A DNA stretch of 60,342 nucleotides from Tildeniella nuda ZEHNDER 1965/U140 (GTDB taxonomy: Bacteria; Cyanobacteriota; Cyanobacteriia; Leptolyngbyales; Leptolyngbyaceae), in contig JAHHIG010000026.1 of NCBI GenBank assembly GCA_019358895.1, positions 1 through 60,342 on the forward strand, read 5' to 3'. Position 1 is the first letter of the stretch. Each line of letters starts with the position of its first letter. Of this stretch, positions 1 to 60,342 are shown piece after piece. Below the pieces are notes generated by a model. The model saw nothing but the letters and a program-made list of their open reading frames with translations. It was not told the DNA's origin and searched no databases. The translations under genes were made by a program, and so were the position numbers.

Positions 1-3
1 GGC

Positions 4-122
4 AAGCTCGACTTTTCCCAGTCTCTAGCGCAACAACCGATATGGTAAAAATACCAAAAGTCTTATTAGACTGCTGTTTCAGCCTATTGTGCTACGCTGC
101 CTAATTGGATAAAGTCGAGCTT
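4..122. repeat. 119-bp segment bounded by perfect 12-bp inverted repeats
   Basis: AAGCTCGACTTT at the left end is matched by AAAGTCGAGCTT at the right end, with about 95 bp between them that contains no reading frame. The form is that of a small non-autonomous element or a structured intergenic repeat. No second copy was noticed in this window and no target duplication is obvious, so its nature is open. Confidence 0.4.
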
Positions 123-129
123 AGAGGCT

Positions 130-291
130 GTTTGAAAAGTGTCTGGCGGTTAAAACCGCGACTACATCAACAAAGTCCGCCTGCGCGGACTACCTCAGCA
201 CGAGGGTTTTGGAACCTGCGTAGGCAGGTTTTGTGCGTGTAGCCGCGACTTCAGTCGCCAGAGCTACACGCATCTGGACTTTTAAAACATC
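130..291 (+). repeat. Dispersed foldback repeat, family 'accgcgacta', copy 1
   Basis: The segment contains GGTTAAAACCGCGACTAC, then the hairpin GTCCGCCTGCGCGGAC, then a further hairpin around CCTGCGTAGGCAGG, and ends in a gcgacttcagtcgc motif. The same opening and the same GTCCGC hairpin recur near 21.2 kb (inverted) and 31.7 kb. It is a non-coding dispersed repeat. Nothing else was recognised in the first 435 bases apart from this and the 12-bp inverted-repeat segment. Confidence 0.6.
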
Positions 292-435
292 CTCTTAGCT
301 CAAAAACAGCCTGACCTAGTTCAGCATCTACTAGAGCTATCTTTTTGCTGGTTGGACTGAGCGCTGCATCCACTCGTTCAGGTTCGTTGATCACTCAACC
401 AGACGCTGAGCAGGCTCATGCTATGCGCGCACTCC

Positions 436-1248
436 TCACACAAACACCCGATGCTGCAACGATGGCATCTGACGGCGCACTTGTTCTAACCGGGAGGGTT
501 CGATCGCGGCGATCGCCACACCAGGTTCATCGCCTGCATCGGCTAACACAGTGCCCCACGGGTCGACAATCATGGCGTGCCCATGCGTATGGCGCATCGC
601 ATAGTGCCGTCCGGTTTGAGCCGGAGCCAGCACATAGCAGGTATTTTCGATCGCGCGTGCTTGCAGTAAGACCTGCCAGTGATCTTTACCCGTAAAAGCG
701 GTGAACGCAGCGGGTACAAACAGCACCTCTGCACCCATCTGAGCGAGATGGCGATACAGCTCTGGGAACCGCACATCGTAACAAACGGACAAGCCTAAAT
801 TGCCCAGTTCTTTAGACGGGTAGACGGGTGGTAGCCGCACTCCTGCCAGCACCGTACCCGATTCCTGATAGGTATTGCCATCCGGCACATTGACATCGAA
901 GAGATGCACTTTTTCGTACCGTGCCAACTCTGCTCCACTGGGGTCAATCAGCAGCGCTGTATTGTACACTTTGCCGTTGCCAACAGGCACTGGAAAGCCA
1001 CCGCCCAGCAAGGTCACCTGGAAGCGCTGTGCCATTGTTTTGAGGAATTTTTCGCTGGCAGACGCGATCGCCTCTGCCTGAGCCAGTTTTTCTTGCTCGT
1101 CCCCTAAAAATGAAAAATTTTCTGGTAAGGCGACCAATTCAGCACCCTGACGCACTGCCAGATCAATTAATTCTTCTGCCTGAATCAAATTTTTTTCGAG
1201 ATTTGGCAGGCTGGTCATTTGCACAGCCGCCGCCAGATAAGACTTCAT
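436..1248 (-). CDS. Carbon-nitrogen hydrolase (nitrilase superfamily, Nit1/omega-amidase-like)
   Basis: This 270-residue protein has the complete nitrilase-superfamily catalytic triad: E43 in LPENF, K113 in RYEKVHLF and C156 in LSVCYDVRFPELYR. Length and the order of motifs fit the Nit1/Nit2 branch (deaminated glutathione amidase or omega-amidase), cytosolic enzymes that cleave an amide to acid and ammonia. The exact substrate cannot be fixed from motifs. It starts at an ATG and is transcribed away from the gas-vesicle genes. An overlapping plus-strand frame is its shadow. Confidence 0.9.
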   Translation of the reverse strand: MKSYLAAAVQMTSLPNLEKNLIQAEELIDLAVRQGAELVALPENFSFLGDEQEKLAQAEAIASASEKFLKTMAQRFQVTLLGGGFPVPVGNGKVYNTALLIDPSGAELARYEKVHLFDVNVPDGNTYQESGTVLAGVRLPPVYPSKELGNLGLSVCYDVRFPELYRHLAQMGAEVLFVPAAFTAFTGKDHWQVLLQARAIENTCYVLAPAQTGRHYAMRHTHGHAMIVDPWGTVLADAGDEPGVAIAAIEPSRLEQVRRQMPSLQHRVFV

Positions 1249-1414
1249 AAGCTCAACTCAAATCGCCGCTAAAAGCATCGGTTCTAAGACTTATTGGAGT
1301 GTAACCGCGTTTGGTCGTGAGTTAACCCCAACTCGTCGAAACCTCTAACTACTATTTAAAGCCAAGTGTGACCCGCAATGATCTAACGTTAGTTCGACAA
1401 AGTTAGAAGACTGT

Positions 1415-1568
1415 ATAGCGATTCCCATTAGAGTGCGGTATGTGGGCTGGGGTTTGAAGGCAGAAGGCAGGAGGCAGGAGGCAGAAGGAAAGCCGCCGTG
1501 CGCTTTAACTTCTGCCCTCTGCCTTCTGCCTCTTTGCGACTGTACTTCACTGGATTAGGAACCGCTAT
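1415..1568 (+). repeat. MITE-like element, copy A (ATAGCG-TTCC terminal inverted repeats)
   Basis: The ends read ATAGCGATTCCCAT and, on the opposite strand, ATAGCGGTTCCTAAT, so they are imperfect terminal inverted repeats. The interior is a purine-rich run of agaaggcagg units and its inverse, with no gene. A second copy in opposite orientation lies near 24.3 kb with the same termini and the same interior, including the GAAGTACAGTCGCAAAGAGG motif. It fills most of the 524-bp gap between the nitrilase and gvpF; nothing else was recognised there. Confidence 0.65.
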
Positions 1569-1772
1569 GGAAGACAGAGCAGATAGTCTTTTGCATTCCA
1601 AGTTCAGGCTCCAGCTTTTCTTCTGTCAATTGCTGTTCGTCGAACTCACCTGCTTTTAGAGCCTTGGGCGTTAGAGCGCAAGGTACGAAAGGGAACTATA
1701 GACGTGCACGCTGATCGAACACAACGCGATCGCGGTCACTGACCGACTTCCCCCACTCTCACCGTTGCCCCT

Positions 1773-2516
1773 ATGACAGACAGACTTTACCTTTACGGCA
1801 TCTTTCCCGCGCCCGGTCCTCAAGCCCTACAGCTTGAAGGCTTAGATAAGCAACCTGTACACACGCAAGTCGTTGATGGTTTTACCTTTCTGTACTCCGA
1901 AGCGCAGCAGGAGCGCTACCTGGCAAGTCGGCGTAACCTGTTAGGGCACGAAAAGGTGCTGGAGCAAGCAATGGAAGTTGGCTACCGGACGCTGTTGCCG
2001 CTTCAGTTTGGTCTAGTGATTGACAATTGGGCAACGGTTACAGAACAACTAACGGCTCCCTATGGTCGAGGTTTGGAGAAACTGTTCATCAAACTCAATG
2101 GACAGCGCGAGGTCGGGGTGAAAGTCTTCTGGGAAGCCGATCGCGAACTGCAACTGCTCCTCCAAGAGAACCAGAGTCTGAAGGAAAAGCGAGACAGCCT
2201 GGAAGGAAGAACATTGGGCATGGATGAGGTGGTGGCGATCGGTCAGGCGATCGAACGTGCGATGGAAGCCCGTAAGCAAGCCATCATTCAAACGTTTCAG
2301 GAAACGCTCAATCCTTTGGCAGGCGATCAGGTTGAGAACGACATGCTGCTTGAATCCATGATTTACAACGCTGCTTACCTCATTCCGTGGCAGGCAGAAC
2401 CCGACTTCAGTGCCCATGTGGAAGATCTGGATCACCAGTTCGACAGTCGGCTCAAGATTCGTTACAACAACTTCACTGCACCGTTTAACTTTGCCCAACT
2501 CGATCGGCTGGAATAG
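1773..2516 (+). CDS. gvpF: Gas vesicle protein GvpF/GvpL family
   Basis: The protein has 247 residues, the usual length for GvpF/L. It opens with the typical LYLYGIF strand, then FGLVIDNW and the central GREVGVKVFW segment, followed by a charged helical or coiled-coil stretch (about residues 125-170). GvpF/L proteins are minor gas-vesicle components needed for assembly, thought to bind GvpA before shell growth. The next gene is gvpG, the order seen in cyanobacterial gvp clusters, which favours F over L. No gvpA, C, N, J, K, V or W is visible in this window. Confidence 0.88.
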   Translation: MTDRLYLYGIFPAPGPQALQLEGLDKQPVHTQVVDGFTFLYSEAQQERYLASRRNLLGHEKVLEQAMEVGYRTLLPLQFGLVIDNWATVTEQLTAPYGRGLEKLFIKLNGQREVGVKVFWEADRELQLLLQENQSLKEKRDSLEGRTLGMDEVVAIGQAIERAMEARKQAIIQTFQETLNPLAGDQVENDMLLESMIYNAAYLIPWQAEPDFSAHVEDLDHQFDSRLKIRYNNFTAPFNFAQLDRLE

Positions 2517-2579
2517 CGTTTAGCGGTCAGCCGTCAGCCGTCAGCATTAACTCATCCTTTATCCCTCCCTTTCGCCCCC

Positions 2580-2840
2580 ATGCTCTTTAAACTTCTCTTC
2601 GCCCCCGTTACTGGCATCGGTTGGATTGCTGAACAGATTCAACAACGCGCCGACACCGAGCTTGACGCAACCGAAAACCTCAGCAAACGCCTTTTAGCAC
2701 TGCAACTTGCCTTCGACATGGGCGACATTCCTGAAGACGAGTTTGAAGTTCAGGAAGAAGAGCTGCTGCTGGCAATTCAGGCGCTGGAAGAGAGTAAACG
2801 TGCCGAAGCCGCCCTGGAAGCCGAAGCAGAAATGGACTAG
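2580..2840 (+). CDS. gvpG: Gas vesicle protein GvpG
   Basis: This 86-residue protein has a short hydrophobic N-terminus (LFKLLFAPVTGIGWIAEQI) followed by a highly acidic helix ending in repeated EAE, the standard GvpG layout. GvpG is an accessory assembly protein of gas vesicles. It lies 63 bp behind gvpF; the gap contains a short run of the heptamer GGTCAGC/CGTCAGC type. Co-transcription with gvpF is likely. The rest of the cluster must be elsewhere or absent. Confidence 0.88.
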   Translation: MLFKLLFAPVTGIGWIAEQIQQRADTELDATENLSKRLLALQLAFDMGDIPEDEFEVQEEELLLAIQALEESKRAEAALEAEAEMD

Positions 2841-2880
2841 GCGCTAAAGTGACGCGCGTCGGAAAAGGTGAATCGCACTT

Positions 2881-3534
2881 TTAGGCAAGATCGCGCTGTT
2901 CGCTTAGTTGAGCGTTTTTGCCCAGCCAGCGATCGAGGGCGACAAGTAGCAAGCCCAGTACCAGAAAGCCGATCGCCATAAAAACGCTATTTGCCAACAC
3001 CTGTGGGTAGCCCAGCGTTGCTACATCAATAAATGGATAGGGGTAAAAGCCAAAGACTGCGCCCCAAAATAGTGCCCAGACTACAAAGCCGAGTGGAAAT
3101 ACCAGCCACCGAACCGCATTATGCCATTGCAAGTAGCCCTTGGGTGTGAAAAACAACCACTCAATGAGATACAGCGCAGGCATCACATAATGGAGCGCTA
3201 TATCTGCTACCCACGACAGCCCAGTTGGGTTCCAGGTATGTCTAAGAATCAGAAAATAAACAATCCCTGTGATGAAAATATATACGCCCACGCCGCTCTT
3301 GACCTTGGGATGTGCAAAGAAACCGTCTGCATAACGTTGCGCACCCACTGTTGTAAACACCGTGGCAACCAGAATGTTGCTGAGGATCGTGAAGTAATCG
3401 AAAAACTTCATAACTCCAACGATTCCAGGTTGCCCTTTTTCAATGTTGATCACAATCAGTAGGTAGAGTTGCAGCGCTAACGCACTCCAACCCACGATCG
3501 CGCTGATGATTCTAAACGGTAGCCTGATGTTCAT
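2881..3534 (-). CDS. Pr6Pr family six-helix membrane protein
   Basis: The protein has 217 residues and about six hydrophobic helices. Its conserved features are FFDYFTILSNIL after the first helix, RHTWNPTGL in the middle and HYVMPALYLIEWLFF in the fourth helix, which match the Pr6Pr (FAR-17a/AIG1-like) family of integral membrane proteins. Some eukaryotic relatives hydrolyse fatty-acid esters of hydroxy fatty acids through a Thr/His pair, but the bacterial members are uncharacterised. It is convergent with gvpG, 40 bp apart. Confidence 0.75.
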   Translation of the reverse strand: MNIRLPFRIISAIVGWSALALQLYLLIVINIEKGQPGIVGVMKFFDYFTILSNILVATVFTTVGAQRYADGFFAHPKVKSGVGVYIFITGIVYFLILRHTWNPTGLSWVADIALHYVMPALYLIEWLFFTPKGYLQWHNAVRWLVFPLGFVVWALFWGAVFGFYPYPFIDVATLGYPQVLANSVFMAIGFLVLGLLLVALDRWLGKNAQLSEQRDLA

Positions 3535-3667
3535 CGTTAATTCTTTCTCCTAAAACCGACGCAGAAATGAGATGTGTCAACTTAACGAGGCTGAATCGGC
3601 ACAGGTGGAGTCGCTTGAGCGGATTCTGTCACGCCATTTACAGCACAAAGCCTTGGCACTGATTGTT

Positions 3668-4147
3668 TTAGACGGCAAGGGCTGCTTTGAGTTGGGCAAG
3701 GGCACCCGCTTCCGGGTCGCTCACTTTGACACCAGAGCCAAACAGACCACTACCTGCTGCCTTTGCAACTACATCAGCACAGGCATAAATAAAGGCTTTG
3801 TACTCGCTAATTTCTTCCGGTGTTGCTTTGCCGTGAAGGGTGTCAAGGGCAGTATTGATTGCCACGATCGCCCTGTCTACCAAAACACCCGCTTTGACAT
3901 CATCAGGCTTCACGTCAGGCGTTTCTAGCTTGACCACGCCGCTGCGAAGCGCCGCTTCCGAAAATACAGCTTGAATCACTTTATTGTGTGGATATTTTTT
4001 TGCTGCTCCGACGATTTCCTTGGACAGTGCTGCCACTTCGATCGCGGTTGAAACAATGCCCAAATCTGACGCAGCAACAGCAAAACCAGTCAGTAAGGGT
4101 GCCTGAGCGATCGTTGCCTGCTCTTGAGGTGTATAGCTCGTAGTCAT
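3668..4147 (-). CDS. Conserved hypothetical protein
   Basis: I do not recognise a named family. The start is placed at the ATG of MTTSYTPQEQ, giving 159 residues; the longer frame upstream reads through low-complexity DNA of the adjacent foldback repeat and is unlikely to be coding. The protein is soluble, alanine-rich and predicted largely helical, with no signal peptide or membrane segment and no clear catalytic motif. Composition is like its neighbours. It lies between the Pr6Pr gene (same strand) and a divergent EF-hand-like gene. Confidence 0.7.
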   Translation of the reverse strand: MTTSYTPQEQATIAQAPLLTGFAVAASDLGIVSTAIEVAALSKEIVGAAKKYPHNKVIQAVFSEAALRSGVVKLETPDVKPDDVKAGVLVDRAIVAINTALDTLHGKATPEEISEYKAFIYACADVVAKAAGSGLFGSGVKVSDPEAGALAQLKAALAV

Positions 4148-4287
4148 TCGTTTACAGCAGAAAAACGCTGCAATCAGAATAGGCGAGAAAGATAAGAAAG
4201 CGATAGGTGCCTCTCTTTCAGGGACACCTAAACCAGAGGGTCTCGGATGGATGCGTTGCGGAATAGAGGTATGACTGGTCAAAGCCG

Positions 4288-4370
4288 CCCTCACCCTCAC
4301 CCTCACCCGTTGGGAGAGGGGACTAAATTCTGGCTCCCTTCTCCTTGGGGAGAAGGGCTGGGGATGAGGG
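4288..4370. repeat. Dispersed CCCTCACCC/GGGATGAGGG foldback repeat, copy 1
   Basis: The element runs from CCCTCACCCTCACCC to GGGGATGAGGG and contains internal arms such as CTCCCTTCTCC and GGAGAAGG, so it folds back on itself. Three more copies occur near 7.8, 28.0 and 34.6 kb. This type is very common in cyanobacterial intergenic DNA. It occupies part of the 588-bp gap before the next gene; the remaining bases show no recognisable feature. Confidence 0.75.
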
Positions 4371-4735
4371 AAATCATACTTGCATTCAGCAACGCCCGGA
4401 TGGATGCGTGAGCCTCGCTTATCAGTTCCTTATTTTCTTCCATTAATCTCTAAAGCTGAGGCGAATCAGATTTTCCACGATTCTCATCAATTCTGACTGC
4501 GCTGGTTAGTGAAAGAATGACGGCGGCAACGCTAGTTTAGTGCCATTTAGGAGCGATCGATGGTGCGATCGCGCTACGGTCTGCTCGTTTGGCTAAGCAG
4601 GCATAGTTACTGCCGCAACCATTTGTTCACATCGTATTCGGACTGTAGATGCATCTCGCTGTAGATGCAGTTTTACTGTTTTTCACCGCTTACATCGACC
4701 AACTGCTTACATTTACCAAGAGAGGCATTAACGCA

Positions 4736-5272
4736 ATGGGATTATTCTTTGATGTTTTGAGTTCAATTAACAACCCTAACCAGTCAGGGAGCGTCGAACA
4801 GCTCAGTACCCTGACCAATGCAGCGCAGCAGCTCGGTGCTGGCAATGGAGTGAATGCATCAATGCTCCAAACGGCGCTATCAACTGTAGGCGGTTCGCTT
4901 CTACCCGTGTTGAAGCAGCAGAGTTTAGCGCCCGGTGGCAATCAAGCGCTGGATGGACTGCTGAATCAGTTTACTGGCGCAGGTATTGGTGCTAATACAG
5001 CCGCGCTGCCAGCTTTTTTGACCCCTCAACTACAGCAGCAGATTGTACAGGCAATTTCTCACAAAACGGGGTTGAGTGCTGCCATTTTGCAACCGCTGCT
5101 GCCTGGACTGATCGCAACAGCGATGGGCTTTCTGGGCATGGGCGCAAGTAAGCCAGGTGTTTCTGGTGAAAACCCCATTTTGAATAGCTTTTTAGACGGC
5201 GATCGTGATGGTGATACCGACTTGGGCGATGTCTTCAAGTTTGCGAATCGTTTTATCAATGTGCCCAGCTAG
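4736..5272 (+). CDS. Hypothetical protein with C-terminal EF-hand-like DxDxDG segment
   Basis: The ATG of MGLFFDVLSS is preceded by an AGAGG ribosome-binding site, so it is preferred to an upstream start 87 bp earlier. The 178-residue product is rich in Q, A, L and G, resembles the loosely defined DUF937-type helical proteins, and ends with LDGDRDGDTDLGDV, an EF-hand-like acidic loop. It has no signal peptide. It lies 39 bp upstream of the substrate-binding/DUF4912 protein and could be co-transcribed with it. Function is unknown. Confidence 0.72.
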   Translation: MGLFFDVLSSINNPNQSGSVEQLSTLTNAAQQLGAGNGVNASMLQTALSTVGGSLLPVLKQQSLAPGGNQALDGLLNQFTGAGIGANTAALPAFLTPQLQQQIVQAISHKTGLSAAILQPLLPGLIATAMGFLGMGASKPGVSGENPILNSFLDGDRDGDTDLGDVFKFANRFINVPS

Positions 5273-5311
5273 TTTGTTTCTTCAGTTGTTCTTAGTCAAG
5301 GGGTACTTGTC

Positions 5312-7714
5312 ATGAAAAGTCGCACAAAAGAAGCCTCGATCGCGTCGGTTGCACTATTGCTTGCCCTTGTAAGTAGCGCGCCGCTCGCAGCCTCACTCAA
5401 CATTCGTCCAGTTTTGGCGCAAGCGTCACCAACTGGGCTGCCATTACCAACAGCCGTTCCCAGCGGCACCACCATCGGCATTGATGGTTCTAGCAGCATG
5501 GCAACCATCAACCAGGCGCTTAAGCAGCGGTTTGAGCAGCAGTTTCCCGGCACCGATGTCAAGCTAGGTTCAAGTGGCACTGCCGCCGCCCTGCAAGCAG
5601 TTCTGAGCGGAAAGCTTGACCTGGCAGCGATCGGTCGATCGTTGACAGCCGCCGAAAAAGCGCAGGGGTTGATCGCTACACCGTTGAGCCGTCGCAAGAT
5701 TGCGATCGTCATTGGCTCTGCGAATCCCTTTAAAGGCAATTTGACGCTGGAGCAGTTTGCCAAAATTTTTCGGGGCGAAATCACGAATTGGTCACAAGTC
5801 GGTGGTGCTCCAGGAGCGATTCGCGTGGTCGATCGTCCCGATACCAGCGATACTCGCCAGTCCTTTCAAAATTACCCGGTCTTCAAGCAAGCGCCGTTTA
5901 AGGTTGCTCCAGGTGCCGTCAAACTAACAGAAGATAGCACTGATGCGGTCATCAAAGCGCTCGGAACAACTGGCATTGGGTATGCGATCGTTGATCAAGT
6001 CACGGATAAAGCAGGGGCAACGATCGTTCCCATGCACAACACCTTGCCCACTGATCCTCGCTATCCGTTCTCTCAGCCGCTGGGCTATGCTTACAAAGGT
6101 CCAGAGCCTAACCCTGGTGCACAGGCATTTCTAGGCTATGCCACCGCACCCGAAAGCCAGCAGACCGTAGAGACGGCTAAAACGGAGACGATCGCGCCAA
6201 GCACTGCACCTTCGGCGATCGCGCCCAGTCCAGAAGCCACAACGCCATCCCCTGTGGCAGCGCCTGCTCAGACCACGGGCTTTCCCTGGTGGCTGTTGCT
6301 GGCACTTCCGCTGCTAGGCGGACTTCTCTGGTGGCTGTTGAAAGGTCGTGGCGCACCAGCAGGCGTTGTTGCTGCTGCAAAGGCAGATCCTAGCCGCCTG
6401 ATTCTGACACCGCGCACCTGCAAAGATGCGTATGCCTATTGGGAAGTGCCAGACGCTGCCAAAGCCGACTTACGCCGTCAGGGTGGAGAAAAGCTGGCGC
6501 TGCGTGTGTATGATGTCACCGATATTGATTTGAATCATCACCAAGCCCACAGCGTCCAACAGTTTGATTGTCATGCCGATCAGCAAGATCTACATGTACC
6601 CATTCCTGTAGACAACCGCGATTATCTCGCTGAGTTGGGTTACGTGACTGGTGACGATCGCTGGCTCTCGTTAGCCAAGTCAGATCATGTACGCGTACCT
6701 GCCTGCCCTCCCGTTGGCACAGAGGCTCCTGATCGCATGGGAACTGTCTTCAAAACAGGTGCAGCGGTCGCAGGCGTTGCTGGGGCGGCAGTAGCTGCCA
6801 AATCCTTTGCCAGCGATCGGGCGCAGGGCAGCTATCTTGACCCGGATGACCAGAATCGACTCATTCTGGTGCCCCGCAATGATGATGATGCCTACGCGTA
6901 TTGGGAAGTGTCAGATGCAGCGAAAGAATCGCTCCGTCGTCAGGGTGGAGAGACGTTAACGCTGCGCCTCCATGACGTGACGGGTGGGATTGACCTCGAT
7001 CAACAGTCCCCCCACAGCACAAAGCAAATCAATGTCGATGAACTGGCTCAAGATCGACACATCCCCTTAGCCACGTTACGGCACGAGTCACAGGGCAACA
7101 CCTTCGGACAGCGTGACTACGTAGCTGAATTGGGCTATGCGACAGGCACCGATCGCTGGTTAACGCTTGCCCGCTCTGCACCTGTCCAGTTACCTGTATC
7201 GTCTTCTCCTTCAAACCTTGTGGGAGAATCGGTCAAAGCAGGCAGCGCAGCCGTTAGTGATGGACTAGGAACGGCACTCAAAATGGGAGGAGCAGCGGTT
7301 GCAGGGGCGGCGGCTACCGCTGCTGGAGCCTGGACAAGCGCTCGTGCAGCGTTAGATCATGGTGCAACGTCTCACCCAGTGTCTACCGAAAAGGGGAGCC
7401 GTATTATCCTGGTGCCTCGTAGCGCCAAGCAGGCATACGCTTACTGGGAAGTGAGTCAGGCAGATAAGGACGACAGAAAACGGCAGGGCGGGGAAACTCA
7501 GGTGCTACGTGTCTACGAAGTGACAGGAATGGATATGGACTCTGTGCCTGCCCACAGCGTGCAGTCGTTTGAGTGTCGCGAGTCAGATCAAGATCGTCAC
7601 GTCCCCATTCCGGTAAGCGATCGCGATTATGTGGCTGAAATTGGCTACACCACCAAAGATGGACGCTGGCTCAGCATCATTCGCTCGTTTCATGTACGAG
7701 TGCCTGCGGTGTAG
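5312..7714 (+). CDS. PstS-like substrate-binding domain, transmembrane helix and three DUF4912 domains
   Basis: The 800-residue protein begins with a signal peptide (about 1-36), then a PBP-like phosphate-binding-protein fold (about 50-275) with IDGSSSMATINQAL and LGSSGTAAALQAVLSGKLD motifs. A Pro/Thr/Ala linker (about 285-320) precedes one hydrophobic helix (about 323-344, PWWLLLALPLLGGLLWWLL). Three DUF4912 domains follow at about 361-465, 514-629 and 696-800, each with AYAYWEV, RRQGGE, and RDYVAELGY. The layout suggests an extracytoplasmic ligand sensor joined to cytoplasmic DUF4912 repeats. No transporter genes are adjacent. Substrate and output are unknown. Confidence 0.85.
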   Translation: MKSRTKEASIASVALLLALVSSAPLAASLNIRPVLAQASPTGLPLPTAVPSGTTIGIDGSSSMATINQALKQRFEQQFPGTDVKLGSSGTAAALQAVLSGKLDLAAIGRSLTAAEKAQGLIATPLSRRKIAIVIGSANPFKGNLTLEQFAKIFRGEITNWSQVGGAPGAIRVVDRPDTSDTRQSFQNYPVFKQAPFKVAPGAVKLTEDSTDAVIKALGTTGIGYAIVDQVTDKAGATIVPMHNTLPTDPRYPFSQPLGYAYKGPEPNPGAQAFLGYATAPESQQTVETAKTETIAPSTAPSAIAPSPEATTPSPVAAPAQTTGFPWWLLLALPLLGGLLWWLLKGRGAPAGVVAAAKADPSRLILTPRTCKDAYAYWEVPDAAKADLRRQGGEKLALRVYDVTDIDLNHHQAHSVQQFDCHADQQDLHVPIPVDNRDYLAELGYVTGDDRWLSLAKSDHVRVPACPPVGTEAPDRMGTVFKTGAAVAGVAGAAVAAKSFASDRAQGSYLDPDDQNRLILVPRNDDDAYAYWEVSDAAKESLRRQGGETLTLRLHDVTGGIDLDQQSPHSTKQINVDELAQDRHIPLATLRHESQGNTFGQRDYVAELGYATGTDRWLTLARSAPVQLPVSSSPSNLVGESVKAGSAAVSDGLGTALKMGGAAVAGAAATAAGAWTSARAALDHGATSHPVSTEKGSRIILVPRSAKQAYAYWEVSQADKDDRKRQGGETQVLRVYEVTGMDMDSVPAHSVQSFECRESDQDRHVPIPVSDRDYVAEIGYTTKDGRWLSIIRSFHVRVPAV

Positions 7715-7736
7715 GTAGAAGCGGTCAGCTATTAGC

Positions 7737-7757
7737 GGTCAGCGGTCAGCGGTCAGC
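7737..7757. repeat. Short tandem GGTCAGC heptamers (3 copies)
   Basis: Three contiguous GGTCAGC units follow shortly after the stop codon of the DUF4912 protein. The same heptamer recurs as seven units at 22721 and as three inverted units at 28190. Heptanucleotide short tandem repeats of this type are known in filamentous cyanobacteria. Confidence 0.75.
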
Positions 7758-7792
7758 GGAAAACTGGGCGTTGCTGATTGCAGACATGATTG

Positions 7793-7876
7793 CCCTCATC
7801 CCCAGCCCTTCTCCCTAGGGAGAAGGGAGCTAAAACTCTTGTTCCCTCTCCTTTTGGGAGAGGGCTAGGGTGAGGG
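7793..7876. repeat. Dispersed CCCTCATCCC/GGGTGAGGG foldback repeat, copy 2
   Basis: This is the same family as the copy near 4.3 kb, in the other orientation: CCCTCATCCCCAGCCC opens and GGGCTAGGGTGAGGG closes, with GGGAGAAGGG and CTCTCC arms inside. It sits between convergent genes and touches the 3' end of the GAF-domain gene, so it could serve as a terminator. Confidence 0.75.
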
Positions 7877-8410
7877 CAAATTTAGATGATGAATATAAGC
7901 CTGTGTGGGAGCGGCGAGTTTGGTTTGCAGGTGCGCGATGAGCTGTCGATCGCCCTCTGTCCAAACTCTTGGCTGCTCGAACACAGAGCATTCCAGAATG
8001 CCAATCAGCGTATCGTTGAGATAGATCGGCGCGTGAACGAGTGCTCGATGCTGAAATTTCTCTCGCTCATAGGCGCGATCGACGACATCACTACCCGCCG
8101 TTTCAATATCGTCTACAAAAACGGCTAGAGGAGTACGCAGCGCGATCGTCATCAGCGGATCTTGCGGTGCAGTTGGATCTTCCAGCCAGTCAGCACCCAG
8201 CCAGTCAGCTTCCCGACCGTCCCGCGCCCAACAGTGCGTGATTTTTCCCTGCCCTGTTGTGGGTTCTCGCAAATAGAGAAAGCAACGATCGCACGGCAAC
8301 ATTGCCCCTAATGCTGGCATCAATGCCGTCAAGAAGCTGTCTGGCTCTACGTCATTTTCAAATAACTGGATTAACACGTCCGGCAAAGGCTCAGCCATGC
8401 TTTCTTTCAT
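7865..8410 (-). CDS. GAF domain protein
   Basis: The start is the ATG of MKESMAEPLP, which overlaps the TGA of the upstream metallo-hydrolase gene as TGATG, so translation is probably coupled. The 181-residue protein is a single GAF domain (LFENDVEPDSFLTALMPALGAMLPCDRCFLYL, then ILECSVFEQPRVWTEGDRQLIAHL). There is no fused output domain. The position of Cys in LPCDRC is not the canonical bilin-binding site, so chromophore binding is not supported. It may be a small regulatory partner of the upstream hydrolase. Confidence 0.82.
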   Translation of the reverse strand: MKESMAEPLPDVLIQLFENDVEPDSFLTALMPALGAMLPCDRCFLYLREPTTGQGKITHCWARDGREADWLGADWLEDPTAPQDPLMTIALRTPLAVFVDDIETAGSDVVDRAYEREKFQHRALVHAPIYLNDTLIGILECSVFEQPRVWTEGDRQLIAHLQTKLAAPTQAYIHHLNLPSP

Positions 8411-9195
8411 CACGAGACAGCCTCCTTCGGCAGCACCTCTCCCGGACAACCCGGTTGACGCTTTGCTTCCAAGTAGTCTGCCATAATTTGCTGGTAGCGA
8501 TCGCGCCCAAACGTAGCGTAGTGACCGGGATAGACTGTTTCGATCGGCAGCTTCTGCAAGCGCTCATAGGTCGAGATGTAGGTGGGAATGTCGCTTCCGG
8601 GTAGTTGGTCGAGCAATTCGCCATCGTAAATAACATCGCCGGAAAAGAGTTCCTGGTTTTTGGCATCGTAGAGGGCAATGCAGCCAGGTGAATGTCCTGG
8701 TAGATGGAGCACTTCAAAGGCACGATCGCCCAGATCCAGCACGTCGCCTTCCTGCAAAAGCTGCGTGGGTTCGGCACTGTGGAGCGTATACTGCATTGCC
8801 GTGAAGCCTGCATAGGGCAATTGCTCGAAGTGCTCATCCAGTACAAAGCCCAATGCTTGAGCGCACACAGCCGCGTGGTTATCGCCCAATCGCAGTGCCT
8901 CTGCTTCGGCGGGATGAATCGCCCTGTGTTCAAATTCGTGCAGTCCGCCTGCATGGTCGAAGTGAATGTGAGACGCGATCGCCAGCAGTGGCTTATCAAT
9001 CAACGCCGCAATATGCTGTCGCAAACTTGCTACGCCTAAGCCTGTGTCGATGAGCAAATCCTGCTTCTGCCCTTTGATGAGCCACAGATTCGCTCGGTTC
9101 CATGCCCAATAGTGTATTTCGCCGATGCAGTAGAGTCCCGGATTAATTTGGCGCGTCGCAAACCAGCGATCGCAGACAGGTTTGGATTTCAGCAC
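8410..9195 (-). CDS. Metallo-beta-lactamase fold hydrolase
   Basis: This 261-residue protein has the metal-binding motif SHIHFDHAGG (HxHxDH), a later HLPGHSPG histidine, the bridging aspartate in LFSGDVIYDG and the terminal YPGHY histidine, so all dinuclear metal ligands of the family are present. These enzymes hydrolyse thioesters, lactones or phosphodiesters; the substrate cannot be assigned. It lies first in a two-gene unit, overlapping the GAF gene by the TGATG junction. Confidence 0.88.
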   Translation of the reverse strand: MLKSKPVCDRWFATRQINPGLYCIGEIHYWAWNRANLWLIKGQKQDLLIDTGLGVASLRQHIAALIDKPLLAIASHIHFDHAGGLHEFEHRAIHPAEAEALRLGDNHAAVCAQALGFVLDEHFEQLPYAGFTAMQYTLHSAEPTQLLQEGDVLDLGDRAFEVLHLPGHSPGCIALYDAKNQELFSGDVIYDGELLDQLPGSDIPTYISTYERLQKLPIETVYPGHYATFGRDRYQQIMADYLEAKRQPGCPGEVLPKEAVS

Positions 9196-9368
9196 GGTTA
9201 GAAGTCTTTGTGCAAAACCATATTATGCCCTTATAACCAAAGGTATGCGCGACGAGAACAGGTAAGTCAGCTCCTATCACACCCTTTAAAGCAACAACGA
9301 TTCAGGCACACCCGACGTAGGTAACTTTTGCAACTGACGATCGCATTAATCAGCGATGCCTCTACAGA

Positions 9369-9662
9369 AAAACTGTCAGGCGATACAATAGGATTGCTCG
9401 GTAGCACAATCGCACTATCAGGCGATACAAAAGGATTGCAACCTGACACACTAGCCTGATCCAGGCGGCACAAAAGGATTGTGACCTGCAACAATGGCAT
9501 TGTCCAGGCAGCACAAAAGAATTGTGACCCGCTACAAAAGGATTGTCGGGTGACACAATCGCATTGCCAGGCGATACAAAAGGATTGCGACCCAACACAA
9601 TGGCATTGTTAGAGAACACAATGGCATTGTCAGAGAACACCATGGCATTGTTCAGGCGACAC
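9369..9662. repeat. Degenerate 21-bp-period tandem array
   Basis: Roughly fourteen imperfect units of about 21 bp follow one another, each with a core like ACACAATGGCATTGT or ATACAAAAGGATTG followed by a variable CAGGCG-type join. Because 21 is a multiple of three, reading frames stay open on the minus strand with NAIV/NPFV heptapeptides, but no start signal or homology supports translation. It occupies about half of the 629-bp gap between the metallo-hydrolase and the helicase; the rest shows nothing recognisable. Confidence 0.75.
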
Positions 9663-9824
9663 TTGTAGGGGCATAGCATTGCCGTGACCCTACAAGCGAT
9701 TGGATCTGTAGCTGTCAGGCTTTAAATCGGTATAAGCTGTGTCAGCCAATCAAGGTATACGCTATTTTTGTAGAGAAGCGTAGAACAACTGAGTCATGGC
9801 GGTCTTACAGCCTTAACGCAACGA

Positions 9825-12248
9825 ATGGACGATCGCCGCTTAGAACCGATTCTCGCCTGGTTTGCACAGCAAGGCTGGCAGCCGTTAGCGTTTCAGGTGG
9901 AAACCTGGCAGGCATATTTGGCGGGTCAGAGCGGCATGATTCAGGTGCCAACGGGTTCTGGCAAAACCTATGCGGCGGTGATGGGAGCGATCGCCGCCAT
10001 TTTAGAAACGCCGGGAATCGGACTGCAACTGCTGTACATTACACCGCTACGAGCGCTATCACGGGATATTGAGCAAGCAATTCGACGACCGATCGACGAA
10101 ATGGGCTGGAATTTACGGGTGGAATCGCGCACCGGAGACACCAGCGCGTCTAAAAAGACCCGGCAACTCAAGAACATGCCGGATATTCTCATTACCACGC
10201 CCGAATCGCTGGCGCTGATGTTGTCGTACAAAGATGCTGCTACACGGTTCAAGTCCCTCCAGGCAGTCATTTTGGACGAGTGGCACGAACTGCTTAGCTC
10301 TAAACGCGGTACGCAAACAGAGTTATGTCTCTCGCATCTCCGGGGGCTACAGCCCAACCTGCAAACCTGGGCAATTTCGGCAACGTTAGGCAATGTGGAA
10401 GAAGCGGCACAGGTGGCGATCGGTCTCAACCAGCAACCCGTCATCGTGCGATCGAACCTGAATCGCCAAACCATCATCAAGAGTGTCTTGCCAACGTCCG
10501 TCGATACGTTTCCCTGGGCAGGGCATCTGGGATTGAGGCTGTATGAGGAACTGGTCGAGGCATTAGATATCAATATATCTACGCTTATTTTCACCAACAC
10601 GCGCTCCCAGGCGGAACGGTGGTATCAGGCGCTCACCTTCGCGCTGCCAGATGACATCGATCGCATTGCGTTGCATCACGGTTCCATCTCTGTTGTAGAA
10701 CGGGAAGCGATCGAAGCGGGACTCAAAGCAGGTGACATCAAATGGGTTGTGTGTACTTCATCGCTGGATTTGGGCGTGGATTTTCAACCTGTTGAGCAGG
10801 TCGTCCAAATTGGCAGCGCGAAGAATCTTGCCCGGTTATTGCAACGAGCAGGGCGATCGGCACACGTCCCCGAAGGCACCTCCGAAATTTTGTTTCTGCC
10901 TACCAATGCGCTAGAACTCCTCGAAATTTCTGCGTTTCGCAATGGTTTGAAAGCAGGCGATATTGAAGCACGACGATCGCTCCACAAACCCTATGATGTG
11001 CTAATTCAACACTTAATTACACTCGCTTGTGGCGATGGCTTTACAGTTACAGAAACACTTGGTGATATCAGACAATCTGCTTCCTACGCTGCTTTAACCG
11101 ATGAAGAATTTGTGTGGATACTGGAGTTTATCATTCAAGGTGGCAAGTGTTTGAGCGCCTATCCCAACTACAAAAAAGTGATTTTGGAGGGCGATCGCTA
11201 CGTTATAGCCAATCCGCAAATTGCTCGTATGCATCGTATGAGCATTGGCACGATTACATCCAATCAAGCGGTGCGAGTACGCTACATGAATCAGAAAGAT
11301 ATCGGCACCGTTGAAGAAGGCTTTGCCTCTAAACTTAAGAAAGGAGATGTCTTCTTTTTTGCTGGGAAACAGCTTGAGTTTTTCATGATGAAAGATATGA
11401 CGGTTTATGTGAAAGGCACTAAGAAAACGTCAACCGTCACCCCGATCTGGACAGGCGGAAATCTGTCGATTTCAGACTCGTTGAGTACGCATTTAAGGAG
11501 TGAAATTGCCTGTGTCAAGCAAAAGGCGGCGCTAAATCGTGAACTCGAATGTATTGCACCGATTCTGTTAGCGCAGGCACGAATATCCTACTTGCCATCT
11601 CCCGGTGAACTGCTTATTGAAATCTGTAAGACGCGCGAAGGTCAGCATTTGTACGTCTTTCCCTTTGAAGGGCGCTTTGTCCATGAAGGGTTAGGTTTTC
11701 TGTGGGGCTATCGTTTTGCCAACCAGCAAAAGACAACTTTAACGATTTCAGTCAACGACTATGGCTTTGAGATTTTAGCACCCGCTGACTATCCCTTCAA
11801 AGACTTATTTTCGTCACAGTTTTTTGCGTCGGATGCACTTGAGGATGAGCTGAAGGCAAGCATTAATATCTCAGAGCTAACCAGTCGTAAGTTTCGTGGC
11901 ATCGCTCAAGTAGCAGGACTTGTTTTTCAAGGCTATCCATCTGCAAAGAAAACGTCGGGTCAACTACAGGTAAGCTCTTCACTGATTTACGAAGTTTTTT
12001 CTAAGTATGAGCCGGATAATCTGTTATTGAAACAGGCAGAGCAGGAAGTATTAAATCAACAGCTTGAAGCACACCGATTAGCTAAAACGCTCGATCGCCT
12101 AAACACCTTAATGACGATCTGGCAAGAAACCAAGCGACCGTCACCCTTTGCCTTTCCATTGCTCATTGAGCGACTCAGCTCACGGTTGTCAAATGAAGGC
12201 TTGTTAGATCGTATTGAGCGTTTGAAAAAACAGTGGGAAAAGAAATAA
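9825..12248 (+). CDS. Lhr-like DEXH-box helicase (ligase-associated DNA damage response type)
   Basis: The 807-residue protein has a helicase core: Walker A TGSGKT (residues 43-48), DEWH box (151-154), SATLGN motif III, and motif VI QRAGRSAHVP. The C-terminal half carries the winged-helix and Lhr-type extension. Its length and its partner place it in the group called ligase-associated DNA damage response DEXH helicases, which usually neighbours a DNA ligase, an exonuclease and PdeM. Here only PdeM is adjacent. The stop codon overlaps the next start (TAATG), indicating coupled translation. Confidence 0.9.
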   Translation: MDDRRLEPILAWFAQQGWQPLAFQVETWQAYLAGQSGMIQVPTGSGKTYAAVMGAIAAILETPGIGLQLLYITPLRALSRDIEQAIRRPIDEMGWNLRVESRTGDTSASKKTRQLKNMPDILITTPESLALMLSYKDAATRFKSLQAVILDEWHELLSSKRGTQTELCLSHLRGLQPNLQTWAISATLGNVEEAAQVAIGLNQQPVIVRSNLNRQTIIKSVLPTSVDTFPWAGHLGLRLYEELVEALDINISTLIFTNTRSQAERWYQALTFALPDDIDRIALHHGSISVVEREAIEAGLKAGDIKWVVCTSSLDLGVDFQPVEQVVQIGSAKNLARLLQRAGRSAHVPEGTSEILFLPTNALELLEISAFRNGLKAGDIEARRSLHKPYDVLIQHLITLACGDGFTVTETLGDIRQSASYAALTDEEFVWILEFIIQGGKCLSAYPNYKKVILEGDRYVIANPQIARMHRMSIGTITSNQAVRVRYMNQKDIGTVEEGFASKLKKGDVFFFAGKQLEFFMMKDMTVYVKGTKKTSTVTPIWTGGNLSISDSLSTHLRSEIACVKQKAALNRELECIAPILLAQARISYLPSPGELLIEICKTREGQHLYVFPFEGRFVHEGLGFLWGYRFANQQKTTLTISVNDYGFEILAPADYPFKDLFSSQFFASDALEDELKASINISELTSRKFRGIAQVAGLVFQGYPSAKKTSGQLQVSSSLIYEVFSKYEPDNLLLKQAEQEVLNQQLEAHRLAKTLDRLNTLMTIWQETKRPSPFAFPLLIERLSSRLSNEGLLDRIERLKKQWEKK

Positions 12249-12895
12249 TGCAAATCACTGTTTTAGGAACCGAACTGCAATTATTGCCAGAAAAAGCGAT
12301 CTATGTTGAGCATCTGCAAATGCTGCTTGTTTCCGATGTGCATTTGGGGAAATCTGAAACGTTTCAGGCAGCAGGTATTCCCATTTCCAATCGAGTGAAT
12401 CAAGACTCGCTCGATCGCTTGCAAGCTCTCTGCCTCAAAATGCAGCCAAAGACCTTAATCATCTTGGGCGATCTGTTTCATTCTCGCTTTTCTCTCGTCA
12501 AAGAGGTGTTGGATGGCTGGTCACGTTTTTTAGATGCGATCGATCTAGAGGTCAAGCTCATCATCGGCAATCACGATCGCGCCCTCATCAATAGCCTCAG
12601 CCAGCTTTCCATCACCTGTTTTACCGATGCTCTCCAGTGCGATCGTCTTTTACTGAGTCATGAGCCATGTTCGCAGCCAAAAGCACTGAATATCTGTGGT
12701 CACATCCATCCCTGTGTGCGGCTCAGGACAAAATTGGACAACCTGCGTCTGCCGTGTTTTTACCTGGAACAGCAACAAAAGCGCCTCGTACTGCCCTCAT
12801 TTGGAGCCTTTACAGGTGGCTACGAAGTTGAGCTGAAGCCCGGTTCAACTGCCTATGTCATTGCTGAAAATACAGTCGTAGCGTTTGAGGGTTAG
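12248..12895 (+). CDS. pdeM: Ligase-associated DNA damage response phosphoesterase PdeM
   Basis: The ATG overlaps the helicase stop as TAATG and starts MQITVLGTELQLL. The 215-residue protein has all calcineurin-like phosphoesterase motifs: SDVHLGKSE, LGDLFHSR, IGNHDR, LLSHEP and CGHIHP. PdeM is a predicted metal-dependent endonuclease or phosphodiesterase acting with the Lhr-type helicase in DNA repair. The ligase and beta-CASP/Mre11-like exonuclease often found with this pair are not in this window. Confidence 0.88.
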   Translation: MQITVLGTELQLLPEKAIYVEHLQMLLVSDVHLGKSETFQAAGIPISNRVNQDSLDRLQALCLKMQPKTLIILGDLFHSRFSLVKEVLDGWSRFLDAIDLEVKLIIGNHDRALINSLSQLSITCFTDALQCDRLLLSHEPCSQPKALNICGHIHPCVRLRTKLDNLRLPCFYLEQQQKRLVLPSFGAFTGGYEVELKPGSTAYVIAENTVVAFEG

Positions 12896-13042
12896 CGTAA
12901 GTCTGTAACAGAAACACGCTTGTACGAAAGGGTTATAGCAACAAAGCGAGACCGTAGCCACAACTATCTTTTCCACACTCATCAAAGCGCCAATTGAGTG
13001 AGGATAGTACTTACGCTGTCGAAACGGGAAAGTGCGTAGCGT

Positions 13043-14236
13043 TCACCGATTAGGCTTTTCAGGTAGTAATCCCAACTGTTTGAGGGTGTCGGTATCGTAA
13101 TTGGCTTGTCGCCAGTATCGGGCTTCTTTAATTTGCGCTGTTGCAGTGCCAATTGTGCTCCTGAGGTTAGCGTTTTGGAAGTTAGCACCATAGAGGTAGG
13201 CAGAGAGAAGGTTAGCACCATAAAGACTGGCAGAGAAGAGATTAGCACTGTGGAGACTGGCAAAGAAAAGATCGGCTCTATAGAGGTCGGCACCATTAAG
13301 GTTGGCGTTGAACAGGTTAGCATAGCCGAGGTTAGCACGATTGAGGTCAGCTCTATAAAGGTTGGCAGCACTGAGGTTGGCGTTGAAGAGGGTGACACTG
13401 CTAAGATTAGCGCTGCTAAGATTGGCGTTGCTAAGATTGGCGCTGCTAAGATTGGCGCTGCTGAGATTGGCACTGCTGAGATTGGCACCTTGAAGGTCAG
13501 CATTGTTGAGCTTGGTATTGCTGAGATTGGCACTGCTGAGATTGGCACCTTGAAGGTCAGCACGGTTAAGGTCGGTGTTGGTTAAGTTCAACTTTTGCTC
13601 CTCTGGATGATTTGTCACTTTTCGTCGCCCAATTACTGTTAGTGCCGATTGCACGTCAGTTGGAATGAGCTTTAGCTTTTTGTCCTTCGATGACCTATTC
13701 CTAACAAAAGCTGTCAACACTTCCATAACCGTCCTGTAATCTTTAGGTGAATCGTTCGCAATTCGCTCCAGCGAGAGGATCGCACCAATTCGAACATCGA
13801 TCTCCTTACTCCCTAAGTGTTCCACAGCCTTCGCAGAGCGGTCAGTAACGAGCTTTTCATTGTTGAGTTGTCGTTCTTCTTGTGCTGCTTCTAGTTGCGC
13901 TTGACCAGTGCGATATGTAAGGTATAACCCCAATCCCGCAAGGAATGTCGCCAACACACCAAATGCCGAAATCATGACCTTTACCACGTCCAAAGCGGCA
14001 CTTGGTGTCTCAGCAGTAAAGGCTAGTCGTAACAACCGCTTAATTTTCCAAAAGGGCGATCGCTCTCGTTGCAGTGCCTCAATTGCCGCCTGCCAATGTT
14101 CTTCGGCTGAACGTTCAGGCTGAGCTTGCCAGAGGGCATACGCACGATCGCGGATTTGCTCGTCTGTAAAGGGAAGGAGCTTGGGTTTAAAAGAGCGTTT
14201 CAGTCTCTGCACTCGCGTGACTCGATATTTCGTCAC
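13043..14236 (-). CDS. Pentapeptide-repeat membrane protein with N-terminal DUF2934-like segment
   Basis: The 397-residue protein starts with an IRDRAYALWQ...EHWQAA stretch resembling DUF2934, then one hydrophobic helix (about residues 88-108, VVKVMISAFGVLATFLAGLGLYL), a coiled coil, and from about residue 222 more than twenty A(D/N)LXX pentapeptides that form a right-handed beta-helix. The region before the repeats (RSAKAVEHLGSKEIDVRIGAILSLERIA) is typical of cyanobacterial membrane-anchored pentapeptide proteins. Function is unknown; the helix is probably a protein-binding surface. The repetitive codons keep both other strands open, which explains an overlapping antisense frame. Confidence 0.87.
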   Translation of the reverse strand: MTKYRVTRVQRLKRSFKPKLLPFTDEQIRDRAYALWQAQPERSAEEHWQAAIEALQRERSPFWKIKRLLRLAFTAETPSAALDVVKVMISAFGVLATFLAGLGLYLTYRTGQAQLEAAQEERQLNNEKLVTDRSAKAVEHLGSKEIDVRIGAILSLERIANDSPKDYRTVMEVLTAFVRNRSSKDKKLKLIPTDVQSALTVIGRRKVTNHPEEQKLNLTNTDLNRADLQGANLSSANLSNTKLNNADLQGANLSSANLSSANLSSANLSNANLSSANLSSVTLFNANLSAANLYRADLNRANLGYANLFNANLNGADLYRADLFFASLHSANLFSASLYGANLLSAYLYGANFQNANLRSTIGTATAQIKEARYWRQANYDTDTLKQLGLLPEKPNR

Positions 14237-14344
14237 CGCAAATTTAGCCTAAATCAGTTACGTTGCGTGGACAATGTCTGAGTTTCAACGCAAGAATTTT
14301 GCTGGCAGCCAACATACTTTCGCTAACCCTGTCTTAGCGATCGC

Positions 14345-15337
14345 CTAACGGAACATGCTGCTCACAGAGGTATCTTCGTGGATGCGCCAGATGGTTTCGC
14401 CCAGCAAATTGGCGACGGAAAGCACCGTGAGTTGTGGGAAGCGATCGCCATCTGGAATGGGGATCGTATTCGTCACAATTACCTCTTCAAAGAGACCGTT
14501 AGAGAGGCGTTCGATCGCGGGTGGTGAAAAGACGGCATGGGTAGCACAGGCGTAGACTTGCCGTGCGCCTTCCTGCTTCAAGAGCCGTGCGCCTTCAATA
14601 ATCGTGCCTGCGGTGTCGATCATGTCATCAACCAGGACGGCAGTTTTACCAGACACATCACCGATCAGATTCATCACTTCTGCCACATTGTGAGCCTGTC
14701 GCCGCTTATCAATAATCGCCAGTGGCGCATCATCCAGCTTTTTGGCAAACGCTCGTGCCCGTGCTACGCCACCCACATCGGGCGAAACAACAACCAGATC
14801 AGACAGTTGCTTGCTCGAAAGATAATCGATCAGCGTCGGCGAACCGTACACATGATCGAGCGGAATATCAAAATAGCCCTGAATCTGCGCTGAGTGTAAA
14901 TCCATTGCCAATACCCGATTGGCACCTGCCTGCGTAATCAGGTTTGCTACCAGCTTGGCGCTGATCGACTCTCGCCCTGCTGTTTTACGATCTGCCCTGG
15001 CATAGCCGTAATACGGCATCACTGCTGTAATCTGCCGTGCCGATGCGCGACGACAGGCATCGATCATAATCAGCAGTTCCATAATGTTGTCATTCACCGG
15101 ACGGCACGTTGGTTGCAGCAAGTACACATCACAACCCCGGATCGATTCCTGGATTTGAATGTAGAGCTCGCCATCAGCAAACCGCTTTCGCACCATAGGG
15201 CTAAGATCCATGCCCAGATAGCGTGCAACCTCCTTGGAGAGAGGCATATTGGCTGAACCAGAGAGGAGCCGTAACCGATTTTGGTCACTAAGAGACGGCA
15301 GAGCAGCTTGAGGAGTAAGAGTTGCAGAGCGGATCAC
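14345..15337 (-). CDS. prs: Ribose-phosphate pyrophosphokinase
   Basis: The 330-residue enzyme makes PRPP from ribose 5-phosphate and ATP, feeding nucleotide, histidine and tryptophan synthesis. Diagnostic segments are YLGMDLSPMVRKRFADGE near the N-terminus, the flexible-loop and divalent-cation site MDLHSAQIQGYFDIP, and the PRPP-binding loop VLVDDMIDTAGTI. Full family length. Transcribed alone and divergently from yqeY. Confidence 0.96.
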   Translation of the reverse strand: MIRSATLTPQAALPSLSDQNRLRLLSGSANMPLSKEVARYLGMDLSPMVRKRFADGELYIQIQESIRGCDVYLLQPTCRPVNDNIMELLIMIDACRRASARQITAVMPYYGYARADRKTAGRESISAKLVANLITQAGANRVLAMDLHSAQIQGYFDIPLDHVYGSPTLIDYLSSKQLSDLVVVSPDVGGVARARAFAKKLDDAPLAIIDKRRQAHNVAEVMNLIGDVSGKTAVLVDDMIDTAGTIIEGARLLKQEGARQVYACATHAVFSPPAIERLSNGLFEEVIVTNTIPIPDGDRFPQLTVLSVANLLGETIWRIHEDTSVSSMFR

Positions 15338-15745
15338 GGCGTATCCTCGAACGTAGTCATCGCAATATTACCATTCGGATTTGAAAACGGACTTCAGGAT
15401 ATACCCTTGGAAAAGTGACGTACAGCGTTCCAAAAAGTCAGGCGAACGAGAAGGGCTTGAGAGAGCTTACGATCGTACACTAACCTGATTCAACCAGTGC
15501 AAAAACGCTTAGCCTGAACCATTGTCACCCACTCAGCAGACAGTTAAAGTCGCCTACTCTATAGCTCCCTATTTTCCATTGATCTAAAAAAAATAAATCA
15601 GTGGATTTACACAAAACACCATTACGATTTTATGCAATGTGCACGTACTGTTGACAACCGCCGATCGTCCTCACCCAACTGGTGCGCTGATACAGTCACA
15701 TTAATCGCTTCATCAAGCCTCACTAGCACACAAAGGAACAAAAGC
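15338..15745. other. Intergenic region between divergent prs and yqeY
   Basis: No gene, repeat or structured element was recognised in these 408 bases. It must contain both promoters. A TTTACA at about 15608 followed 17 bp later by TTTATG is a weak candidate -35/-10 for yqeY, not convincing on its own. Confidence 0.4.
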
Positions 15746-16204
15746 ATGAGTTTGAAAGATCGCATTGGCGAAGATATTAAAACCGCCATGAAAGCAAAAG
15801 ACAAAGTGCGGCTAGAAACCGTGCGGAGTATCAAAAAAGTCATTCTAGAAAAGGAATCCAGCGTTCGTCCGTTGGGGCAAGAAAGCTTGACAGAGGCGCA
15901 GGAAATCGAAGTGCTGGTGCAGTTGGCAAAGCAGCGACGAGATTCGATCGCCCAATATCAGCAGGCGAACCGCGCCGATTTAGCCGATCAGGAAGCTCAG
16001 GAATTGGCGATTCTGGAAGAGTATCTACCCAAGCAACTGTCAGATGAGGAGATTGCCACTGCTATTGATCAAATCATTGCTCAAGTAGGTGCTACGTCTG
16101 CGAAAGACATGGGTAAGGTCATGAGTCCAGTCATGCAGCAGCTTAAAGGCAAGGCAGATGGCAAAAAAGTACAAGATCTGGTGAAAGCGAAGTTGGGTGG
16201 TTGA
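15746..16204 (+). CDS. GatB/YqeY domain protein
   Basis: The ATG of MSLKDRIGEDIKTAMKAKDK is preceded by AAAGGAAC, a good ribosome-binding site, so it is preferred to a start 114 bp upstream. The 152-residue product matches the YqeY family throughout: RLETVRSIKKVILEKE, then LEEYLPKQLSDEE and the C-terminal GKVMSPVMQQLKGKADGKKV. The domain is related to the tRNA-binding tail of GatB, and free-standing YqeY proteins may interact with tRNA, but the role is not established. Confidence 0.93.
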   Translation: MSLKDRIGEDIKTAMKAKDKVRLETVRSIKKVILEKESSVRPLGQESLTEAQEIEVLVQLAKQRRDSIAQYQQANRADLADQEAQELAILEEYLPKQLSDEEIATAIDQIIAQVGATSAKDMGKVMSPVMQQLKGKADGKKVQDLVKAKLGG

Positions 16205-16271
16205 CACTCACGGTCGATCGCCACACCTTGTCTGCCAGAATAAGAGAGCTAGACGCTAGAAAGATTCCGCT

Positions 16272-18158
16272 ATGCGACCACCGATCCCTATTGGCACCAC
16301 ATTACAGAACCGTTACCGCATCCTCAGCGTCTTGGGTCAAGGAGGGTTTGGTCGCACCTACCTGGCAGAAGACCAGGGGCGGTTTAACGAACTCTGCGCG
16401 CTAAAAGAACTGATCCCAGCACAGGGAGGCGCTTATGCCCTGGACAAGTCTAAAGAACTCTTCCAGCGAGAAGCGCAAATTCTCTACCAAATTCAGCATC
16501 CCCAAATTCCTCAGTTTCGAGCCACGTTTGAGGAAGACCAACGTCTGTTCTTAGTCCAGGATTACGTGGAAGGACAAACCTATCGAGCGTTGTTAGAGCA
16601 GCGTCAGGTGCAGGGGGTAGCGTTTTCAGAACCAGAGGTGTTGCAACTCATGCGGCAGCTTTTGCCAGTGCTGGCTCACATCCATAGCAAAGGCATTATC
16701 CACCGCGACATTGCCCCAGACAACATCATGCTACGGCAACAGGATGGCAAACCCGTCTTAATTGACTTCGGTGTGGTGAAAGAATTAGCGACACGGTTTC
16801 AATCGCCGAACCTGACGGCACAGAATACGACAGTTGGTAAGCCAGGGTTTGCGCCCAGTGAACAGATGCAGTCGGGACGGGCGTATCCTAGCAGCGACTT
16901 GTACTCGCTGGCAGTAACCGCCGTTGTACTGCTAACGGGACGAGAGCCACAAACCTTGCTGGATGATGCGACGCTGACCTGGTACTGGCAGCGCTGGGTA
17001 ACGGTCACTCCAGGCTTTGCCCAGGTTCTTAACAAAATGCTGAGCTATCGTCCAGACGATCGCTTTCAGTCAGTTGCCGAAGTGGTGCAGGCACTCCAGG
17101 CACCCACACCTGCTGCCTCTACGCCGCCTCCCTACCAGCCACCCGCTCAGACAGCCGTACCATCGACTCCAAACGTTTCCCACATGGCAACGATGGCGGT
17201 CGGACGACAGCCCGATCCGCTGCCAGTGACTGCAAGCCCCAGTCGGAACGTGCCGATCGTGCCTGCGCCTCGTAGCTCCGTTTGGGACGATCCATTAGCG
17301 GTGGTTGCGATCGGGCTAGGGTTAGTAGTGCTCACAGGTGTTGGCACCTGGGCAGTCGTGCGGGCAGTGCTTAACAACCAGCCCACGCCATCGCCTACGC
17401 CGACGCTGACTACATCATTCAGCCCAACTCCGACGTTCTCGCCGACGCTCACACCAACACCGAAACCCACGAATGAGCCTGTCGCCTACAGCCAAACGCT
17501 CGATATCAGCCCTGATACAAAGGTGACCAAAACAGGTACGCTGCGATCGAACGAAACCGTCAATTACATTCTCGCTGGCGAACAGGGACAGCAGTTAAGC
17601 GCTGTTATTTCAGGTGAAGGGATGCTGATGTCCTTGCTGGGTCCCGATCGACAGCCTCTGAGTGGTCAGTCTAGTCGGGTTTCGCTCTGGCAAGGGACGC
17701 TGCCTTACACAGGTAACTACTACATTCAACTTAGCCCAGTCAAAGGGCTGGACAGGAGCGACTATCGGCTGGATGTCAACCTCAGACGCGCTGCCACTCC
17801 CACCCCAACGCCAACCGAAACAACACCATCGCCCAGTCCATCACCAGCAACACCAACGGTTCAACGTCACCGTGTGCGCTTTGAGTCTGGGCAAACGGCA
17901 ACAACCGTGAGCGATCGTGCCACCCCCCAGCTCATTCACCGCTATCTGCTCAGAGCAACGGAAGGACAGATCTTCAAAGCTGCGGTGCGTGATGGTTCCG
18001 TCACGCTCAATATTTCCACCCCCGATGGGCAACCGATTCAGGCGGCATCCAACGTCCTGTCGTGGGAAGATCAGTTGCCCATGAGCGGTACCTACCAGGT
18101 TGATGTCATCGCAGCTCAGGACACAAATTTCAGCCTGGATATTAGTATTCGGAACTAG
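16272..18158 (+). CDS. Membrane-anchored Ser/Thr protein kinase
   Basis: The 628-residue protein has a full kinase domain (about 15-280): glycine loop GQGGFG (22-27), Lys45 in ALKE, catalytic HRDIAPDN (144-151), DFG (165-167) and the SEQ activation segment. A Pro/Thr linker, one transmembrane helix (about 342-366) and a second Thr/Pro linker follow. The extracytoplasmic part holds two beta-rich repeats of about 95 residues each that resemble bacterial PPC-type pre-peptidase domains. It is probably a surface-sensing kinase. A paralogue with lost catalytic residues lies at 41.15 kb. Confidence 0.92.
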   Translation: MRPPIPIGTTLQNRYRILSVLGQGGFGRTYLAEDQGRFNELCALKELIPAQGGAYALDKSKELFQREAQILYQIQHPQIPQFRATFEEDQRLFLVQDYVEGQTYRALLEQRQVQGVAFSEPEVLQLMRQLLPVLAHIHSKGIIHRDIAPDNIMLRQQDGKPVLIDFGVVKELATRFQSPNLTAQNTTVGKPGFAPSEQMQSGRAYPSSDLYSLAVTAVVLLTGREPQTLLDDATLTWYWQRWVTVTPGFAQVLNKMLSYRPDDRFQSVAEVVQALQAPTPAASTPPPYQPPAQTAVPSTPNVSHMATMAVGRQPDPLPVTASPSRNVPIVPAPRSSVWDDPLAVVAIGLGLVVLTGVGTWAVVRAVLNNQPTPSPTPTLTTSFSPTPTFSPTLTPTPKPTNEPVAYSQTLDISPDTKVTKTGTLRSNETVNYILAGEQGQQLSAVISGEGMLMSLLGPDRQPLSGQSSRVSLWQGTLPYTGNYYIQLSPVKGLDRSDYRLDVNLRRAATPTPTPTETTPSPSPSPATPTVQRHRVRFESGQTATTVSDRATPQLIHRYLLRATEGQIFKAAVRDGSVTLNISTPDGQPIQAASNVLSWEDQLPMSGTYQVDVIAAQDTNFSLDISIRN

Positions 18159-18309
18159 AATAGTTACTGGTTGTTAGTTTTTGGTTGTTAGACGATGTCC
18201 GTCTGTAAGCGGGCGATCGACCCATCATTGACGGTCTTGCTAATGCCACTCAGCCTATCTCATTCTTTTCATGCCTGACTAATAGCCAATAACTAACAAC
18301 TAACAACTC

Positions 18310-19005
18310 TTGAACGCTCTACTCATTACTGCGACCGATACCAACGCGGGTAAGACTGTCTTAACAACAGCGCTAGCAGCCTACTTGCAAACCTACTGTG
18401 CCGACCAAACATGGAGCATTCTCAAGCCCATCCAAACGGGCGTTGGCGACGGCGAACTCTACAGCAGACTGTTTGCGCTCTCTCTAGATGCAGTCACCCC
18501 GTTACGCTTTGACGCGCCTCTTGCTCCACCATTGGCAGCCGCACAAGAAGGACGGCGTGTTGAAATCGAGTACGCCTGGCAAGCCTTTGAAACCATGCGG
18601 CAGCAATACGATTGGGTGCTGGTGGAGGCGCTGGGCGGGTTGGGTTCGCCGATAACGCACGAAACTACGGTGGCAGATTTGGCGTGGGACTGGCATTTGT
18701 CAGCCGTTTTAGTTGTGCCTGTAAAGTTGGGCGCGATCGGGCAGGCGGTTGCTAACGTGGCGCTGGCTCGTCAATCTCGCGTTCATCTCAAAGGCATTGT
18801 GCTTAACTGTGTTGAGCCTTGCACACCGGAAGAAATTGAGCAGTGGGCATCGGCTGATCTGATCCAGTCCCTGACCCATACCCCTATTTTGGGAGTGATG
18901 CCTCATTTGGCTGACCCAACTGATATGGCTCAACTGGCTCAAGTCGCTTCAAATCTGATGATAGAACGTTTGATCGCTGTTCCACTCAAGTCAACTAGAG
19001 CTTGA
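18310..19005 (+). CDS. bioD: Dethiobiotin synthetase
   Basis: The reading frame starts at TTG (MNALLITATDTNAGKT); no ATG or GTG lies closer to the conserved N-terminus, so a TTG start is likely. The 231-residue protein has the P-loop TDTNAGKTVL, the substrate-binding KPIQTGV, and VEALGGLGSPI. BioD converts 7,8-diaminopelargonic acid, CO2 and ATP to dethiobiotin in biotin synthesis. No other bio gene is near. The gap before it consists of TTAGTTGTTAG-type short repeats and their inverse. Confidence 0.92.
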   Translation: MNALLITATDTNAGKTVLTTALAAYLQTYCADQTWSILKPIQTGVGDGELYSRLFALSLDAVTPLRFDAPLAPPLAAAQEGRRVEIEYAWQAFETMRQQYDWVLVEALGGLGSPITHETTVADLAWDWHLSAVLVVPVKLGAIGQAVANVALARQSRVHLKGIVLNCVEPCTPEEIEQWASADLIQSLTHTPILGVMPHLADPTDMAQLAQVASNLMIERLIAVPLKSTRA

Positions 19006-19015
19006 GCGCAGAGCA

Positions 19016-19666
19016 TTAAGGGACGATGCGCTGATCGAGGTTTGTCAAACCCGTTGTCGCTCCTGGTTTAAAAACCAATGCCTGGATGTTGGCATCCTTG
19101 TAGCGATCGAGACCAAGATTCACTCTGATGCTGAGAGGTACAGCATTCGTGGGTACTGTCACAAAGCCCAAACGCTTGTAAAATGCTAGGCGGTGGGGCT
19201 GGCTGGCTAAATAGAGTGGCAGTGACGCTTCTTGAGTCAGCCGTTGCACTAAACAAGACCCGTAGCCCTGACCACGCCATGCAGCATCGACCTGCACGAG
19301 ATATGCTTCAGAATGAGTGCTGTACTTAAAAAGCTTGGCACAACCGATGACTTTGCCACCAGACTCAACGACCCAGAAATTCGCTAGAGTTCTATCACTC
19401 CACTGATGAGCTTGCAGTGCCAGCACAAACAGGATGGTCAAAGCAATGGCGTGGGAGTAGAAACCATGTCGTATCAGCGCGAGCAAGAGACCCGCAGTGA
19501 TTGCGATCGCCACGGGACTCTGGTAAAAAAGTGGACGTAGCCATTGCGCTCTACCAGGCTTCAGCGATCGATAAAATTTGTCTACTAGCGGCTCAATCGC
19601 TTTGCGATCGCCTACTTGAGCCGGACGAATCAAACATTGGGGCGATCGAGAAGAATGCAGTGTCAT
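19016..19666 (-). CDS. GNAT family N-acetyltransferase with internal membrane segments
   Basis: The 216-residue protein has a GNAT core split by a hydrophobic pair of helices (about 50-85, YQSPVAIAITAGLLLAL and HAIALTILFVLAL). After it come NFWVVESGGKVIGCAKL, the acetyl-CoA loop AAWRGQGYGSCLVQRL and the FYKRLGF strand. The insertion may tether the enzyme to a membrane. Such proteins occur in cyanobacteria but have no known substrate. It is convergent with bioD, 10 bp apart. Confidence 0.83.
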   Translation of the reverse strand: MTLHSSRSPQCLIRPAQVGDRKAIEPLVDKFYRSLKPGRAQWLRPLFYQSPVAIAITAGLLLALIRHGFYSHAIALTILFVLALQAHQWSDRTLANFWVVESGGKVIGCAKLFKYSTHSEAYLVQVDAAWRGQGYGSCLVQRLTQEASLPLYLASQPHRLAFYKRLGFVTVPTNAVPLSIRVNLGLDRYKDANIQALVFKPGATTGLTNLDQRIVP

Positions 19667-19777
19667 AGAAAAATGGCGATCGCTCGTTAAAGACCTTGCC
19701 TAAAGTCGCTAAAGTAGATCTATTGCAGTTGGCAATCCCTTTCAGGATGCCCAAGGTTTCTTCGAGAGGCACACGCT

Positions 19778-20989
19778 ATGGTTTCGACCCCGTTATCCCC
19801 CCATCCTGTTGACACGTCTCGCATTCGCGCCACGATTCAGGCATTGCAGCCAGAGCTGGTCGAGTGGCGCAGACAACTCCATCAAAAACCAGAGCTAGGC
19901 TTTCGTGAGCAGCTAACGGCAGCCTTTATTGCCCAAAAGCTAGAAGCGTGGGGCATTGAGCACCAAACAGGCATCGCTCAAACGGGGATCGTTGCCATCA
20001 TTCGAGGCACACGTCCGGGTGCGGTACTGGGCATTCGTGCTGATATGGATGCGTTGCCCATTCAAGAAGAAAATACCGTTGCCTATAAATCGCAGCATGA
20101 CGGCATTATGCACGCCTGTGGTCATGATGGACACGTCACGATCGCCCTCGGTACTGCCTACTACCTATCGCAACACCGAGACGCTTTCGCTGGTACAGTC
20201 AAAATTATTTTTCAACCAGCAGAAGAAGGACCCGGCGGAGCCAAGCCCATGATCGAGGCTGGTGTCCTCAAAAATCCAGATGTGGATGCCATCATCGGTT
20301 TGCACCTGTGGAATAACCTGCCGTTGGGCACGATCGGCGTTCGTAGTGGCGCACTGATGGCGGCTGTAGAACTGTTTAACTGCACCATTTTGGGTAAAGG
20401 TGGACATGGTGCCATCCCGCAACAGACGATCGATTCCATCGTGGTTGCCTCGCAGGTTGTGATGGCACTTCAAACGATCGTGGCACGCAATGTAGACCCG
20501 ATTGAATCCGCAGTGGTAACAGTGGGCAAATTGCACGCTGGTACAGCGCACAACGTCATCGCTGCCACGGCTCAGATGAGTGGCACCGTCCGCTATTTCA
20601 ACCCTCAATTTCAAGGCTTCTTTAAACAGCGAATGGAACAAATTGTGAGCGGCATCTGTCAAAGCCACGGCGCGGACTATACGCTGGAATACTACAGCTT
20701 GTATCCACCTGTTATTAATGATGAGCGCATGGCAAGCCTGATACGATCGGTCGCTGAAACTGTCATTGAGTCACCGCTCGGCGTTGTGCCCCAGTGCCAA
20801 ACAATGGGTGGCGAAGATATGTCCTTTTTTCTTCAAGAAGTCCCTGGCTGCTATTTCTTTCTCGGTTCTGCCAACGCCGATAAAAACCTGGCGTATCCAC
20901 ACCATCATCCCCGGTTTAACTTTGACGAAACGGCTTTAGGGATGGGCGTTGAAATCTTTGTCCGCTGCGTGGAGCAGTACTGCCGCTAA
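19778..20989 (+). CDS. M20 family metallopeptidase (amidohydrolase, hippurate-hydrolase type)
   Basis: This 403-residue enzyme has the M20D signature: WRRQLHQKPELGF, GIRADMDALPIQEE, MHACGHDGH, FQPAEEGPGG and the C-terminal TMGGEDMSFFLQEVPG. Metal ligands (Cys/His of ACGHDGH, paired Glu of PAEEG, terminal His in YPHHHPRF) are present. Members hydrolyse N-acyl amino acids, IAA conjugates or hippurate; the substrate is not resolvable here. It stands alone. Confidence 0.93.
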   Translation: MVSTPLSPHPVDTSRIRATIQALQPELVEWRRQLHQKPELGFREQLTAAFIAQKLEAWGIEHQTGIAQTGIVAIIRGTRPGAVLGIRADMDALPIQEENTVAYKSQHDGIMHACGHDGHVTIALGTAYYLSQHRDAFAGTVKIIFQPAEEGPGGAKPMIEAGVLKNPDVDAIIGLHLWNNLPLGTIGVRSGALMAAVELFNCTILGKGGHGAIPQQTIDSIVVASQVVMALQTIVARNVDPIESAVVTVGKLHAGTAHNVIAATAQMSGTVRYFNPQFQGFFKQRMEQIVSGICQSHGADYTLEYYSLYPPVINDERMASLIRSVAETVIESPLGVVPQCQTMGGEDMSFFLQEVPGCYFFLGSANADKNLAYPHHHPRFNFDETALGMGVEIFVRCVEQYCR

Positions 20990-21065
20990 GTCTGATTGAG
21001 GTGCGATCGACTGCATTCAAGCAAATAACATCTCATTACTCTGTCAGATTCCTGTTTCTTGCTTC

Positions 21066-21310
21066 AGAGGATGCCTCAAAAGTCTAAGCTCTTGTAGCTT
21101 TGGCGACTGAATACTCCTACTCCTTTGGAGAAGGCTTCGCCAACGGAGACGCTACGCGTTTCTTGGATGCCGAAGGCTTTACGCGGCTACACAAACTAAA
21201 CCCGCCGCCGCAGGTTGCCAAAACCTTTCGTTTCAATAGTCCGCGTCGGCGAATTTTGTTTACGTAGTCGCGGTTTTAACTGCCAGATGCTTTTCAAATA
21301 ACCTCTTAAA
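21066..21310 (-). repeat. Dispersed foldback repeat, family 'accgcgacta', copy 2 (inverted)
   Basis: Reading on the minus strand, the right part gives GGCAGTTAAAACCGCGACTACG followed by the GCCGACGCGGAC hairpin region, as in the copy at the window start. Further left are the foldbacks TTTGGAGAAGGCTTCGCCAA and CGTAGCGTCTCCG. It fills about half of the 470-bp gap between the M20 enzyme and the RTX-like ORF; the remainder shows nothing recognisable. Confidence 0.55.
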
Positions 21311-21459
21311 CTTGCATTACATCTTGAGCACTGCCAATTGGAGGATAAGGTAGAGCCATTTTGTTTTTCATACGTTTTTAACACCCTTCAATCACGCTTG
21401 TTCTAGCTGTTAAAGCTAACCAACTTCCACTCAATGTTTGAGATAAACAGGAGTTAAAC

Positions 21460-21921
21460 ATGGCGAAGCTAGGACAAGTTCATGTCAGTCATATTCAGAA
21501 AGCTAAAAGCTTTTTGGATGAAATTCTTGTAGGAGATGCTAGTAACAATGTTCTGAATGGAGAGAATGGAAACGATATAATCCTGGGAAACTTTGGAGAC
21601 GACATTATTTCTAGTGGTCAAGGAATTGATGTCCTTATCGGTGGACAGGGAGACGATCAATTATTTGGTGAAAAAGGTGATGACGTTCTGTTTGGCGACG
21701 AGGGCAACGATCAAATGGATGTTTCCAATGCCATCATTGTTTGTAACGTTGCAACAGTCTATTTTGTTGCGATCGCTTCAATCTCAATTAAAGTGCCAGG
21801 ATACGTTGCCAACATGGGCAATGGAACGATCGTGCTTGCTGGGAAAAACTCAGCATCCCATTCATCGATCGCGACTTTAATCAAAATATCTTTTTTAATA
21901 GGCTCAAACTCAGCAATATAA
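21460..21921 (+). CDS. Truncated RTX/hemolysin-type calcium-binding repeat ORF
   Basis: The first about 88 residues carry RTX nonapeptides (NGENGNDIILGNFGDDI, IGGQGDDQLFGEKGDD, FGDEGNDQMD), which bind Ca2+ in secreted proteins. After about position 21725 the match stops and the remaining frame simply reads antisense through the 3' end of the convergent RidA gene, ending 163 bp inside it. The whole is therefore a fragment of a larger RTX protein, cut by a rearrangement. It has a good upstream ACAGGAG and may still be expressed. Base composition is more AT-rich than its neighbours. Confidence 0.6.
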   Translation: MAKLGQVHVSHIQKAKSFLDEILVGDASNNVLNGENGNDIILGNFGDDIISSGQGIDVLIGGQGDDQLFGEKGDDVLFGDEGNDQMDVSNAIIVCNVATVYFVAIASISIKVPGYVANMGNGTIVLAGKNSASHSSIATLIKISFLIGSNSAI

Positions 21922-22172
21922 ATAGTCAGTTTGATAATGTCTTCAAAGGCGAGATTGCTCGCCTGTAGCGCAATTTTCACATTCTTGAACGTCTGTCTTA
22001 CCTGTTGCTCAAAGTCTGTTGAGACTAACTTTCCTGCCAGATCAGAAGCCCACTGACCAGAGACGAAAACAATTTCTGCGTTGGCAGGCGCTTTCCCAAT
22101 ATGTGAAAACCCGTTCTGCACAGGATTAAAGAGGGTGGTGGGATTGATAAAGGTGTTTTTTCCTTGTTGCAT
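21759..22172 (-). CDS. RidA family protein
   Basis: Starting at MQQGKNTFINPT gives 137 residues, the family length. Matching features are FSHIGKAPANAEIVFVSGQWASD, the QVRQTFKNVKIAL helix, and the YPGTLIEIEAIA tail. RidA proteins deaminate reactive enamine/imine intermediates of amino-acid metabolism or act as related amidohydrolases. The usual catalytic Arg region of true RidA is not clear here, so it may belong to another Rid subgroup. Its 3' end is overlapped antisense by the truncated RTX ORF. Confidence 0.83.
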   Translation of the reverse strand: MQQGKNTFINPTTLFNPVQNGFSHIGKAPANAEIVFVSGQWASDLAGKLVSTDFEQQVRQTFKNVKIALQASNLAFEDIIKLTIYIAEFEPIKKDILIKVAIDEWDAEFFPASTIVPLPMLATYPGTLIEIEAIATK

Positions 22173-22331
22173 AATGATTAGACAATGGGTACTTTGAGCT
22201 TGCGTGGTCAGCGTATCATAAGCACATTTAGACTTACGGTAATATAGCAAAAGTAATCGCTTGCGTCAGTTCTAATTTGTTGGGGTAATACCTTAAATTA
22301 AGGGATACAGATTTGGTGGAGGTGGCTAGTC

Positions 22332-22537
22332 ATGGTTGTCTGTAGCATGATGATCTTTAGCCTCGGTATGGTTATCGCGCCCAATCTCATACCGCAGTTC
22401 TTTAACATCTGGTTTTCTCATCTTCTCAAGCTCACACCGCCTTTAGTGACGCAGCAACTTTCTACATCAAATTTGTCTACGGGCTGCTGGGAGACAGGGT
22501 AAACGCATCTAACATGAGGTTTGAGTCATTAGGGTAG
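22332..22537 (+). pseudogene. Frameshifted remnant of a small membrane protein
   Basis: From an ATG the frame reads a hydrophobic MVVCSMMIFSLGMVIAPNLI stretch, then loses sense; a second frame continues with FSDAATFYIKFVYGLLG before a stop. The two pieces together look like the first half of a small membrane protein broken by one frameshift at about 22415-22440 and truncated after it. I do not know the parent family by name. Nothing else was recognised in the 250 bases after it. Confidence 0.35.
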
Positions 22538-22718
22538 GATGCAGGCTTATCCCAGCGGCACTTCTGCCCTGGATATCCATGTTCGCGCGAAAGTCGTAGA
22601 TCTGATGGTTGTGTGAACGCAGAATACTGGCACAGGGTAGCGTCACTCGCATCCCATTCTGGCGCATATAGGTAATACCATTTCACTAAACTGTGGCTAC
22701 ACAGGCAAGCTTCGGCTG

Positions 22719-22769
<51 letters not shown>

Positions 22770-22795
22770 AGCAAAAACGAATCTGTAGGGCGATT

Positions 22796-23041
22796 TTATA
22801 GAATTGGTATAACATCCACTTCGTATACGGCTGAGTTACCAGCTTCACCTAACCATAGTCCTGTATTCTCGTGGTGCATTGTCTGGATCGTTGCAAAAAG
22901 CTGAGCCGGGGCATCCCGAACGGTCTGCTTGCCTTCCGCTGGCGGTTGGTTGCTAAACCGGAACTTACCATCATTGGTAAGGTGAGCGGCGATCGCATCA
23001 GCGTCTAGCGTATCCACCGTTTGAAGTAATGGCAAACCCAT
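22796..23041 (-). pseudogene. 3'-truncated NTF2/SnoaL-like protein
   Basis: The 81 residues MGLPLLQTVDTLDADAIAAHL, TNDGKFRFSNQPP and VYEVDV match the first two-thirds of nuclear-transport-factor-2-like (SnoaL) domains of about 130 residues. The frame stops right after VYEVDV in unrelated intergenic DNA, so the last beta strands are missing. A stop codon immediately precedes the ATG. It is probably a dead fragment, though it could still be translated. Confidence 0.5.
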
Positions 23042-23328
23042 TCAGCATCCATTGCTTTACCTCTTAATGGATGGCTAGTGAATACCCTGTTGTTCCATTG
23101 CCCGCTGTACCCCTTCGTCTTCTGCCTCACCCGAAGTAGCCTTAGCGATCGTTTGGCAAAAGTATACCAATCGTCGGCACTGCCAGCGTTCTTAAGGGTT
23201 GTGAGAGACACTGTTGCCTTACCAAACCCGTGAAGAATGCGGTGCGTTCTATAGTCTGTAAGAATGATTAGGCACCAAATCCAATCGGTTTTGATGGAGT
23301 CTGTTTGCTTCTTGAGGGCTGCGAGAGG

Positions 23329-24114
23329 TTATTTCGCTTTAGGTGCAGCCGCATTGCCTACATACATACCTCTTGCTGGACTCTGCCACTTGCCCTTGGT
23401 TTTGCCGACCGAGAGGATGTTGCTAAGGGAACTCTTGGCTCGATCGTACGCCTCGCCTGGTAAGCCGTGATACAGCTCAGCCATAATAGCGTCTGTATTC
23501 AATGGCTCTTTGGCACTCTCTAAAATTTCACCCACTGACTCAGTCATTGATTTATTTTGAAAGTTAGTCTGCAAAAACGTTTGAAACCCGGATAGGGATG
23601 CTTTACTTCCATCACTGCTTGATGGGATCGATCGCGCTGGCTTCTCTGTTTTAGCTGCGCTAGTTTTTCCAACAGTAGGCAGTTTGGTAGCATCACGCTT
23701 TGACTGTGAGGGCTTGCTTTGTTGCCGTTGCTTAGTCCGCTTTGGTGGTGGAGAACTAACAGTCGAAGCGGCGGTATTGGCAGCGAGATGATTGCTATTT
23801 GCAGCAACTGTTGTCCGATCGAGCGGTGATACCGTCGTACTAACTGCGTTGAATGGTACGTCTTCCATAGCAGCATTGACGTTGTTACTGGCGGTGAGAT
23901 TTGGTGTAGAAGTGGTATGAGGCGCTAATCCCAGTCCTGCCGCCTCTAACAGTAACGTCTCAATACCTTGAAGTTGAAGTGTTTTTTGCTGGATTTGCTC
24001 GTTGATCTGTTGCAGTTCGTGGCTCAAGTGTTCTTTTACTTTCTGCAATGATGCCACAAAGGTGCTCGCTTCATCTTTAGCCAATGTTTGCAGGTAAGAA
24101 TGAGAATTAGCCAC
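23329..24114 (-). CDS. Hypothetical protein: N-terminal coiled coil, low-complexity linker, C-terminal winged-helix-like domain
   Basis: I place the start at GTG (VANSHSYLQTL), which has AAGGA seven bases upstream; an ATG 60 bp further up lacks such a site. The 261-residue protein has an amphipathic coiled coil (to about 75), a Ser/Thr/Pro/Lys-rich linker, and a compact C-terminal part (LNTDAIMAELYHGLPGEAYD, then SLSNILSVGKTKGKWQ, then GMYVG) that resembles a small winged helix. It might bind nucleic acid; no family name is recognised. Confidence 0.65.
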   Translation of the reverse strand: MANSHSYLQTLAKDEASTFVASLQKVKEHLSHELQQINEQIQQKTLQLQGIETLLLEAAGLGLAPHTTSTPNLTASNNVNAAMEDVPFNAVSTTVSPLDRTTVAANSNHLAANTAASTVSSPPPKRTKQRQQSKPSQSKRDATKLPTVGKTSAAKTEKPARSIPSSSDGSKASLSGFQTFLQTNFQNKSMTESVGEILESAKEPLNTDAIMAELYHGLPGEAYDRAKSSLSNILSVGKTKGKWQSPARGMYVGNAAAPKAK

Positions 24115-24300
24115 AACAAAATCCTTATTAGTTAATGCTTTTGATTTTACTCCACACTTCCATCTGCGACACATTAATCGGTCAATGACTTCGTAAGGCT
24201 TTACACCATTACGAAAAGCGGATTGGCGCTACGTTTCTATTGTTGGTGCAGCGATCGCTCAATCGTTTTGCAGTGTTTCTTACGATCATAAACTGCTGAT

Positions 24301-24440
24301 ATAGCGGTTCCTCATCCAGTGAAGTACAGTCGCAAAGAGGCAGAAGGCAGAGGGCAGAGGGCAGAAGTTAAAGAGCACGGTGGCTTTCCTTCTGCCTTAA
24401 AACCTCAGCCCTTGTACTGCATTCTTATGGGAACCGCTAT
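24301..24440 (-). repeat. MITE-like element, copy B (ATAGCGGTTCC terminal inverted repeats)
   Basis: Ends are ATAGCGGTTCC and its complement GGAACCGCTAT, about 140 bp apart. The interior matches the copy at 1.4 kb in inverse orientation, including GTGAAGTACAGTCGCAAAGAGG-type sequence and the aggcagagggcag runs. No ORF inside. Confidence 0.7.
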
Positions 24441-24885
24441 ATAGCTGCTTAACTCAGTCATGAACTTAACTCAGTCATGAAAAAGATGCAGTGATTAAAG
24501 CGATCAACTGTCAGCGGTGATTGCAGGCTCGACCACTGAGCTAGACTACAGGCTACTTTTCTTCAACACGTATTGGGGCTTGACTCGGTAAGCTCGATCG
24601 ACCTCTCCGTTTAGAAGAAGATTTTGCCATTCACAGGTGACTCGCCTAATCTTTCCATGCTTTTTTTACTATGGCTATTAATTGACTGGGCATTCCATCA
24701 GTGACCAACTGTTTCATAACGGCACATCAAGGCATACCTGCACCTGAGCAGACGTTATGATGCCGCTAAGCGTCTTAATCGCGCAGTCTTGACCCAGTTG
24801 TCGTAACAGAACTCAACAAAATGTGTGATGATGGAAGCAGCTTGAGATTGAACGAATGTCAGCTACCACTTTCTATTCCTGAGCT
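24441..24885. other. Gene-free stretch upstream of the NYN gene
   Basis: No gene or repeat family was recognised in this stretch. A directly repeated TTAACTCAGTCATGAA occurs at about 24449-24481. It presumably contains the promoter of the NYN-domain gene. Confidence 0.4.
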
Positions 24886-25440
24886 ATGCCTCAACCATCC
24901 CCACAAGCTCTGTTGCTGGTAGACGGTTATAACGTCGTTGGTTTGTGGGCTGACCTCCGGCAAGTGCGCGATCGCGCTGGGTTAGAACCTGCCCGCCGCC
25001 ATTTGATTGAAGCACTCACGGGCTATAGTGCTTTTCAGGGCTTTGACACTCAAATTGTGTTTGACTCTCAATATCGAGAGACTGGCAGTAACCGCGAAGT
25101 TGTCACGCCTAACCTATCCGTTCGCTACACAGATTTTGGGCAAACGGCAGATACGTACATTGAGAAAGCGTGCGCTGACTTTCGATACGACATGCGTAAG
25201 TTTCAGCAGCGGTTAATTGTGGCAACGTCCGATCGGGCGCAACAGCTAACGGTAGTCGGTTATGGGGCAGAGTGGATGTCAGCCGAACGCCTAGGATTAG
25301 AGGTCGCGTCTATTGATCGACAAGTCCAACGTCAGCAAAAAAAGTCTAAAAAGCCGTCAACTCGCTTTCTCGCTCATGCGCTTGATCCGGCGGCACAACA
25401 GCGTCTGGCAAAGCTACGCTTTGGGAAGCATCAGCCTTGA
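24886..25440 (+). CDS. NYN domain ribonuclease (YacP/Rae1-like)
   Basis: The 184-residue protein begins LLLVDGYNVVG, the metal-binding strand of NYN (PIN-like) nucleases, followed by the conserved VVFDSQYRE-like region, YTDFGQTADTYIEKA and VATSDRAQQLTVVGYGAEWMSA. These acidic positions complete the active site. Bacterial YacP/Rae1 proteins are ribosome-associated endoribonucleases acting on mRNA. The basic C-terminal tail (QRQQKKSKKPS) could bind RNA. A tRNA-Asn gene lies 142 bp downstream. Confidence 0.9.
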   Translation: MPQPSPQALLLVDGYNVVGLWADLRQVRDRAGLEPARRHLIEALTGYSAFQGFDTQIVFDSQYRETGSNREVVTPNLSVRYTDFGQTADTYIEKACADFRYDMRKFQQRLIVATSDRAQQLTVVGYGAEWMSAERLGLEVASIDRQVQRQQKKSKKPSTRFLAHALDPAAQQRLAKLRFGKHQP

Positions 25441-25582
25441 AAGGGCACGGTGAGCGGGGGCAGGAGCAAGGAAGCTGTTGAATACGCTAGTGTCTTAATT
25501 GGACAGATTGACAAAAACTCTAGCTGGACGCTTGTCAAAGTGGTCAAATTGTCGGTACTATGGGATTCGCAACGTAGAGCAT

Positions 25583-25654
<72 letters not shown>

Positions 25655-25712
25655 TTAAAAGTAGTTGTTAGGCTCTAGTTATTAGTTGTTAGAGGGATTA
25701 GACTGCGAAATC

Positions 25713-26924
25713 ATGTCTAAGAACCAGCAACTATCAGCTAACAACTTTGATTGGACAGCGCATTGGTCGCTTGATCCGTCGATTACATTTTTGAATCATG
25801 GTTCGTTTGGAGCTTGCCCTTTACCTGTGTTGAACGCACAGCAGCAATGGAGAGCACGGATGGAGCAACAGCCGCTCCAATTTTTCGGGCGGGATCTGGA
25901 GGCGCTACTGGATCAGGCGCGTGTTGAGCTAGGGGCATTTGTCGGTGCAGATGGAGACGATTTAGCGTTTGTACCGAATGCAACCACTGCTGTAAACACA
26001 GTGCTGCGATCGCTTTTGTTGGAACCGGGCGACGAACTACTAACCACAAGCCAGGAGTACAATGCCTGTCGCAATGCGCTGAACTACGTAGCGGAGCGGC
26101 ATGGCTTAAAGGTGGTGGTTGCAGAGGTTTCCTTTCCCATTGCTGCACCAGAGCAAGTGGTAGAAGCGATCGTCAGTTGCGTCACTGCCAAAACCCGACT
26201 GGCACTCATTGACCATATAGTCAGCCAGACCGGGCTGCTTTTTCCTCTGACTGAGCTGATTCAGGCACTGACTCACCGAGGCGTTGAGACGCTGGTAGAC
26301 GGTGCTCATGCGCCGGGAATGGTGCCACTCAATCTACACGCCCTTGGCGCGACGTACTACACGGGCAACTGTCACAAATGGTTGTGTGCCCCGAAAGGCG
26401 CAGCTTTTTTATACGTGCAGCGCGATCGCCAAACTGCCATCCGCCCACTCACGATCAGTCACGGTGCGAACTCTCCCCGCACCGATCGCAGCCGCTTTCG
26501 CCTGGAGTTTGACTGGACTGGCACCGACGACCCAACCGCCTATTTGTGCATTCCAGAGGCAATCCGTTTTATGGGGTCGCTGCTACCGGGTGGATGGGAT
26601 GATCTGATGGCAAACAATCATGCGCTGGCGATCGCGGGTCGTCAGGTGCTCTGCCAAACGCTCAAACTAACGCCACCCTGCCCTGACGCAATGCTTGGCT
26701 CACTGGCAGGAGTACCGTTACCTGATGGCAACCCTCAAGCGCTGCAGGATGCGTTGTTGGAGCAGTATCAGATTGAGGTGCCCATCGTACCTTACCCAAC
26801 CACATCCAGTCGCCTGGTACGCATTTCGGCACAGCTTTACAATCACTTGGAGCAATATCAGTACCTGGCAACGGCGATCGCAGAGTTGCTGTATAAAGAA
26901 ACCAGTCAAGCAGCAAATAAGTAA
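25713..26924 (+). CDS. Aminotransferase class V-fold enzyme (isopenicillin-N-epimerase-like)
   Basis: The ATG of MSKNQQLSANNFDW is preferred to a TTG 27 bp upstream, giving 403 residues. The protein has FLNHGSFGACP at the N-terminus, FVPNATTAVNTVL, the cofactor-contacting VDGAHAPGM, and the PLP lysine in TGNCHKWLCAPKGAAFL. This pattern matches class V PLP enzymes annotated as isopenicillin N epimerase-like; in cyanobacteria the true reaction is unknown and could be a desulfurase, lyase or epimerase. Confidence 0.9.
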   Translation: MSKNQQLSANNFDWTAHWSLDPSITFLNHGSFGACPLPVLNAQQQWRARMEQQPLQFFGRDLEALLDQARVELGAFVGADGDDLAFVPNATTAVNTVLRSLLLEPGDELLTTSQEYNACRNALNYVAERHGLKVVVAEVSFPIAAPEQVVEAIVSCVTAKTRLALIDHIVSQTGLLFPLTELIQALTHRGVETLVDGAHAPGMVPLNLHALGATYYTGNCHKWLCAPKGAAFLYVQRDRQTAIRPLTISHGANSPRTDRSRFRLEFDWTGTDDPTAYLCIPEAIRFMGSLLPGGWDDLMANNHALAIAGRQVLCQTLKLTPPCPDAMLGSLAGVPLPDGNPQALQDALLEQYQIEVPIVPYPTTSSRLVRISAQLYNHLEQYQYLATAIAELLYKETSQAANK

Positions 26925-27039
26925 TGTGACAGTGTAGGATGCCGTATCGCCGTTCCGTCATACCAGAAAAGCGTAGGTAGTGCGTCAGTCTAACGTGGGA
27001 TTGGTAGAGTAGAAGTGGTCTACAACTGGAAGCCAGACG

Positions 27040-27468
27040 ATGGAATGTCCTCTGTGCGGTCACGCTAAAGCCCATAAACATGGCAAAATGCCGAACGGTC
27101 ATCAACGTTATCTCTGCCCCGCTTGCCATCAAACCTTTTCCGAATCCTTTGACAGTCTCTACTACCGTCGCCATATCAGTCCTGAACAAATTCGCCAATT
27201 GCTACAAGCGCCCAGTGAAGGCAGTAGTTTACGTGGCATTAGTCGTACCACTGGACATGCTTATAATACCGTTGTGAGCGTTGTTCGCGCTGCCAGTCAA
27301 AAAGCCCAACTGGTACATAATGGGGAAGTTCAAGCGGTGCAAACCGAGGCAATGAGTGCCGATGAGATGTGGTCATTCGTCTCAAAAAACAAAAGCAATG
27401 TTGTGCCCGAGAACAAGAGCAGGGAGACTGTTGGATTGGTCTCAGCCTTGCCTGCTCTAGTGGGTTAA
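27040..27468 (+). CDS. IS1-type transposase, upstream frame (InsA-like)
   Basis: The 142-residue frame starts MECPLCGHAKAHKHGKMPNG and continues HQRYLCPACHQTF, a zinc ribbon, then a helix-turn-helix (LRGISRTTGHAYNTV) that binds the element ends. It reaches DEMWSFVS, the start of the catalytic domain, and then meets the slippery heptamer A AAA AAC at 27384-27390. A -1 slip there joins it to the downstream frame, giving a fusion transposase ending at 27869. Unshifted translation gives this shorter product, which in IS1 acts as a repressor. Confidence 0.88.
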   Translation: MECPLCGHAKAHKHGKMPNGHQRYLCPACHQTFSESFDSLYYRRHISPEQIRQLLQAPSEGSSLRGISRTTGHAYNTVVSVVRAASQKAQLVHNGEVQAVQTEAMSADEMWSFVSKNKSNVVPENKSRETVGLVSALPALVG

Positions 27469-27869
27469 TGCTGGCAGTTCGCGTGGGCAAACACACGGAT
27501 GCATTCATTGAGCAGTTGGTTATCAACACCGAAGGTAAAACAGCGTGCAAGCAATTCAATACGGACGACTGGGGCGGGTATGAACGAGTTTTGCCGTCTG
27601 ACATGCAGCATCATATTGGCAAAGACAGAACGCAGCGATTAGAGCGAACCAACGGGATTGTCAGGCAACAAACCGGAAGATGGCATCGACGACAGAACAA
27701 ATTTGGCAAGGTGTGGGAACAAACGAAAGTGACAACGCGGCTAGTAGTGACTTACTTCAACTGGATTTGGCAGCATAGTCGAGGCAAAACTACAGCGGCA
27801 CAACGGGCAGGATTAACACCTCAACCGTGGCATTGGCACGATATTGCTATCTATCCCACATTAATTTAA
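27369..27869 (+). CDS. IS1-type transposase, downstream frame (InsB-like, reached by -1 frameshift)
   Basis: This frame supplies the DDE catalytic core: after the slip it reads QKQCCAREQEQGDCWIGLS, then FNTDDWGGYERVLP, and the C-terminal RLERTNGIVRQQTGRWHRRQNKFGK. It has no convincing independent start; expression most likely depends on the slippery site shared with the upstream frame. No stop or frameshift interrupts it, so the element may be active. Confidence 0.88.
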   Translation: MVIRLKKQKQCCAREQEQGDCWIGLSLACSSGLMLAVRVGKHTDAFIEQLVINTEGKTACKQFNTDDWGGYERVLPSDMQHHIGKDRTQRLERTNGIVRQQTGRWHRRQNKFGKVWEQTKVTTRLVVTYFNWIWQHSRGKTTAAQRAGLTPQPWHWHDIAIYPTLI

Positions 27870-28014
27870 TGCACTACCAAAGCGTAGCGTAACGCATCCG
27901 ACTCCAGGCTTTGATGCGTTACGGCTAGTGACTTTAGCGAAGCCATATCGTAGCTTGCTTCTCGAAGAGTAGACTTTACATATGGTGTTTATATACTTAC
28001 CTCACCACAGTGCG

Positions 28015-28102
28015 CCCTCACCCTAGCCCTCTCCCACAGGAGAGGGAACAAGAACCAGCTCTAAGCCCCTCTCCCAGTAGGAGAGGGGTTGGGGGTGAGG
28101 GG
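28015..28102. repeat. Dispersed CCCTCACCC/GGGTGAGGG foldback repeat, copy 3
   Basis: The segment opens CCCTCACCCTAGCCCTCTCCC and closes GGGGTTGGGGGTGAGGGG, with internal GGAGAGGG arms. It lies in the 482-bp gap between the IS and murJ, which otherwise holds the IS target foldback and three inverted GGTCAGC heptamers (28190-28210). A 63-codon frame across the repeat is not a gene. Confidence 0.75.
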
Positions 28103-28351
28103 TCGCTAGTTTGGTGTTTCAAATATATAAGTGCCTTACATATCCTACAAAATTCGGTGTTGTTGAATTCTTATTCCCCAATGCTGAAAGCTGACCGCTG
28201 ACCGCTGACCGCTCAACTGAGGACTTCTACTGACCGCGATCTTGAAACAGTATGCTCTGTTCTTGCCTTCGCCACTTCTCGACTGAGAATTCCCTAAGCG
28301 CTCCCCGATTCACGCTTAAATAGATGAAGCCGTTTCGCTGTAATCGTTGAC

Positions 28352-30019
28352 GTGACTGAATCGAACAAGCCGACTCGTTCTCTAGCAAGAGTCGCTGGGA
28401 TCGTGGCGGTTGCCACCTTCATTAGCAAAATCTTTGGGCTAGTACGACAGCAGGCGATCGCGGCTGCATTTGGAGTCGGTCCTGCCTATGGCGCGTACAA
28501 CTTTGCCTATGTCATTCCAGGGTTTTTGCTGATTTTGTTGGGCGGCATCAATGGTCCCTTCCACAGCGCGATCGTGAGCGTTCTGGCAAAGCGCAAGCAG
28601 AATGAAGTCGCGCCCATTATGGAAAGTATTACCACACTGGTTGTCGGCATTCTGCTGCTTGTGACGATCGGGCTTGTTATCTTTGCTGACCCGTTAGTGC
28701 ATCTGGTTGCGCCAGGGCTGTACATCTCATCGGCACAGGCAGCAGCCCAAGGTATTGATACAGCAACGTACCAGGTGCTGCAACAGACCAGAGAAATTGC
28801 AGTACAGCAGTTTCGCATTATGGCACCAATGGCAGTACTGGCAGGGCTGATTGGGATCGGCTTTGGAGCGTTGAACGCCGCTGATCAGTACTGGCTGCCG
28901 TCGATCAGTCCCCTGTTTTCTAGTGTGACGATGTTAATTGGTTTGGGTGGGCTGGCGCTCTACCTAGGCGATCGAGCCGCGTTGCCGCAATATGCAGCTT
29001 TAGGTGGGGCTGTGTTGGCATGGTCAACGCTGGCAGGAGCGGTTTTGCAGTGGCTAGTGCAGCTTCCAGCCCAGTGGAAATCCGGGATCGGTGGCTTTCG
29101 GTTGCGCTTCAACTTCCGAGAACCGGAGGTGCAGGAGGTCATCAGAATCATGGTGCCAGCGACATTTTCGTCAGGCATGATGCAAATCAATGTCTGGACA
29201 GATTTGTTTTTTGCTTCATTCATTCCCAACGCCGCTGCTGCCGTTTCCGCCATGGGCTACGCTGGGCTGCTGGTACTCACTCCCCTGGGTATTATTTCCA
29301 ACGCCATTTTGGTGCCGCTCTTGCCGACATTTGCCAAGCTTGCTGCACCTGAAAACTGGTCAGAATTGAAAGTGCGCATACGCCAAGGGTTGCTGACCAC
29401 TGCTGTCACGATGCTGCCCGTGAGTGCGCTCATGATAGCGCTGGCGGTTCCCTTGTCACGGGTTGTCTATGAACGGTATGCCTTTAAAATAGAAGATTCA
29501 TACCTGACGGCTTCGGTGCTGGTTGCTTACGCGTCGGGCATGTTTTTCTACCTGTCACGCGATGTTCTGGTGCGAGTGTTCTACGCGCTGGAGGATGGCG
29601 ATACTCCCTTTCGCATTAGCATCGTCAATATCTTTCTCAATGCCGTGCTGGATTTTTTCCTGGTGAAACCGCTGGGGGCACCGGGTCTCGTGTTGGCAAC
29701 TGTCGCCGTGAACGCCATTTCGATGGTAACGATGCTGTGGATCTTGAATCGTCGACTGGGTGGCTTGCCGCTGCGAGAGTGGTCTGTACCGCTGGCAGGG
29801 TTGGCGATCGGTAGCGCGATCGCTGGCTTCGCCGCCTGGGGCACTTTGCAAGCCAGTGAAAACCTTCTAGGACGGGATGGTCTCCTCATCTTGCTCGTGC
29901 AGCTTTGCCTTGCTGGAGCCTTAGGGCTGGGTACTTTTGCTCTGATCGCCACCCAGCTCAAGATTCCAGAAGTTAATCAGGTCATGCTACGCCTGAAGCA
30001 ACGTTTCTCTAGAGGTTGA
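28352..30019 (+). CDS. murJ: Lipid II flippase MurJ
   Basis: The frame starts at GTG (MTESNKPTRSLARVAGIVAVATFISKIFGLVRQQAIAAAFG) and encodes 555 residues with about fourteen transmembrane helices. Conserved MurJ features are the first-helix KIFGLVRQ, FAYVIPGFLL, and the central LLVLTPLGIISNAILVPLLPTF and RVFYALEDGDTPF segments with charged cavity residues. MurJ flips lipid II to the periplasmic side for peptidoglycan synthesis. Monocistronic by appearance. Confidence 0.95.
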   Translation: MTESNKPTRSLARVAGIVAVATFISKIFGLVRQQAIAAAFGVGPAYGAYNFAYVIPGFLLILLGGINGPFHSAIVSVLAKRKQNEVAPIMESITTLVVGILLLVTIGLVIFADPLVHLVAPGLYISSAQAAAQGIDTATYQVLQQTREIAVQQFRIMAPMAVLAGLIGIGFGALNAADQYWLPSISPLFSSVTMLIGLGGLALYLGDRAALPQYAALGGAVLAWSTLAGAVLQWLVQLPAQWKSGIGGFRLRFNFREPEVQEVIRIMVPATFSSGMMQINVWTDLFFASFIPNAAAAVSAMGYAGLLVLTPLGIISNAILVPLLPTFAKLAAPENWSELKVRIRQGLLTTAVTMLPVSALMIALAVPLSRVVYERYAFKIEDSYLTASVLVAYASGMFFYLSRDVLVRVFYALEDGDTPFRISIVNIFLNAVLDFFLVKPLGAPGLVLATVAVNAISMVTMLWILNRRLGGLPLREWSVPLAGLAIGSAIAGFAAWGTLQASENLLGRDGLLILLVQLCLAGALGLGTFALIATQLKIPEVNQVMLRLKQRFSRG

Positions 30020-30096
30020 TTGTAATGACGATTTCTGAAAAAGGATTTACTCCTGTGGAGACGCAATGCTTTGAGCCTCTACAGGAGCGCAAAACG

Positions 30097-30405
30097 CTAC
30101 TGCTTCCGCTGAAATTCCTCTAGCAGGTCGATCAAGTTAACTTGACACTGCATGGGCAGTAAGTCTGACAACGGCACTTCACGCTTACCACCACCCAACT
30201 TGACAGGGATGTTCTGGAGTATTTGAATAACGTCATCTTCCACGATCGCCTTAGCCGTAATCATCGGATAAAGCTGCTCTGCCAGCACAGTATGAAGATG
30301 GGCATTAGAGAGGTAGAGATGCCACTTTGCCACGTCGATGTAAATATTTTCACCAATCTCGGCGGCAAGCGCTTCGATCGCTTCGGTAGAACTGGTTTGT
30401 GCCAT
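30097..30405 (-). CDS. DUF3181 family protein (cyanobacterial)
   Basis: The start at MAQTSSTEAIEALAAEIGEN gives 102 residues, the family length; the longer frame adds an unlikely N-terminus. The body IYIDVAKWHLYLSNAHLHTVLAEQLYPM and the ending with a conserved L-S-DLLP motif match DUF3181, a short cytosolic protein found only in cyanobacteria. Function is unknown. It is convergent with murJ. Confidence 0.85.
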   Translation of the reverse strand: MAQTSSTEAIEALAAEIGENIYIDVAKWHLYLSNAHLHTVLAEQLYPMITAKAIVEDDVIQILQNIPVKLGGGKREVPLSDLLPMQCQVNLIDLLEEFQRKQ

Positions 30406-30602
30406 TGCAGTAAGCTCCAAATTTTTTTGAGGGGCGACCACCAATGAACGGCAGCGCTCTAGTACGTATTAAATAGTCAACGCAATTAAACGACACTGCT
30501 GTTGAGCAGAACTGAGCATAAGTGTGTTCGTAAAAGGCTCGGTAGAGATAAGCGGAGGCGGAACAATGAGCGATCGCCACTTACCAGCTACCGACTGAAG
30601 CT

Positions 30603-30941
30603 CTATTTAGTTGATTTAGAGGCACTGGTGGAAGTTTTTGGCTTAAAGCCAGTGCCAGCGTTGGTAGCAGTGGGGATTGGATCGGCATAGTTGGCGATCG
30701 CAAAAATGAACACTGCATGGGCAACCAAAAGCGCAACCCAGCTAAGCGTGATCCAGGGAGTCCAGGGGAGTCCTCCAGGTGTACCCAGTGGTGAGGTCTT
30801 TTCACCCAGGATGCGGAAAAACCAGAGTCCAGAATTTGTGACTGCAAAAATAGCCACATGCATCGCAAAGTTCATGCGGTCGTCCAGCTTACGGTAAGCG
30901 GGATCGTTGCGATCGGGTTGACGGGGCCAGCGAGGAGGCAT
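30603..30941 (-). CDS. 2TM domain-containing membrane protein
   Basis: The 112-residue protein has a basic N-terminus (PPRWPRQPDRNDPAYRKLDDRMNFAMHVAIFA) followed by two helices (about 27-46 and 65-88) separated by PGGLPWTPWITL. That arrangement matches the 2TM domain family. The C-terminal tail is Thr/Ser/Lys-rich and cytoplasmic. Role unknown. Confidence 0.8.
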   Translation of the reverse strand: MPPRWPRQPDRNDPAYRKLDDRMNFAMHVAIFAVTNSGLWFFRILGEKTSPLGTPGGLPWTPWITLSWVALLVAHAVFIFAIANYADPIPTATNAGTGFKPKTSTSASKSTK

Positions 30942-31188
30942 AGGTCGTGAAGCTGCTGTGAATAATTGAGTTGTTTAGTCCACTTCTAGAGTAGCGAAGC
31001 TAGTCTCTGAATGGTCAGGTTCTTTAGGCTTAAAGCAAGCGAACTAGACCACAGTATAGTCTGTAACCTGATGCGCTACAGGGCTAAAGAATTGCTTAAA
31101 TTGCTCTTCAGATTAAAGGCTGTTAACGGATGAGTAAGGTTAGAATTCAAGCTAGAGACTATTATCTCCCTCACACCGGGCTAGGTTT

Positions 31189-31704
31189 GTGACCATTGCA
31201 CGTTTTTTCCGTGGAACAAAGCTGAAGCGCCGCCTGACTCACCTGGCGATCGTGGTGCTTCCCGATGAAGCAGCGGCTTTTCAGGCGTATCGCTTGCTAC
31301 ATCACCACGGCATTTCTCCAGAAAATTTGGCGATCGTGGGTGACGGTTACAGCAGCCCTGAGCGAGTTGGCTTGCTGGCACCGCTACACATTGCTTGCCA
31401 AAAAGCCCGTAGTTTTGGCGTTGTCGCTGCTTGCTCAGGCACAGTCTTGAGCTTAGTTGCTTCGCTAATCTCGACCCCAGGCTGGAATACAGCGCTGGTC
31501 GTGCTCTTAACAGGCATTCTTAGCGGTCTTTGCGCCGCGATCGTGGGTGGTTTATTTGGTTTCTTGGGCGAAGGCAGCACCGCCAGTATCTATCGGCATC
31601 ACCTGAACCACGGACGCTACTTGCTGCTGATTGAGGGTCCTGAAAAGCTGGTTCACTGGGGACAGGAAGTTCTCAGCAATTATTCGGCTCCCAGCTTGCC
31701 TTGA
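31189..31704 (+). CDS. Hypothetical protein with general-stress-protein-like N-terminus and glycine-rich hydrophobic segment
   Basis: The frame starts at GTG and encodes 171 residues. The N-terminal part (LAIVVLPDEAAAFQAYRLLHHHGISPENLAIVG) resembles the small alpha/beta domain seen in general stress protein 17M-like families. A hydrophobic hairpin follows (VASLISTPGWNTALVVLLTG then LSGLCAAIVGGLFGFLGEG), then a C-terminal strand RYLLLIEGPEKLV repeating the alpha/beta theme. It is likely membrane-associated. Function not assigned. Confidence 0.7.
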   Translation: MTIARFFRGTKLKRRLTHLAIVVLPDEAAAFQAYRLLHHHGISPENLAIVGDGYSSPERVGLLAPLHIACQKARSFGVVAACSGTVLSLVASLISTPGWNTALVVLLTGILSGLCAAIVGGLFGFLGEGSTASIYRHHLNHGRYLLLIEGPEKLVHWGQEVLSNYSAPSLP

Positions 31705-31715
31705 GGGTTGCTTGA

Positions 31716-31790
31716 AACATGACTGATGGTTAAAACCGCGACTACCTAAACAACGTCTGCCTTTGCGGACTACCAGGATGTTGAATCTAC
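31716..31790 (+). repeat. Dispersed foldback repeat, family 'accgcgacta', copy 3
   Basis: GGTTAAAACCGCGACTACC is followed by the GTCTGCCTTTGCGGAC hairpin, as in the copy at the window start; this copy is shorter and lacks the second half. Confidence 0.6.
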
Positions 31791-31872
31791 CAGGGTGGTT
31801 AGATGACGTGCAGCATCGAAACTAATCGGGGCTGCTGTCGAATTACCGCCAATGGAGCCACTATCGTTTCTG

Positions 31873-32432
31873 TCAAAGCGCGTTGTTCAAAGATATTTGG
31901 AAAAGCTTCTGTAGAGGCATTCCTGACGCTTTTGCCATCATCGAAATCACGCTTTTCTGAGCGAAGGAACAATATAGTCTGGCTTCTAAGAACAGGGATG
32001 CCCGTTGGGGTCAATGCGGAAATCAAAGAGGCTATAATGCCGACAGCCCAAAGCGGTATGACATTTTTTAGCAGCATCCCACACCTTCTCTGTAAGAGGG
32101 TCGTCTGGATTAACGATCCATGCTTTGGTCGTGTCTTTGGCAACCAGATTTAAATCACCGCTTTGGTTCTGGCTAATCTTGTCACTATAGTTTCGGATGG
32201 GCTTCTGGTCTTTGTCCATGCTGTACTCTTCCAGAGGTAAACAGACAAGCTGCACCTTCACACCTGCTGCCGCCACAACTGCTTTTGCTTTTGCTTTGTT
32301 TGCCGTCAGCGCCATCACATCAGGCGTATTGCCTACGTAGGGGATATTGAGCAAGTCAAACAACGATCGATAATACGTCATGCCAGGGATGCAAAACATC
32401 TGTGGCACCATCACATCAATGTTGAGTGTGGT
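31873..32432 (-). pseudogene. Degraded D-alanine--D-alanine-ligase-like ATP-grasp gene
   Basis: Recognisable blocks in order are NIDVMVPQMFCIPGMTYYR, IPYVGNTPDVMALTANKAKA, LPLEEYSMDKDQKPIRNY, SWIV-like KAWIVNPDDPLTEKVWDAA and LGCRHYSLFDFRIDP, all from a cyanobacterial D-Ala-D-Ala-ligase-like family of about 330 residues. About 90 residues of the ATP-grasp core are missing at about 32249 (AAGVKV joins straight to LVCLPLEEY). A frameshift at about 31990 moves the tail FLEARLYCSFAQKSVISMM to another frame, and the N-terminal domain is gone. The gene cannot make an active ligase. Confidence 0.8.
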
Positions 32433-32524
32433 CAGCACTTGAATTGCTATCCGAATCCAACCTTTGAGCTGCCGCAAATTGTCTAGCAACAGCCAGGTAT
32501 AGCTACAGTCACACGGGTTAGGAC

Positions 32525-32572
32525 GGGGTGCAGGGGTGAAACCCCTGGCTGGGGGCGAAGCCCCCACACCCC
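32525..32572. repeat. GC-rich cloverleaf-like double hairpin
   Basis: Two hairpins, AGGGGTGAAACCCCT (32532-32546) and GGGGGCGAAGCCCCC (32551-32565), are enclosed by an outer GGGGTG/CACCCC pair. It is an intergenic structured repeat of a kind frequent in cyanobacteria, and lies at the truncated 5' edge of the ligase-like pseudogene. It could also end transcription entering from either side. Confidence 0.65.
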
Positions 32573-32634
32573 TTTTAATTGAGAATTGTTGTAAGGTCGC
32601 TTAACGCTTTACCAAGTAGCGGATTATGTCACTG

Positions 32635-33582
32635 TCATGTGGCAGCGTTGCGGCGAACTTTATCCAGCACTACAGCAACGACAATAACAAGCCCAATCAC
32701 TAAGGTTTGCATAAAAGATGAAACCCCAATCATGTTGAGGGAGTTTGAGAGCATACCAAGGATGAGAACCCCGTAGAATGCATTCAGCATACTGCCCATC
32801 CCGCCTGTAAGCGCAACGCCACCAACGACAACGGCTGCGAGGGATTGTAGCTCCAGCCCTGTTGCAGCTAAAGGCTGTGCAGCGCTAACCCAAGCTGTCA
32901 ACACTACGGCAGCGATACCTGCTGTGCTACCAGTCAGTGTGTAGATCAATAGCGTTTGGACTCGTACATTGATGCCAGAGTTGAAGGCAGCTCTAGTATT
33001 AGAACCGATCGCGTAGACGTAGCGCCCAAACACGGTATGACGGAGCAGCCCATGACCGAGAAGGAGTGTTGCGATCGCAATCAGCGCCGGGGTGGGAATG
33101 CCCAACACATTGCTGAAACCAAACCGATCGCTTAACGCACTCGGCACATCGTAAATGGGCAAACCGCCAGTAGCAATCAGCGCCAGTCCCCTAGCAACCG
33201 ATAGCATCCCTAAGGTGACGATGAAGGGAGACACGCCAAAGGTGGTGATGATGATGCCATTGATTAAACCAAAGCCTGCACCCGTCAGCATCATGGTGAG
33301 AATGCCGATCGCCAGTCCTGCTTTATTCATCACTATGACACCATACACGCCGCTCAGTGCCAAAACCCCTGCTAGAGAAAGATCTAGCCCACCGCTGATG
33401 ACTGCCAGCGCCTGACCAACCGAGATCACCATCAGGGTTGCCAGTTGCCGACTCAAATTCACCAGATTATCACTCGACCAAAACCGGGGTTCAATCAGCC
33501 CAGTGGCGATCGCTAGAGCAAGAATGAAGAGCGGTAGAGCAAATTCACTTACTTTGAACCGAAAGCGTTGCGTAAGATTCAT
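32635..33582 (-). CDS. Sugar ABC transporter permease (RbsC/BPD_transp_2 family)
   Basis: The ATG of MNLTQRFRFKVSEFALPLF is preferred to one 81 bp upstream, giving 315 residues with eight to ten helices. Family signatures are ISGGLDLSLAGVLALSGV, GLINGIIITTFGVSPFIVTLG and the cytoplasmic GSNTRAAFNSGINV loop that contacts the ATPase. Such permeases import ribose, galactose or other sugars. No ATPase or periplasmic binding-protein gene is in this window; upstream and downstream neighbours are a pseudogene and repeats. Confidence 0.88.
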   Translation of the reverse strand: MNLTQRFRFKVSEFALPLFILALAIATGLIEPRFWSSDNLVNLSRQLATLMVISVGQALAVISGGLDLSLAGVLALSGVYGVIVMNKAGLAIGILTMMLTGAGFGLINGIIITTFGVSPFIVTLGMLSVARGLALIATGGLPIYDVPSALSDRFGFSNVLGIPTPALIAIATLLLGHGLLRHTVFGRYVYAIGSNTRAAFNSGINVRVQTLLIYTLTGSTAGIAAVVLTAWVSAAQPLAATGLELQSLAAVVVGGVALTGGMGSMLNAFYGVLILGMLSNSLNMIGVSSFMQTLVIGLVIVVAVVLDKVRRNAAT

Positions 33583-33718
33583 GGTGAAACTGTCAGGTGT
33601 GGGAACAACAAGCAACGATAAGCCGCAAAACTCCTTTGCCTGAAGATACCCCAAACGCGCCATCTCATCACTGGGGTAAAAAGATTAAGCAAAAGTTGGT
33701 AGTGGTGAATAGTAATGG

Positions 33719-33966
33719 TCAAGAGCGAAGGGAGGCATTGTAATGATGCACAAAGTACCAAATCGCGCCAATATATGGCTCAATTTTTTCGAGAACGATA
33801 AGGTTTTACGAACCAAGCGTCCGACTTGCGGCAGCAATGTGTTGTTAAACCGTTCAATATAGCTGGTTTTACCCGTTTCTTTGCCCACCGCTCAATGGCG
33901 CTTGCTCGGTAGCACCTGTTCATCTGTCTCCCAAAAATCGGTGTAGCAGATCGCGCACTGGCGGTA
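33719..33966 (-). pseudogene. IS1-family transposase remnant (InsB C-terminus)
   Basis: On the minus strand YTDFWETDEQVLPSKRH is followed by a TGA (33892-33894), then by AVGKETGKTSYIERFNNTL, PQVGRLVRKTLSFSKKL, and after a frameshift at about 33765 by GAIWYFVHHYNASL. This is the last third of an IS1 InsB-type transposase with one nonsense codon and one frameshift. Its upstream edge meets the 84-bp tandem array directly. It differs from the intact IS1 element at 27 kb. Confidence 0.82.
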
Positions 33967-34461
33967 GCTCGATGCTTCGAGCAAAAAGGTCGATCGTCCG
34001 AGTTCAAAACTGCAACGTTGGAGCAAAAAGCTCGATCGTCCGAGTAAAAAGCTCGGTGCTTCGAGCAAAAAGGTCGATCGTCCGAGTTCAGAACTGCAAC
34101 GTTGGAGCAGAAAGCTCGATCGTCCGAGTAAAAAGCTCGATGCTTCGAGCAAAAAGGTCGATCGTCCGAGTTCAGAACTGCAACGTTGGAGCAAAAAGCT
34201 CGATCGTCCGAGTAAAAAGCTCGGCGTTTCGAGTAAAAAGGTCGGCGTTCCGAGTTCAGAACTGCAACGTTGGAGCAAAAAGCTCGATCGTCCGAGTAAA
34301 AAGCTCGGCGTTTCGAGTAAAAAGGTCGGCGTTCCGAGTTCAGAACTGCAACGTTGGAGCAAAAAGCTCGATCGTCCGAGTAAAAAGCTCGGTGCTTCGA
34401 GCAAAAAGGTCGATCGTCCGAGTTCAGAACTGCAATGGTGGAGTAAAAAAGTCGAATGTTG
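33967..34461. repeat. 84-bp tandem array built of four 21-bp subunits
   Basis: The word CAACGTTG recurs at 34013, 34097, 34181, 34265 and 34349, exactly 84 bp apart, with a sixth variant at 34433. Each 84-bp unit contains four related 21-bp blocks that begin GAG(C/T) and carry AAAAAGCTCG or AAAAAGGTCG, the fourth block being GAGTTCAGAACTGC-like. Because 21 and 84 are multiples of three, long frames remain open on both strands; neither has a supported start or homologue. About six units are present. Confidence 0.93.
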
Positions 34462-34613
34462 CAGTTTTAAAGCAGCGCCACAGTGCGAACGGTTTGACGT
34501 TCCGGGTTTTGAGCCTGAAGGTTGGAGGTTAAAGTGGGAACACTGAATCTTAAGCCTGTGTAGCTTTGCTGAAATGCCTGCAAAGACTGCCCACCCTACG
34601 GGAAGCAAGCTAC

Positions 34614-34694
34614 ACCCTAGCCCTCTCCCACCGGGAGAGGGAACCGGAACGATCCGAAAGCCCTTCGCCCTGGGGAGAAGGGTGGGGATGAGGG
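34614..34694. repeat. Dispersed ACCCTAGCCC/GGGGATGAGGG foldback repeat, copy 4
   Basis: Same family as the copies near 4.3, 7.8 and 28.0 kb: CCCTAGCCCTCTCCC, GGGAGAGGG, then GGGGAGAAGGGTGGGGATGAGGG. With the 84-bp array it accounts for most of the 800-bp gap before the restriction enzyme gene. A short inverted pair, GTGTAGCTT and AAGCTACAC-like, lies just upstream. Confidence 0.75.
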
Positions 34695-34771
34695 CAGATT
34701 AGTTGCACCTCGCGTAAAACCATGCGCTCATTGATCGTCTCCTCCCATCACTCCCACGCTGAACTCCCTCC

Positions 34772-37558
34772 ATGACAGCCACACCTGCAAGCCTGCAAAA
34801 ATTTGTTCAATACTGCCAGCAGCATCTTAAAGGCGATGAGAAAGGTGAGTCGCAGAACTTTCTCGATCGCTTCTTTCAGGCGTTTGGGCATGAAGGCGTG
34901 AAGGAAGCAGGGGCAACGCTGGAGCAACGGGTAAAAAAGGGCAGCAAAAAGGGCAACACGGGCTTTGCGGATCTGGCATGGCAGCCTCATTTGCTGATTG
35001 AGATGAAGAAGCGGGGCGAAGACCTCAACAAGCACTACGCGCAAGCCGTCACCTATTGGATGCAGTTGCAGTGCCCCAGCTATGTGATGCTGTGCAACTT
35101 TGATGAGTTCTGGATCTACGACTTTCGCAAGCAGTCTGAAGAGCCGATCGAGAAGATTCCCCTGGAACGATTGCCCGATCGCATGGGTGCGTTCACGTTC
35201 ATGAATCCAGAGTTGGATCGTGCGCCCGTCTTCAACAACAATCTGGTATCGGTGACGGAGAAGGCGGCGGGACGGATGGGCGAATTGCTGACGATGCTCA
35301 CTAAGCGATCGCGGGAGGCGATCGATCCCAAAACGGCACAGCGGTTTGTGCTGCAATGCGTGCTGGCAATGTTTGCGGAAGACCGAGATTTATTGCCCAA
35401 AGACCTCTTCATTAGCCTGGTGCGCGAGTGTTTAGACCGGACTCGCCAGGGCAAACCCTCGAACACCTACGACATTCTGGGCAACCTGTTTCAGGAGATG
35501 AACCGACCCGGCAAAACTCCCGCAGGACGCTATCAGGGGGTGGACTACTTCAACGGTGGCTTGTTTCGAGAGGTGCAGCCGTTGGAGCTAACCGAGAAAG
35601 AACTGTCACTGCTGGAAGCCGCTGCATCACAAGACTGGAAAGCGGTGCGTCCGTCCATCTTTGGCAACATCTTTGAGTCGGCGATCGGCAAAAGCAACAG
35701 CACCGAACGTCACGCCCACGGCATTCATTTCACCTCAGAAGAAGACATTCTCAAGATCGTCCGTCCCACCATCACGCGCTATTGGGAAGCAAAGATCGCC
35801 AATGCCACTATTTTGGCGGAACTTTACGCACTGCAAGCGGAGATCCGCGACTACACAGTGCTTGATCCTGCCTGTGGGTCGGGCAACTTCCTTTACATGG
35901 CGTATCTTGAACTCAAACGACTGGAACGCGTCCTGCAAGACAAGATCGATGCCCGTCGCACCTCGGAACGGGGACAGGGACAGATGAGCATTGGCTTTGT
36001 CACCCCGCAGCAGTTCTACGGCATGGACACGAATGAATTTGCAGTAGAGTTGGCACGCGTGACGCTGATGATTGCCCGCAAAGTGGCGATCGACCTGTGC
36101 GATATTCACGACCAGTCTCCGCTACCGTTAGATACGCTCGATGAAAATATCGTCTGCAAAGATGCACTGTTTACCGAGTGGGTGAAGGCAGACGCGATTA
36201 TCGGCAATCCACCATTCTTGGGTGGAAAGCATCTGCGGATGAATCTCAGCGATGAGTACATCGATCGTGTCTTTAACCGCTTCCCTGATGTCAAGGACTC
36301 GGTTGATTTTTGTGCCTATTGGTTTCGACTGGCGCATGAACAGATTGGCGTAACTAAAGGTAGAGCAGGATTAGTTGGAACCAACTCAATTAGTCAAGGT
36401 AAAAGCAGAACTGCTGCACTGGATTACATCACACAGAATCATGGCTACATTCATGATGCAATTTCTACGCAGGTCTGGTCTGGTGGGTCAAAAGAAGATA
36501 GAGCAAACGTCCACGTCAGCATTGTCAATTGGAGCCGAGAAGAACCGAAGCAACACTTTCTCGATCAGATAGAAGTTGCACGTATTAGTTCCTCACTTCG
36601 AGCCGCTACTGATGTTTCCCAAGCCGTTCGTCTCAAAGTCAATCTCAATCAGTGCTTTCAGGGTGTGATCCCACTCGGCATGGGTTTTTTAGTTGACGAG
36701 CAACAGACCATTCAATGGATTAAAGCTGATGCCAAAAATGCAAACGTTCTAAAACTATTTTCAATGGGAGAAAATTTAGCTCAAAACATAAATGGAGAAC
36801 CTGTGAGATGGGTTATTGATTTCGGCGATATGTCAGTTGAAGATGCGAGTGATTATCGCTTACCGTTTGAGCATCTTAAAAAAACTGTCAAGCCTGAGCG
36901 CGACAAAAATCGTCGTGAAACTCGACGAGTCAATTGGTGGAAACATGGAGAAAATGCTCCCAAGATGCGAAAAGCATTAGCCTCAATTGACTACTGTTTT
37001 GCGGTGCCCAGAGTCTCTAAATGGGCAGTTTTCATTCCTTTCCCATCTAATTGGTTGGCTGGTGATAAATCAGTAGTTGTTGCTTCAGATGATTTCTACG
37101 TTTTCGGTGTCCTCACATCCAACGTCCATCGCACCTGGATGCACGCCCAAAAATCTACTCTTGAAGATCGCACCGCCTACACTCACAACACCTGCTTTGA
37201 AACCTTTCCCTTTCCCCAACTAAAAGATCCCCGACATCTTCAAGATGTCGGGGATCTGGGCGATACCGGGAATCTACTAACAACCGCGATCGTCAAGCAA
37301 ATCCGCGCCACCGCCCAAGACCTCCACGCCTACCGCTCCACCCAAATGGAGAAAAAACAGTGGGGCATCACTAAGCTCTACAACGAATACTTCCACGAAC
37401 CCACCAGCCAACTCTTCAAGCTCCACGCCAAACTCGATGCCCTTGTCCTACAGGCATACGGCTTCCACTCAGACGATGACCTCCTCGAAAAACTACTGGC
37501 GTTAAACTTAGAATTAGCAGAAAAAGAGAAAATGGGAGAGGCGATCGTTGGTCCCTAG
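34772..37558 (+). CDS. Single-chain restriction-modification enzyme (MmeI-like, type IIG/IIL)
   Basis: The 928-residue protein combines nuclease, methyltransferase and target recognition. The N-terminus has D67 (FADLAW) and E77-M-K79 (LLIEMKKR), the D-X9-EXK spacing described for MmeI. A helical spacer leads to the N6-adenine methyltransferase with motif I DPACGSGNF (365-373) and motif IV NPPF (479-482). The target-recognition part includes FAVPRVSKWAVFIPFP, VFGVLTSNVHRTW and NTCFETFPFP; a helical tail follows. All catalytic motifs look intact. A REP palindrome lies in frame at residues about 818-829 (KDPRHLQDVGDL). No separate specificity or methylase gene is needed in this class. Confidence 0.9.
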   Translation: MTATPASLQKFVQYCQQHLKGDEKGESQNFLDRFFQAFGHEGVKEAGATLEQRVKKGSKKGNTGFADLAWQPHLLIEMKKRGEDLNKHYAQAVTYWMQLQCPSYVMLCNFDEFWIYDFRKQSEEPIEKIPLERLPDRMGAFTFMNPELDRAPVFNNNLVSVTEKAAGRMGELLTMLTKRSREAIDPKTAQRFVLQCVLAMFAEDRDLLPKDLFISLVRECLDRTRQGKPSNTYDILGNLFQEMNRPGKTPAGRYQGVDYFNGGLFREVQPLELTEKELSLLEAAASQDWKAVRPSIFGNIFESAIGKSNSTERHAHGIHFTSEEDILKIVRPTITRYWEAKIANATILAELYALQAEIRDYTVLDPACGSGNFLYMAYLELKRLERVLQDKIDARRTSERGQGQMSIGFVTPQQFYGMDTNEFAVELARVTLMIARKVAIDLCDIHDQSPLPLDTLDENIVCKDALFTEWVKADAIIGNPPFLGGKHLRMNLSDEYIDRVFNRFPDVKDSVDFCAYWFRLAHEQIGVTKGRAGLVGTNSISQGKSRTAALDYITQNHGYIHDAISTQVWSGGSKEDRANVHVSIVNWSREEPKQHFLDQIEVARISSSLRAATDVSQAVRLKVNLNQCFQGVIPLGMGFLVDEQQTIQWIKADAKNANVLKLFSMGENLAQNINGEPVRWVIDFGDMSVEDASDYRLPFEHLKKTVKPERDKNRRETRRVNWWKHGENAPKMRKALASIDYCFAVPRVSKWAVFIPFPSNWLAGDKSVVVASDDFYVFGVLTSNVHRTWMHAQKSTLEDRTAYTHNTCFETFPFPQLKDPRHLQDVGDLGDTGNLLTTAIVKQIRATAQDLHAYRSTQMEKKQWGITKLYNEYFHEPTSQLFKLHAKLDALVLQAYGFHSDDDLLEKLLALNLELAEKEKMGEAIVGP
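37225..37257. repeat. REP palindrome inside the restriction enzyme gene (compact form)
   Basis: AGATCCCCGACATCTT and its exact complement are separated by one base. It matches the palindromes flanking the RAYT gene a few hundred bases downstream. It is 33 bp long, so it keeps the frame and adds about eleven residues (DPRHLQDVGDL) between the target-recognition region and the C-terminal tail. Confidence 0.9.
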
Positions 37559-37574
37559 GCACCGCAAACACCTT

Positions 37575-37608
37575 AGATCCCCGACTTCTTTAAAGAAGTC
37601 GGGGATCT
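37575..37608. repeat. REP palindrome between convergent genes (compact form); possible terminator
   Basis: AGATCCCCGACTTCTT, two bases, then its exact complement. It fills the gap between the stop of the restriction enzyme and the stop of the RAYT gene, where a strong hairpin could end transcription from both sides. Confidence 0.9.
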
Positions 37609-37611
37609 AGA

Positions 37612-38184
37612 TCACTCATCTAACATCAGCGATCGCACACTTGCTTCTTGAGGCAACAACTGATCTTCCAAAAACATTTGATAGGCATCTGTCGCACCTG
37701 TTAGCATCTGCACCCGTGCCAATGTTGGTAACGTGCCCTGCCGCAGCCCTGCATATTCCCGATAACTTGAAAACTCCCACTCACTTGAATGCCTCACCAA
37801 CCCAGCCTTAACCGGGTTCAAGTGAATGTAGCGCGTCAAATGCACCAAATACATCTCGCAATCGACCTGAATCGAGCAAAAACGTCCCTGAAATAAAGAG
37901 CCGACCCGGTTGTAGCGAGCATTCATTCCTTTGGTATACGCCAGAGATAGCGCCTTCATCTGTGCGCTCAAACTACCAGCCTGAAACTGCACCAGTAGAT
38001 GGTAATGGTTTGGCATCAGGCAGTACGCTAAGATTTCTACCGTCTCAGGTGCCAAATATTGCCGTACTAACCGCAGGAAATGCAGGTAATTTTCACGCTC
38101 AAAGAAGATATTTTGGCGGTTATTGCCCCGATTGTATAAATGATAAACATTGCCAGTTTCAAAGGCGATCGTGCGATATGGCAT
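37612..38184 (-). CDS. REP-associated tyrosine transposase (RAYT, Y1 HUH family)
   Basis: The 190-residue protein has YHLYNRGNNRQNIFFERENY at the N-terminus, the HUH pair H60-Y61-H62 in MPNHYHLLVQ, GSLFQGRF, and the conserved RYIHLNPVKAGLV with the probable catalytic Tyr119. These are RAYT hallmarks; RAYTs are domesticated IS200/IS605-like enzymes that cut and move REP hairpins. REP palindromes lie on both sides, 3 bp after its stop and 46 bp before its start. Length and motifs are intact. Confidence 0.93.
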   Translation of the reverse strand: MPYRTIAFETGNVYHLYNRGNNRQNIFFERENYLHFLRLVRQYLAPETVEILAYCLMPNHYHLLVQFQAGSLSAQMKALSLAYTKGMNARYNRVGSLFQGRFCSIQVDCEMYLVHLTRYIHLNPVKAGLVRHSSEWEFSSYREYAGLRQGTLPTLARVQMLTGATDAYQMFLEDQLLPQEASVRSLMLDE

Positions 38185-38230
38185 GAGGGAGTTTGAAAGC
38201 AGATAAGCTTAGGTTTCCCAAGTTGCTTAC

Positions 38231-38263
38231 AGATCCCCGACTTTTTGAAAAAGTCGGGGATCT
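38231..38263. repeat. REP palindrome upstream of the RAYT gene (compact form)
   Basis: AGATCCCCGACTTTTT, one base, then its exact complement. It is followed by TGGGC, as is the copy in the restriction enzyme gene. Confidence 0.9.
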
Positions 38264-38279
38264 GGGCATCCAACCGCTA

Positions 38280-38417
38280 CTGCCCTCGTCCTCCAGGCAT
38301 ACGGCTTCACCCTGGGGAAACATTGCAGAAGCGGAGAACCGTGTACTTAGAGTCATCACTCTGGAAGATGGCGTAACCGTCCATAACGCCTTTTTTGACC
38401 GTAATTTCTACAAATGA
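38280..38417 (+). pseudogene. Chimeric remnant: tail fragment of the restriction enzyme joined to a DUF4258 C-terminus
   Basis: The first about 30 bp (TGCCCTCGTCCTCCAGGC...) nearly match the 3' part of the restriction enzyme gene that encodes ALVLQAYGF. After an unrelated joint, the frame VLRVITLEDGVTVHNAFFDR matches the last third of DUF4258 proteins. DUF4258 genes commonly precede DUF2283 genes, and a DUF2283 gene follows here after 23 bp. The N-terminal two-thirds of the DUF4258 protein are missing. Confidence 0.65.
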
Positions 38418-38440
38418 CAGCAGCGAGGTGAAGAACCCCA

Positions 38441-38647
38441 ATGAAAATTCAGTATTTTTCTGAAACCGATACTCTAGCGATCGAGCTAACCACAAAACCA
38501 GTTGCATCAACCGATGCCATCACTGATGATTTGCTTCTAGACTATGACAGTGATGGCAAAGTGGTTGCTATTACCTTAGATAACTATTCTCACAACGTAG
38601 AGACGATCAATCTACAAGCGTTAGGAGTGCCTCTTTTAGCGGCGTAA
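38441..38647 (+). CDS. DUF2283 family protein
   Basis: The 68-residue protein opens MKIQYFSETDTLAIEL and has the conserved LLDYDSDGKVVAITLDN segment of DUF2283. These small proteins are usually encoded with DUF4258 partners, and the pair behaves like a toxin-antitoxin-type module in gene-neighbourhood terms; the biochemical roles are not settled. Its upstream partner here is only a remnant. Confidence 0.85.
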   Translation: MKIQYFSETDTLAIELTTKPVASTDAITDDLLLDYDSDGKVVAITLDNYSHNVETINLQALGVPLLAA

Positions 38648-38734
38648 TCTCCTTAAAGGAAAAGCGGAGAGAGGCGATCGTTGGCTCTTAGTCACCTACT
38701 GCAATCTGACACATCATTATGTATGGAGGGCACC

Positions 38735-38935
38735 ATGTCTGAAATGACGCTCGACCCAGAGCAACTCAAAGAAATACTCAAAAGCGCGATCGTTGAACTC
38801 CTGCGAGACAACCGCGAAGAATTTTCTGAGCTGCTTGCAGAAGTCATTGAAGATATGGCAATGGAACGGGCGATTATAGAGGGTGAAAATACTGAGCTTG
38901 TTAGTCGAGAAGCAATCTTCAAACTTTTGGAGTAG
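38735..38935 (+). CDS. Antitoxin-like small protein paired with a RelE-type toxin remnant
   Basis: Start at MSEMTLDPEQLKEIL with AGGGCACC upstream; 66 residues, acidic and fully helical (LRDNREEFSELLAEVIEDMAMERAI), typical of a ParD/RelB-type cyanobacterial antitoxin. It ends five bases before the GTG of the toxin remnant, so the pair was once one operon. The frame is intact while the toxin is not. Confidence 0.72.
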   Translation: MSEMTLDPEQLKEILKSAIVELLRDNREEFSELLAEVIEDMAMERAIIEGENTELVSREAIFKLLE

Positions 38936-38940
38936 CGATC

Positions 38941-39207
38941 GTGGAAGTTTAAGTTGGAAAAAGCTTTGAGAAAGATTTATGAAAACTGCGAGACGTTGAG
39001 CTACTTGCAAGAATCAAGACAGCCATTGTAGAAGTTGAGACTGCCGAGAATTTGGAAGAATTGAATAACATTAAGAAACTCAAGGCTAAAGGAGATTACT
39101 ACCGCATTCGAGTTGGTGACTATCGTATTGGTTTAACCGCAAATGAAGAAGTAATTACTTTTGTCAGAGTGTTGCATCGAAAAGAGATTTATCGGTACTT
39201 TCCATAG
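38941..39207 (+). pseudogene. RelE/ParE-type toxin with two nonsense codons
   Basis: In one continuous frame from GTG the sequence reads V-E-V-stop-VGKSFEKDL-stop-KLRDVELLARIKTAIVEVE, then AENLEELNNIKKLKAKGDYY, RIRVGDYRIGLT and FVRVLHRKEIYRYFP. The stops are TAA at 38950 and TGA at 38980. Family members have E and R (or similar) at these positions, so GAA to TAA and CGA to TGA single-base changes explain both. The rest of the 89-codon frame is untouched. Confidence 0.87.
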
Positions 39208-39361
39208 GTTATGCAACTGCTGAAAATTGCTAAAACAGGGGTTGAGAGAGTGATACGGGCTGTGCCCACACTTCGTGAACGAGGAGAGCGCGATACGTGC
39301 CTTGCACAGGCTACGCCACCGCAGAAATTAATTCATTCAAGCATTGGGAGCTTCAACTTTT

Positions 39362-39946
39362 ATGGTTATGCAGGCTGAAGAGAAAAAGCATTATACCCCC
39401 GAAGAGTACCTGGAACTCGAAGTCAACGCCGAGGAGCGGCATGAATACCTTGATGGAGAAATCATTCTGATGCCTGGTGGACTGCCCAATCACAATCGGA
39501 TTGCTGGTAATTTCTATGCCGCTCTAAACTTTGCTTTGAAACGGCAACCTTACGATGCGTTTATCACCGATCAACAATTGTGGATTCCTCGCAAACGCAT
39601 CTACACCTACCCTGATGTCATGATCATTCAAGGCGAACTGCAACTTCAGGAAGGGCGACGAGATACCCTCACCAACCCGCTGATGATTGCCGAAGTGCTC
39701 TCAAGCTCAACGGAAGCGTACGATCGTAGCGGCAAGTTCGCAGCCTATCGCACCATTCCATCTTTTCAGGAATACGTCTTAATCGATCAATGTGCCATGC
39801 ACGTTGAGCAATACTACAAAACTGAACCCCGCAAATGGATTTTTTCTGAGTATGACGGCGCAGAAGCCATCCTCTCGCTCAACTCCGTCGCGTTTGACAT
39901 CACCCTTGCAGATCTTTACGACAAAGTAGCGTTTGAGGCAGAGTAG
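39362..39946 (+). CDS. Uma2 family endonuclease (DUF820)
   Basis: The ATG of MVMQAEEKKHYTPEEY is preferred to an upstream TTG; 194 residues. Family features are YTPEEYLELE, RHEYLDGEIILMPGG, the PD-(D/E)XK core YPDVMII with IAEVLSSSTEAYDR, and FAAYRTIPSFQEYVLID. Uma2 proteins are abundant in cyanobacteria and are presumed nucleases of unknown target. The active-site acid residues are present. Its stop lies 90 bp before an AGAAAGCGGGTTTCT hairpin shared with the convergent gene. Confidence 0.88.
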   Translation: MVMQAEEKKHYTPEEYLELEVNAEERHEYLDGEIILMPGGLPNHNRIAGNFYAALNFALKRQPYDAFITDQQLWIPRKRIYTYPDVMIIQGELQLQEGRRDTLTNPLMIAEVLSSSTEAYDRSGKFAAYRTIPSFQEYVLIDQCAMHVEQYYKTEPRKWIFSEYDGAEAILSLNSVAFDITLADLYDKVAFEAE

Positions 39947-40036
39947 CATCGACGAGTGCAAGGCTCAACACGTTGCCCTTAACGCTTGACACTCCAACCA
40001 CAGAAGATGGAACTTGCAGATCAGACCTTTACAAAG

Positions 40037-40069
40037 AGAAAGCGGGTTTCTCCAAGAAACCCGCTTTCT
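40037..40069. terminator. Palindromic repeat between convergent genes, compact form of the AGAAACC family
   Basis: AGAAAGCGGGTTTCT, three bases, then its exact complement, a 15-bp stem. It lies between the Uma2 gene and the convergent CADD-like gene. A related extended form occurs at 46156. It is a likely bidirectional terminator as well as a dispersed repeat; there is no long T tract. Confidence 0.65.
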
Positions 40070-40076
40070 GAGTTCG

Positions 40077-40781
40077 TTATGCTGCCACAGGTGCAGCCAT
40101 GATGTCCTGACAGTAGGTTTCGTAAACGCCATCCAGAAACTGCCAGAGGGCATCCGCCGCTTTTGCAGCCACTTGCAGCACCTCGGCTTCCTTCTCTAGC
40201 GTATCGGCGTAGTGCTCAATCAGCTTCTGTGACGTTGCGGTATGCCACACATCCGCCTGCTGGTGCACTGTGAAAAACTGGTAGTCGTCGGGATTGGTCA
40301 TGCCGTAGAACTGCTTCAGTCCATCGACCTTGACGGCTGCGATCGCAGGAATCTGAGACTCGTAGGCATACAGCGCGGCTAACCCAGCGTAAAAGGGCGA
40401 AGTCAGGCAAAGCTGGCGGAAGGTGTCTACAAGATTAGTGGTGGTTGCCAGCGCCGACGGCTCCGATAGCTCAGCCTCCGTTGCGCCGAGAGCTTCCGCA
40501 AAACGCTTCCACAGGGCAGGATGGTTGGTTTCGCCCCGTTCTTCTTCGATCAGGTTTTCGAGAATTGCTTGACGCACGACGATCGCATTCTCCACACGCA
40601 GCGTATTAAAATGTACTGCGCTCAAGTAGGTTGGAAACGCCAGCACATTCTGAAAATACTGAATGGCGTAATGCTTCAGGTGCGTGCGGGTGAGCTTTCC
40701 TTCTGTCCAGGCAATGTAGAACGGATGGGTCAGGAGGTGTTTGCGATCGACGATCGCCTTTAGTTCTTCGTGTAGTGGCAT
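40077..40781 (-). CDS. CADD/TenA-like heme-oxygenase-fold protein (putative folate metabolism)
   Basis: The start at MPLHEELKAIVDRKHLLTHPFY gives 234 residues. Helical motifs EGKLTRTHLKHYAIQYFQNV, NLIEEERGETNHPALW, LAALYAYESQIPAIAAVK and HQQADVWHTATSQ carry Glu and His ligands for a dimetal site. It resembles the CADD family, whose chlamydial member makes p-aminobenzoate from its own tyrosine in folate synthesis. The plausible role here is the same, but a TenA/PqqC-like oxidase cannot be excluded. It stands alone. Confidence 0.82.
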   Translation of the reverse strand: MPLHEELKAIVDRKHLLTHPFYIAWTEGKLTRTHLKHYAIQYFQNVLAFPTYLSAVHFNTLRVENAIVVRQAILENLIEEERGETNHPALWKRFAEALGATEAELSEPSALATTTNLVDTFRQLCLTSPFYAGLAALYAYESQIPAIAAVKVDGLKQFYGMTNPDDYQFFTVHQQADVWHTATSQKLIEHYADTLEKEAEVLQVAAKAADALWQFLDGVYETYCQDIMAAPVAA

Positions 40782-41149
40782 AGTTTTACCAGGTAAACGA
40801 CAATCGCTGCGCATAGAGTGCTATCACGGTTTCTCAGATGTCAGTGTACCGTGTTTTTTCTTGAACGGCTTGAATGTTTGACTGGTCAAGCATGACTGAA
40901 GCCAAAAAAATAACGCTCCTAGCTTTAAGCTTGAGACGCTAACGGCTAATAAAAACGACGCATAAAAACGATACGCTTTAAGTACAAGTGTTCTATAATT
41001 TTGTCAACCTTCAAACAACTGCGTTTGCAGTTATGCTGCCAGTGATGCAATCAGGCAAATCTAAGGTCTAATTGATGTCTGAAAGTTAGTGGTTGTAGAG
41101 CTTGTAATTTGCATGTTTGTTCGATCGTCCACGTTACGCTGATACCGCC
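40782..41149. other. Intergenic region between divergent CADD-like and pseudokinase genes
   Basis: No gene or repeat family was recognised. A TATAAT at 40994-40999 points toward the pseudokinase gene but has no good -35 at 16-18 bp. The stretch is AT-rich compared with its neighbours. Confidence 0.35.
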
Positions 41150-42763
41150 ATGCCCTCTTCGATCGCCCCCGGAACCCTGCTGCAAAACCGCTACTGTCTG
41201 ATTGGTGCAGCGGGACAAAGTTTGTTTGGTCAAACCTATCTGGCACGCGATCAGAAGCGGCTGAATGAACTCTGCGTCGTGAAGGAATTCACGCCCGCGC
41301 AGCAAGACCCGGCGGCTGTAGAGGCGTTGCAGCAGCGCTTTCATCAAGATGTGTCGGGACTGTACGAAGTGCAGCATCCCCAACTGCCTCGTTTACGCAT
41401 GATGTTTGCCCAGGAGGGGCGACTTTATTGGATACGCGACTATATAGAAGGCAAAAGTTACGGCGTGCTGCTGGACGAGCGCAAAGCTCAGGGGCAAACC
41501 TTTTCTGAAGCAGAGGTCATTCAACTTCTGCTTAAAGTGTTGCCCGTGCTGAGCTATCTCCACAATCGTGGGGTTGTGCATCGCAATCTTTCGCTGGATA
41601 CGCTCATTTTGCGGCAGCAAGATCAACTGCCGATTCTCATCAATTTTGGGCTGGTACAAGAATTAGTAGCGCAGTTGCAGCTACATCCGATCGATGCAAC
41701 CAGTGTTTTAGGACAGTGGGGCTTTGCACCGCCAGAGCAATTTCAGGGCAAGGCTGAACCCAGCAGCGATCTCTATGCCCTGGCAGTCACTGCGATCGTC
41801 CTGCTTACGGGTAAAGGACCGGAATCACTCTACAACAGTCAAACACAGCAGATTGACTGGGAACCGCTTGTCACAGTGCATCCCACCTTCATGCGCCTTC
41901 TGCGCCAGATGCTGCAACCGCAGCCCAAAAAACGCCCTGCCTCGGCAGCTCAGGTAGTACAGATTCTGGAGCCGCTTTTAGCGACTGCCGCCGCATTACC
42001 AGAGCCTGTTGCTGCGCCTATGCCTGAAGCCGTCACTCAGCCGACTGGTCAGCCATCTGTACCAATTCCTTCACCCCGCAAGCGAGCACGTCCGAAGCGC
42101 AGAGGTGACAGCGACCCACGAGCATCTGCGGCAATGGTGGTTGGTCTGTTGATGCTCATCGCAGTGGCAGCGTGGAAATTTTTGCCACGTAAGCCGCCAG
42201 CGGCTCAGCCCACTGCGTCACCGACGACTACAGCCGCCAGTCCGATCGCTTCGCCCAAACCATCGCCCAGCGCGATCGCCAGCCCCACAGCGACCTCTTC
42301 GGGTGATGCTCAATCCCAAGAAGCCTTGCGCGATCGCCGTCGTCAGCTCAACATTGATTTTCAGTTCTTTACCAATCTGGTGGATGAGGTGTTCTATGCC
42401 AAAAATCCGCAACTGCGATCGCGCAAACTTGACGACCCAGAGCAGGCAAAGCTGCGAACCGAATGGAACACGATCGCCAGCAACATGATGGACAAATTGG
42501 CAACGCTAAAACCGGAAACGCGCTCGAAGCTGGGACGCTATCGCCGCACGAACTACGAGCAATGGTTGGTGGCTTTGGGCGAAGCAGGTGCCAAGAACAG
42601 CCCCCGGTTAGATGCCTTGGCAGACCGTCGCTTCTTTCAACTCTTTCCTGACCAAAAGGGCAAAGCGCTCAATCCGCGTGTCTTTGGGCAAGTCTGGTAT
42701 GCGATCGCCGATGAGCAATTAACCACTGCCAAAGCTCAACCCCGCCAAGCACCCAGTAACTGA
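41150..42763 (+). CDS. Pseudokinase: Ser/Thr kinase-like protein with lost catalytic residues
   Basis: Start at MPSSIAPGTLLQNRY, aligning residue for residue with the kinase at 16.27 kb. Lys45 is kept (VVKEFTPA), but the catalytic loop is HRNLSLDT (144-151) instead of HRDxxxxN, the metal site is NFG (165-167) instead of DFG, the glycine loop is GQSLFG, and the alphaC region reads FHQDVSGL instead of FQREAQIL. A short linker, one transmembrane helix (about 327-347), a Pro/Thr/Ser linker and a helical C-terminal domain follow; the latter is unlike the PPC-like domains of the other kinase. Likely catalytically dead; 537 residues. Confidence 0.88.
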   Translation: MPSSIAPGTLLQNRYCLIGAAGQSLFGQTYLARDQKRLNELCVVKEFTPAQQDPAAVEALQQRFHQDVSGLYEVQHPQLPRLRMMFAQEGRLYWIRDYIEGKSYGVLLDERKAQGQTFSEAEVIQLLLKVLPVLSYLHNRGVVHRNLSLDTLILRQQDQLPILINFGLVQELVAQLQLHPIDATSVLGQWGFAPPEQFQGKAEPSSDLYALAVTAIVLLTGKGPESLYNSQTQQIDWEPLVTVHPTFMRLLRQMLQPQPKKRPASAAQVVQILEPLLATAAALPEPVAAPMPEAVTQPTGQPSVPIPSPRKRARPKRRGDSDPRASAAMVVGLLMLIAVAAWKFLPRKPPAAQPTASPTTTAASPIASPKPSPSAIASPTATSSGDAQSQEALRDRRRQLNIDFQFFTNLVDEVFYAKNPQLRSRKLDDPEQAKLRTEWNTIASNMMDKLATLKPETRSKLGRYRRTNYEQWLVALGEAGAKNSPRLDALADRRFFQLFPDQKGKALNPRVFGQVWYAIADEQLTTAKAQPRQAPSN

Positions 42764-42828
42764 TCGAATGGGAATCGCTCCTTGTGACACAGTAGAGATG
42801 TTCTACGTCTTCTGCACACTCCAGTCTT

Positions 42829-43386
42829 ATGCATGATGTGCCACATTTTCAGGAAGCGGGGCGTATCAATCCTGTGAGTCCTGACGATCGACTGCCTGAA
42901 GCAATTTATAGCAAAGCGCTAGATTTTCTCGTCCTTGCCTGTGTCGATCTGGTTTTCACGCACCGAAACCAGATACTGCTGGCAAAGCGAAACACCGAAC
43001 CGCGATCGTCCTGGTGGATCGTGGGTGGCAGAATGGTAGCAGGCGAAGAGCCGAAAGCGACCGCACGCCGAAAAGCACAGCAAGAAGCTCAACTAGATGA
43101 TTTAGACGCGTCGCGCTTTCAGTATCTTGGTGTCTATTCCACCTGTTTCGCTGTTCGCCATCAAGCTCCGCAGCAGCACGGCTCTCACAGCCTGAACATC
43201 ACATATCAAATTGAACTAACGTCAGAAGAGAAAGAACGGCTCAAGCTGCGATCGGACGAATACGACACCTGGCAGTGGGTCGAGTCAAATAACGTAGCGG
43301 TTTTGATCAACGCGCATAACGACATCGATCGAGCCTTGCTCAGCATCCTGAATGACTGGCAATCGATCGGGAACATTAAAGAATAA
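42829..43386 (+). CDS. Nudix-fold protein, GDP-mannose-mannosyl-hydrolase-like with degenerate Nudix box
   Basis: The 185-residue protein has a strand-rich fold with VGGRMVAGEEPKATARRKAQ then QEAQ, where a standard Nudix box needs REUXEEXGU; two of the three acidic/Gly positions are K, Q and Q. The GGR start and the following FQYLGVYSTCF and SLNITYQIEL resemble GDP-mannose mannosyl hydrolase, which also has an altered box. Substrate is unknown; sugar-nucleotide hydrolysis is possible. Confidence 0.78.
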   Translation: MHDVPHFQEAGRINPVSPDDRLPEAIYSKALDFLVLACVDLVFTHRNQILLAKRNTEPRSSWWIVGGRMVAGEEPKATARRKAQQEAQLDDLDASRFQYLGVYSTCFAVRHQAPQQHGSHSLNITYQIELTSEEKERLKLRSDEYDTWQWVESNNVAVLINAHNDIDRALLSILNDWQSIGNIKE

Positions 43387-43584
43387 AATCCTGCTTTTGA
43401 GATCCCTGGCTCTAAACCGTTAGCGGTTGCATGAACCGCTCTTCAAAGCGGCATTCAAACGCAGCTTGTTTATCTTTAGTGCAGAGTCCTTTGGCTAAAG
43501 TCCAGTAAAATGAGAAGGCAGCACACCAAACAGCAGCGCCTTTAACCTGAATCCATCTAACGTACGCCGTTTTCATTCAAGCTC

Positions 43585-43788
43585 ATGCAAAACTTTTGGA
43601 ACACAGTCTCTAAGTACCCTATTTTTATTACGGGTGTGGTTTTAGGTGTTTTGCTGAACGCGCTCAAGCCGCTTGCGCCACTCTTTAGGAACCCTGTGAC
43701 CGCGATCGCTTTAGTCAGCGTCTTTATTGCAGGCTTTGTCTTCATCGGCTTCACCCTCCGCGCCATGTTGGGAGTCGGAGTCGCTTGA
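43585..43788 (+). CDS. DUF751 (Ycf33) family membrane protein
   Basis: The 67-residue protein [20 protein letters not shown] has two helices and the conserved [15 protein letters not shown] and [11 protein letters not shown]751/Ycf33 occurs in cyanobacteria and some plastid genomes; function is unknown. It sits directly ahead of rbfA, an order often seen in cyanobacteria, and its end overlaps the longest possible rbfA frame. Confidence 0.87.
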
Positions 43789-43880
43789 TTGGTCTGGCTG
43801 CTTTAGTGAATAGCGATCGTTCAGTGATCAAAGCGGCAACGTTACATCAAGCAGCGCACACATCAAAAGGTAGGTTTGTT

Positions 43881-44282
43881 ATGGCTACGAGTCGTCGGGT
43901 TGAACGCGTTGCTGAGCTGATTAAACGCGAGGTCAGCCAGATGCTGCTATCCGGCATCAAGGACGATCGAGTCGGTTCAGGTATTGTGAGTGTTACCGAT
44001 GTGCAAGTAGCTGGCGACTTACAGCATGCCAAAGTTTTTGTCAGCATCTACGGCACCAGTGAAGCCAAAGCCGAAACAATGGCAGGTTTGAAGTCAGCCA
44101 CAGGCTTTGTTCGCAGTGAACTCGGGCAGCGCATTCGACTGCGACGAACACCCGAAGTCATTTTTCTAGAAGACAGTTCTTTAGAACGTGGTGACAAAGT
44201 CCTATCGTTGCTCAACCGTCTCAGCCAGGAACGGGAGTCGGCGGAGCAGACGAATGAGGCGGTTGATCAGACAGAAGAGTAG
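43881..44282 (+). CDS. rbfA: 30S ribosome-binding factor RbfA
   Basis: The start at [20 protein letters not shown], with AAAGGTAGG upstream, gives 133 residues; the earlier in-frame start lies inside the upstream gene. Features are the KH-like fold with [23 protein letters not shown], and the conserved [21 protein letters not shown] ending. RbfA helps 16S rRNA maturation and 30S assembly, and is needed for cold adaptation. It precedes nagZ. Confidence 0.95.
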
Positions 44283-44393
44283 AGGAGGAGGGGCAGGAGG
44301 AAGAAAGGGAGGCATGGGGAGAAAGGGAGGCAGGGGGAGAAAGGCTAAAACCTGAACTCAAAACTCAAGCTCTCACGTTTTTCCTCTAACTCT

Positions 44394-44453
44394 TCACTCA
44401 AAACTCCTCACTCAAAACTCCTTACTCAAAACTCCTCACTCAAAACTCTTCAC
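44394..44453. repeat. 14-bp tandem repeat (CTCACTCAAAACTC)
   Basis: About four and a half units of CTCACTCAAAACTC follow each other between rbfA and nagZ, preceded by a purine-rich GGAGAAAGGGAGGCA duplicate. No gene is present in this 216-bp gap. Confidence 0.8.
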
Positions 44454-44498
44454 TCTCCCTCTGCTCCCCCGTCCCCTCTGCTCCCCCGTCCTTCCCCC

Positions 44499-46154
44499 AT
44501 GACCTCTCTCCTCCCTGACATTGAAGCGCTCTCGCTACAGCAGCAGGTGGCGCAAATGCTTGTGGTGCGAGCGTCGGGCTATCTCTTTGATCACCAGATT
44601 CAGTATCCTGTCTGGGAACCTACAGCAGCAATGCTGCGGCATTGGGTGGAGACGTTGGGTGTGGGTGGAGTCATTTTGCTGGGTGGCAGTGCAGGAGAGG
44701 TAGCGTTGCGATCGCAGCAGTTACAGGCATGGGCAACGATTCCACTGCTCGTAGCCGCCGATGTAGAAGAAGGCGTAGGACAGCGCTTCTCTGGAGCGAC
44801 CTGGTTTCCCCCACCAATGGCACTGGCGGCAGTCGCACAAAATTTTCCTGATCGCGCAGAGCGCTATGCCGAACAACTAGGAGACACAACAGCACAGGAA
44901 GCACGTGCGATCGGTCTCAACTGGGTGCTGGCTCCGGTCGTGGATGTGAACAACAATCCTGATAATCCCGTGATTAATGTGCGATCGTTTGGCGAAACCC
45001 CTGCGATCGTCAGCCAGCTCACAACAGCCTTCCTGCGAGGAGCGCAACGCCATTCTGTCTTGACGAGTGCGAAGCATTTTCCCGGTCATGGTGATACAGC
45101 CGTGGATTCCCATTTAGAACTGCCTGTTTTAGCCCATGCGCGCGATCGTCTGGCTCAAATTGAAATTCCGCCGTTTAAGGCTGCGATCGCGGCTGGTGTG
45201 GATGCTGTAATGAGTGCTCACCTGCAAATTCCAGCGCTTGATCCGGAGTTTCCGGCAACCTTGTCGCCTCGCATCCTGACGCAGGAGTTGCGGCAAGCAT
45301 TAGGTTTCGACGGTTTAATCGTCACCGATGCGCTCGTGATGGGAGCCATTGCCAACCGCTATGGTGCAAATGAAGCCGCTGTTTTGGCAGTCGAAGCAGG
45401 TGCCGATATTCTGCTAATGCCGCTCGATCCAGACGGTGCCATTCAAGCTCTCTGTGAGGCAGTCGAGATGGGGCGGATCGCCGCCGATCGTATCCAATCA
45501 TCGGTTGAACGCATTTGGCGAGCCAAGTACAAAGTGTGCGCGTCGGTTCAAGGCGATACGTCTCACACCTGGGAAACGCTGTCCTCAGTTGGTATCGAGA
45601 CACAAGCACTGACCGCACAGTTGGCACAGCCGCAAGCACAAGCAATGGTGGCTGCGATCGTGCGGAATTCAATGCAGATGCAGTGTCCTGACCACTCGCG
45701 GTTGACGCAAGCCCGCTGGTCGTGCGATCGCCGCAATCTGATTATTGTCGATGATCTGTTGGCAGGTGAAGGATTAGGACGGCATACGCCTGCGATCGCC
45801 CTGCCCCAAGAGCTTGGCTATGCGCTGCAACTGGTCGATCGACACACGCCACCGATCGCGCTCAACAAAGAGATGTCCACTTGGCAACCCACTCTGCTAC
45901 AGCTTTTTATTCGCGGCAATCCCTTTCGTGGTAGCGCTGGGCTGACTCAAACCGCGATCGATTGGTTTCACTTCTTAGTGGAGTCTGATCAACTGCTGGC
46001 ACTGGTGCTTTACGGCAGTCCTTATGTTCTGGATAAATTTTTGCCGACCTTACCAGCCGATGTACCCTATGTCTTTACGTATGGGCAAATGCCATCAGCA
46101 CAGGCGATCGCGCTAGAGTTTTTGAGTGACGGACTGGGATTGAATGCGCATTGA
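44499..46154 (+). CDS. nagZ: Beta-N-acetylhexosaminidase, glycoside hydrolase family 3
   Basis: The 551-residue protein is a family 3 hydrolase with KHFPGHGDTAVDSHLELP, DAVMSAHLQIPALDPE, and the nucleophile Asp in GFDGLIVTDALVMGAIA. It probably releases GlcNAc from muropeptides in cell-wall recycling. The extra about 190 residues beyond the catalytic barrel form an alpha/beta domain as in two-domain members. It lies after rbfA as in other cyanobacteria. Confidence 0.9.
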   Translation: MTSLLPDIEALSLQQQVAQMLVVRASGYLFDHQIQYPVWEPTAAMLRHWVETLGVGGVILLGGSAGEVALRSQQLQAWATIPLLVAADVEEGVGQRFSGATWFPPPMALAAVAQNFPDRAERYAEQLGDTTAQEARAIGLNWVLAPVVDVNNNPDNPVINVRSFGETPAIVSQLTTAFLRGAQRHSVLTSAKHFPGHGDTAVDSHLELPVLAHARDRLAQIEIPPFKAAIAAGVDAVMSAHLQIPALDPEFPATLSPRILTQELRQALGFDGLIVTDALVMGAIANRYGANEAAVLAVEAGADILLMPLDPDGAIQALCEAVEMGRIAADRIQSSVERIWRAKYKVCASVQGDTSHTWETLSSVGIETQALTAQLAQPQAQAMVAAIVRNSMQMQCPDHSRLTQARWSCDRRNLIIVDDLLAGEGLGRHTPAIALPQELGYALQLVDRHTPPIALNKEMSTWQPTLLQLFIRGNPFRGSAGLTQTAIDWFHFLVESDQLLALVLYGSPYVLDKFLPTLPADVPYVFTYGQMPSAQAIALEFLSDGLGLNAH

Positions 46155-46155
46155 G

Positions 46156-46220
46156 AGAAACCGGGTTTCTAGAAATTGCCTGGATTCCCAAACGACATCT
46201 CGTGAAGAAACCCGGTTTCT
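46156..46220. terminator. Extended palindromic repeat between convergent genes (AGAAACC family)
   Basis: AGAAACCGGGTTTCT and AGAAACCCGGTTTCT form 15-bp inverted arms separated by 35 bp; each arm is itself nearly palindromic. It starts two bases after the nagZ stop and ends three bases before the mug stop, so it can act as a terminator for both. The 65-bp arm-spacer-arm layout equals that of the extended REP at 56902. Confidence 0.7.
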
Positions 46221-46223
46221 GGG

Positions 46224-46796
46224 TTACTCAGCGATCACCGCATCCAGCAATGCTCGAAAGGTTTGGGCAAGATCCTGAAGCTGGTAGTGAGCATTTAGCC
46301 CACTGGGGTTGGGCAGTACCCATACGATCGCGTCCTGTAGAGCTTCTGATTGCAGTGTTTCTACTTGCCGACCGATCGTCGCTTTTGGTTGCCCGAAGGC
46401 AGTACGATAGGCACCAATACCCAACACCGCAAGCACCTGCGGACGATAGCGCTGCACTTTCGCTAAAAGTTGCTGTCCACCCACAAGCAACTCGTCTCTT
46501 GAGAGTTGATCGGCTGTGGCTGTCGCGCGATCGACCACGTTAGTAATGCCATACCCCAACCGCAGCAGATCGCGATCCTCGTTTGGCATATACAGCCGCT
46601 CTGTAAAGCCAGCAGTCTGTAAAGTCTTCCAAAACCGATTGCCAGGACGAGCAAAATGATGCCCGACAACGGCGCTGTAAAGACTGGGGTTGATGCCACA
46701 GAACAACACGCGTAAGTCAGGCGCGATAATATCGGGAACCGTTTTGCCGATCGCCGCTTGGATTTCGGCTTTAGTCGGCTTGTGTAAAGAAGTCAT
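46224..46796 (-). CDS. mug: G/U mismatch-specific DNA glycosylase
   Basis: The 190-residue protein has the Mug/TDG active-site motif CGINPSLYSAVVGHHFARPG, where Asn in GINPS positions the water, and the wedge motif VLPNPSGLNAH. NRFWKTLQTAGF and the ELLVGGQQLLAKV helix also fit. Mug excises uracil and ethenocytosine opposite guanine. It stands alone on the minus strand. Confidence 0.93.
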   Translation of the reverse strand: MTSLHKPTKAEIQAAIGKTVPDIIAPDLRVLFCGINPSLYSAVVGHHFARPGNRFWKTLQTAGFTERLYMPNEDRDLLRLGYGITNVVDRATATADQLSRDELLVGGQQLLAKVQRYRPQVLAVLGIGAYRTAFGQPKATIGRQVETLQSEALQDAIVWVLPNPSGLNAHYQLQDLAQTFRALLDAVIAE

Positions 46797-46938
46797 GCAG
46801 TCCTTCGTCTAAGCTAATTCGACCGTCTTGCCCTTCACCCCTGACTCCTCTCTCCTCTCTCCTCACTTCCTGCCGCAAAACCCCCAACTCCTACTAAACT
46901 TCTTAACAGAGTAATGAGGCAAAGTAACGTTTGTGGGG

Positions 46939-48126
46939 ATGATGGGGAGCATTGCGATCGCGATGATTGCTGTAGCAGTTCTCTTGCTGCTGGCATTAGA
47001 GGTGCAGTACCGACAGCGACCGGGAAACAAGCTGGAGCTAACAGCTGGTCACTGGCAGCTTGAGGTCTATGAACCGCAGCGCTACCTATTAGTGGGTGAG
47101 TTGGCGTTTCATAACCTCACGCAGCGCTTAGAAGTGATGGTGCCAGAAATCTGGGTAGAGGTAAAGCTGCTCTCTGCCAACAGCCTCAACGGTATTACGA
47201 CCAGTACACAGGTGATTCCTCGCTACAAAGATGCTGAACCCAGAGCAGACGGCTACTGGGAAGGGCATATTGTGAAACGGGACGTATCCCCGATCGAGAT
47301 TCAGGTAGAACTCCAGGGGCAAGATTTGGATGCGCTGAGAGTTGCCTGGATTCGTGTGCATTACTTTACCTATGGACCGCAAGGACGACTTCCTAAAGTA
47401 CGCCATGTGATCGTGCCACTGACCTTTCCTAGCCCAGACGATTCAAAAAATTGGCGACCCGCTAATAACGCGGACGTGCTGCCTATTCGTACCCATTTGC
47501 TGACGCATCTAGATAACCCTGTAGCAGTGATCAAGCGCTATGTGCTGCCCCATGCCCAACCAGGCGATGTCGTCACGATCGGGGAAACACCACTGGCAAT
47601 TATGCAGGGGCGCTTTCGACATCCCAGTGACGTGAAACCAGGCTGGGTGGCGCGGCGGTTATGTTATCTCTTTTTGCCCACATCCAGTCTGGCAACTGCC
47701 TGTGGCTTACAAACGTTGATCGATCTGGTTGGTCCTGTGCGAGTGCTGGTAGCCTTTCTGGTGGGCGCGATCGCCAAAGTGTTCGGCAAGCCAGGTGTGT
47801 TTTACCAGCTAGCCGGAGAGCAAGCACGTCTGATTGATGATGTCACAGGCACCATTCCGCCCTACGATCAGTTCATTGTCCTGGGACCAGACAATCCCCA
47901 GCAGGTGGTTGACCAGATCAAGCGTGAAACGGGGCTTTCGGCTGCCATTGTGGATGTTAACGATTTGAGAGCGGTGAAAGTCTTGGCAGCCTCCTCAGAC
48001 CTTGCAGTACCGTTTCTCAAGCAGGCGTTAATCAAAAATCCGGCGGGTAATGCCAGCGAACAAACTCCTGTCGTCTTGATTCGACCCGTCAAGGTGCTGG
48101 GAGGACAAACGGTAGAGCGTCAATAG
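46939..48126 (+). CDS. CofE-like (F420-0:gamma-glutamyl ligase-like) membrane-anchored protein
   Basis: The ATG two codons after a GTG was chosen, giving 395 residues; the GTG is an alternative. An N-terminal membrane helix (about 3-23) precedes a beta-rich domain (30-170) and then a domain resembling F420-0:gamma-glutamyl ligase, with VIKRYVLPHAQPGDVVTIGE, QGRFRHPSDVKPGWVARRLCYLF and IDDVTGTIPPYDQFIVLGP. Cyanobacteria lack the rest of F420 maturation here, so the substrate may be something else. Function inferred only from fold. Confidence 0.78.
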   Translation: MMGSIAIAMIAVAVLLLLALEVQYRQRPGNKLELTAGHWQLEVYEPQRYLLVGELAFHNLTQRLEVMVPEIWVEVKLLSANSLNGITTSTQVIPRYKDAEPRADGYWEGHIVKRDVSPIEIQVELQGQDLDALRVAWIRVHYFTYGPQGRLPKVRHVIVPLTFPSPDDSKNWRPANNADVLPIRTHLLTHLDNPVAVIKRYVLPHAQPGDVVTIGETPLAIMQGRFRHPSDVKPGWVARRLCYLFLPTSSLATACGLQTLIDLVGPVRVLVAFLVGAIAKVFGKPGVFYQLAGEQARLIDDVTGTIPPYDQFIVLGPDNPQQVVDQIKRETGLSAAIVDVNDLRAVKVLAASSDLAVPFLKQALIKNPAGNASEQTPVVLIRPVKVLGGQTVERQ

Positions 48127-48280
48127 ACTAGCGATGCAATGAGATCGTCATTCATCGGCTGGGCAATGATTGCAGCCCCTATATGTGAGAAACGTCGGTT
48201 TAATCTCTAAACCCTCTAGAATATAGACTGAGCCTTTAAGTTTTGGATGTTGCGCGCGGCTGGTTGCAGCCATACCTACG

Positions 48281-49621
48281 ATGACTCAAGTTCTTCCTCA
48301 GACCGCTCAAATCGTGATTCGATCGATCCAGTATCGTGATCTGGAAACAGTCGAGCGTCTCTGTGAGGCAGAAGCTGACCGCGATCGTGCTATCGGCGCA
48401 ACCGATGTTGAAAAGCCCTCAAAAGCCTTGACATTTCGACCCTGGCGCGGTCTGAAGAAAGCCTTTAGCCTGGTGTGGACACCGTCACAGCAAACGTTTG
48501 GTGCTTATCTCGCAGACCAGGACAATCAGCTTCGGGGCATGGTTCGGGTTTCGCCCTTCAACCGCACACGCAGCACCTGGAGGGTCGATCGGGTTGCCGT
48601 TGTGCACAACGCTGAACCGATCGCCGAAACACCAACAGATACAGTACCTGAACAATCCAAATTGTCTCCAAAGCTCAGTCTAGCAACCGTCGGTTCGCAG
48701 CTACTGCGGCACTGCTTTGAAAAAATCTGGGAAGCGCGTACCTGGCTCTTAGAAGTGGATGTCAACGATACGGCACTGTTGGCGCTCTATCGTCAGAATG
48801 GCTTTCAGCCGTTAGCGCAGACAACCTACTGGTTGCTTGCGCCTGAGCAACTGCAGGAGATTGCCGAGCGAGAGCCTGACCTGCCAAATCTGCTGCCCGT
48901 TAGTAATGCGGATGCTCAACTGCTGTATCAGCTCGACACCGCAGCCATGCCTCCACTCGTGCGGCAGGTGTTTGATCGTCACGTACTCGACTTTAAAACG
49001 AGCTTGTTGGGTTCGCTGATGGGTGGTGTCAAAAATTGGTTTCGCCGTGCTGAGGTGGTCAGTGGCTACGTGTTTGAACCTCAGCGGAAAGCGGCGATCG
49101 GCTATTTTCAGATTCGTCTCTGCCGTGATGGGTCACAACCCCACCAGGCACAGTTGACGGTACATCCAGCCTATACCTGGCTCTACCCTGAACTCATGTC
49201 CCAAATGGCGCGCATCACTCAAGAATTGCCCCCTCAGACCCTAGAGCTTGCTTCATCCGACTATCAGCCAGAGCGCGAAGAATACCTGGAGCGCATCGGC
49301 GCAAGTCGAGTAGCTCACACATTGATGATGTCACGATCGGTCTGGCACAAACTGCGGGAATCCAAGCTGCCAATGGCGCTCGACTCACTCCAGCTCTCGG
49401 AAGTGCTACAGGGGTTTAAACCCGCCCGTAAGCCAGTACCGGGGCGCATTTCGCTGCTGCGGCTGTGGAATCAGGCAACGACCGATCCCAAGGCGGACAC
49501 CACACAGCCACCGAATAACGCGAGTGAAACAGACGACTCCATCAGAACCAACAACCCATTGCTAAATCTACCTGTACCAACCGAATTCTCTGACCCGCCG
49601 CAAGAAGGACCTTGCTGTTAA
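48281..49621 (+). CDS. GNAT-domain protein with long C-terminal extension
   Basis: The 446-residue protein begins with a GNAT-like N-terminal region (IVIRSIQYRDLETVERLCEAEADRD), then WRVDRVAVVHN, VGSQLLRHCFEKIWEARTWLLEVDVNDTALLALYRQNGF, the acetyl-CoA-binding part, and a second half (about 200-400) that repeats this fold loosely with YLERIGASR. It may contain two GNAT domains. It ends 13 bp before ruvX, so the two may be co-transcribed. Confidence 0.82.
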   Translation: MTQVLPQTAQIVIRSIQYRDLETVERLCEAEADRDRAIGATDVEKPSKALTFRPWRGLKKAFSLVWTPSQQTFGAYLADQDNQLRGMVRVSPFNRTRSTWRVDRVAVVHNAEPIAETPTDTVPEQSKLSPKLSLATVGSQLLRHCFEKIWEARTWLLEVDVNDTALLALYRQNGFQPLAQTTYWLLAPEQLQEIAEREPDLPNLLPVSNADAQLLYQLDTAAMPPLVRQVFDRHVLDFKTSLLGSLMGGVKNWFRRAEVVSGYVFEPQRKAAIGYFQIRLCRDGSQPHQAQLTVHPAYTWLYPELMSQMARITQELPPQTLELASSDYQPEREEYLERIGASRVAHTLMMSRSVWHKLRESKLPMALDSLQLSEVLQGFKPARKPVPGRISLLRLWNQATTDPKADTTQPPNNASETDDSIRTNNPLLNLPVPTEFSDPPQEGPCC

Positions 49622-49634
49622 GCGGTGCCTGGGG

Positions 49635-50126
49635 ATGCAAATTTCTGCCCTGGGATTAGACGTTGGGAGTAAGCGGATTGGTGTCGCTGGCTGCGATCGC
49701 ACCGGGCTGATTGCTGCTGGTCTAACCACGATCGAACGTCAATCCTTCCAGCAAGTGCAAGCCCAACTGCAACAGTTAGTCGTCGAACGTGACGTGCAGA
49801 TACTGGTTGTGGGCTTACCGTACACCATGAGTGGCGCGATCGGTGCTCAAGCGCGACAGGTGCAAAAATTTGCACGAGCAATGGCAAACGCACTACAGTT
49901 ACCGCTGGAATATGTCGATGAGCGCTTGACCTCTTTTCAAGCAGAACAGATGCTCCACGCACAGAAGATCTCGCCTTCTCGTAATAAAGGACTCATCGAT
50001 CGCAAAGCTGCGTCCCTCATTCTGCAACAATGGTTGGATGAGCGCCGCCTCAAGGCAACTTACACCCAAACGTCTCCGCAGCTCGATGTGGCTGACTCCG
50101 AAGCCTTGGATTCAACCTCCTTCTGA
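49635..50126 (+). CDS. ruvX: Putative pre-16S rRNA nuclease / Holliday junction resolvase RuvX
   Basis: This 163-residue YqgF-family protein has the RNase H-like motifs LGLDVGSKRIGVAGCD, VVGLPYTMSG, YVDERLTSFQAEQML, and the final DRKAASLILQQWLD with the catalytic acids D, E and D. RuvX/YqgF matures the 5' end of 16S rRNA and was earlier proposed to resolve Holliday junctions. It heads the ruvX-DUF3727-mltG block. Confidence 0.93.
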   Translation: MQISALGLDVGSKRIGVAGCDRTGLIAAGLTTIERQSFQQVQAQLQQLVVERDVQILVVGLPYTMSGAIGAQARQVQKFARAMANALQLPLEYVDERLTSFQAEQMLHAQKISPSRNKGLIDRKAASLILQQWLDERRLKATYTQTSPQLDVADSEALDSTSF

Positions 50127-50161
50127 GTCACGGGGGCAGAGATGTGTAAAACGCCTGTAAC

Positions 50162-50749
50162 ATGACCGATTTTAGTGGAGAGTCCGGAATGGATGAAGAC
50201 GATCTTGAGATGGATGTAGAAACCGTTACCTTGACGGATGATGCCGGACGGACGATTACCTGCACCATTGAACATGCTCTCGAAGTAGAAGGACAAGACT
50301 ACGTGCTGCTATTGCCAGTAGACTCGCCCGTCGAAATCATCGCATGGCAAGAAGATGGTGACGAAGAGGAAGCCGTACCAGTTGAAGACGATGAAGACAT
50401 CAATCTTCTCTTTCCAGTCGCCAAAGTGGTTTTGGAGGAGCAGAATCTTGTGCTGAAACGCACCGCTGTCACCTTGACGGTAGAAGGCGATCTTCCTGAT
50501 TTAACCGAGGAAGATGACCTGGCAGGTTTAGAATCTGAGGGGGAGGGCGAAGAAGAGGAACTGCAATTTCTGGCAAGCTTCTACTACGAAGAGCAAGAAT
50601 TTGGCATTTACGCGCCGCTTGATCCCTTTTTCATCTTGGCGCGGGTGGATGCTAACAACCAACCGCAACTGCTTTCGCCCGAAGAGTTAGAGAAAATTGA
50701 GCCGTTGCTACCAATGATCGAAGACCAGTTGATCGACCAGTTTGAGTAA
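50162..50749 (+). CDS. DUF3727 family protein
   Basis: The 195-residue, strongly acidic protein has an N-terminal DUF1292-like strand set (VTLTDDAGRTITCTIEHALE), followed by an acidic DUF3727 part with ELQFLASFYYEEQEFGIYAP and DPFFILARV. DUF3727 is a cyanobacterial/plastid family of unknown function. The gene follows ruvX by 35 bp and mltG follows after a repeat-rich gap, an order common in cyanobacteria. Confidence 0.87.
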   Translation: MTDFSGESGMDEDDLEMDVETVTLTDDAGRTITCTIEHALEVEGQDYVLLLPVDSPVEIIAWQEDGDEEEAVPVEDDEDINLLFPVAKVVLEEQNLVLKRTAVTLTVEGDLPDLTEEDDLAGLESEGEGEEEELQFLASFYYEEQEFGIYAPLDPFFILARVDANNQPQLLSPEELEKIEPLLPMIEDQLIDQFE

Positions 50750-50756
50750 GTCTGTA

Positions 50757-50955
50757 GTGTTTAGTTGTTAGTTGTTAGAGTCGTTGGCTATACGTCAGTG
50801 TTCACTATATAAACTGAAGAGTCTGAAGCGAAAAGCGGCGGCTTGTTTCCGCTTAGCGGTCTGCTGACAGCGCTCAACAATCTTTAGTTTATGCAAGTGA
50901 CTCTCCGTTAAATGCCAACAGCTAACAACTAACGACTAAGAGCTAACAACTAATT
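50757..50955. repeat. TTAGTTG/CAACTAA inverted short-repeat pair
   Basis: A TTTAGTTGTTAGTTGTTAG run at the left is matched by CTAACAACTAAC and CTAACAACTAA runs at the right, about 180 bp apart. A similar pair lies between the kinase and bioD (18167-18306). No gene inside. Confidence 0.6.
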
Positions 50956-50984
50956 GTTTGAAGCGATTGAGTCAGCTATAGAGC

Positions 50985-52100
50985 ATGAAAGCAATACACA
51001 GCATGACTAAGGGTGCGATCGTTCTGTTGCTGCTACTGGCGGCGATCGGGACGATTGGCTGGCGTGGTTGGGTTTGGTGGACAGCCGCCAGTGCCCCTCC
51101 GATCGCCACAGGTACACCCACCAACCCCGTAAAACTCCGTATTCCCGACGGTGCCTCTGCTCAAGAAATTGGCAGAGACCTACAGGCGATCGGCGTGATT
51201 CGCTCGTCGGCAGCGTGGGATGCGTGGGCACGCTGGCTCGCGTTAAAAGAGCCACAGGGAGGCTTCAAGGCGGGTGTGTACCAACTCTCGCGCACAGAGC
51301 CATTAGCAGCAGTCGCCACCAAAATTTGGGCAGGGGATGTAGTGCGGCTTGGCTATACCATCCCCGAAGGATGGTCACTGCGGCAGATGGCAGCCTACTT
51401 CGAGGAGCAAGGGTTCTTTTCGGCGCAGGATTTTTTTGCGGCAGTAGAGCGCTTTCCCACTGCCCAGTACGCCTGGTTGCCAAAGCCTGCTCCCGGTCTG
51501 CCAGCTTTAGAAGGGTTTTTGTATCCTGATACCTATGACGTGGCGGGGCTACCAGTTAAACCGGAAGCTATTTTGAAGCAGATGCTCGATCGCTTTGAGC
51601 AGGTAGCACTCCCTTTGTATGAACAGAGAAAGCAAGCCCCTTTAAACTTTCCAGAATGGGTCACGCTGGCAAGCATTGTTGAAAAAGAGGCAGTGATTGC
51701 CAACGAACGCCCCCGCATTGCAGGTGTTTTTACAAACCGCTTAAAACAGAAGATTCCCCTTGGCGCTGATCCAACGGTTGAATATGGGCTAGGCATCCAG
51801 CAAACGCCAGACCAACCTCTTTCTCTGACACAGGTACGAACGCCATCTGCTTATAACACCTACCTCAATACGGGTCTACCGCCTACTCCAATCGCCAGCC
51901 CAGGCTTAGCCAGCCTCAAAGCAGCACTCAACCCAGAAAACACTGATTTCCTCTACTTCGTTGCGCGGTACGATGGTACTCACGTTTTCAGCCGCACTCT
52001 GGCAGAACACCAGGCAGCACAAGTCATCATTCAAGATAAACGCAAATCTACCAGGCAAAGTTCAGGGGCAAGACCAGCCAGTTCAAAAATCGCAACGTAG
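50985..52100 (+). CDS. mltG: Endolytic transglycosylase MltG
   Basis: The 371-residue protein has an N-terminal membrane anchor (GAIVLLLLLAAIGTIGWRG), a LysM-like PEGWSLRQMAAYFEEQ part and the catalytic YceG domain: ASIVEKEAVIANERPRIAGV with the catalytic Glu, ADPTVEYGLG and YNTYLNTGLPPTPIASPG. MltG cleaves nascent glycan strands and sets their length. It follows ruvX and DUF3727, and yqeG lies just downstream. Confidence 0.94.
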   Translation: MKAIHSMTKGAIVLLLLLAAIGTIGWRGWVWWTAASAPPIATGTPTNPVKLRIPDGASAQEIGRDLQAIGVIRSSAAWDAWARWLALKEPQGGFKAGVYQLSRTEPLAAVATKIWAGDVVRLGYTIPEGWSLRQMAAYFEEQGFFSAQDFFAAVERFPTAQYAWLPKPAPGLPALEGFLYPDTYDVAGLPVKPEAILKQMLDRFEQVALPLYEQRKQAPLNFPEWVTLASIVEKEAVIANERPRIAGVFTNRLKQKIPLGADPTVEYGLGIQQTPDQPLSLTQVRTPSAYNTYLNTGLPPTPIASPGLASLKAALNPENTDFLYFVARYDGTHVFSRTLAEHQAAQVIIQDKRKSTRQSSGARPASSKIAT

Positions 52101-52197
52101 CGCCCTATGCGATCGTGCGCTACTCCAAAAACATCCTTTGCGCGTCGAAAGGGCTTCACTGTGCTTTCTTCACGCTTATTCCTTACTCTTTTTGCTT

Positions 52198-52719
52198 ATG
52201 TCTTGGGGCGAACTTCTCCAACCTGACTTAATCGTGCACGGACCGGTGCTGAAGCTAACGCCTGACGTGCTGCAACGGCACCGACTCAAAGGGTTAGTCC
52301 TTGATGTGGATGAAACACTAGTGCCCATCCGGATGGCGGAGGTTTCAGCAGAATTGCTGCCCTGGGTTAACGAGCTTCGTCAGGTTGCCAACCTGTGGCT
52401 TGTTAGTAACAACATCAGCGAAGGTCGCATTCAGCGCATTGCCAAGACGCTAGACTTGCCTTACATCGCAGGGGCAGGCAAACCGTCTCGTCGGAAGCTA
52501 AGACGGGCGGTTGAAGCAATGGCGTTGCCTGTCGAGCAAGTGGCAATGGTCGGCGATCGGCTGTTCACCGATGTTCTAGCAGGCAATCGATTGGGCATGT
52601 TCACGATTCTTGTAGAGCCGATGGTCAACCCAAACGAAGCGGTTAGACGGTCTCCGCTGCATTCCTTTGAGGTCTGGCTTTCGCAAGCGCTTGGAGCGTC
52701 ACTGATCCCCGGCAAGTAA
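52198..52719 (+). CDS. YqeG family HAD IIIA-type phosphatase
   Basis: The ATG of MSWGELLQPDLIVHGPVLKL was chosen over a frame reaching into mltG; 173 residues. HAD motif I is LVLDVDETLVP (DxDxT), motif II LVSNNISE, motif III the GKPSRRKLRRA lysine and motif IV MVGDRLFTDVLAGNRLGM. Family phosphatase; a phosphatidylglycerophosphate phosphatase role is known for plant and mitochondrial relatives of YqeG, and is plausible here. Confidence 0.92.
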   Translation: MSWGELLQPDLIVHGPVLKLTPDVLQRHRLKGLVLDVDETLVPIRMAEVSAELLPWVNELRQVANLWLVSNNISEGRIQRIAKTLDLPYIAGAGKPSRRKLRRAVEAMALPVEQVAMVGDRLFTDVLAGNRLGMFTILVEPMVNPNEAVRRSPLHSFEVWLSQALGASLIPGK

Positions 52720-52979
52720 GTGCCCAGGTTGACCGTAAACCTGCTTTGCGTTAGCAAGGAGAAATCTAAAAAAAAGCTTAAGCTAGTCAGGGATCAACGA
52801 AAACCGCTGCTAAATTGATGAATATAGTAGTGGAGTCAGCTTACATAAAGACTCTAACGATGAATGCGCGTGAATATTTGTGCAAGGCGCTAGATCCTGT
52901 TTACAGCAGTTCTGGCGCTTTGCCATTTTAAAGCGATGATTGTTTGAACTCAAACCGCTCGCGATCGCCACTCGAAGCA

Positions 52980-54089
52980 ATGTCCCAAACCCTCGTAGTC
53001 AAAATTGGTACGTCTAGCCTGACTCAGCCAGAAACAGGGCGTTTGGCACTGGCAACGATCGCCAGTCTCGTTGAGGTCCTTAGCCATCTGCGGCTACAAG
53101 GGCATCGGGTTGTCTTGGTTTCATCCGGCGCAGTGGGCGTTGGCTGTGCCCGTTTGGGCATGACAGAGCGACCACGTGCGATCGCTCTCAAGCAAGCAGT
53201 CGCAGCCGTTGGGCAGGGACGACTCATCCGCATCTACGATGATTTTTTTAGCTCCTTGCAGCAGCCGATCGCTCAGGTATTACTCACTCGCAGCGATCTG
53301 GTGCAGCGCAACAGCTATCTCAATATCGAGCGTACCTTTCAGCAATTGCTACAGCTCGAAGTGATCCCCATCGTCAATGAAAACGATACGGTCGCGGTTG
53401 ATGAACTGAAGTTTGGCGACAACGATACCCTCTCAGCGCTGGTTGCCAACCTTGTTCGAGCAGACTGGCTGTTTTTACTCACCGATGTCGATCGCCTCTA
53501 CTCAGCCGATCCGCGCAGTGATCCCGACGCACAACCGATCATTCGCGTCAGTCAAATGGATCAACTGAAGGATCTACAGATCAAGATGGGGGATCACGGC
53601 TCTCGTTGGGGTACAGGCGGGATGATCACAAAAATTGCGGCGGCACAAATTGCCACGGGTGCTGGCGTTCGTACAGTCATTACGGACGGTCGCTACCCCA
53701 GAAACCTGGAAAAGATTTTGCAAGGCGAGGCGATCGGTACCCAGTTTGAACCTCAACCTCGCCCTGCCAGCGCGCGCAAACGCTGGATCGCCCACGGCTT
53801 AGTGCCCGCAGGTACGCTCTACCTGGACGATGGCGCTGTCAACGCGATCCGCAGCGCTGGTCGATCGCTTCTTGCAGCCGGAATCGTGCAGGTGGACGGT
53901 GAATTTCAGAGCCAGGAGGCAGTGCGACTGTGCGATCGCTCCGGTCAGGAAATCGCCAGAGGCATCATCAACTACCGCAGCAGCGAACTACACCAGATTA
54001 AGGGACAGCAATCCGATGCGATCGCAACGATCCTTGGCTATCCCGGTGCTGAAACCGTTGTACACAGAGACAATCTTGTGCTGAGCTAG
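52980..54089 (+). CDS. proB: Glutamate 5-kinase
   Basis: The ATG of [16 protein letters not shown] was chosen over an upstream TTG; 369 residues. The amino-acid kinase domain carries [40 protein letters not shown] and [15 protein letters not shown], and a C-terminal PUA domain follows. ProB makes gamma-glutamyl phosphate, the first step of proline synthesis, and is feedback-inhibited by proline. proA is not nearby. Confidence 0.96.
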
Positions 54090-54323
54090 TTATTGGCTAT
54101 CAGAGTGGCAGATTTAGCGTCAGAATCGGCTCGGCGATCATCGCTTCATTCTTTATCCTTCACCGTTCATCCCCAACAACTCCAACTGTTTACAGGCTTG
54201 ATCATCAGCGCTAAACCGTTTGCCTACAAACATATACACGATTCCGAGCACCCCGAAATTGATCCCTGCTGAACTGAAGTCGTTATTGCTACCGTTCTAC
54301 TCCAACCATCACATCAAACCTCT

Positions 54324-54983
54324 ATGACACCATTTAGAAATCCAGTTATTTCGACAGCTTTGGGTTGTCTTGTTGGCGGTGTTATTGCCAGTCCGTCACT
54401 AGCCGCCCCGGTACTAATGGCACAGCAACCAGATTGCAACAAGGCTCAAACGCAGTCAGCTATGAACATTTGTGCTGGACTGAGTTACGAAGAAGCCGAT
54501 CGCGCCTTGAATCGTGCCTATCAAGCGCTGGTGCCTAAGCTCTCTGCGACACGTCGCCAAAAGCTAACCGATGCCCAATTGCGCTGGATCAAATTTCGTG
54601 ATGCCGAATGCGATTTTTATGGCAGTGAAGCGGAAGGCGGCTCAATGCAGCCCATGCTCGTCTCCGGCTGTAAAGATCAGATCACACAACGACGGACTGC
54701 TGACCTAAACACTTATTTAACAGGGAAAAGTCCGATCGGCGGGAGCAACTACCAGTCTGCCGATCGACGGCTCAATCAGTTTTACCAGCAACTTCTACAA
54801 CGGCTCGAACCCGATCGCAAACAGAAGCTAGAAACTGCCGAACTCGCCTGGATTGCCTTTCGGGATGCAACCTGTAGTTTTGAGTCGAGCGGTGGCGGCA
54901 ATGCGGCTCGTAACCAGTGCTTAACACGCCTCACAAACCAGCGCAATCAGCAGTTGCAGGGTTATTTGGCAATCGATCGTTAA
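54324..54983 (+). CDS. Secreted protein with two LprI/DUF1311 lysozyme-inhibitor-like domains
   Basis: The 219-residue protein has a signal peptide (1-about 28, ending in SLAAP), then two DUF1311 repeats. The first is marked by CNKAQTQSAMNICAGLSYEEAD, LTDAQLRWIKFRDAECDFYG; the second is shorter, LETAELAWIAFRDATCSFES and RNQCLTRLTNQR. Paired cysteines suggest disulphides. LprI-like proteins inhibit lysozyme; the role here is probably periplasmic but unknown. Confidence 0.85.
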   Translation: MTPFRNPVISTALGCLVGGVIASPSLAAPVLMAQQPDCNKAQTQSAMNICAGLSYEEADRALNRAYQALVPKLSATRRQKLTDAQLRWIKFRDAECDFYGSEAEGGSMQPMLVSGCKDQITQRRTADLNTYLTGKSPIGGSNYQSADRRLNQFYQQLLQRLEPDRKQKLETAELAWIAFRDATCSFESSGGGNAARNQCLTRLTNQRNQQLQGYLAIDR

Positions 54984-55196
54984 AGGTGTTGCAAGTGATT
55001 GGTCGTTAGTTATTGGTATTGCCGCTGCGTTGCTGGTGTGTGCAGAGCTGATTGCGACGATCGCTCAATGTTCTGGGAGAATGAGAAAGGATTGGCAGGG
55101 ATCTCAACACAAACCATGCCTGACTTCATTTAAAACTCCTGTAGCTGAACACTGACTGCTGACAGCTAACTGCCCATTTCATTGGAAGAACCGAGA

Positions 55197-56894
55197 ATGC
55201 TCGAACCATCATTGCCAGAAAACCTGAGAAGCCAGGTTGTGACACAGGGCGTGCAACGATCGCCCAACCGTGCCATGCTACGAGCCGTTGGCTTTAGCGA
55301 TCAAGACTTTACGAAGCCGATCGTGGGCATTGCCAGCGGACACAGCACGATTACCCCTTGCAACATGGGTATTGAACCTCTGGCAAAACGTGCAGAAGCG
55401 GGCATTCGCAACGCGGGTGGGATGCCGCAAACCTTTGGCACTATTACCGTGAGCGACGGTATTTCGATGGGCACTGAGGGCATGAAATACTCGCTGGTGT
55501 CGCGGGAAGTGATTGCCGATGCGATCGAAACCGCGTGTAGCGCCCAAAGTATGGATGGTGTGCTGGCGATCGGTGGCTGCGACAAAAATATGCCCGGTGC
55601 AATGCTGGCAATGGCACGGATGAATATTCCCGCGATCTTTGTCTATGGCGGCACCATTAAGCCGGGACACCTCCACGGTACTGATCTCACCGTTGTCAGT
55701 TCCTTTGAGGCAGTCGGTCAGCATAGCGCAGGCAAAATTGCCGATGCAGAACTGCTGGCAGTCGAACGCAACGCCTGTCCGGGTGCGGGTTCCTGCGGCG
55801 GCATGTTTACTGCCAACACGATGTCGTCTGCGTTTGAAGCGATGGGCATGAGCCTGATGTATTCATCCACAATGGCAGCCGAAGATGCCGAAAAAGCCGA
55901 TAGTGCTGAGAAGTCCGCGATCGCGCTGCTGGATGCCATTCGTCACCAACGCCTGCCGCGTCACATCATCACCCGCCAGTCCATTGAGAATGCGATCGCG
56001 GTGATTATGGCGATCGGTGGTTCGACGAATGCGGTGCTGCACTTTTTGGCGATCGCCCATGCCGCCAACGTGCCACTCACCCTCGACGATTTTGAGACCA
56101 TTCGCGGTCGTGTCCCTGTTCTTTGCGACCTCAAGCCCTCTGGTCGCTACGTTGCCACCGATTTGCACAAAGCAGGCGGTATCCCGCAGGTGATGAAGAT
56201 GCTGCTGGCACACGGCTTGCTTCACGGCGACTGCCTGACGATTACTGGGCAGACCGTTGCTGAGTTGCTGAAAGACATTCCTGCCGATCCCCGCCCCGAT
56301 CAGGATGTGATTCGTCCCTGGGATCAGCCTGTCTACGCGCAGGGGCATCTGGCAATTTTGCGCGGCAACCTGGCAAGCGAAGGAGCCGTCGCTAAGATCA
56401 CGGGAGTCAAAAATCCCCAAATTACCGGACCTGCTCGTGTATTTGAGTCTGAAGAAGCGTGTTTAGACGCAATCCTCGCAAGCAAAATCAGTGCAGGTGA
56501 TATTCTCGTCATCCGCTACGAAGGACCTAAAGGCGGACCCGGAATGCGTGAAATGCTGGCACCAACCTCTGCCATCATCGGCGCTGGACTGGGCGATTCG
56601 GTCGGTCTCATTACAGACGGTCGCTTCTCTGGTGGTACCTACGGCATGGTGGTCGGTCATGTGGCACCTGAGGCATATGTGGGCGGCACGATCGCTCTCG
56701 TTCAGGAAGGCGACTCGATCACGATCGACGCTCATGCCCGTCTGCTACAACTCAACGTTTCTGATACTGAACTCGATCGTCGTCGTGCCCTGTGGCAGCC
56801 ACCCAAACCACGCTACACGGCTGGAGTGCTGGCAAAATACGCCAAGCTCGTCTCCTCCAGCAGCGTTGGTGCAGTGACTGATTTAGATCTGTGA
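55197..56894 (+). CDS. ilvD: Dihydroxy-acid dehydratase
   Basis: The ATG of [20 protein letters not shown] was chosen over a TTG five codons upstream; 565 residues. Iron-sulfur and Mg ligands are in [24 protein letters not shown] and [17 protein letters not shown], and the C-terminal [19 protein letters not shown] is conserved. IlvD dehydrates dihydroxy acids in branched-chain amino-acid synthesis. A REP palindrome starts seven bases after its stop. Confidence 0.96.
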
Positions 56895-56901
56895 AAGAGA
56901 C

Positions 56902-56966
56902 AGATCCCCGACTTCTTTGTTCAGCCCTGATTGCTTGACTAAACCTGATTCAGAAGTCGGGGATCT
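56902..56966. repeat. REP palindrome, extended form, just after ilvD
   Basis: AGATCCCCGACTTCT and its exact complement AGAAGTCGGGGATCT are separated by 35 bp. Arm sequence is that of the RAYT-associated palindromes. It is eight bases after the ilvD stop and may also terminate that transcript. Confidence 0.88.
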
Positions 56967-57182
56967 AGCCACTGACAGGTAATACCTTACTGTCGTCACC
57001 ATACGGCTTTGCTTGGTTCTCAGATTGGTTCTCAGAGACGTTCTCAGAAACAGCGTCAACTCTTGACTGATCGCTGCTAGCTGTCAGCGCCTGCCCGAAC
57101 AGTGCAGAACCACCTCTCTCCGAGGACAGCCCCAACATCTGTGTCAAAATGAAGTCACCCAACATGCGAGAGTTTAAAATTC

Positions 57183-58730
57183 GTGATTGAGGTAGAAGTT
57201 CACCAGCAACTCCGAGCGTTCTTGAGAGAGCAAGGGAAACCCTATTGGTCTCATCATTTGACGATGGCACGGTTGGTGGCACGTGCCTTGCGCTTGGGGC
57301 GCGGCGCGCTGATGCAAACCGACGCACTCTCTCGTTATCACGGACGTTACAGGCTCAGCTATCTGGTTCCAGTCCTGATGTGGCAAGGACCTGTCATCGT
57401 GGTTGCCACAGAAGCAGTACAACAGCGGCTGCTCATGGTGGAAATCCCCCAGTTGCGAACCTGCATTCAAACGTCAAAAGCCATTCGCACGGGCGATCGC
57501 TTTCCCAATCCAGCGTTTCAAGGGTTGTTGCTGACTACGCCAGAAGCCTGGCTAAGCGATCGGTTTAATCACCACGATCGTTTTCCAGCAGGCATCCCAA
57601 CGATTATCGATGGTGTGGACGACTTGGAAGCGTGGGCATTCGCTCAACTCACCACGCACATCCAGCCAAGCAACTGGGACGAGCTGATGCTTGCCTGCCC
57701 CAACCATGCTGAGGCAATTCGCGATGCCCGCGTTCAGCTCACAAAGTCGATCTTTCAACGTCCAGCTAATCCTTATGAGTGCTGCCTACTAGAGCTGTTT
57801 GAACAAAAGGTGCTGGCAGCGCTCTTGCAAAACTTGCAGCGGTCTGATCCCGCGTCAGAACCTGTTTTGCTGCCTACCGTTTGGAGCCGATTTGAGGCTG
57901 CCTTTCAGCTTGATAGCCAGCTCCTCTGGGCAGACATCTCGCGCCGCCAGGGACAGTTCTCCCTGCATTGTGGTCCCGTTACAGTGGCATCAGCGTTAGC
58001 CCCACTCTGGTCGCAGCAGTCTGTCATTCTCATTGGTGGTGCGCTAGATATTGATGCTGAAGCCACGGTTTATCGTCAACGGCTGGGGCTAGAGGACTTA
58101 ACGTGTCTGAAGTTTACGCCTGATCGCCAGGACGAAATCATCCAGCTTTACTTGCCTGAGCGCCTGCCGATGCCCAACACGCCAGAGTTTCAGTGGGCAC
58201 TTATTCGAGAAATGCACTCCCTACTGAGAGTTAGTTCAGGGATGCAGGGGTTGACTGTTCTGCTAGTAGACGACACGCCGCTCAAAGCGCAAGTAGGATC
58301 GGTACTGGCATCAGAATTTGGCTCAAGGGTGCAGGTTGAACGTACTTGCTTAGACGAGAACGGCGTTCTCGTAACGGGTTGGGCGTTTTGGAAACAGCAC
58401 CAAAGCGTTTTACCTACACCTCATCTGCTTGCGATCGCAACCTTGCCCATTCCGTCGCTCGAAAATCCTCTCGTTGCTGGACGCGTCGCCTACCACAAGC
58501 AACTGCGGCAAGACTGGTTTCGCCTTTATCTCCTTCCAGCGGCGCTGGCAGAACTACAGCGAGCGATCGCGCCAGTGCGAGATCATCAGGGTGTTGTGGC
58601 GCTGCTCGATAGTCGCGTGGTTCATCGAAACTATGGGCAGCAAGTCCTTGCGGCGCTTCATCCTGTGGCACGTCTCAATTATCTTGATCCCAACTTATTT
58701 TCCCAACCTGATTATTCAGTATTAGACTAA
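57183..58730 (+). CDS. DinG-like helicase-fold protein without recognisable ATPase motifs
   Basis: The frame starts at GTG and encodes 515 residues. Its order of parts follows DinG-type helicases: RQQ-like LREQGKPYWSHHL and MARLVARALRLGRGALMQT, YLVPVLMWQGPVIVVATEAVQ, VIIDGV-like IIDGVDDLE, SALAPLWSQQSVILIGGALD, IATLPIPSLENPLV and the tail LQRAIAPVRDHQGVVALLDSR. The Walker A GxGKT is replaced by ALMQTDALSRYHGRYRLSYL, the DEAH box by DGVDD, and iron-sulfur cysteines are not evident. It is probably a non-catalytic relative. Confidence 0.75.
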   Translation: MIEVEVHQQLRAFLREQGKPYWSHHLTMARLVARALRLGRGALMQTDALSRYHGRYRLSYLVPVLMWQGPVIVVATEAVQQRLLMVEIPQLRTCIQTSKAIRTGDRFPNPAFQGLLLTTPEAWLSDRFNHHDRFPAGIPTIIDGVDDLEAWAFAQLTTHIQPSNWDELMLACPNHAEAIRDARVQLTKSIFQRPANPYECCLLELFEQKVLAALLQNLQRSDPASEPVLLPTVWSRFEAAFQLDSQLLWADISRRQGQFSLHCGPVTVASALAPLWSQQSVILIGGALDIDAEATVYRQRLGLEDLTCLKFTPDRQDEIIQLYLPERLPMPNTPEFQWALIREMHSLLRVSSGMQGLTVLLVDDTPLKAQVGSVLASEFGSRVQVERTCLDENGVLVTGWAFWKQHQSVLPTPHLLAIATLPIPSLENPLVAGRVAYHKQLRQDWFRLYLLPAALAELQRAIAPVRDHQGVVALLDSRVVHRNYGQQVLAALHPVARLNYLDPNLFSQPDYSVLD

Positions 58731-58804
58731 GGTATTAAGCGTATCCACCAAAGACGGGTGCATTCACTGAGATTAAGCAGCCAGTTCTATTTATCAGTAC
58801 AGCT

Positions 58805-59017
58805 ATGGGTGAATCAAAGCGGCGAAAAGAAACTCTGGGAGAGAAGTACGGTCAAGAATCTAACATCCTCCCGTGGTTACCAGTGAGTAAGACTCAGGCG
58901 AGCCAGTTTGTCAAGCTCTCCACAAGAGGCGCATGGATAGGCATTGGGGCGCTTGTGGCTGTGTGGGTTACCATTCGTCTCATCGGTCCGGCATTTGGCT
59001 GGTGGCACGTGGATTAA
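58805..59017 (+). CDS. DUF2839 family membrane protein (cyanobacterial)
   Basis: The 70-residue protein starts MGESKRRKETLGEKYG and has the conserved LPWLPVSKTQASQFVKLSTRG followed by one helix GAWIGIGALVAVWVTIRLIG and the end FGWW. This is the DUF2839 pattern, known from cyanobacteria; function is unknown. Confidence 0.88.
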   Translation: MGESKRRKETLGEKYGQESNILPWLPVSKTQASQFVKLSTRGAWIGIGALVAVWVTIRLIGPAFGWWHVD

Positions 59018-59344
59018 TGTATGACAGCAGCTTCCAGCAATAATTTGTTACTTTGATCCTAAGCTCTGGGAACTTTTTGTTTTTAGCTGAGTCTATGCAT
59101 ATTTAGGGCAAACTGCTTGAAGGCTAAAAGAGAGTGTAAGAGGCGACTGTCTTTCTAGATACTTTCTTCCCCCGTAATCTGGCTAACCTTGAGTGTAATT
59201 AGTTAAAGTCAACGCAGAGCCAGACAAGTGCTGTACTCAATAAAATTGAAAGCGACTTTTATAAACGTCCATCTTGTAAAAATGAAATTCTTAAGAAAGT
59301 ATTAAAACGGTATAAGATTTAAGTGTGGTGATTGGAGGGCAATC
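59018..59344. other. Gene-free stretch upstream of the DUF1815 gene
   Basis: No gene or repeat was recognised. It is AT-rich; TATAAG at about 59311 is a possible -10 for the DUF1815 gene, with no convincing -35, and GGAGGG lies just upstream of the GTG start as a good ribosome-binding site. Confidence 0.4.
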
Positions 59345-59695
59345 GTGTTCTTAAGACTTGCAGAGCAACACCGTCAGTTCGTTCAAGATCTCGTCATGAA
59401 TCTCCAGGCGCTTGCAATCGTGCTAGAGCGACAAGGTTACCTTGCGTCCTGCTACACCTGTGGCGGGCAGATGAATAGCGCATCGTTTATGGTCAGTCTG
59501 GCAGACAACCACCTCATCCGATTCCTGGTTTCTGACTATGGCATCACTTGGACTGAGATGCGAGACGATCGAGAACTGATGAAGTTAGAAGGTGCAGAAG
59601 CGATTAGTCAACTTCAGGAACTGGCAAACCTGGTGAAGCACAAAATCAAGCCATCTGAGTACAGACCTGCGGTGATTTCAGAGAGTTTTCATTAG
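59345..59695 (+). CDS. DUF1815 family protein (cyanobacterial)
   Basis: The frame starts at GTG, with GGAGGGC before it, and encodes 116 residues. MFLRLAEQHRQFVQDLVMNL, GYLASCYTCGGQMNSASFMV and LIRFLVSDYGITWTEMRDD identify DUF1815, a cyanobacterial family. The two cysteines of CYTCGG are conserved in it. Function unknown. Confidence 0.9.
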   Translation: MFLRLAEQHRQFVQDLVMNLQALAIVLERQGYLASCYTCGGQMNSASFMVSLADNHLIRFLVSDYGITWTEMRDDRELMKLEGAEAISQLQELANLVKHKIKPSEYRPAVISESFH

Positions 59696-59887
59696 CGTTT
59701 AAGGCTTAGCAGAAGATATGCCAGGTGTCTGACAGGACGTTTCTGGCAAAACTGAGCTAGTCTGAGTGCCAGTGCTCGTGTATGGCTGATTTCGACACAG
59801 ATGAGCGTGAATGAGTAGACATATCTAGCTTGATTCAGCATTTTAGCTAGTCCAAGTGAGCAAGATTCGACGAGCTAAGCCATTTGA

Positions 59888-59915
59888 GGGAGTGAAGGGA
59901 TTATCCTTTCACTCC
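59888..59915 (+). terminator. Hairpin, possible terminator
   Basis: GGGAGTGAAGG and CCTTTCACTCCC pair with one bulge around a six-base loop, followed by TTCTTGT. It lies about 190 bp after the DUF1815 stop and before the psbA promoter, which suits a terminator, although the T tract is short. Confidence 0.45.
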
Positions 59916-60053
59916 CTTCTTGTATCGGTTGATTCACTCCCCGGTGATTTGCAAGTGTCTTTGAGACCATACAGCGTAATAGTGCTTGAACGTGTCTTGA
60001 CGACTAACCAGTTAGATAGACAGCGCGCACCCAAAGAATTTAGTAACAATCGC

Positions 60054-60082
60054 TTTACAAAAGATGTTAACTTCGCTATCTT
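60054..60082 (+). promoter_or_regulatory. psbA promoter (sigma70 type)
   Basis: TTTACA at 60054-60059 and TATCTT at 60077-60082 are separated by exactly 17 bp. Transcription would begin near 60089, giving an about 52-nt leader before the psbA ATG, in line with known psbA genes. The 445-bp gap between DUF1815 and psbA holds this promoter, the hairpin at 59888 and nothing else recognised. Confidence 0.75.
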
Positions 60083-60140
60083 ATTTGTACGGGTTCGTTA
60101 AGAACTCAATACATTCATACACCAAGCACTCATAACTACC

Positions 60141-60342
60141 ATGACTACGACTTTACAGAGACGCGAGAGCGTCAACGTATGGGATCAGTTTTGCAACTGG
60201 GTTACCAGCACCGACAACCGCCTGTACGTAGGTTGGTTCGGTGTCTTGATGGTACCCACCCTGCTGGCTGCGACCATCTGCTTCATCATCGCCTTCATTG
60301 CAGCGCCTCCTGTCGACATCGACGGCATCCGTGAGCCTGTGG
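60141..60342 (+). CDS. psbA: Photosystem II D1 protein, 5' part (cut by window end)
   Basis: The first 67 residues are [20 protein letters not shown], then [19 protein letters not shown], the first transmembrane helix [20 protein letters not shown] and GIREPV, all diagnostic of D1. D1 binds the reaction-centre chlorophylls, pheophytin, QB and the manganese cluster. The residue-130 site that separates D1 forms lies beyond the window. Only the start is present here. Confidence 0.98.

Follow-up and report, generated by a model that had tools for sequence, protein, structure and literature searches.

A RAYT gene with a palindrome on either side raises the question of whether the enzyme and the palindromes belong together and, if they do, what kind of RAYT system they form. 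The gene lies in a stretch of 60,342 nucleotides from Tildeniella nuda, here called the window, and a preliminary description of this DNA had read the layout as a REPtron. The two flanking palindromes, 33-34 bp long and built as AGATCCCCGACTTCTT(N)AAGAAGTCGGGGATCT, are found at the distances from the stop and start codons given in that description (Table 1), and the HUH motif (NHYH) and the tyrosine motif RYIHLNP are both present in the open reading frame between them. The two further copies that it mentioned are also there, one inside the restriction enzyme gene, an MmeI-like open reading frame of 928 residues, and one after ilvD (TIGR00110, 789.8 bits), but the copies are not identical, and the one after ilvD is of a longer, 65-bp form.

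Table 1. The RAYT unit, its palindromes and neighbouring features, in positions of the window.
Feature	Position	Strand	Description
MmeI-like restriction-modification gene	34772..37558	(+)	PF20473, PF20464, PF20465, PF20466
Palindrome inside MmeI-like gene	37225..37257	none	33 bp, in frame
Palindrome downstream of RAYT	37575..37608	none	34 bp, 3 bp past stop codon
RAYT (Y1 HUH enzyme)	37612..38184	(-)	190 aa, stop codon included in coordinates
Leader box GGGAAACCTAAG (consensus GGGAANYCTARR)	38208..38219	(-)	exact match, 23 nt before RAYT start codon
Palindrome upstream of RAYT	38231..38263	none	33 bp, 46 bp before start codon
65-bp form after ilvD	56902..56966	none	two arms, 33-nt spacer

The window contains 8 matches to the 16-mer arm with at most 3 mismatches, as compared to 0.39 expected from dinucleotide shuffles. 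The copy at 37225 reads AGATCCCCGACATCTT and the one at 38231 AGATCCCCGACTTTTT, and in both the change in one arm is mirrored by a matching change in the second; such compensating changes are missing in some copies outside the window, for instance at L001 and L006. The three short window copies are predicted to fold as single-stranded DNA with -16.0 to -16.7 kcal/mol (z about -8). All the window palindromes start with AGAT; the GT[AG]G foot of the GTAG REPtron is not present in them, and a search for GGGGWSAS, the consensus of TIRYTs (subclass 2.1), gave no match there either. The genome-wide count proposed in the preliminary description gave 81 + 74 = 155 arm matches with at most 2 mismatches in the 6.08-Mb genome, and 2 + 1 = 3 for the reversed control.

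The window protein matches the profile PF01797 (Y1_Tnp) with an E value of 2.9e-12, and its score against NF047646 (NCBIfam REP_Tyr_transpos), 80.6 bits, is just above the cut-off of 80. The residues H60, H62 and Y119 show no variation across 36 aligned sequences, and the AlphaFold model (pLDDT 84.8) has TnpAREP (4er8) as its best structural match, with an E value of 3.6e-8. A Y1_Tnp core with HUH and Y...NP motifs, a low copy number and the conservation of a kept gene, the traits of the RAYT / TnpAREP family, are all found here. The source genome has four Y1_Tnp genes: a short IS200-like gene, the window RAYT and two GTAG-flanked RAYTs (L033 on contig C30 and L034 on contig C8) with flanking inverted repeats GTAGGTTGGGTTGA and GTAGGATGGGC. 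Judged by their sequence, the flanks of these two resemble ordinary GTAG REPtrons, and L034 additionally carries a 63-bp tandem repeat. The first 11 letters of the window arm, with at most 1 mismatch, were not found at any of the three other Y1_Tnp loci.

Searching 388 genomes of the class gave 134 with a match to the window RAYT at E 1e-5 or better, and in the list of matches the identity drops from about 50% or more, which is one clade, to about 30%, which are other RAYTs. Seventy loci were examined; L092 and L094 were dropped and five had short flanks, which left 63. With an element defined as inverted 15-nt arms with at most 2 mismatches and a loop of up to 46, elements were found upstream in 58 of the 63 loci and downstream in 51; 48 loci were flanked on both sides, though in up to five of these 48 (L042, L050, L083, L097 and L104) the top match on one side is unrelated. 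Control windows 750-1000 bp away had any element in 8 of 124 cases, two or three of them from the same palindrome families. In a second, overlapping set of 80 named loci the flanks were complete at 73, of which 68 had an element upstream, 66 downstream and 61 on both sides (control 8 of 138). This set includes L210, L213 and L232, Chloroflexi or Anaerolineae records with elements on at least one side; they are possibly misplaced contigs, since they come from metagenome bins. The build is common to the lineages, 33 or about 65 nt with AG...CT ends, while the palindrome sequence varies: the arm types include A AGATCCCCGACTTCT, B AGACCTCCGAGGTTT, C AGATCCCAGGGTTCT, D AGATCTGCGACTTCT, E AGAAACCSGGTTTCT and F AGGGGTCAGGTGCCT. 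Loop lengths peak at 3-5 nt and at about 33-37 nt, and arrays of type E show other values. At L055, L056, L057, L067 and L068 the type C palindrome beside the RAYT leads into a spacer that contains another small dyad, near GCAAGCATTTTGC, and L068 has one additional palindrome-spacer unit in an otherwise aligned leader.

The dispersed copies were viewed at 23 places, where 13 were 33-34 bp and 10 were 61-67 bp long, a ratio that is no genome-wide estimate because the loci were fetched by exact arm matches. The element border is sharp at AG, with the A in 45 and the G in 45 of the 46 ends. The bases outside it are mixed, and a C or T stands next to the border at 35 of the 46 ends, which may reflect a weak target preference. 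None of the 23 copies is flanked by a target duplication of at least 2 nt. An intrinsic terminator was considered and rejected, as the T run was absent behind all 23 elements. Another idea, that the arms are themselves mini-hairpins, is not claimed, because types A, D and M give zero excess (over 15 arm types the mean was 5.67 self-pairs out of 7, as compared to 4.56 in interior shuffles). The 65-bp form, dispersed and linked to a RAYT, has the layout of a REPIN, which according to Bertels and Rainey in 2011 is reportedly a small non-autonomous unit of two inverted arms and a spacer, linked to a RAYT. The arms of the clade differ from those of REPINs in being 15-16 nt long and without GTAG, and the common short form is almost spacerless. 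At L042, positions 139-1465, thirteen 65-bp type A elements follow each other with a period of about 105 bp beside a RAYT of genome G158.

The copy inside the MmeI-like gene is in frame at residue 819 of the protein, and the insertion is missing in all 14 distinct homologs that cover the site. The homologs are 18 or 19 residues shorter there, which exceeds the 11 codons of the palindrome itself. A second in-frame copy is found in the gene at L016, which we take to be NB-ARC-like. It was rejected as a second empty site: of 29 homologs, 28 are shorter at this point, but L266 is of the same length and has a similar, diverged stretch, so the site is not clean. The tested 33-mers of types A and E have no stop in any of the three frames, while one frame is interrupted by a stop in types B, C, D and G and in one variant of type E. 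Around the MmeI-like gene there is also a 28-nt near-duplicate (93%) of its C-terminal coding sequence, at 37438-37465 and, beyond the RAYT unit, at 38281-38308; extra MmeI C-terminal fragments occur at L106, L116 and L124 as well. At 33966-34455 about 6 copies of an 84-bp unit stand in tandem (94% matches), with both strands open.

The palindromes bracket a gene for a protein with the Y1 transposase fold, and an arrangement like that of IS200/IS605 would be one way to explain this: the whole unit would be mobile and the dispersed palindromes would be solo ends or deletion derivatives. The occurrence of RAYTs with type B palindromes in three host families (f1, f13 and f24) suggests horizontal transfer and fits such mobility. 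However, clade RAYTs that share a genome are at most 67% identical in all 11 pairs, unlike recent IS copies, and several clade RAYTs hold their location between species, with flanks that can be aligned over more than 1 kb. The clade RAYT is under purifying selection, with dN/dS of 0.06-0.39 in 15 pairs (dS is near saturation in the two pairs that involve the window RAYT), and the 23 viewed copies end at AG...CT with no RAYT pieces in them. We find this explanation unlikely.

The upstream and downstream arms within one locus differ on average by 0.59 of 15 letters, and arms of different loci by 5.56 (41 loci, among them L042 with its unrelated upstream hairpin). The palindrome type tracks the RAYT tree (Mantel r 0.52, p 0.0001, 53 RAYTs), and p is 0.0001 also when the permutation is confined to host families. 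The set consisted of 53 of the 54 RAYTs of at least 150 aa and required arms that start with AG, which filtered out L074, whose arm starts with AA; L042 was represented by its downstream arm. When the AG filter is left out, AG is found in the outer 5 nt of 128 of the 141 perfect inverted elements that lie close to RAYTs of the clade, as compared to about 35 expected. For 48 of the 53 RAYTs the nearest RAYT has a palindrome that agrees to within 2 letters, and for 27 of 53 if it has to come from another host family; the proportion for random RAYT pairs is 0.165. Paralogs in the same genome have palindromes at least 4 letters apart in 9 of 11 pairs and 2 letters apart in the other two, and genomes G303 and G196 each have types B, C and F together. 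A pairing of RAYT and palindrome that is general in the clade is strongly supported.

The preliminary description held that equal abundance of the palindrome in relatives without any RAYT, or a lack of enrichment near RAYT genes, would speak against such a pairing. The enrichment near RAYT genes is clear from the both-sided loci and control windows given above. Types A and B were counted in all 388 genomes, and C, D and F in the 51 genomes with a clade RAYT, with the copies at the RAYT locus itself included. Among the 51 genomes the median arm counts with and without the cognate RAYT were 113 and 1.5 for A, 36.5 and 0 for B, 53.5 and 1 for C, 35 and 1 for D, and 7 and 0 for F (p 2.1e-7 to 1.3e-4). 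At least 20 type A arms were counted in 11 of the 14 genomes that have a type A RAYT, and in 3 of the 38 that have other clade RAYTs. The abundance in relatives speaks in part against a strict pairing, though. Of the 336 genomes that have no clade RAYT, some of which do carry RAYT fragments, 19 also reached 20 type A arms or more, and host family f32 accounts for 13 of these 19. A search of the 19 genomes with an f32 RAYT gave one clear remnant, in G191 (71%, residues 152-189), and weaker remnants in G309 and G313; of the remaining ones, two had no match at E 1 and the others had at most 43% identity. Furthermore, genome G317 has 225 type C arm matches and no type C RAYT was seen in it, and the source genome itself has 43 type B arm matches and no type B RAYT. 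Because of these arm-rich genomes without a cognate RAYT, palindrome copies seem to outlive their RAYT, and the 19 genomes imply that copies already in place can persist without the enzyme.

The same 19 genomes could be taken to mean that the palindromes are spread by another enzyme or process, and that the RAYT unit just picks them up or takes them along, for instance as hairpins that control its expression. We consider this very unlikely, as the identity of the palindrome tracks the RAYT phylogeny, also with permutation within host families, and type F in G303 and G196 is mostly confined to the RAYT locus. Since type F is hardly dispersed there, the flanking palindromes are part of the unit and not just landings of an abundant repeat. 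A chance landing beside one RAYT gene, for which the abundance of the palindrome in the source genome might speak, is next to negligible, as the layout recurs with other palindromes at 48 of 63 loci and any element is found in 8 of 124 control windows. Probably, the window contains a REPtron-like unit that is not of the GTAG kind, in which a low-copy RAYT is bracketed by its own hairpins and non-autonomous copies of these are dispersed.

The leader of the unit holds a conserved box, GGGAANYCTARR. In 44 of 62 clade loci it precedes the start codon by 22-28 nt, as compared to at most 2 in letter shuffles; anywhere in 75 nt, the controls gave 9 downstream, 7 downstream in reverse and 4 upstream in reverse. 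As the consensus was derived from the same loci, the fixed position is the stronger evidence for the box. Many type E loci are without it, and it may have a role in expression or autoregulation. A conserved RNA hairpin in the leader was rejected, as a common structure was absent in the folds of the first 14 leaders.

The preliminary description called the unit a REPtron, and its layout, the dispersed copies and the pairing are strongly supported; the repeats are not GTAG REPs, however, and in the tree the enzyme stands apart from the RAYTs with GTAG repeats in its own genome. The window unit shares with the GTAG REPtrons (subclasses 2.2, 2.4, 2.5, 2.7 and 2.8) the bracketing by its own palindromes, the dispersed copies and the fold, which is nearest to 4er8, and differs from them in lacking the GTAG foot and in its separate branch. 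In a tree of 28 proteins the RAYTs of the source genome with GTAG repeats and E. coli TnpAREP cluster at 99/98, away from the clade and its plasmid relatives; with the long branches and open forks of this tree the sister group of the clade is unsure. The residues E100, H101 and R104 by which E. coli TnpAREP contacts GTAG align with S104, I105 and D108 of the window protein. The double-foot REPs of subclass 2.4 are likewise symmetric palindromes with complementary feet, and in-frame insertions in genes are known for them according to the text of PMC6006769, but their feet are GT[AG]G and C[TC]AC, not AG and CT, and the motifs of their RAYTs differ.

In Table 1 of PMC6006769 the motifs of the window RAYT fit none of the REP-associated rows, while NHYH, FQ, YIHLNP and the following SS are shared with TnpAY1 subclass 2.1 (NH[YF]H, FQ, Y[IV]HLNP and an SS extension), to which 20 of 26 published TIRYTs belong and which corresponds to Bertels group 1 (Quentin 2018, PMC6006769). 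As described in the text of that paper, these TIRYTs all have HTH tails and come without REPs or REP-like hairpins. The window protein has no HTH tail by Pfam, and the ends of the clade are closed hairpins, dispersed in many genomes. No Pfam HTH was found at E 0.05 in proteins P0001 and P0002, while in the plasmid relative L294 there is a match to Bac_DnaA_C that scores below the cut-off. Arms of types F and J (AGGGGTCAG and AGGGGACAG) fit the TIR consensus GGGGWSAS, and Di Nocera 2013 (PMC3733652) mentions TIRs that are self-complementary throughout as well as TIRs that make up repeat families. Relatives of the RAYT were found in 23 plasmid records and one phage record, all below 60% identity, and the sole plasmid match above 50% is a piece of 54 residues. 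Among the plasmid relatives, 4 of 8 have exact 13-nt terminal inverted repeats, three of these with GGGTCAGA, which is like type F arms. By motifs and tree the window enzyme appears to be closer to the TIR-type RAYTs of subclass 2.1 than to the GTAG-REP RAYTs. The window protein is a REPtron-like member of the RAYT family, and neither a GTAG REPtron nor a standard subclass 2.1 TIRYT. Searches of open-licence papers gave no description of this RAYT-palindrome pairing in cyanobacteria, and the palindrome strings gave nothing related by title; cyanobacterial TIRYTs are possibly listed in figures or supplements of the cited papers.

The characterised TnpAREP enzymes cut at a CT beside the hairpin, and GTAG, chiefly its last two letters, is thought to select this CT, according to the text of PMC8266576. 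In the clade elements just a 5' AG and a 3' CT are retained, on both strands. We infer that these form a reduced guide and cut pair, with the AG standing for the AG of GTAG and the CT for the dinucleotide at which the characterised enzymes cleave. The RAYT would bind the hairpin as single-stranded DNA, its tyrosine would cut at the terminal CT, and the enzyme would in this way move or copy the elements. The remainder of the stem would also be read by the enzyme, and this would account for the divergence of the stems along with the enzymes. A wider reading, to which we give about equal chances of being right and wrong, is that the clade elements form a separate REP-like superfamily, tagged with AG...CT and not GTAG, whose enzymes have no HTH and are an offshoot of the TIR-type RAYTs that occurs in Cyanobacteria and perhaps in a few Chloroflexi. 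The ancestor would have had single terminal repeats of the AGGGGTCAG type, each end would then have become a closed hairpin travelling alone, and about ten enzyme-hairpin specificities would since have diverged as lock-and-key pairs.

The recognition between RAYT and REP has been worked out in vitro for the GTAG repeats of proteobacteria. How RAYTs without GTAG choose their target, and how repeat families originate from transposon ends, are questions that the clade could help to answer. It offers about ten natural enzyme-hairpin types, two or three of them side by side in some genomes, and as its palindromes share only the terminal AG and CT, the specificity is testable by simple swaps. Several dispersed palindrome families of cyanobacterial genomes would be tied to one enzyme clade. 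If the reading as a separate superfamily is true, it shows a terminal inverted repeat turning into a genome-wide repeat family, and it would mean that the essential part of GTAG is the AG that matches the CT cut.
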